The translations under genes were made by a program, and so were the position numbers. A stretch of 20,663 nt of DNA, from positions 1-20,663 of the forward strand of contig NZ_GG700736.1 of the NCBI RefSeq assembly GCF_000160835.1. Reading direction: 5' to 3'. The notes under the pieces were generated by a model, which did not search any database, was not told where the DNA came from, and worked only from the letters and a program-made list of their open reading frames with translations. Source of the DNA: Limosilactobacillus antri DSM 16041 (GTDB lineage Bacteria > Bacillota > Bacilli > Lactobacillales > Lactobacillaceae). Below, piece after piece: positions 1-20,663 of the stretch (within the stretch, counting starts at the first letter, position 1; the number at the start of each line of letters is the position of its first letter).

Positions 1-1813
1 CTTGTTGCTCTTTTAACTGCATTTGGATTTTCTCGATCTGACTGTTCTTAATCGTTGGATCGACTTTGCATTCACCCAAAAAGAGTTGTTTAGTACCATC
101 ATGCTTTAAAACCCGTTGTAGGTGATGATTTTCTAACTGATCTAAGCTCAGCTGTCCCGATAGATAAGCTAGTCCTTGCAGATGCTCTTGGGTATTGAAT
201 ACTCTTGGTGGATTTTCCTGCCACTGTGCGATTGTTTCAACCTTACATGGTTTTAAAGCTGGATCATAGTACATCACTGCTGTATAGGCCTGTTCCTGTT
301 TAATCATTGGTAATTCATTAAAATCGCCGTTAGGAAAGGCTCTTCTTAAAACTTCCTGGTATTGGGTTTGAATAACTTGCTTCACAGCCATGATTGTTCG
401 TAAATCTTTGACTGCGCGAGTAATCTTTTGCTGTTCGGTTGGTGAATATTTCTCTAGTAACCCTTGATCGACGTGTTCTAGACTTTCTAAGTTATCGTCA
501 TGAATCATCAGCGTGTATTTCAGTTCGATTTTGACTTCCTTTTCCTGTTGCATTAATAACTTCCAGCCAACGTATGGCCGTTTGGTAAAGGTCAATAATT
601 GTTGGGTCAACAAATCATCACGAATGTTCATTAAACGTTCGTTTAATTCACTACCCTTGAAAACTGTTTGTTCGCTATCGGTTTCCTTAATTAATTCTCG
701 TCTTTCAGCTTGCGTGGTCTGTTCAAAATTAAGCTCTGGATAAAGTTTTTTCGTCGTGCGATCAACCACTTTATTTAAGAGTTCATCTGCTTTTTTGAGT
801 GAGCTTTCTTGTTGGTTAATTGTCAATAATTGTTTAGTCACATCTTCACCAACCGCATGTTTAATTAGGGTGCTGTTTTTCCAATTAAATAGCATGCGCC
901 GCTTATCATCTAAGTTCTCCAAACTGATATAAGTTTTCAGTTCATGGCTTAACTCTTTAACTACCCGTTTTTCATTAAACGAGAAGTGTTTACTTAGGCT
1001 ATCTAAATGACCTCTATTGATTACTTTTTCTTGGTTATTTTTATAACTGGCTTTGGCCTTGCGATAGTCCTTTACTTGTTGGTTAAATTCTTTTCTTTCA
1101 TGCCGTTTACTATTGATTCCCTCATGTTGAGTTGGTGTATCATCTATTCCCTCCTCGATAAATGATTTTTCGCTGATCCGATCGGGAATATTTTTTTGCT
1201 CTAAAACTTGATTGACACTAACCGCCCAATTGTGCCGCCACTGATTGATTTTTTCTTTTTTATCCCAATCAACTAACCACACCTTTCTTGATCTTGGGAA
1301 ACGACTATTTCCTGTATAAGTCTTGTTCCCATTTTCGTCTAATATGTTTTCTCGTTTACTTTTCAATCCCCACGTTCCGTCTGGGTTAAATGGACGGTTA
1401 GTTAACATCACATGAGCGTGCGGATTATCTTGGTGATCACGATGAATTGCTACGTCAGCTACCATACCTTCATCAACAAAATTTTCTTGTACATATTTTG
1501 TCAATAATTCTTTCTGTTCATCTTCACTTAATTCAACTGGTAGAGCCACGTTAAACTCTTTAGCGTACCGTGAGTTTGCTCGACGGTCTTTTCTTTCTAC
1601 TTCGTTCCATAATTTCTCTCGATCACTGGCCCATGCTGGTGCATTTTTAGGAGTTAAAATAAAGCTCTCTGGCATAACCGACCGAGCATAAAAATAACTT
1701 CGACCTTCTTTTTGATCGAATAATTTTTCGCCACTTCGATAAGCGGCACTGGCAATTGCACTTCTTCCTTTTCCAGCACTAATATTACTAAAGCTCATGT
1801 GAAAAATTGCCAT
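1..1813 (-). CDS. mobA: MobQ-type (MobA/MobL) relaxase, 3' end outside window
   Basis: A conjugative relaxase that would nick oriT, stay covalently bound to the 5' end and pilot the plasmid strand into a recipient using another element's transfer machinery. About 604 residues are visible and the frame is open to the window edge. The start is the ATG at 1813-1811, preceded by AAGGTGG. The N terminus reads [18 protein letters not shown] and continues with AAYRSGEKL, placing Tyr25 where RSF1010 MobA has its nicking tyrosine. The metal-binding HUH motif is seen as [17 protein letters not shown] at residues 124-140. The rest is rich in Lys, Glu and Gln, with long helical stretches typical of this family. 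A candidate oriT lies just upstream, and two TraC/TraD-like genes are divergent. Assignment to MobQ is secure; the C-terminal content is unknown. Confidence 0.93.
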
Positions 1814-1891
1814 GTCGGTCACCACCTTTCTTTGGGTTTATGGGTTTGCTTTTGTTGTCGCCATCGGCGACTTCTGATACAAGGGTTTAGC

Positions 1892-1936
1892 ACAATAACA
1901 CAACCAACTTTAGTTGTTGTGTGTAAGTGCGCATTG
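1892..1936 (+). other. oriT: oriT of RSF1010/MobQ type
   Basis: An imperfect inverted repeat (left arm 1898-1909 ACACAACCAACT, right arm 1912-1922 AGTTGTTGTGT, one-base bulge) is followed directly by GTAAGTGCGC at 1923-1932. RSF1010-family origins have the same plan: an inverted repeat followed by a TAAGTGCGC core, in which the relaxase nicks. By that analogy the nick lies near 1931/1932. The position between the relaxase and its divergent accessory genes fits. The exact nick is inferred. Confidence 0.83.
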
Positions 1937-2018
1937 ACCTCGTTTCACTCGGTCTGCTGATTCCCTTAACTCCACTTTTAGTGTATGCCCTCCGCTTCGC
2001 TATTTCAACTTTTATACT

Positions 2019-2047
2019 TTGACTTAACGTTTCCTATATGATATAGT
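2019..2047 (+). promoter_or_regulatory. Promoter for the TraC/TraD-like genes
   Basis: TTGACT at 2019-2024, a 17-bp spacer and TATAGT at 2042-2047 make a near-consensus housekeeping promoter. It ends about 38 bp before the first accessory mobilization gene and follows oriT, so oriT processing could influence it. Confidence 0.75.
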
Positions 2048-2084
2048 TTCGGTGATTATTTCTAATATGATTGGAGGGATCGTT

Positions 2085-2294
2085 ATGTCTCAAAGTAACT
2101 TAGAAAAACAAGAAGCTAAATTAAAAGCCCTTAATCAAAAAATTAAGGACGAAAAAAATAAGATTGAACAACGGCTAGGTAAACAAATCATCAGTCAAGC
2201 CAATTTAGATTATGCTAATTTGTCTAACGATCAGATTAAGATTTTAGCCCAGCAATTTTCTGAATTTTTAAAGGTAAAGTCTGTAGATCATTAG
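2085..2294 (+). CDS. Small coiled-coil mobilization accessory protein (TraC-like)
   Basis: A 69-residue charged protein. The first half (LEKQEAKLKALNQKIKDEK) looks like a coiled coil, followed by an IEQRLGKQIISQANLDY segment and a short helix ending FSEFLKVK. The plan resembles the TraC-type small proteins placed opposite MobQ relaxases. I place the start at the ATG at 2085 because GGAGGG lies 6-8 bases before it; an in-frame codon 33 bases upstream lacks such a site. The next gene begins 22 bases after the stop, so the two are likely co-transcribed. A role in the relaxosome or relaxase loading is inferred from position and shape only. Confidence 0.65.
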   Translation: MSQSNLEKQEAKLKALNQKIKDEKNKIEQRLGKQIISQANLDYANLSNDQIKILAQQFSEFLKVKSVDH

Positions 2295-2316
2295 CCATAC
2301 GAGATGGGGAAATTCT

Positions 2317-2595
2317 ATGCCTAATCAATATGAAAAATTAGTTAAACAACAAGCACGTTTAAAGCAAAAAATTGAACGAGAAAATTTTAAATTACGGCAA
2401 TCTAAATACTATGAAAACCGCCAAGCACGCAAAGCCCGTTCTCGCCGATTAATTCAAAAAGGGGCTTTGCTCGAAAAATACTTTCAAGCTGATAACCTCT
2501 CGGTCGAACAAACCGAAGAACTTTTAAAAATATTTGCTAATTACATTAATGCGCATAAACCGAACAAATTCAAAAACGACCAGCCTAGTAACTAG
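2317..2595 (+). CDS. TraD-like mobilization accessory protein
   Basis: A 92-residue basic protein. An N-terminal helical, coiled-coil-like part (YEKLVKQQARLKQKIEREN) is followed by RKARSRRLIQKGALLEKYF at about residues 38-56. That resembles the conserved RKxRTRRLIxxGALLE signature of the small TraD/MobC-type proteins of MobQ systems. It sits directly behind the TraC-like gene under the same promoter. GGGGAAATTCT before the ATG gives a modest ribosome binding site. The stop codon lies inside a shared bidirectional terminator and the gene overlaps the 3' end of the convergent zeta-like gene by 11 bp. It probably helps the relaxase at oriT. Confidence 0.72.
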   Translation: MPNQYEKLVKQQARLKQKIERENFKLRQSKYYENRQARKARSRRLIQKGALLEKYFQADNLSVEQTEELLKIFANYINAHKPNKFKNDQPSN

Positions 2596-2608
2596 GCCGA
2601 TCGTTTTT
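2572..2608. terminator. Bidirectional terminator shared by convergent genes
   Basis: AAAAACGA at 2572-2579 pairs with TCGTTTTT at 2601-2608, and GCCTAG at 2583-2588 pairs with CTAGGC at 2592-2597. The hairpin carries A and T tracts on both sides, so it can stop both strands. The stop codons of both flanking genes (TAG at 2593-2595 plus, TAG at 2587-2585 minus) lie symmetrically in the inner stem. Confidence 0.85.
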
Positions 2609-3265
2609 ATTTTCTGGATCATTTTTAGGCTTTACTTCTGGGTTTTGATCTGCAAAATTTTGTAACTGCTTTTGCACCTTTTCTGGATAAGTAATATTTT
2701 GGTTTATCCAAGGAAAATGCCTCAAATCGTTCTTAAAAACTTGTCCCTTATCTCTTGCATAAACAGGGGTAAACTTTTCGCTATTATCATAAATCATGAC
2801 CTTATCAGATTTAAAGGCCACTAATGGCAAATTATGTTTGGATTGCTGATAACGTTTCTTGATCGTTGCTACTGGAACACCGTGCCCACCTTTTTGTACC
2901 CGTTCGTTGACCCTTTGGATAGCTAAATTTTCATCTCGCAAAGCAACATATAATAAAGTCACTTCAAAGCCATTTTTGTGAGCTTTGTCAATCAAATTGA
3001 GTTGAGCTTTGCCTCTACCTGCTAGTGTTGTTTCTACGTGAATACTTTGCTGGTGATCTAAAGCATAGTGTAGTTGTTTGATTTCTTCTTTCATGGCTTT
3101 TAAGTTGTCACTATCTTTATGCCAATCGCCACCCATTTGTCTTAAAAGTTCATCAGCGTTAATCCGTTTTGTTTTGTCAAACAAGCTGGGAAATGTATCG
3201 TATAGCGTACTTTTCCCTGCTCCGTTAATACCAGCAACAATTATATATTGGGGTTTATCTATCAA
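2585..3265 (-). CDS. Zeta-toxin-like kinase of a toxin-antitoxin pair
   Basis: A 226-residue protein with a Walker A motif GINGAGKST at residues 12-20, typical of zeta toxins, which phosphorylate UDP-N-acetylglucosamine and block wall synthesis. Further family features are INADELLRQMGGDW (residues 36-49), HVETTLAGRG around residue 77, VALRDENLAIQRVNERVQKGGHGVP and RRYQQS-like text (KKRYQQSKHNLP). The C-terminal 30 residues are polar and low-complexity. The start codon is TTG at 3265, overlapping the stop of the upstream small gene (TTGA), which suggests translational coupling. Family membership is confident. Whether it is a true toxin or a related kinase is not settled, because the upstream gene does not obviously look like a classical epsilon antitoxin. 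Confidence 0.85.
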   Translation of the reverse strand: MIDKPQYIIVAGINGAGKSTLYDTFPSLFDKTKRINADELLRQMGGDWHKDSDNLKAMKEEIKQLHYALDHQQSIHVETTLAGRGKAQLNLIDKAHKNGFEVTLLYVALRDENLAIQRVNERVQKGGHGVPVATIKKRYQQSKHNLPLVAFKSDKVMIYDNSEKFTPVYARDKGQVFKNDLRHFPWINQNITYPEKVQKQLQNFADQNPEVKPKNDPENKNDRPSY

Positions 3266-3453
3266 CGGACAAAGTCCTTTCGCTTAATAACCTCATCTTG
3301 CCTTTTATCTAAAAAGTAGGTATATAAAGCGTCATATACTTTGCGCTTTTCTGGATCTGGCTCATGTAATGACTTATCAAGTAAATCTTTTAAATCAGTT
3401 TCTTTGGCAATTTCAAAAAAGTCATTAATTGTGATTGTATCTTTCATGTTCAT
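3262..3453 (-). CDS. Small acidic protein, probable partner/antitoxin of the zeta-like kinase
   Basis: A 63-residue acidic, helical protein (FFEIAKETDLKDLLDKSL, then HEPDPEKRKVYDALYTYFL). The start is uncertain: ATG at 3453 lies 4 bases from GGAAG, and ATG at 3447 lies 10 bases from it. The stop overlaps the TTG start of the zeta-like gene by 4 bases, the usual arrangement for antitoxin followed by toxin. The sequence suggests a small helical bundle that could cap the kinase as epsilon does, but I cannot recognise a named family. The antitoxin role rests on gene order and overlap. Confidence 0.65.
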   Translation of the reverse strand: MNMKDTITINDFFEIAKETDLKDLLDKSLHEPDPEKRKVYDALYTYFLDKRQDEVIKRKDFVR

Positions 3454-3493
3454 CACACTTCCAAGTTATTAATTTATTTAATCTGATAAGCCA

Positions 3494-3775
3494 TTAGTCC
3501 TCATCTGGATCATTGAGCCAATCAGCGACTTCTTTAGCGTCTTTGAACTCTGTTACTGGTGTCTCTTTGGTAGCCTTTAAAAGGCTTAAATTAGCTCTTT
3601 CGGCTTCGCTCAGGGCTGGTTTAAACGGTAATGCTGCGTCAGCTACGATCCGCTTATAAAACATATTGATCGCGGTAGTTGGGTTTAGGCCTAACTGGCT
3701 TAAAACGGCTTCGGTATTATCTGCCAATTCTTTGTCAATCTTGACTTGTACGCGTTTCTTTTCCTTAACTGCCAT
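3494..3775 (-). CDS. RelB/DinJ-family antitoxin without an adjacent RelE/YafQ toxin
   Basis: A 93-residue protein with a RelB/DinJ-type ribbon-helix-helix N terminus: KKRVQVKIDKELADNTEAVL forms the strand and first helix, and LGLNPTTAINMFYKRIV the second helix. A disordered tail ends in EVADWLNDPDED. Family members bind their operator as dimers and neutralise an RNase toxin with the tail. No YafQ/RelE gene follows; 38-41 bases downstream lie the small protein and zeta-like kinase genes. It may be an orphan or the transcriptional regulator of that pair. A strong promoter lies upstream (3808-3836) and GGAGATGAGACA before the ATG gives the ribosome binding site. Confidence 0.85.
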   Translation of the reverse strand: MAVKEKKRVQVKIDKELADNTEAVLSQLGLNPTTAINMFYKRIVADAALPFKPALSEAERANLSLLKATKETPVTEFKDAKEVADWLNDPDED

Positions 3776-3807
3776 GATTGTCTCATCTCCTCTCTTTTGT
3801 TACTACC

Positions 3808-3836
3808 ATTATACTACCTTTTGAGTACCCTATCAA
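3808..3836 (-). promoter_or_regulatory. Promoter of the relB-like/zeta operon
   Basis: Read on the minus strand: TTGATA (3836-3831), 17-bp spacer, TATAAT (3813-3808). This is close to consensus. The only visible promoter upstream of the three minus-strand genes, it probably drives them all. GGTAGTA and TGGTAGTA recur around the -10 box and could be part of an operator. Confidence 0.8.
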
Positions 3837-3837
3837 T

Positions 3838-4028
3838 AGATAAAGCCCTGGCCTCAAATCACCTGAGCTTGGCGTTGATCTAAAGGCTGAACTTTTGAGC
3901 TGGTTAGCCTGGTTAGCTCTGACGCTCATTTAAAAGCCCCTATTCTTCTGTCTAAGCGATTTTAAAGCGATTTTAATATGATCATGCCTGTAGCACTTAA
4001 AACGGCTTAAATGAGCTTATACGGCGTT
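3838..4028. repeat. Intergenic region downstream of repA with short tandem repeats
   Basis: A gene-free stretch with direct repeats: CTGGTTAG at 3900-3907 and 3909-3916, and AAGCGATTTTA in tandem at 3954-3964 and 3965-3975, with GAGCT words scattered between. It follows the repA stop. It may hold the end of the rep transcript or accessory replication sites; no clear terminator hairpin was found. Confidence 0.45.
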
Positions 4029-5141
4029 TTAATCCCAAGTATGCTCGTTATCAATATTTTGGTCTTTGGGGTGTTTGGCCACATAGTCTCTAGCCGCTTG
4101 TTGGTTCCACCAAACATCAAATAGGTTTTGCATAGTGCCGTACAGGTAATTCTCAACGTTCTTGATATGTTTCTCATCGCTTCTTAGGGCATTAAAATAG
4201 CGTCTTAGCGTTTTGGTCATCATTTTTTTTAAATCAGGGTCATCTAATAGAATCCATACGCCTAAATCCTTATGTTCTTTTTCAACAGCATATTTGGCGT
4301 TTAAGATAATGCCAATAAAGCGCCGCATTTGTTGTGGGGTCCGGCACCAAAAGCTAAGTAGTTGCACTGCTTCTGGTTCTAAGAAAACCGGTAAGCCATT
4401 ATCTTCGTCAGTTAAGAACTTATCAGCATGTTTTACTAAATCTCGATTTTGAGCTTCAATTTCAGCTGGTGAAAAATTGGCTGTGGAAAAGTCCAACTTT
4501 TGAGTATCTATATCGTATCTATTAGTATCTATATTATTTTTATAGTCTTTATATAGATTGTGTGTGATTTTCACATTTCCGCTTGTATCAAGGGTTTGAG
4601 CGGTCTCATCAACGGACTTATGCGGAAGTGTGATTTTCACATTTCCGCTTGTATCAAGGGTTTGAGCGGTCTCCTGCGGAAGTGTGATTTTCACATTTCC
4701 GCTTGTATCAAGGGTTTGAGACACTTTTGGGCTATCTTCACCGCGTAAATAGACATCGGTTGCTTTCACATCGAGCTTGGACAGATATAAGCGATTCGGT
4801 TCATTCTTTTTTGTTTTTGGGTTAAAGCCCAGTTGTTTTTGCATCAGCAAATGAGCGGTTTCGAGTTCTTTTTTTATTTTGACGACTTTTTGATTATGGC
4901 AATTAAATAAATTTTCGAGTTCTTGATTGGTAAAAGTAAAATAGACGTGTCCTTCTTCATCAACCCAGTTGTTGCGCAAAGAGTACTCGAGCCGGTCTTT
5001 CAGTACCATATAAGCCAATTTAGCGTCACTGCTTAAATGTTTATATTGCTCGCCATACATTAATACCTTAGGGAACTGGAAAAATAAGGCTCCATATACG
5101 TTATCGGCTTCATAGTAATTAAAATTTGTTGATTTTGTCAT
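4029..5141 (-). CDS. repA: RepA_N-family replication initiator
   Basis: A plasmid theta-replication initiator of about 370 residues. The conserved N-terminal winged-helix domain is clear: FNYYEADNVYGALFFQFPK, then SDAKLAYMVLKDRLEYSLRN, FTFTNQELENLFNCHNQKVV and NEPNRLYLSKL. The middle (about residues 140-200) has three copies of QTLDTSGNVKIT, encoded by the DNA repeats at 4562-4720. The C-terminal part (FLEPEAVQLLSFWCRTPQQM onward) fits the host-specific domain of this family. The start is the ATG at 5141, with GGGAG eight bases before it; an in-frame codon at 5171 is less likely. In RepA_N plasmids the origin lies inside the initiator gene, which fits the repeats. The upstream leader contains promoters and hairpins suited to copy-number control. 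Confidence 0.93.
   Translation of the reverse strand: MTKSTNFNYYEADNVYGALFFQFPKVLMYGEQYKHLSSDAKLAYMVLKDRLEYSLRNNWVDEEGHVYFTFTNQELENLFNCHNQKVVKIKKELETAHLLMQKQLGFNPKTKKNEPNRLYLSKLDVKATDVYLRGEDSPKVSQTLDTSGNVKITLPQETAQTLDTSGNVKITLPHKSVDETAQTLDTSGNVKITHNLYKDYKNNIDTNRYDIDTQKLDFSTANFSPAEIEAQNRDLVKHADKFLTDEDNGLPVFLEPEAVQLLSFWCRTPQQMRRFIGIILNAKYAVEKEHKDLGVWILLDDPDLKKMMTKTLRRYFNALRSDEKHIKNVENYLYGTMQNLFDVWWNQQAARDYVAKHPKDQNIDNEHTWD
4562..4720. repeat. In-gene iterons, probable replication origin
   Basis: Three 39-bp direct repeats start at 4562, 4628 and 4682 (spacing 66 and 54 bp, both multiples of 3). Each holds the dyad TGTGA-TTT-TCACA. In copies 2 and 3 the dyad extends to 27-bp near-perfect inverted repeats at 4622-4648 and 4676-4702 (arms GCGGAA and TTCCGC outside the core). 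They encode repeated QTLDTSGNVKIT in RepA. RepA_N initiators bind repeats inside their own gene, so this is the best candidate for oriV. Just beyond it (4500-4560) is AT-rich DNA with repeated TATCTAT words, a possible unwinding region. Confidence 0.78.
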
Positions 5142-5188
5142 AATAAAAACTCCCTTTCTTGACTGACACACGCTGTCTCAAAAGAGAG

Positions 5189-5326
5189 TTGCTAAAACAT
5201 CTGACTTGCATTATAATACAAACCTGATATGCTCTAACTGAATTACAAAGCGTTCATTTAGTGGTGAGGCTTTGTAATTTACCAGCATGTGTCTGTTTGC
5301 GAGTTGCCCATTCGGCAACTTTTTTA
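5189..5326 (+). ncRNA. Probable antisense/countertranscript RNA of the repA leader
   Basis: A plus-strand promoter (TTGCTA 5189-5194, 17-bp spacer, TATAAT 5212-5217) and a plus-strand terminator (stem 5302-5308 with 5314-5320, T-run 5320-5325) bracket an RNA of about 100 nt starting near 5224. Inside is a perfect 11-bp stem, AATTACAAAGC at 5241-5251 with GCTTTGTAATT at 5269-5279, and a 17-nt loop. If repA is transcribed from the distal minus promoter at 5434-5462, this RNA is fully antisense to the leader, as in pSK41-type control. The -10 area ATTATAAT is self-complementary, so a minus-strand promoter for repA may share it (-10 at 5215-5210), making the transcripts divergent instead. Confidence 0.6.
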
Positions 5327-5342
5327 ATTTCTAACAACAAAA

Positions 5343-5380
5343 AATGGACTAAATAACTCCAGTTAGCTACTTAGTCCATT
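5343..5380 (-). terminator. Hairpin terminator or attenuator in the repA leader
   Basis: AATGGACTAA at 5343-5352 is perfectly repeated in inverse as TTAGTCCATT at 5371-5380. On the minus strand the right side is followed by a T-run (TCCATTTTTTG). It lies between the distal minus-strand promoter (5434-5462) and repA, so it could attenuate repA transcription; it could also end the partition-operon transcript. Confidence 0.6.
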
Positions 5381-5411
5381 GACTTCAATTTGTTTTTAAC
5401 TATCCTTAAAC

Positions 5412-5441
5412 TTGCCCTTTTGGACTGGTTTGCGGTATAAT
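5412..5441 (+). promoter_or_regulatory. Plus-strand promoter of a structured small RNA
   Basis: TTGCCC at 5412-5417, an 18-bp spacer and a perfect TATAAT at 5436-5441. The same -10 bases serve an opposite candidate promoter on the minus strand (5434-5462). Confidence 0.6.
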
Positions 5442-5462
5442 TAACCTACAAATTAAGAGCAA
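5434..5462 (-). promoter_or_regulatory. Candidate distal repA promoter
   Basis: On the minus strand, TTGCTC (5462-5457), 17-bp spacer, TATACC (5439-5434). The -10 is only a partial match. If used, it gives a leader of nearly 290 nt for repA that includes the hairpin at 5343-5380 and the antisense target. Confidence 0.4.
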
Positions 5463-5581
5463 TGTTCAGACGATTTAGACCTGCAAGTTAAAATCGTCTG
5501 AACCTAAGTAGCTGGATGGTAGCTACTTGCTAAACCAAAGGTCCCTGGTTCCTCGTGAACTGGGGATCTTTTTAGTTTAGC
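5448..5581 (+). ncRNA. Structured plus-strand RNA next to the replication region
   Basis: Downstream of the promoter at 5412-5441 are three hairpins in a row with no convincing ORF. The first is a perfect 13-bp stem (5464-5476 with 5491-5503). The second is AAGTAGCT/AGCTACTT (5506-5513 with 5521-5528). The third is a terminator (AGGTCCC 5539-5545 with GGGATCT 5563-5569, inner GTTC/GAAC, T-run to 5573), embraced by GCTAAAC/GTTTAGC (5529-5535, 5575-5581). The RNA would be about 125 nt. TAGCTACTT here is complementary to AAGTAGCTA in the repA-leader hairpin, so a trans role in copy control is possible. No Fst-like peptide was found on either strand. Confidence 0.6.
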
Positions 5582-5729
5582 TTGATCTCTTCATTCGGTT
5601 GTTAAATTAGTTTCAGTTTAGCATAGTGCTTCCTAACCGGCAACTTTATTTGGTCCGGTACACTTTACAAGTTTTTATCTAATTATGAGTTAATTAAATA
5701 AATTGTCTGATTAATTATTTATTTAATTA
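5582..5729. other. AT-rich gap behind the partition genes
   Basis: A short gene-free stretch. From 5678 it is made of overlapping TTAATTA/TAATTATT words immediately after the ribbon-helix-helix gene. Such repeats could be binding sites for the partition protein (a centromere), but no regular period could be set by eye. Confidence 0.3.
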
Positions 5730-5978
5730 TTAAATTGCATCTATGATTGAAGCTAAGAATTCTGACCGATTTTTAAATCCGTTTTTTCGGGCAGCCGTGT
5801 CCATTTTTTTTAATTGACTTTCAGTAATTGAGAAGGTTACTGATCGCTTACGCTCTACTTCTTTTCGACTGATATTTTTTAAAAATGCTACTGCGTCATT
5901 CTTGTTATCTTTCAATGTAGTTTCGTAACTTTCTCTCATTTCTTCGTCTTTTTTATGGTTGAATGAATCTAAACTCAT
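5730..5978 (-). CDS. Ribbon-helix-helix partition protein (ParB-like, small)
   Basis: An 82-residue protein. The first 45 residues are polar and charged. The last 40 form a ribbon-helix-helix fold: KRSVTFSITESQLKKMDTAA as strand plus helix A, and GFKNRSEFLASIIDAI as helix B. It lies 13 bp downstream of parA, and AAGGAG before the ATG gives a ribosome binding site. Small RHH proteins behind a ParA of this size bind the centromere and repress the operon. The flexible N terminus is the usual site that stimulates the ParA ATPase. The role is inferred from fold and position. Confidence 0.78.
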   Translation of the reverse strand: MSLDSFNHKKDEEMRESYETTLKDNKNDAVAFLKNISRKEVERKRSVTFSITESQLKKMDTAARKNGFKNRSEFLASIIDAI

Positions 5979-5991
5979 AAGCTAACTCTCC

Positions 5992-6798
5992 TTACTTGGT
6001 TTTACTTGCTAATTCTTGAAAAAGATGATCGGCTTTTTTTATGAACTTTTGATTTTGCTTTAAAACGGATTTATCATGATTGGCTAATTCAAATATCGAA
6101 GCGTGCCTTGCAGTAGCTTTATTAAAGAGCTCTCTTTCTGGAATTATAGTTGCGACTGTTTCATCACCTTCTATATGTTTTAGCAAATCGCGAGACATAC
6201 TTGTATTATGTCTAATCATATTAACGATAAAGAAAAGTTTTGCGTCTACGTAAGTTTCGCCAGTTCGATAATCAAAAAGTGATTTTCTGAATTTTTCGAG
6301 TCGTGTTTCTAGGTCAAACTTAGCATTGTAACCATGCTCACTGGGTGTGATGGGACTAAGAAGGTAATTACTGATAGCAATAGCATTTTTAGTGATGGTA
6401 CTAAAATCTGGGTGTGTATCAATTAAGATATAGTCATAGTCGGTTAAGTTTAATGAATCGGAGTTGTTTTTAAACCACATGAATAACATCATTTCTTTGT
6501 TACTGTTATTTTCTAGATAACTTCCCAAAACATCTAGGTCTATAAAACCGGCGATTAAATCTAGATTTGGTCCGACACTGTCAATTTTTACTTTTTGAGC
6601 ATTATCGTTTTCTTTAAATGCTTCAGCGATGGTATTGTTGCGTCGTGTCTTTTCAAAAACGGTTGTTAAATTACACTGATGATCTAAATCGATTAATAGA
6701 ACCTTCTTGCCATGTTTGGCTAACCAATCACCATAATTTAAAGTCAAGGTTGTTTTACCGACACCACCCTTGATAGCAGTAAAAGTAATAATTTTCAT
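5992..6798 (-). CDS. parA: ParA-type partition ATPase
   Basis: A 268-residue deviant Walker ATPase that moves plasmid copies apart over the nucleoid. The motif KGGVGKTT is at residues 10-17, with the two lysines of the ParA/MinD superfamily. LLIDLDHQCNLT follows at about residue 35, and YILIDTHPDFS is the Walker B region. It lacks an N-terminal DNA-binding extension, consistent with the short (type Ib-like) class paired with an RHH protein. The start is the ATG at 6798, seven bases after AAGGAGG; an in-frame upstream codon at 6855 lacks a site. A perfect minus-strand TATAAT lies at 6829-6824 with a poor -35. The 155 bp upstream (6799-6953) is AT-rich and may hold the centromere. Confidence 0.92.
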   Translation of the reverse strand: MKIITFTAIKGGVGKTTLTLNYGDWLAKHGKKVLLIDLDHQCNLTTVFEKTRRNNTIAEAFKENDNAQKVKIDSVGPNLDLIAGFIDLDVLGSYLENNSNKEMMLFMWFKNNSDSLNLTDYDYILIDTHPDFSTITKNAIAISNYLLSPITPSEHGYNAKFDLETRLEKFRKSLFDYRTGETYVDAKLFFIVNMIRHNTSMSRDLLKHIEGDETVATIIPERELFNKATARHASIFELANHDKSVLKQNQKFIKKADHLFQELASKTK

Positions 6799-6953
6799 CT
6801 TGATACCTCCTTTGTCTAGTTTAATTATATCGTTAGCAGACAAATAAATAAACAATTTATTAAATAACTAACGTAACAATTTTAGCCGGCTTAATAAAGA
6901 ATTACTTACAGAACTTTGCTATTTTATCAAGACTAGTCCCTAGTCAACGGCTT

Positions 6954-7289
6954 TTAACGCTTCTTATGATAACGACCATGGAATAATTTTTTATGAGAAC
7001 CAATATTAACAGCAACGAGTACTAAATCTTGATTGTTGACTTTATAGATAACTACAATGTCAGTTGTTTCAGTTGGTTGCTGCCCTTTGGGAGTATCACG
7101 AAGATGAAATTCTCGATAGCCAGTATAGTTTCCTTCTAATTCGTGATCATGAAAATCATCGGGAAGTATGTCGCCATCGAGGAGAATAGAAATAGCGTCT
7201 TTTACTTCATCAATAATTGTTATATCAAGCTGTGCAAGATAAGCTAAGTTTCGTTCAAACGATTTTCGTGGTTTATATTGATATCTCAT
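6954..7289 (-). CDS. YafQ/RelE-superfamily mRNA interferase toxin
   Basis: A 111-residue basic protein. It opens with MRYQYKPRKSFERNLAYLAQ, has LPDDFHDHELEGNYTGYREFHL in the middle and ends with LVAVNIGSHKKLFHGRY. These are features of YafQ-type ribosome-dependent RNases: HxL, YREFH and the C-terminal H near SHxxLF. Its ATG overlaps the stop of the upstream antitoxin gene by 4 bases (ATGA at 7289-7286). It would stabilise the plasmid by killing or halting segregants. The family call is good; the cleavage specificity is not visible. Confidence 0.88.
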   Translation of the reverse strand: MRYQYKPRKSFERNLAYLAQLDITIIDEVKDAISILLDGDILPDDFHDHELEGNYTGYREFHLRDTPKGQQPTETTDIVVIYKVNNQDLVLVAVNIGSHKKLFHGRYHKKR

Positions 7290-7585
7290 TGGTTACTGTT
7301 ATCCTTTGGCTTAAAACTGTTCCAATAATCGTCAGTTGGTTCAACGATAGGATCATCAGGTAAGATGTGCATTTCGATTAACTTATCTCTGGCAATAGCA
7401 TAATCTAGTGAATCTTCTTTAGCATTAACAGCTTCAAGAAGGGTATTGAGTTGTTCTTGTGAGATAACAGCTGCTGCTCGTTGATTAGAACGTGCAATTA
7501 GTACTGTTTGGTTTTCATCATTGACTTTATCTAAGTAGTCTTTAATATGATTACGGAAATCACTTTGAGTAGTAGCAATTGGCAT
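7286..7585 (-). CDS. Phd/YefM-type antitoxin
   Basis: A 99-residue acidic protein. The N terminus, MPIATTQSDFRNHIKDYLDK, followed by TVLIARSNQRAAAVISQEQL, matches the Phd/YefM fold used for operator binding; the C-terminal half is acidic and likely wraps the toxin. It precedes and overlaps a YafQ-like toxin, a common mixed pairing. The ribosome binding site is AAAGGAG, eight bases before the ATG. A minus-strand TATAAT (7618-7613) and a GTAC-N8-GTAC dyad (7621-7636) lie just upstream, which suits autoregulation. Confidence 0.87.
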   Translation of the reverse strand: MPIATTQSDFRNHIKDYLDKVNDENQTVLIARSNQRAAAVISQEQLNTLLEAVNAKEDSLDYAIARDKLIEMHILPDDPIVEPTDDYWNSFKPKDNSNQ

Positions 7586-7612
7586 AATAAGGACTCCTTT
7601 CTTTTCTCTTAC

Positions 7613-7636
7613 ATTATATTGTACTATATTATGTAC
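7613..7636 (-). promoter_or_regulatory. -10 box and operator-like dyad of the Phd/YafQ operon
   Basis: A minus-strand TATAAT at 7618-7613 overlaps the edge of a dyad with GTAC arms (7621-7624 and 7633-7636). No good -35 is visible at the normal distance. Confidence 0.5.
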
Positions 7637-7654
7637 GTTATTTCTACTACTAGT

Positions 7655-7702
7655 GCCTCATAATAGTTAGACAAAAGTTCTAACCATTGTGAGGCGCTTT
7701 TT
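7655..7702 (+). terminator. Long hairpin followed by T-run
   Basis: GCCTCA (7655-7660) and GTTAGA (7666-7671) pair with TCTAAC (7679-7684) and TGAGGC (7690-7695), giving about 17 bp with one mismatch and a wobble, then TTTTT at 7698-7702. An ATG follows at once, as at the left end of the IS at 18443, so it may be the left-end hairpin of a lost IS rather than a terminator of a local gene. Confidence 0.5.
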
Positions 7703-8157
7703 CTATGGGGTGAATTTACAATTGAAGTGCAACATAAAGTAAAAAAATAAACCCATACCGGGTAGAATATGTGTAAGCACACCATAATAAGACGTATATA
7801 AAAAAAAGCGGGCATCTCCTAAACTGGAAGAAAACAGTTGGAGGAGCCTTTCTAGATGCAAGATATTATCCCGGTGAATTTACATGAACGAAATCCAAAG
7901 GATTTCAAGTCAACCAAGCTACTTTACGCATTCCTTTATTTCAGGCAAAAGAAATGACTTTACCGCAGCAGAATACCGCTTCGGCAAGGCCAACTAGTTT
8001 TTATTATTTAATGTGTCAACTTGACAGGGTACAGTACCGTATTGTACGGATTTCACAAAGTCCTATTTAGAATTTACACCAATTATACGGACATAACCTT
8101 ACAAAGCCTGCCAAGTTAATTTTTACCGTAGTCTGCGTGGCGAAACCTTAACCTAAA
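7703..8157. other. Gene-poor scar with IS-like debris
   Basis: No full gene. It includes a 33-codon ORF with a hairpin-bound Shine-Dalgarno sequence (7856-7957), and at about 8013-8032 TGTCAACTTGACAGGGTACA. That string resembles the right end of the IS3-like element ending at 20109 (GTCTGCTTGACAGGGCGCA). A small CCGTA-TTG-TACGG palindrome follows near 8036. It reads as a decayed insertion sequence, but which one is unknown. Confidence 0.4.
7856..7957 (+). CDS. 33-codon ORF, likely 5' remnant of a transposase gene
   Basis: The ORF begins MQDIIPVNLHERNPKDFK and ends YFRQKK. GGAGGAG lies nine bases before the ATG and forms the right arm of a hairpin (CTCCTAAACTG at about 7815-7825 with CAGTTGGAGGAG at 7835-7846). 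Hairpins that hide the start site are common at the heads of transposase genes, which is why I favour a truncated transposase. I do not recognise the family. A small peptide gene cannot be excluded. Confidence 0.3.
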   Translation: MQDIIPVNLHERNPKDFKSTKLLYAFLYFRQKK

Positions 8158-8160
8158 AAT

Positions 8161-8195
8161 AAAAGCTCGATCCTGAATTTCAAGGTCGAGTTTTT
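8161..8195. terminator. Terminator behind pnuC
   Basis: CTCGA (8166-8170) and CCT (8172-8174) pair with AGG (8183-8185) and TCGAG (8186-8190), with A-rich and T-rich flanks on the two sides. On the minus strand it ends with CTTTTATTTTT directly after the pnuC stop. Confidence 0.8.
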
Positions 8196-8197
8196 AT

Positions 8198-8917
8198 TTA
8201 TGGTTCTTCAATTTCTGTCTTGGCAGACAAATTTGTCCAAAAACTTAAGGCGGCCAAGGCATTTATAATGTAGTAGATGTATTTACCAACGTTAGCAAAA
8301 TTACCTTGCACTAAGGCTTTAATTAACTGGACAAAGTTATAAACAAACCAGTATTGCCATTGGACTGTCAACTTCATGGCATTTAAAACATTAGCGGTTA
8401 GTGAAAGGCCAAAGGCAATCACCACGATCCAAAATAGCGGTTGTTGGAAACCATTTTTCCAACCAATCAAATTGGTGGCAAAGGAAAAGGCCATACTTAA
8501 GATGAACAGACTAATCATCACTAGCCACTTCTTCGTTCCCGTTAAGGGCTTAGTCGCCCGATACTTTTCCGACCGCATCCAGGTTCGAATTGCAAAAATA
8601 TAAATGATAAAGGTCACCGGATAAGTGACAATCGCCGCCTGATTGCCAAGTAAGTAATCAATGGTTCCTGATAGGACAGCGTTAATAATCCCAATCCAAT
8701 TACCGACATTATTCATGCGACCAGTTAGCCGGGTCGAATAAATGGACAGGACCGAATTCCCAATAGAGATCAGCCCAAATGGCACCCAACGCGCCCAACT
8801 ACCCCAGTTTGTTACTTCTGCAAGGGTTTCAGTTAAATAACCACTGGCGATGGCAATCCCCACCACTAGTATAACCCCTAATAAATCAAATAATTTCGAT
8901 TTAGCAATTCGTTCCAT
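8198..8917 (-). CDS. pnuC: PnuC-type nicotinamide riboside transporter
   Basis: A 239-residue integral membrane protein with about seven hydrophobic segments, which imports nicotinamide riboside for NAD synthesis. Family marks are GNWIGIINAVLSGTIDYLLG in the first half and the WQYWFVYNFVQ stretch near residue 188, corresponding to the WxxWxxYN-type substrate motif of PnuC. The ribosome binding site is AGGAGATGATGTT before the ATG. A promoter lies at 8980-9008 (minus) and the short leader is structured. A terminator follows at once, so it is a single-gene unit. No other NAD gene is nearby; as plasmid cargo it would help a vitamin-auxotrophic host. Confidence 0.9.
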   Translation of the reverse strand: MERIAKSKLFDLLGVILVVGIAIASGYLTETLAEVTNWGSWARWVPFGLISIGNSVLSIYSTRLTGRMNNVGNWIGIINAVLSGTIDYLLGNQAAIVTYPVTFIIYIFAIRTWMRSEKYRATKPLTGTKKWLVMISLFILSMAFSFATNLIGWKNGFQQPLFWIVVIAFGLSLTANVLNAMKLTVQWQYWFVYNFVQLIKALVQGNFANVGKYIYYIINALAALSFWTNLSAKTEIEEP

Positions 8918-8973
8918 AACATCATCTCCTGTTTGTTTTTAGTGAGGCGTATTCGGAAGCAACCCTCGTTTTG
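8918..8973 (-). promoter_or_regulatory. Structured pnuC leader, candidate NAD-type riboswitch
   Basis: The predicted leader is only about 56 nt. It has a GAGG stem strand (8967-8964), a loop containing GCTTCC, the closing CCTC (8947-8944), then an A-rich tail with the Shine-Dalgarno AGGAG. Loop CUUC could pair with GGAG in a small pseudoknot. NAD+-II (pnuC-motif) riboswitches are short pseudoknots placed before pnuC in Lactobacillales. The match to their consensus could not be checked, so this is a candidate only. Confidence 0.4.
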
Positions 8974-8979
8974 ATGAAT

Positions 8980-9008
8980 GTTATAGCACAAGTAGTCAGT
9001 AAGGTAAA
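8980..9008 (-). promoter_or_regulatory. Promoter of pnuC
   Basis: Minus strand: TTTACC (9008-9003), 17-bp spacer, TATAAC (8985-8980). Confidence 0.6.
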
Positions 9009-9018
9009 GGGCTTGGAG

Positions 9019-9330
9019 CTATTCTACTTCATAAACTAAGTGTTGATTAACAAATTCAGTAAAGCCAATTTCACTCAATTCCCGGCCATAACCAGAATTT
9101 TTCACCCCACCAAACGGAATTTCAGGTAGAGAGGCCCACCCTGCATTTATCCAGCTCATCCCACTTTCTACTTGAGCGGCCACTTCTCGAGCATGGGCAA
9201 TATCAGAACCGAAAACCGTATTTCCAAGACCATAACTAGAATTATTAGCTAAGGCAATTGCTTCGGCTTCGGTTTGGCATCCGTAAACAACCGCAACGGG
9301 TCCAAACATTTCTTGATAACGCACCGGTAG
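9019..9330 (-). pseudogene. C-terminal fragment of a succinate-semialdehyde/aldehyde dehydrogenase
   Basis: About 104 residues that match only the last quarter of an NAD(P)-dependent aldehyde dehydrogenase of the succinate-semialdehyde type. They include YQEMFGPVAVVYG, ANNSSYGLGNTVFGSD, SGMSWINAG, EIPFGGVKNSGYGRELS and the usual end FVNQHLVYEV. The family is about 460 residues long, so the cofactor-binding and catalytic Cys parts are missing. Similarity stops near 9330, where the plus-strand MFS fragment begins. No start or ribosome binding site is seen. It is a truncated relic. Confidence 0.87.
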
Positions 9331-9333
9331 AAA

Positions 9334-9573
9334 GCTTCTCAAAAAATTAATTTGGGTAATCAGAAAATAAGCCAGGGTCAGAAAAAATTGTTAGTAGGTC
9401 TCAAACAATTGGCACAAAAAGAAGCTTTAACGACAGCTTTGAGAAAAATTAAGCATACTAAGAATCAACAAATCAGCCAGGCCTTCAGTCATACCTACTT
9501 AGTAGGCGCGGTGATTGTATTGATTCTGTCGCCGATTGCTTTATTGACAGATCGTAAGTCATTAAAAAGTTGA
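9334..9573 (+). pseudogene. C-terminal fragment of an MFS multidrug exporter
   Basis: An open frame from the junction near 9334 to a stop at 9573, about 79 codons. It begins QKINLGNQKISQGQKKLLVG and ends with one transmembrane segment, HTYLVGAVIVLILSPIALLT, then a basic tail. This suits the last loop and helix of a 14-helix drug exporter of the EmrB/QacA type. No ribosome binding site is present and everything upstream is lost. A good terminator follows (9578-9612). Confidence 0.65.
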
Positions 9574-9577
9574 ATTT

Positions 9578-9612
9578 AAAAAGGTACCTCGGGGATATGA
9601 GGTGCCTTTTTT
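9578..9612. terminator. Terminator behind the MFS fragment
   Basis: AAAAAGGTACCTC (9578-9590) pairs with GAGGTGCCTTTTTT (9599-9612) around an 8-nt loop. The A and T tracts make it effective on both strands. Confidence 0.88.
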
Positions 9613-9955
9613 AGGTGGTTTCTTAGATCTTATTTGCTTTATCAGTATCATTTTAATATTTAACTTTTATCATTAAATTTATAGTGTATGTGGAAAACAA
9701 GTCTGTACTAAAATTAGACCTAATTATAAAAGAACGTGAAATGCTTATCCTTTTACGAGCTAAAGGGTTATCTATCATAAAAGATCAAGGAAAATTATCT
9801 AAAGGAATAATTGCTGATCATAAATTGCCTTTGCAAAATAAACAAGGGAGTAAGTTATCGTTATATTATTTGGTAAACAATTTTCAATTTGGAACGTTAA
9901 AATTGTACAAATGCGCTTAAACGATCAAACTAAAAGTCCTATTTCGTAACTTAAC
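9613..9955. other. AT-rich stretch without a supported gene
   Basis: Marks the left edge of the AT-rich cassette. A 78-codon open frame (9684-9920, plus) has no ribosome binding site, starts at GTG and resembles nothing I know; I do not call it. No clear terminator for the minus-strand regulator gene ending at 9956 was found. Confidence 0.5.
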
Positions 9956-10528
9956 TTAGGTAAAAACCGATTGAACAATACTAGCAGGCTTTTTACAAAG
10001 TTCTACTTTTCGACTTTTGGTTAACTTACACAAATCGTCTTCCAATAAATAATTTAGAAGATCATTTCCTATTCTTCCTCCAAAGTGGAAATTTCGCTCC
10101 GAGAAATCTAAGCAACAGGGTACGGTGGTTTGATTTACTTTACAAAATTTGCTGAATATATTTTTCCCTTTTTCAGTAAAAGAATAGTTAACTTTATCAG
10201 AAGTGAAGATTAGATGTTTAAGCTCAGCATGCCTAAAAATAGTGACCCCTAGTTTTCCACCAAGATGATGTGAACAGGTTCTTGCAATTCCTAAATTACT
10301 AATGGTATTTCTAATATTCAACATGTTATTACTGGTATTACCTAATTTCGTTACATTGTAGCTCATTTTATTTTTGTAATACCATCTACCGTAAAATTGT
10401 AATGAAATAATAGTTTTATCACACTGAAGTTGACTTATTACTTCTTCTCTGCTTAAATGGCAGACTTTTGACAGTTCATTAACAGTCAACCATTTATTAC
10501 AGGTAAGTGCACTATTAACGACTCTCAT
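9956..10528 (-). CDS. ArsR-family regulator with Cys/His-rich C-terminal domain
   Basis: A 190-residue protein. Residues about 13-50 (WLTVNELSKVCHLSREEVIS, then ISLQFYGRWYY) follow the helix-turn-helix and wing of ArsR regulators that read ELAxxxGxSxxTxSxHL and GRxxYY. The first 15 or so residues usual in the family are missing. The second half has ARTCSHHLGGKLGVTIF and PCCLDFSERNFHFGGRIGN, close in pattern to the RTCYDHLAGxLGV and CLDWSERRPHLAGxLG marks of this subgroup. The start ATG overlaps the stop of the upstream regulator by 4 bases. It probably works with that regulator. The helix-turn-helix is divergent, so DNA binding is uncertain. Confidence 0.7.
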   Translation of the reverse strand: MRVVNSALTCNKWLTVNELSKVCHLSREEVISQLQCDKTIISLQFYGRWYYKNKMSYNVTKLGNTSNNMLNIRNTISNLGIARTCSHHLGGKLGVTIFRHAELKHLIFTSDKVNYSFTEKGKNIFSKFCKVNQTTVPCCLDFSERNFHFGGRIGNDLLNYLLEDDLCKLTKSRKVELCKKPASIVQSVFT

Positions 10529-11631
10529 TTGTTATCATCTCTCATAAAATCTAAAAAATTAGGAACTAACTCAAATATTCTATTTGTTATTTGATAAAGA
10601 ACGAACTTTTTTTGTTTTGTAGTTTTTAGTAAATTTGCTTCTTTTAATATTTGTAAATGCCTGGATACAGTGGAGGTACCTAGTGATAAAAGCTGTGACA
10701 GTCCTTGTGTAGTGCAAGGTGACTTCGAAACGGTTTTCAAGATCTGAAGTCTGGTTGGTTCACTAAGAGCCTTAAAAGTTAATAATAGTTCTTTTGGTGT
10801 ATAAATTAGATCTGCTCTTTTTTGTAGTCCGTAAGTAATGACCACTCCATTTTTAAATGTATCAACGAATAGATGAGGCCAAGTAAAAAAACTTGGTATG
10901 AGCATAATTGTGTCAGTATCTTTAAGATCAATTTCTCTCTCAAAAGGCTTATTAATAATTAAAGTATCATTTTTCCAGTGCATACGAGCTACTTGCAATT
11001 CATCTATAGTACTTCGAATACCATGAATATTAATTGAGTTCGCCCGTATCTTAATTTCCTGAAATAAGAGTTTTTTAATATTAGCTTTTTCCCAAACCGC
11101 AGAAAAAACATTGTCATTATACTTAACGATAAATTTAAAAAAACGGTTAATGACAGTTTGCGGGTTACCACTAAGGTCTTTTATAAGTAATGGATTCCGG
11201 TTAATAGAAAAATCCTGCCATTCAAGACCTTTAGCTAAATTTGGAATAAACGTGTTACTTCTATCGTGATTTAAGGTGGATAACTCATTAATTAGTCCAT
11301 TTACATTACTTTGCCTACTAAGAAAAGCGCGAAGCATGGATAGTTCATCCTTTAGATTACTAGCATTGTATTGAAAATTACAAAGTACAGTGGGAGGAAC
11401 ACCTAATTCATATACAGGACTAAAATAGTACAAATTATCAATATCCTCTTTATCTAATTGTTCCATTGTCTTTAAGGCCCAATCTACAACTAACCCATGA
11501 TGCCTAGGATTCATCAAGACATGAAGACTTCTAAGAAGTTCATTCAGTGGTGAATAAACAAACTGAAATCTTTGAGTTAGTGTCTCGTCTGTTACAGTAG
11601 AGTATTTACTAAAGTTTATCCTAATAGTCAT
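10525..11631 (-). CDS. Large ArsR-type regulator (N-terminal DUF5937-like domain plus HTH)
   Basis: A 368-residue protein. The C terminus is a clear ArsR winged helix: LLLTFKALSEPTRLQILKTV, then TTQGLSQLLSLGTSTVSRHL and LQILKEANLLKTTKQKKFVLY (residues about 278-350). The long N-terminal part, with RFQFVYSPLNELLRSLHVL and HHGLVVDWA, resembles the DUF5937 domain often joined to such an HTH. AAGGAGG lies five bases before the ATG. It is divergent from the ThiF/MFS genes, with dyads in the 96-bp gap, so it likely represses them and itself. The ligand is unknown. Confidence 0.82.
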   Translation of the reverse strand: MTIRINFSKYSTVTDETLTQRFQFVYSPLNELLRSLHVLMNPRHHGLVVDWALKTMEQLDKEDIDNLYYFSPVYELGVPPTVLCNFQYNASNLKDELSMLRAFLSRQSNVNGLINELSTLNHDRSNTFIPNLAKGLEWQDFSINRNPLLIKDLSGNPQTVINRFFKFIVKYNDNVFSAVWEKANIKKLLFQEIKIRANSINIHGIRSTIDELQVARMHWKNDTLIINKPFEREIDLKDTDTIMLIPSFFTWPHLFVDTFKNGVVITYGLQKRADLIYTPKELLLTFKALSEPTRLQILKTVSKSPCTTQGLSQLLSLGTSTVSRHLQILKEANLLKTTKQKKFVLYQITNRIFELVPNFLDFMRDDNK

Positions 11632-11641
11632 TTTGTCCTCC

Positions 11642-11694
11642 TTGATTCGATATTTCTTGAATCAATTGATCGTTAATTAAATATAAGTTAACAT
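11642..11694. promoter_or_regulatory. Divergent control region with operator-like dyads
   Basis: TTGATTC (11642-11648) and GAATCAA (11659-11665) form a perfect dyad with 10-bp spacing. ATCAATTGAT (11661-11670) is a perfect 10-bp palindrome overlapping the plus-strand -35. The plus-strand promoter is TTGATC (11666-11671), 17-bp spacer, TAACAT (11689-11694). A regulator bound here would cover it. Confidence 0.65.
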
Positions 11695-11727
11695 AATTAG
11701 CACAATCTAACAAGGAGGATTAATATA

Positions 11728-12126
11728 ATGATTCACGACAAAAAGCACTTAAAATACACAGCAATCCCAAACGAAGAGATGTATTGGGAAAGGGTAAATC
11801 GTAGTTTGGGTTGGCTCGGTGACACCAAACAGGAACAACATAATAAACAAGAAAAATTGAAAAATGTTGTAATTGGAATAGCAGGCACTGGTGGAATAGG
11901 AGGACAACTTGCACAACGGTTAGTTCGAATGGGTGTTCGAAATCTAAAATTGGCAGACCCAGATACATTTGATATTTCAAATATGAATAGGCAAATGGGT
12001 GCTGATCTGCAACATATTGGAAAAAATAAGGCAGAAGTTGTTGCAGAAATGACTTACAGCTTGAATCATGATGTAAATATAGACTTTCATTCTTTCTGGA
12101 GAATGCGCTATGAATATAAGAACTAA
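11728..12126 (+). pseudogene. Truncated ThiF/HesA/MoeB-family (E1-like) adenylyltransferase
   Basis: A 132-residue open frame with a strong ribosome binding site (AAGGAGG before the ATG). After a 45-residue N-terminal extension comes the ATP-binding part of an E1-like fold: VVIGIAGTGGIGGQLAQRLV (GTGGIG at 53-58), then LADPDTFDISNMNRQMGADL and IGKNKAEVVAEM. Such enzymes adenylate a peptide or protein C terminus, as in thiamin, molybdopterin and microcin C-type pathways. Similarity ends near residue 119, before the catalytic Asp and the CxxC zinc knuckle of a full enzyme. The tail HSFWRMRYEYKN is probably the original 3' end joined by an internal deletion. It overlaps the MFS gene by 17 bases. 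A functional short protein is possible but less likely. Confidence 0.72.
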
Positions 12127-13462
12127 AGATCATTTAGTCGTTATAGTTGCTGGCATAGGAATGTTATTATCAACATTAGATACAGGGATTATCAATGTTG
12201 CATTACCATTTTTAAAATCTTACTTTGAAACTACAGCAGACATTGCTGCTATTGCAGTTACGGGTTATACTATTAGCCTTGCTGTTTTTATTCTTCCTTT
12301 TGGACTACTTAGTGATAAATTTGGTAAACTATCGTTCTCGTATATTGGACTGATAATTTTTGGGCTTAGCTCATTACTTTGCGGACTTTCAGCTAATATT
12401 CAAATGTTAATTATGTTTCGAATTTTCCAAGGTATTGGTGCAGCTGCATTACAAGCAACATCAGCCTCTTTAATTACCACCTTAGTTTCTGCTGAAAAAT
12501 CCAGTTCTGCTATCGGAGTTTTAGGAATTATGATTGGTGTCGGACCTGTACTTGGTCCTTCATTAGGTGGATTGCTACTATCATTAAATAGTTGGAGAGG
12601 AATATTTTGGTTAAACATTCCGTTCGTCCTTCTGGGGCTCATTTGTAATCACAAATTAATTACAAATATCTCTGAGAATAAATACGCTAAACACATTGAT
12701 TACCCTGGAAGTCTTACTAATGGACTATTTGTGATACTGCTTATTAGTGGATTGTCATTGCTAAGCTCACATAGTATTATTGGGATAGCATTAATAATTG
12801 CTAGTTTAATAGCTGTAATTATCTTGTTTAAAGTAGAAAGAAATAAAGAAACTCCTGTTGTCAATGTAATAAATCTTATTCAGAATAAATCGCTACTGGT
12901 ATATCTATATGAAACGATTGCCTTTGGTTTTGCTTCAGCCATAATCTTTCTTATGCCACCTTATTTGTTTGAAACTGTCTTTAAATTAAATTCAGGATTG
13001 ACGGGTATACTGGTACTAGGTGCACCTATAGGTCTAGTTTTATTTTCTAGAATATCTAGTGCACATAATAATGGTTTGAAAGATAATTCCTTTTCTAAAG
13101 TCGGATTATCTATTATTCTTTGTTCATTACTACTCTTGAGCCTATATCAAACATCTTTACCATATATTTTAGTTACAATTTGTTTGTTTATTTATGGTGT
13201 AGGTGGTGGCTATTTCCAACCGGCGAACATATCTGTAATTATGAAAACTACTGATATCACTTCACAGGGTAGTATTGGTTCACTTCAACGAATGGTTCAA
13301 AATGTTGCTATTGCTATGGGTACAGCAACAGGTTCAGTATTTTTAAACATGTGGTCTCATGAACTAGTAACAGCTATTAAACTTGGTTGGATTACTGCAG
13401 GATGCTTAATTATAATTGCAATAGCTCTAGATTTTGCCCTAAATAAAAATAGTTTCAAATAA
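12110..13462 (+). CDS. MFS drug-type exporter (EmrB/QacA-like)
   Basis: A 450-residue membrane protein with about 12-14 hydrophobic helices. LDTGIINVALPFLKSYF is the helix 1 motif D of drug:H+ antiporters. GLLSDKFGKLSFSYIGL is the loop 2-3 motif A, and GVGPVLGPSLGGLLLSLNSW is motif C, typical of exporters. It starts inside the end of the ThiF-like gene, with GGAG about nine bases before the ATG, so translation may be coupled. Together with the E1-like gene and two regulators it forms an inducible export cassette, probably for a peptide-like or other small product. The substrate is unknown. Confidence 0.88.
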   Translation: MNIRTKDHLVVIVAGIGMLLSTLDTGIINVALPFLKSYFETTADIAAIAVTGYTISLAVFILPFGLLSDKFGKLSFSYIGLIIFGLSSLLCGLSANIQMLIMFRIFQGIGAAALQATSASLITTLVSAEKSSSAIGVLGIMIGVGPVLGPSLGGLLLSLNSWRGIFWLNIPFVLLGLICNHKLITNISENKYAKHIDYPGSLTNGLFVILLISGLSLLSSHSIIGIALIIASLIAVIILFKVERNKETPVVNVINLIQNKSLLVYLYETIAFGFASAIIFLMPPYLFETVFKLNSGLTGILVLGAPIGLVLFSRISSAHNNGLKDNSFSKVGLSIILCSLLLLSLYQTSLPYILVTICLFIYGVGGGYFQPANISVIMKTTDITSQGSIGSLQRMVQNVAIAMGTATGSVFLNMWSHELVTAIKLGWITAGCLIIIAIALDFALNKNSFK

Positions 13463-13474
13463 CTCTAAGAATAA

Positions 13475-13659
13475 CAAAAACACCTGTCACACGCGACAGA
13501 AACTGATTTGTTTTGCTGAAATGTTAATGGACTTAATCAGTTTTTTTAGTTGCTTCTTAGAAAGTAGCAACAATACAAGTACGATGATGCTGATGTATAA
13601 ATCAAGTCAGTCGATTACTTATCCGAACCGGTGGGACATCTGAAAAGATGCCCTTTTTA
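13475..13659. pseudogene. Collapsed copy of the type I toxin-antitoxin-like element
   Basis: This stretch aligns with 14355-14694 end to end but lacks the middle. It has the CCTGTC/GACAG hairpin at 13483-13499, a minus-strand frame reading VLLLLSKKQLKKLIKSIN (the peptide core without a start codon), then the equivalent of the antitoxin RNA body and its terminator (GACATCTgaaaAGATGCC, T-run to 13658). The promoter block between the two short direct repeats of the intact copy is absent. It looks like a deletion by recombination between those repeats. It is also a direct repeat partner flanking tag. Confidence 0.7.
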
Positions 13660-13703
13660 TGTTCAAATTCTGATTGATCAAAATTACTATTAGGAGGAAT
13701 TAA

Positions 13704-14264
13704 ATGAAACGCTGCTTTCCGAAAAACGATGATGCTCCACTCCTTACGAAGTATCATGACCACGAATGGGGTAAGCTGAACCTCAACGAGAATTACTTAT
13801 ATGAGATGATGGTTCTAGAATCCTTTCAATCGGGACTTAGTTGGCAATTAGTCTTGGATAAGCGAGAAAATTTTCGACAAGCCTTTGCAGGCTTTAATGT
13901 GGAGCGGGTTGCAAAATTTACCAGTAATCAACGTAAGCAATTACTGAAAAACCGAGGAATCATTCGTAATCAGCGAAAAATTGATGCCGCCATTAATAAT
14001 GCCCGTGTAATGACTAAAATGCACCGTGAAGGGCACCAATTGTGTACAGTACTAACAACCTTAATTCCACAGCCAATCATTAACCACCCTCAACAGTTTA
14101 CTGACATACCAACCCAAAATAGACTATCTCGAAACCTAGCAAAAGAGTTTAAAGAAATAGGTCTTCAATTTATGGGGCCAGTAACAATCTACTCCTTTCT
14201 TGAAGCGGTAGGCCTAATTAACGATCATATCGAAGACTGTCCTTTTAAGTACACTACTACGTAA
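13704..14264 (+). CDS. tag: DNA-3-methyladenine glycosylase I
   Basis: A 186-residue base-excision enzyme that removes 3-methyladenine from alkylated DNA. The zinc ligands of the family are all seen: Cys4 (MKRC), His18 in YHDHEWG, and His175/Cys179 in NDHIEDC. Glu39 in VLESFQSGLSW matches the catalytic-pocket Glu38 of E. coli Tag. LLKNRGIIRNQRKIDAAINN follows the helix-hairpin-helix region. The length is normal. AGGAGG lies seven bases before the ATG. It stands alone between two copies of a small TA-like element, not in an operon, so it may have been carried with them. Confidence 0.92.
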   Translation: MKRCFPKNDDAPLLTKYHDHEWGKLNLNENYLYEMMVLESFQSGLSWQLVLDKRENFRQAFAGFNVERVAKFTSNQRKQLLKNRGIIRNQRKIDAAINNARVMTKMHREGHQLCTVLTTLIPQPIINHPQQFTDIPTQNRLSRNLAKEFKEIGLQFMGPVTIYSFLEAVGLINDHIEDCPFKYTTT

Positions 14265-14354
14265 TCTACAAAAATTACACTCTATCCTTTACTAATAGGA
14301 CTCTCTTTTAAACTTAGGGGCCATATATGATTAAATACCCATTGAAAATAAACA

Positions 14355-14382
14355 AAAAACGTCTGCCGCACGCGACAGACGC
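14355..14382 (-). terminator. Terminator of the small peptide mRNA
   Basis: On the minus strand CGTCTG pairs with CAGACG (14381-14376 with 14365-14360), with inner CG/CG pairs, and is followed by TTTTTT (14359-14354). It lies 22 bases after the peptide stop codon. Confidence 0.85.
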
Positions 14383-14402
14383 TGGTTTATTCTACTGAAA
14401 TG

Positions 14403-14507
14403 CTAAAGCATGTACTTTAACAGCTCAATCATGAACTTAATCAGTTTTTTCAGTTGCTTCTTACTGAAAAAAGGCAACAATACAAAGATGAAGATACAAT
14501 GAGTCAC
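14403..14507 (-). CDS. 34-residue hydrophobic/cationic peptide, candidate type I toxin
   Basis: The ORF starts at GTG (14507-14505) and ends at TAG (14405-14403). The N-terminal half is hydrophobic (THCIFIFVLLPFF) and is followed by a cationic amphipathic helix (SKKQLKKLIKFMIELLKYML). That fits small membrane-acting toxins. GGAGG (14521-14517) lies nine bases before the GTG, in a hairpin. The mRNA has a promoter, a structured leader and a terminator. Codons 5-9 are complementary to the start of the opposite small RNA. It does not resemble Fst, TxpA/BsrG or the holin-like toxins I know. Expression and toxicity are inferred; the layout makes a chance ORF unlikely. Confidence 0.68.
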   Translation of the reverse strand: MTHCIFIFVLLPFFSKKQLKKLIKFMIELLKYML

Positions 14508-14527
14508 TGGGAAGAACCTCCTTCCCA
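14508..14527 (-). promoter_or_regulatory. Hairpin holding the Shine-Dalgarno of the small peptide
   Basis: TGGGAAG (14527-14521) and CTTCCCA (14514-14508) form a perfect 7-bp stem with GAGGTT in the loop, directly before the GTG. It would limit ribosome access to GGAGG. The outer leader also folds: GAATGC/GCATTC near 14557-14540, enclosed by CACAC/GTGTG. Confidence 0.75.
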
Positions 14528-14572
14528 CACACAAATTGAATGCTTGATGGGGGCATTCTGGTGTGCTTTCCT

Positions 14573-14602
14573 ATTGTATCATAGAAAGTTTTCAGCTATA
14601 AT
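14573..14602. promoter_or_regulatory. Overlapping divergent promoters of the peptide mRNA and the small RNA
   Basis: Plus strand: TTGTAT (14574-14579), 17-bp spacer, TATAAT (14597-14602). Minus strand: TTATAG (14601-14596), 17-bp spacer, TACAAT (14578-14573). Each -35 lies on the other promoter's -10, so polymerase can serve only one side at a time. The plus promoter is stronger, as expected for an antitoxin RNA. Confidence 0.72.
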
Positions 14603-14608
14603 ATTGTT

Positions 14609-14694
14609 ACAAAGATGAAGATGCTGGTGTGTAAATTGGATCAGCTGATTACTTATCCGAGCCGGCGGGGCATCTGAAAAGATGCTCTTTTTTT
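14609..14694 (+). ncRNA. Candidate antitoxin RNA (about 86 nt)
   Basis: Starts about seven bases after TATAAT and ends at a strong terminator (GGGCATCT 14668-14675 with AGATGCTC 14680-14687, GAAA-type loop, seven Ts). Its first 14 bases lie in a 15-nt sequence (14608-14622) that is repeated exactly at 14481-14495, inside the peptide gene on the opposite strand. The RNA can therefore pair with codons 5-9 of the peptide mRNA. The next bases, CTGGTGTG (14624-14631), are repeated at 14558-14565 and so match the extreme 5' end of the peptide mRNA. Two trans-pairing segments recall the DRa/DRb scheme of Fst loci, but the genes here are divergent. Confidence 0.7.
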
Positions 14695-14751
14695 GTACCT
14701 AAATTTTCTTTTATTGGGTCTATTTGTAATAATGGAACCTTAAGAATGCCG

Positions 14752-14799
14752 AAAAATACCCCTTACGTTAGCCAAGTAGCTAAGTAGGGGCTATTTTTT
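14752..14799. terminator. Bidirectional terminator
   Basis: AAAAATA-CCCCT-TAC-TTAGC pairs with GCTAA-GTA-GGGG-TATTTTTT over 14752-14799, with short bulges. It isolates the small-RNA locus from the metal operon. Confidence 0.82.
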
Positions 14800-15088
14800 A
14801 GCACTTTAAACTTACAGGGCTCACTTCGACAAAGGTAATTTTTAATTTGGCTTATCTTATAAAGAGGTTCTTTGTGAGGTTTAGTTATTATTTAGCTCCT
14901 TTCTGATATATCAAAAGTGAATATTAATCTTGCAGTTGGCTGAATAATCATAATACTAAAAAATAAGTCTTTAAACGTTGAAAGGTTTTAATAGTTTCCT
15001 GATATATTTCGTTTTCTTGATCCCTGTCAATTTATCTAGGCCCCATGGCGGCTAAGATAATGATAAAGGAAACGAAGGAGAAAGAACA
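14800..15088. other. AT-rich region before the metal operon
   Basis: No gene is seen. CTGATATAT recurs near 14905 and 15000. The last 70 bp hold the candidate FNR/FLP site (15017-15030) and a GATAATGATAA string (15056-15066) that could be a -10 box. No good -35 was found at the normal distance, suggesting an activator-dependent promoter. Confidence 0.45.
15017..15030. promoter_or_regulatory. FNR/FLP-like dyad upstream of the P-type ATPase
   Basis: TTGATccctGTCAA matches TTGAT-N4-ATCAA at nine of ten fixed bases. A second dyad of the same TTGA-N6-TCAA form precedes the HMA gene, and the operon encodes a Crp/Fnr regulator. Confidence 0.65.
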
Positions 15089-16936
15089 ATGGGCAAGCTA
15101 CGGGGGTTCTTCAGTAAGAACCAAAAAATTAACGTACTGGTGATGACAATCTTGATCGTTGTTGCCGAACTGAGTCGCTTTGCAAAATTGGAAACGGTCT
15201 ACCCGTTGTTAATGATTATTGTCACGATTTTAGGGGGGATTCCGATTATCCTGCGGGCCTTCAGCGCCCTGCGGTACCGGGTGATCTCAATTGAACTCCT
15301 GGTCGCCGTTGCCATCATCGGGGCCGCCATCATTGGTGAGTACACTGAAGGGGCGATCGTGGTCTGGCTCTTCAACCTCGGGGACGTTTTGGAGGCCTTG
15401 ACCCTCCGCAAGACACGGGCCGCTGTCAAGTCCTTAACTGAAATGGCCCCGCAAACTGCTGAGGTAATTGATTCGGTTGACGACGCGACCGGTGAGGTAA
15501 CCGACATTGATCTGGTTGACGAAGGAGACCTGGTCCTGGTCAAGGCCGGTGACCGGATCCCGGTTGACGGTCAGGTTAAGCGGGGAACCGGGCTGGTAAA
15601 CGAGGCCAGCTTAACCGGGGAGTCGCGGTCGGTTGAAAAGAACCTCGATGAAACCGTCAGCGCCGGAACAATCCTGGAGGACGGGACCCTGGTGGTTGAA
15701 GCCAGCCGGGTCGGGGAAGACACCACCTTTGGGAAGATTATTGAACTGGTTGAACAGGCTCAAGACAGCAAGTCCAAGGCCCAGCGGGTGATCGATAAGT
15801 TTGCGAAGTACTACACCCCACTGGTGATGGTGATGGCCCTGGTGTTTGGCCTGCTGACCAAGGACGACGAGTTGGCGATCACGGTTCTGGTTCTCGGTTG
15901 CCCGGGGGCCTTGGTGATCGGGGTGCCGGTTTCAACCGTGGCCGGAATAGGTCGGGCGGCGAAGTTAGGGGTACTAACTAAGGGGAGTGCGAGCCTTAGC
16001 GCCCTCAAGAAGGTTGACACCCTGGTCTTTGATAAGACAGGGACGGTCACTAAGGGCCAGCCGGAAGTGGTTGACCAGTGGTGGGCACCGGAAGCGGGCG
16101 ATCAAGATCGTCAGTTACTGGTTAGTGTTGAAACGGCCTCCAACCACCCCCTGGCTAAGGCGGTCATTGATAAGTTAGCTCAAGAACCGCTCCCGGTTGA
16201 CGATAACGAAACGATTGCCGGTCAGGGAATGGTTGCCCAAGTGGCTGGCCACCAAGTCGCCGTGGGGAACGCCAAGTTGTTAACGAACCACCAGATTGAC
16301 TTGGTGGCGGTGGCCCAAACGGCACCGGCTTGGCAGGCGAAGGGGCGCTCCCTGGTTTACGTTGCCATTGATGGCCAATTACGGGGCTTGCTGGGGATCA
16401 GTGACCCGCTCAAGGATAACGCCAAGGAAACCTTTGCCCGCCTGCGGGAACTTGGGTACACTAATCTAATCATGCTGAGTGGTGATAACCAGGCGACGGC
16501 CGACCAGATCGGTCAAGAGGTTGGAATGAGCAAAGTGATTGGTGATTTAATGCCGGCGGACAAGGTGGCTAAGATTAAGAAACTCCAAGCCGCGGGGCAC
16601 AAGGTTGCCTTCCTTGGTGACGGGGTGAACGACAGCCCGGCCCTGGCAACCGCAGAAGTTGGGATTGCAATGGGGAACGGGACGGATGTGGCTCTCGACG
16701 TGTCAGACGTGGTCCTGCTCCACTCCGACCTTGGTCGTCTGCCACTGGCCTTGATGATCGCCAAGAAGACGGTTGTCAATATGAACCAAAACATCGCTAT
16801 TGCGGTCTTAACCGTGGCCCTCTTATTCCTAGGCCTGATGGTGGACTCGATTCACATGGCCTCCGGAATGCTGGTTCACGAGTTGAGTATCTTGATTGTT
16901 ATCTTAAACGGAATGCGGCTCCTAAAAGTTCGCTAG
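15089..16936 (+). CDS. P1B-type heavy-metal ATPase with CPG motif
   Basis: A 615-residue metal-transporting P-type ATPase of the plasma membrane. Visible motifs are LTGES (175-179, actuator), CPG at 271-273 in the metal-binding helix (GCPGALVIGVPVS), DKTGT (315-319, phosphorylated Asp), SNHPLAKA (HP at 353-354), MLSGDN, GDGVNDSPALA and a final helix with HELSILIVILNGMRLL. The N terminus lacks an HMA domain, but a separate HMA protein follows. CPC, SPC, TPC or CPH are the usual motifs; CPG is rare, so the metal (Cu, Zn, Cd, Fe or Co) cannot be assigned. The ribosome binding site is GGAGAAAGAACA before the ATG. GC-rich codons contrast with the upstream DNA. Confidence 0.92.
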   Translation: MGKLRGFFSKNQKINVLVMTILIVVAELSRFAKLETVYPLLMIIVTILGGIPIILRAFSALRYRVISIELLVAVAIIGAAIIGEYTEGAIVVWLFNLGDVLEALTLRKTRAAVKSLTEMAPQTAEVIDSVDDATGEVTDIDLVDEGDLVLVKAGDRIPVDGQVKRGTGLVNEASLTGESRSVEKNLDETVSAGTILEDGTLVVEASRVGEDTTFGKIIELVEQAQDSKSKAQRVIDKFAKYYTPLVMVMALVFGLLTKDDELAITVLVLGCPGALVIGVPVSTVAGIGRAAKLGVLTKGSASLSALKKVDTLVFDKTGTVTKGQPEVVDQWWAPEAGDQDRQLLVSVETASNHPLAKAVIDKLAQEPLPVDDNETIAGQGMVAQVAGHQVAVGNAKLLTNHQIDLVAVAQTAPAWQAKGRSLVYVAIDGQLRGLLGISDPLKDNAKETFARLRELGYTNLIMLSGDNQATADQIGQEVGMSKVIGDLMPADKVAKIKKLQAAGHKVAFLGDGVNDSPALATAEVGIAMGNGTDVALDVSDVVLLHSDLGRLPLALMIAKKTVVNMNQNIAIAVLTVALLFLGLMVDSIHMASGMLVHELSILIVILNGMRLLKVR

Positions 16937-16938
16937 AC

Positions 16939-16952
16939 TTGACGATGATCAA
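16939..16952. promoter_or_regulatory. FNR/FLP-like dyad upstream of the HMA gene
   Basis: TTGACgatgATCAA, nine of ten bases of TTGAT-N4-ATCAA, begins three bases after the ATPase stop. A TATACT box follows at 16974-16979, 17 bp after AATTAT, so an internal promoter is likely. Confidence 0.6.
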
Positions 16953-17006
16953 TTATTTTGGAAAATAGTACACTATACTAAAAGAAAAACAAAGGAGGGA
17001 CCGAAA

Positions 17007-17237
17007 ATGGAGAAGGTTGTAATGGAATTAGGTGGGATGACCTGCCCGTCCTGCATGGATAAGATTAAGACGGCGGTTGAGCATCAAGCCGGGGTCAGCG
17101 ATGTGAAGGTCCTCTTTAACGCTGGTAAGCTCAAGGCAAAGGTCGACACCAATCAATCAAGTGCTGATGACGTTAAGAAAGTTGTTGAAGATTTGGGTTA
17201 CCAAGTCAACGGCGTAAAGGAAAAGGAGATTGCCTAA
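17007..17237 (+). CDS. HMA-domain metal chaperone-like protein
   Basis: A 76-residue protein of the CopZ/Atx1 fold. MTCPSC at about residues 11-16 is the CxxC metal site in GGMTCPSCMDKIK, and the end VVEDLGYQVNGV is the usual last strand. It probably hands metal to the ATPase, which has no such domain of its own. AAAGGAGGG lies before the ATG. Its stop TAA overlaps the next ATG (TAATG), so the two are coupled. The metal is not shown by the sequence, though CPSC differs slightly from the copper-typical CxGC. Confidence 0.9.
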   Translation: MEKVVMELGGMTCPSCMDKIKTAVEHQAGVSDVKVLFNAGKLKAKVDTNQSSADDVKKVVEDLGYQVNGVKEKEIA

Positions 17238-17785
17238 TGACAAAGGAAGAATTATACCAAGCTGAATTAAAGCAAGCCGACCAAGATCACCACACCCCAA
17301 CGGCAGGGGCGATAACTGGCCACATTCTTGCCAACCTATGGCTCCACCAGCAAAAGGTCAACCAGGCTCGCCTGTATGCTAAGGGTTGCGCCAGCCTCTT
17401 CATTAACCAAAAGGCGGCGGAATGGGTGGCAACCGAGCGCCAATACTTTGACCGGATCAACACCCTCCTGCTTAGCCTGGGGGAAGCCGTTCCAACCACA
17501 ACCGCGCAGTTTGTAGAGTACGCAATGCTAAAGGAAGACGGGGCGGAAAAGTACGCGCCCGGCAAGGACCAACTCTTTGACCTAATTAAGGACTTTGACA
17601 CCCAGCTACTCTTCTTCCAAAAGGCAATCGCCCTTGGTAAGCAAGAAGGAAAGATGAAGCTGGTTCACACGATTGTTGACCTGGATGACTGGATGCGGGC
17701 CGAGATCTTAGCCGGGCAAAATTTCCTGGGAAATGATCTGATGGAGGGTCGCTACCAAGAAGAGGACGACGAAGATGATGATTAG
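17237..17785 (+). CDS. Dps/ferritin-like protein lacking usual ferroxidase residues
   Basis: A 182-residue helical protein of the Dps-like ferritin superfamily. The pattern ANLWLHQQKVNQARLYAKG, ATERQYFDRINTLLLSLGEAVP and KLVHTIVDLDDWMRAEILAG follows the four-helix plan of Dps. However, the canonical H..HW and D..AER metal ligands appear replaced (ARLYAKG; FDRINTLLL). The C-terminal tail is very acidic (EEDDEDDD). Its start overlaps the HMA stop. It may bind metal differently or act as a structural or stress protein; iron storage is not assured. It is translationally linked at its end to the regulator gene, which begins inside it. Confidence 0.72.
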   Translation: MTKEELYQAELKQADQDHHTPTAGAITGHILANLWLHQQKVNQARLYAKGCASLFINQKAAEWVATERQYFDRINTLLLSLGEAVPTTTAQFVEYAMLKEDGAEKYAPGKDQLFDLIKDFDTQLLFFQKAIALGKQEGKMKLVHTIVDLDDWMRAEILAGQNFLGNDLMEGRYQEEDDEDDD

Positions 17786-18419
17786 TGGCACCCACCTTTG
17801 TGTCCGGTTAGTCCCCCTCTTTAACCAGCTTCCCCTGGCTAACCAGCGCCAGATTGAATCCCTGTTGGTCCACCATCATTACCAGCGGGGCGAGGTAATC
17901 CTGGCGCCCGGTGATGAGGGGCGGATGGTGATCGTTGAAGATGGCCAGGTCAAGCTCTACCAACTAAATGAAGAAGGGGAGGAGCAAGTCCTTGAGGTCA
18001 TGCACACTGGGGACTACGTGGGTGAGCGCTGGCTGTACGGGGCTGAGAACGAAGCAACCTTTGCGGTGGTTCAAAAGCCTGCCGCTCTCTGCACGATCAG
18101 CTACGAGGATTTTACCAAACTACTGGCGGAGTACCCCGAGTTGGCCACCCGCCTCCTGCAACTAACGATGGACAAGGTGCAGGAGTTAACCACCCAAAAC
18201 CAGTACCTAATGATGGAAGCGGTGGAAGAACGCCTGTGGGCATATTTGAACCGGCAGGCCACCCTGCGCGGTAGGTCCCGCTTCACCTTACCAATGAAGA
18301 TGAAGGATCTGGCCACCTACTTGGGAACGACTCCGGAGACCCTGTCGCGGAAGTTTAAGAACCTGCAAGCGGCCGGTAAGATTGACCGGGACCGACGAGT
18401 GGTTTCAATCCTACAATAA
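17775..18419 (+). CDS. flp: Crp/Fnr-family regulator, FLP-like with two cysteines
   Basis: A 214-residue regulator. An N-terminal cyclic-nucleotide-type barrel (HYQRGEVILAPGDEGRMVIV, then GDYVGERWLYG) is followed by a dimer helix and a C-terminal winged helix, MKDLATYLGTTPETLSRKFK (about 176-195). It has only two cysteines well placed for a switch, Cys9 and Cys106, much like the Cys5/Cys102 pair whose disulfide controls FLP of Lactobacillus casei. It has no Fe-S Cys cluster. It begins 11 bases inside the Dps-like gene, with GAGG before the ATG. It likely senses redox or metal and acts on the TTGA-N6-TCAA dyads of its own operon. Confidence 0.88.
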   Translation: MMISGTHLCVRLVPLFNQLPLANQRQIESLLVHHHYQRGEVILAPGDEGRMVIVEDGQVKLYQLNEEGEEQVLEVMHTGDYVGERWLYGAENEATFAVVQKPAALCTISYEDFTKLLAEYPELATRLLQLTMDKVQELTTQNQYLMMEAVEERLWAYLNRQATLRGRSRFTLPMKMKDLATYLGTTPETLSRKFKNLQAAGKIDRDRRVVSILQ

Positions 18420-18442
18420 AACCCGACCCCAGCCTTGTGATA

Positions 18443-18475
18443 TGCTCCCCTTAGAGTGGACACAGAATTATACAA
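18443..18475 (+). repeat. Left inverted repeat of the IS3-family element
   Basis: Starts TGCTCCCC and ends AATTATACAA; pairs with 20077-20109. Confidence 0.75.
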
Positions 18476-18506
18476 AATTCTGTATGTAACTCTAGGGGGA
18501 TTTTTT

Positions 18507-19202
18507 ATGTCCAACCGAACTAGTAACCATACCTTAAATCAACGACTGGCAGCGGTGAGGAAAGTCCTTGAGGGAGAGTCCTCGGTAAGTCATGGGGCCC
18601 GTGAATTGGGGGTTAGTAAATCAACTTTAACAAGCTGGATCATTAAGTACCAAAATAATGGGGTAGCTGGCTTAAAAGAGTCGCACACTTGGCGACACTA
18701 TCCTGTCGACCTCAAACATACGGCGGTCCATGATTACCTTGACAATCACCTTTCACAGCTGGAGTGCTGTCGTAAGTATAATATTTCCAGTCGCGGTGTT
18801 CTCAGGCGCTGGGTTAACCAGTATACTAACGGTAAAACCTTGAAGAAGATAACTGGAGGTTCTACCAAGATGAAGGCACACCGGAAAACCACTTATGAAC
18901 AGCGTCTAGAAATCGTTCACTTTACCCTAGCCAGTGATAAAGATTATCGAGCAGCGATGGCGAAATACGGCGTCTCTTACAGCCAGGTTTATAGCTGGGT
19001 ACAGAAGTATGAGCGGGACGGTTACGAAGCCTTAGTTGATCATCGTGGTCATCGAATTCAAGACCGCACTGTAGCTAAACTAAGTAAAGAAGAACAACTC
19101 GAACGACAGCTCAAAAAGCTAGAAGCTCGCAACCAGGATCTGGCGGCGGAGAACTACTTCCTAAAAAAATTAAGTGCCCTGGAGAATGAATCCGAGCAAT
19201 AA
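18507..19202 (+). CDS. IS3-family OrfA (DNA-binding subunit)
   Basis: A 231-residue protein with tandem helix-turn-helix units (SVSHGARELGVSKSTLTSWI, residues about 27-46, and YRAAMAKYGVSYSQVYSWVQ). A C-terminal coiled coil follows (EEQLERQLKKLEARNQDLAA) as in the IS150 group. It binds the IS ends and normally forms OrfAB by frameshifting. The start is the ATG at 18507, after a GGGGG-type site in the hairpin arm; an in-frame upstream codon lies in the IR. A run of seven As (19163-19169) precedes the OrfB overlap, a possible slippage site. Confidence 0.9.
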   Translation: MSNRTSNHTLNQRLAAVRKVLEGESSVSHGARELGVSKSTLTSWIIKYQNNGVAGLKESHTWRHYPVDLKHTAVHDYLDNHLSQLECCRKYNISSRGVLRRWVNQYTNGKTLKKITGGSTKMKAHRKTTYEQRLEIVHFTLASDKDYRAAMAKYGVSYSQVYSWVQKYERDGYEALVDHRGHRIQDRTVAKLSKEEQLERQLKKLEARNQDLAAENYFLKKLSALENESEQ

Positions 19203-20070
19203 GACATCATCGCGATATCAGGCGATTCAAGCTACTCGTCATTTTCCAGGGCAATCAATCAAGCATCTTTGTATCCTCGCTCAGGTCTCACGAGTAGGTT
19301 ATTATCGCTGGCTTTCTAAGCCGACGACGAAAGAAGGCCAGATCAGTGAGCAGCTCAAAGCGCTGCTCAAGCAGACTTACTGGGAAATGAAGGGTAAGTG
19401 GGGTTATCGCCGATTAACAATGCTTATTAATCGGCGTTACAACTGTCACTATAATCATAAGCGTATTCGGTGACTCCTCGTTGAAATGAATCTGCGAGCG
19501 GTAATTCGACGGCCTCGTCATAGCTGCACGATCGCTCGCGGACAAAACCATGAGCCTAATATTCTTAATCGGAATTTTACGGCTGATCACTTAAACGAAA
19601 AGTGGGTCACCAATGTAACGTATCTGATCTATGGCAATGGTCAGAAAGCCTATCTCAGTGCTATTAAGGATTTACATAACGGTGGGATCATTAGCTATGT
19701 CGTTAGCCAGCGCAATGACAATCCACTGGTAATGAAAACCCTCAAGCAGGCTTTTAAACGCTATCCAACCGCGACACCATTACTGCACAGTGATCGTGGC
19801 TTCCAATACACCTCTAAAGAGTTTGCCTGCTTGACCACTGAGCACGGTATTACCCGCAGTATGTCTCGGGTCGATAAGTGTATTGATAATGCCCCGATGG
19901 AAAGCTTCTGGAGTCACTACAAGGATGAAGCCTACTATGGTCAGTACTTTAAAACCTATCAGGACTTGACCTCTTCAGTTGATCGGTACATTCACTTCTA
20001 TAATCACCAACGTTATCAAACAAAATTAAACAGCCTGACCCCGGTAGAATACCGGCATCAAGCTGCTTAA
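19186..20070 (+). pseudogene. IS3-family OrfB transposase, broken by a stop codon
   Basis: The DDE integrase-type subunit. Reading from ATG 19186, the frame begins MNPSNKTSSRYQAIQATRHF and has KGKWGYRRLTMLINRRYNCH. It is then stopped by TGA at 19471-19473 (after NHKRIR) and continues open in the same frame to 20070. In the catalytic core the first Asp is replaced: KWVTNVTYL where the family has WVTD. The second Asp (LLHSDRGFQYTS) and the Glu (CIDNAPMESFWSHYK) remain. Both defects predict an inactive enzyme. OrfB lies in the +1 frame relative to OrfA, not the usual -1. Confidence 0.88.
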
Positions 20071-20076
20071 AGTTCA

Positions 20077-20109
20077 TTGTATAATTGACTGTCTGCTTGA
20101 CAGGGCGCA
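20077..20109 (-). repeat. Right inverted repeat of the IS3-family element
   Basis: Read on the minus strand it starts TGCGCCCTG and ends AATTATACAA. Confidence 0.75.
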
Positions 20110-20119
20110 ATCCACTAAT

Positions 20120-20407
20120 CTAATTTTTATCCATTTTTTGCAGTCTTCTCATTTCATAGTTATATCCATTTATGAAATTTACGATTTCCTGCATCTTTCG
20201 AAAAAAAACAAAATTTAAAAATTCAAATAGTAATTTAGGATAGTGTTTGAACGCTTTTCCACTTTGATAATCAGTCTGAGCTTGAAACTTTCCTTTATCA
20301 AAGTCTGATAGGCTATTAGAATTATTAAACCTATAGCTGTAACCTTTGGAATACAAGCCATTTTCATAATTATACTTGATTAAATCATGTAGTTTTAATA
20401 AAAACAT
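20120..20407 (-). CDS. Unrecognised 95-residue protein
   Basis: A tyrosine/asparagine/phenylalanine-rich protein, MFLLKLHDLIKYNYENGLYS at the start, SDFDKGKFQAQTDYQSGKAF in the middle and FINGYNYEMRRLQKMDKN at the end. No signal peptide or membrane helix is obvious. The GAGGTGG site lies seven bases before the ATG at 20407, which I prefer to the in-frame GTG at 20416. TATACT at about 20437-20432 could be its -10. It is divergent from the relB-like gene at the window edge, with a terminator-like hairpin between. The AT-rich codons match the plasmid backbone. I cannot assign a function. Confidence 0.65.
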   Translation of the reverse strand: MFLLKLHDLIKYNYENGLYSKGYSYRFNNSNSLSDFDKGKFQAQTDYQSGKAFKHYPKLLFEFLNFVFFRKMQEIVNFINGYNYEMRRLQKMDKN

Positions 20408-20450
20408 GAAGACCACCTCGACTTTTAATTTAAGTATATCATGAGAAATA

Positions 20451-20481
20451 CTAAAAAAAGCAGCTTGCTCCCGGCTTTTTG
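20451..20481. terminator. Terminator-like hairpin
   Basis: AAAAAAAGC on the left and GCTTTTT on the right pair around a 12-nt loop. The A and T tracts allow action on either strand. It lies upstream of both flanking genes, so it may end a transcript that no longer has its gene. Confidence 0.5.
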
Positions 20482-20550
20482 GCTGTAAGGTTGTCTTTAA
20501 TGTAAGAATCTTTGCTCGTTCTGTAAAGAGTTTAACCTAGTTAAATATGG

Positions 20551-20579
20551 TTGGATTTGTACGCCAAATAACGTACAAT
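20551..20579 (+). promoter_or_regulatory. Promoter and operator of the partial relB-like gene
   Basis: TTGGAT (20551-20556), 17-bp spacer, TACAAT (20574-20579). A perfect dyad, TTGTACG (20557-20563) and CGTACAA (20572-20578), fills the spacer and overlaps the -10, as expected for autorepression by a RHH antitoxin. Confidence 0.78.
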
Positions 20580-20597
20580 ATTGCTGAGGTGATGAGA

Positions 20598-20663
20598 ATG
20601 GCAAGAATTGAAGCTCGAATTGACGGAACTATTAAAAGTAAAGCCAAAGACGTATTAGCTAAT
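20598..20663 (+). CDS. RelB/DinJ-type antitoxin, 5' end only
   Basis: Twenty-two codons are visible to the window edge: MARIEARIDGTIKSKAKDVL and AN. The strand-forming start and the KSKAKDVL helix fit the RelB/DinJ ribbon-helix-helix fold. GAGGTGATGAG before the ATG gives a good ribosome binding site, and an operator-type dyad lies in the promoter. A RelE/YafQ toxin gene probably follows outside the window. With so few residues the family call is reasonable but not firm. Confidence 0.7.
   Translation, partial: MARIEARIDGTIKSKAKDVLAN

Follow-up and report, generated by a model that had tools for sequence, protein, structure and literature searches.

Limosilactobacillus antri DSM 16041 carries, in a stretch of 20,663 nucleotides (contig NZ_GG700736.1, hereafter the window), a short frame for a hydrophobic and cationic peptide on the minus strand and, back to back with it, a candidate small RNA (sRNA) gene on the plus strand. 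The question is whether these two elements form a type I toxin-antitoxin pair, in which an antisense RNA base-pairs with the toxin mRNA, and how such a pair is related to the systems already named. The comparisons described below favor a type I pair of an unnamed family, a reading to which we assign a probability of about 85%.

Two divergent genes in the window

The features of the locus, including an older copy upstream of it, are as follows.

About 13480-13658, plus strand: fossil copy, in which the C-terminal part of the peptide is fused at the repeat DRa to the sRNA body and both promoters and the start region are absent; 63.6 bits
14355-14567, minus strand: putative toxin mRNA of about 213 nt, with ends inferred from the -10 element and the terminator
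14358-14383, minus strand: intrinsic terminator of the toxin mRNA, from the terminator scan
14403-14507, minus strand: ORF of the putative toxin peptide, 34 codons, GTG start, stop included; 43 of 44 related pairs retain both the Shine-Dalgarno sequence (SD) and the ORF
14481-14495: copy of DRa within codons 5-9 of the ORF
14508-14527, minus strand: hairpin of 7 bp that holds the SD, TGGGAAG-GAGGTT-CTTCCCA
14538-14558, minus strand: leader hairpin whose loop could pair with the P2 loop of the sRNA (here TGAT, 4 nt only)
14558-14565: copy of the repeat DRb, at the inferred 5' end of the mRNA
14573-14578, minus strand: -10 element TACAAT of the toxin promoter
14597-14602, plus strand: -10 element TATAAT of the sRNA promoter
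14608-14692, plus strand: antisense sRNA of about 84-86 nt; covariance-model match of 95.6 bits, to a model built from 17 sequences of which this is one
14608-14622, plus strand: copy of DRa, forming the unpaired 5' tail of the sRNA
14624-14631, plus strand: copy of DRb in the sRNA
14623-14666, plus strand: sRNA stem P1 (14623-14627 with 14662-14666) around P2 (14638-14658)
14667-14694, plus strand: intrinsic terminator of the sRNA (14667-14688 in the scan)

The peptide has the sequence (V/M)THCIFIFVLLPFFSKKQLKKLIKFMIELLKYML. It is shorter than 60 residues and is first hydrophobic and then cationic, as type I toxins are. A single-sequence structure prediction (pLDDT 85.5) places helices at residues 2-13 and 16-33 with a break after residue 13, and this predicted two-helix form is consistent with membrane action rather than proof of it. 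The two genes are divergent and end at two separate terminators. The toxin -10 lies at 14578-14573 and the sRNA -10 at 14597-14602, so each -10 falls approximately where the -35 of the opposite promoter would be. Both -35 hexamers are weak, and neither promoter was listed by a consensus promoter scan. The intrinsic terminator scan returned four terminators in 1.5 kb against 1.2 expected in shuffles, and both terminators of the locus are among them.

Two exact repeats connect the genes. DRa is TACAAAGATGAAGAT, 15 nt long, and the sRNA begins with it; DRb is CTGGTGTG, 8 nt long, and follows one base after DRa in the sRNA. The 15-nt repeat is beyond chance, the maximum in 5000 dinucleotide shuffles being 12 nt. 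Duplex prediction pairs 24 sRNA bases with the mRNA at a gain of -22.5 kcal/mol; in the predicted complex, sRNA bases 1-16 lie on the codons and bases 17-24 on the mRNA 5' end, while the leader hairpin and the SD hairpin sit between both helices.

Much of this arrangement had been proposed in a first-pass annotation made from the letters of the sequence. The 34-codon GTG frame, the SD inside a perfect 7-bp hairpin before the GTG, the terminators on both strands, the putative plus-strand RNA of about 86 nt, the repeats of 15 and 8 bases in codons 5-9 and at the mRNA 5' end, and the opposed, overlapping promoters, seen here as interlocked -10 elements, were all recovered. Its description of a consensus promoter holds for the -10 elements and fails for the -35 hexamers. 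The duplex prediction that it suggested is the one given above.

Pairings that change together in related loci

The search with a covariance model of the sRNA took in the window and 93 of 122 loci, the rest being repeated places, short terminator matches or partial matches. It gave 110 matches, from which L034 (a duplicate of L073) and the three matches with the lowest scores were removed, leaving 106, of which 104 are distinct. Divergent pairs account for 44 of these 104 sRNA sites, and remnants with abutting peptide and sRNA for 19; another 18 are orphans, which have a -10 but lack an upstream peptide, 8 more have both a -10 and a peptide, and 15 fall into none of these groups. The 44 pairs were reached from 47 sites with two -10 elements by dropping three without the DRa repeat (L117 twice and L068), a choice that favors the toxin-antitoxin reading; the test of cognate tails includes these three.

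The SD and the ORF are present in 43 of the 44 pairs, and the ORF is broken in L109. Forty-one distinct peptides of 24-44 residues show a hydrophobic N-terminal stretch followed by a cationic helix, with a net charge (K+R-D-E) of +3 to +9 and a consensus of roughly M-x-H-W-(hydrophobic)-V-P-x-K-H-V-K-x-L-I-K. The SD lies within or beside a hairpin loop in 43/44 pairs, and in each of the 43 pairs that have an ORF DRa lies between codons 3.7 and 11.3. The two -10 elements are spaced by 23-24 bp in 41/44 pairs and are of the extended type (TG) in 35/44 sRNA promoters and 43/44 mRNA promoters. Because the set was picked partly for two -10 elements, their presence reflects selection of the loci, whereas their spacing does not.

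The sRNA tails vary between loci and yet match their own mRNA. With G.U allowed, all 15 DRa positions pair with the cognate partner in 29 of 41 distinct tails, against a non-cognate mean of 10.96, and in 30 of the 41 no other locus's region pairs equally well. Shuffled partners reached the observed mean in 0/2000 trials for DRa and in 0/2000 for DRb. Duplex energy, calculated for 43 of the 44 pairs (L113 was left out), gave 0/5000 for shuffled partners, and the own partner was the most stable one in 35/43. Related loci are non-independent samples, and only a contrast between nearest relatives tries to allow for kinship. This contrast used 39 of the 44 pairs (five with a shifted or poor DRa were left out), 38 of which entered 19 disjoint pairs of nearest relatives. 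Their DRa columns had changed on both sides in 90 cases, on the sRNA side only in 6, on the mRNA side only in 10 and on neither in 179. In addition, the 30 mismatches between the DNA copies in 34 loci with distinct tails comprise 22 that are G.U-compatible, one transition of the opposite sense and seven transversions, a bias suggesting that the pairing occurs between RNAs. In predicted folds, the sRNA tail has an unpaired probability of 0.90 compared with 0.36 for the remainder, and it is the higher in 44/44 pairs; the DRa site of the mRNA is more open than its surroundings in 34/44 only (0.50 vs 0.39).

The sRNA also carries an imprint of the codons. Positions 2, 5, 8, 11 and 14 are A in 32-34 of the 34 distinct tails, and the intervening positions vary. 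Each of these A's is complementary to a T in the second position of a hydrophobic codon. The sRNA, itself noncoding, thus preserves the peptide's reading frame, an argument for translation of the ORF that does not depend on ORF length.

A third pairing, between the apical loop of P2 in the sRNA and the leader hairpin of the mRNA, was supported in one of two tests. The first, which allowed G.U and used loose windows, fell short of significance (590/2000 shuffles reached the observed value). The second, devised after the outcome of the looser test had been seen, used fold-defined loops in 42 of the 44 pairs and gave a mean Watson-Crick stretch of 5.10 nt compared with 3.67 (sd 0.17) for shuffled partners, with 0/5000 shuffles reaching the observed mean. 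The wrong leader hairpin was folded in L051 and L073, as judged by reading, and their low scores were retained. The stretch is 5-7 nt long in 24/42 pairs and only 2-4 nt in 18/42, the window included. Loop stretches change in step between loci (TGATTA, TGGTTA, CGTTAC, TCGTTAC, TAGCTA and TTCCTA); in one large class both loops contain the palindrome AGCT, which is barely informative.

The existence of two genes, the co-evolution of their pairings and the conservation of the frame are supported by these comparisons. The base-pairing of antisense RNA and toxin mRNA that defines type I systems appears here in silico, as co-evolving complementarity. Cognate pairing, the G.U bias, co-change and the imprint lend support to the earlier proposal of a type I-like divergent pair with two-site antisense pairing. 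A frame not conserved in homologous loci had been named as grounds against that proposal, and the frame is kept in 43/44 pairs. The earlier observation is thus confirmed; the loop-loop pairing, the fossil copy and the wide family lie beyond what it saw.

Distribution, remnants and orphan RNAs

Searches of Lactobacillaceae genomes with the peptide and the locus, also suggested by the first-pass annotation, uncovered the family. The sRNA model matched 39 of 50 genomes of the genus, 22 of the 50 with two or more copies and two with seven matches each. It matched 25 of 396 genomes of the bacterial family, in 4 of 40 genera, and one of 299 genomes in a class sample, which was G001 itself. A whole-genome DNA search found 24 of the 396 genomes, several of these matches being terminator pieces only. 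By blastn, similar DNA occurs in 17 of 72,556 plasmid records, all from lactobacilli, and no annotated gene lies beneath any of the 17 matches. A pattern scan of named contigs found 12 stretches, nine of them from Limosilactobacillus (agrestis, balticus, caviae, rudii, avistercoris, secaliphilus and gastricus); the sRNA pattern also occurs in 11 stretches of IMG/VR contigs, and the locus DNA had no match in phage records. Copies of the family occur both on plasmids and on contigs of about 2 Mb, presumably chromosomes. A protein search with 16 family members returned 32 proteins, unnamed or hypothetical, several of them from L. reuteri. L185 and L186, from another genus of the bacterial family, have the same DRa layout and loop matches of about 4 nt when judged by eye, where the script gave no resolution. 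In L065 (1340-1590), also from another genus, the peptide frame is seemingly shortened, as judged by eye, and a short DRa repeat is retained. An order sample gave one weak peptide-profile match beyond the bacterial family (L195, G894:C13:58067-58123, E 7.5e-4).

In the 19 remnants, the C-terminal part of the peptide continues into the sRNA body, mostly at DRa by reading, and L112 looks different. Recombination between the DRa copies would be expected to produce such remnants, with loss of the start codon, the SD and both promoters. The fossil of the window lies just upstream of a gene at 13704, the relatives of which are annotated as DNA-3-methyladenine glycosylase I, and L005, L009 and L011 have a similar fossil in the same position. 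Tandem runs of two or three sRNA units occur in L010 (3053-3382), L084 (1124-1952) and L085 (1501-1941), and L010 has a single toxin gene. An imperfect palindrome, TAGGGTCTATTT-5 nt-AAATAACCCCTA, follows shortly past the sRNA terminator in plasmid copies (L001 3390, L003 3358, L006 3224, L078 1607) and is degenerate in the window (14716-14738). The form with a 5-bp spacer fits some plasmid copies; a guessed form with a 6-bp spacer had no exact match after the sRNA and one distinct site with three mismatches. The palindrome is near integrase genes in L003 and L006, and recombination at this site may be what mobilizes the unit. The window also holds an ORF (2585-3265) that we take to resemble a zeta-type toxin kinase and, at 6954-7585, what is presumably a small two-gene type II toxin-antitoxin pair, so the plasmid-like window may carry several stability modules.

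A search that began from the peptide examined the association from the other side. Sixty-one places in 37 of the 50 genus genomes matched the peptide profile; 46 of them are 20-250 nt from a model-detected sRNA, nine abut one as fused remnants and six are without one at the model's cut-off. All six of the latter carry a diverged sRNA-like unit in the right position, in which the exact DRa repeat is 9-15 nt long and the loop repeat 6-7 nt (TTTCTA, TTCCTAA, GTCAATC, GTCGTGA); among these, L169 was judged by eye, and L172 and L177 are near-identical. Among the 46 ORFs close to an sRNA, some contain stops or lack an SD. One of them, G411:C1:358139, looks degraded, is without an SD and lies beside the sRNA of another pair. 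Within the 50 genus genomes, the toxin ORF is thus not kept without an antitoxin gene, which is an expectation for type I systems rather than part of their strict definition. The 18 orphan sRNAs retain the codon imprint, with A at 0.83-0.94 of the five codon positions. Four of the 18 orphan tails, three of them identical, pair at 15/15 positions with the toxin mRNA of another genome. For the orphans L049, L071, L063, L064, L105 and L094 (site 633-), 13-15 of the 15 tail positions match toxin mRNAs from different loci. Some orphans could therefore guard against incoming toxins.

These data bear on a different reading, in which the peptide is a secreted or surface-active product (bacteriocin-like or signaling) and no self-toxin, with the antisense RNA tuning its production. 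Short, cationic and amphipathic peptides with a net charge of +3 to +9 would suit such a role, and L001 adjoins a peptide export ABC transporter annotated with bacteriocin transport. However, neighboring genes vary among L001-L015, and no export or immunity gene recurs. No intact peptide ORF (E 0.01, 50 genomes) was found without a nearby or diverged sRNA, fused or degraded copies aside, while sRNAs do occur without the peptide; this asymmetry is the one expected of toxin and antitoxin. A secreted product is therefore unlikely, and the peptide is more probably the toxin.

Relation to known type I systems and proposed mechanism

Database searches placed the locus in no named family. Rfam gave no family at gathering score on the window, and two chance-level matches on the locus at a loose threshold. 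The window peptide was without a match in Pfam and NCBIfam, four peptides of the family had none in Pfam, NCBIfam and PADLOC, and solved structures searched with the peptide profile gave none either. PHROGs gave one weak match (E 0.0096), of the L010 peptide to a family of unknown function. No publication on the family was found in the open-licence literature, subscription papers being outside it, and the passages available from PMC3861533 and PMC10832526 hold nothing on it. The locus is, within this scope, apparently undescribed, as the first reading had said.

The nearest comparison is with Fst of the par locus (RNA I and RNA II of pAD1) and with Lpt of Lacticaseibacillus rhamnosus, which, in the available passages of PMC7472228 and PMC5608710, are likewise plasmid-borne and have a short hydrophobic peptide and direct repeats near the translation start through which the two RNAs pair. 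In Fst, the SD is held in a stem-loop and first contact is by kissing (passages of PMC7472228). As described there, the RNAs of Fst and Lpt are convergent, and those of Fst share one bidirectional terminator, whereas the window family is divergent with two terminators. Its loop-loop contact would form between dedicated hairpins and not at the terminator as in Fst, and, unlike in Fst and Lpt, one repeat lies inside the coding sequence and the other at the mRNA 5' end. No shared family of the Fst peptide and the family's peptides was detected; 41 members gave only five unrelated Pfam families, at E 0.08-0.32, and no PxxxG was seen on reading them.

The tisB/istR-1, shoB/ohsC, zorO/orzO and dinQ/agrB systems are divergent likewise, with an sRNA that pairs at a distance (PMC4147584, in part). 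The shoB, zor and dinQ antitoxins pair with a long 5' UTR, outside the initiation site and the coding sequence, according to the same passages. Pairing of the window family is not confined to the 5' UTR; its sRNA is predicted to pair with codons 5-9 and the very 5' end, and its promoters are interlocked, unlike in shoB, zor and dinQ. Among ibs/sib, symE/symR and ralR/ralA, Sib and SymR are encoded opposite the toxin, whereas the sRNA gene of the window lies beside it and carries a repeat. By the tests made on sequence, the family is a member of neither Fst/par nor the divergent systems of E. coli. It is best read as a new family that appears to join Fst-like regulation to a divergent layout, with a peptide seemingly unrelated to Fst.

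Descent from a convergent par locus by rearrangement would explain the shared logic of DRa and DRb repeats, SD-sequestering stem-loop and loop-loop first contact (PMC7472228, in part), but the divergent promoters, the two separate terminators, the lack of a relevant Pfam family among the 41 peptides and of a PxxxG motif on reading make a rearranged Fst/par member quite improbable.

If the locus is a type I toxin-antitoxin pair, its operation can be proposed as follows. The minus strand would give an mRNA for a 34-residue peptide with a hydrophobic helix, a break near a proline and a cationic amphipathic helix, which probably acts on the membrane. The plus strand would give the sRNA from a promoter interlocked with that of the toxin. 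Sequestration of the SD in a hairpin probably delays translation of newly made mRNA. The single-stranded 15-nt tail of the sRNA would find the mRNA by pairing with codons 5-9, possibly assisted in many relatives by contact between the sRNA loop and that of the leader hairpin. Pairing would then extend to the 5' end of the mRNA and leave the SD and start codon enclosed by two helices. Translation would be blocked, and the duplex would probably be cut by RNase III. The edge of the ribosome footprint is approximately at codon 4-6, where DRa starts, so a direct block of initiation is uncertain. After plasmid loss, the toxin mRNA would be left without fresh antitoxin, and post-segregational killing may be the role on plasmids.

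The opposite effect, in which the sRNA activates by opening the leader and admitting the ribosome, is very improbable. The mRNA 5' end is predicted to pair in cis just before the SD hairpin, and the sRNA would displace that pairing, but in the predicted complex the SD hairpin stays closed and codons 5-9 are covered by a duplex. Chance repeats without function would be conceivable for a single window, and the probability of this is negligible given a repeat longer than any in the shuffles and a layout and pairing that recur in 44 pairs.

In the available passages of PMC7472228 and PMC4147584, E. coli is the source of the divergent type I systems named, and the Gram-positive systems of Fst type are convergent; the present family joins divergent genes to Fst-like multi-site pairing. 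The codon imprint could help to find such pairs where peptide and RNA both lack annotation. The copies differ in their pairing codes and thereby offer dozens of natural toxin-antitoxin codes for specificity, cross-talk and orphan antitoxins. The family is, furthermore, a possible plasmid-stability part for lactobacilli. Tentatively, it may be a mobile and self-diversifying type I family whose antitoxin RNA follows the codon rhythm of the toxin, and whose free-standing sRNAs on chromosomes and plasmids could serve as anti-addiction guards against the toxins of other elements.
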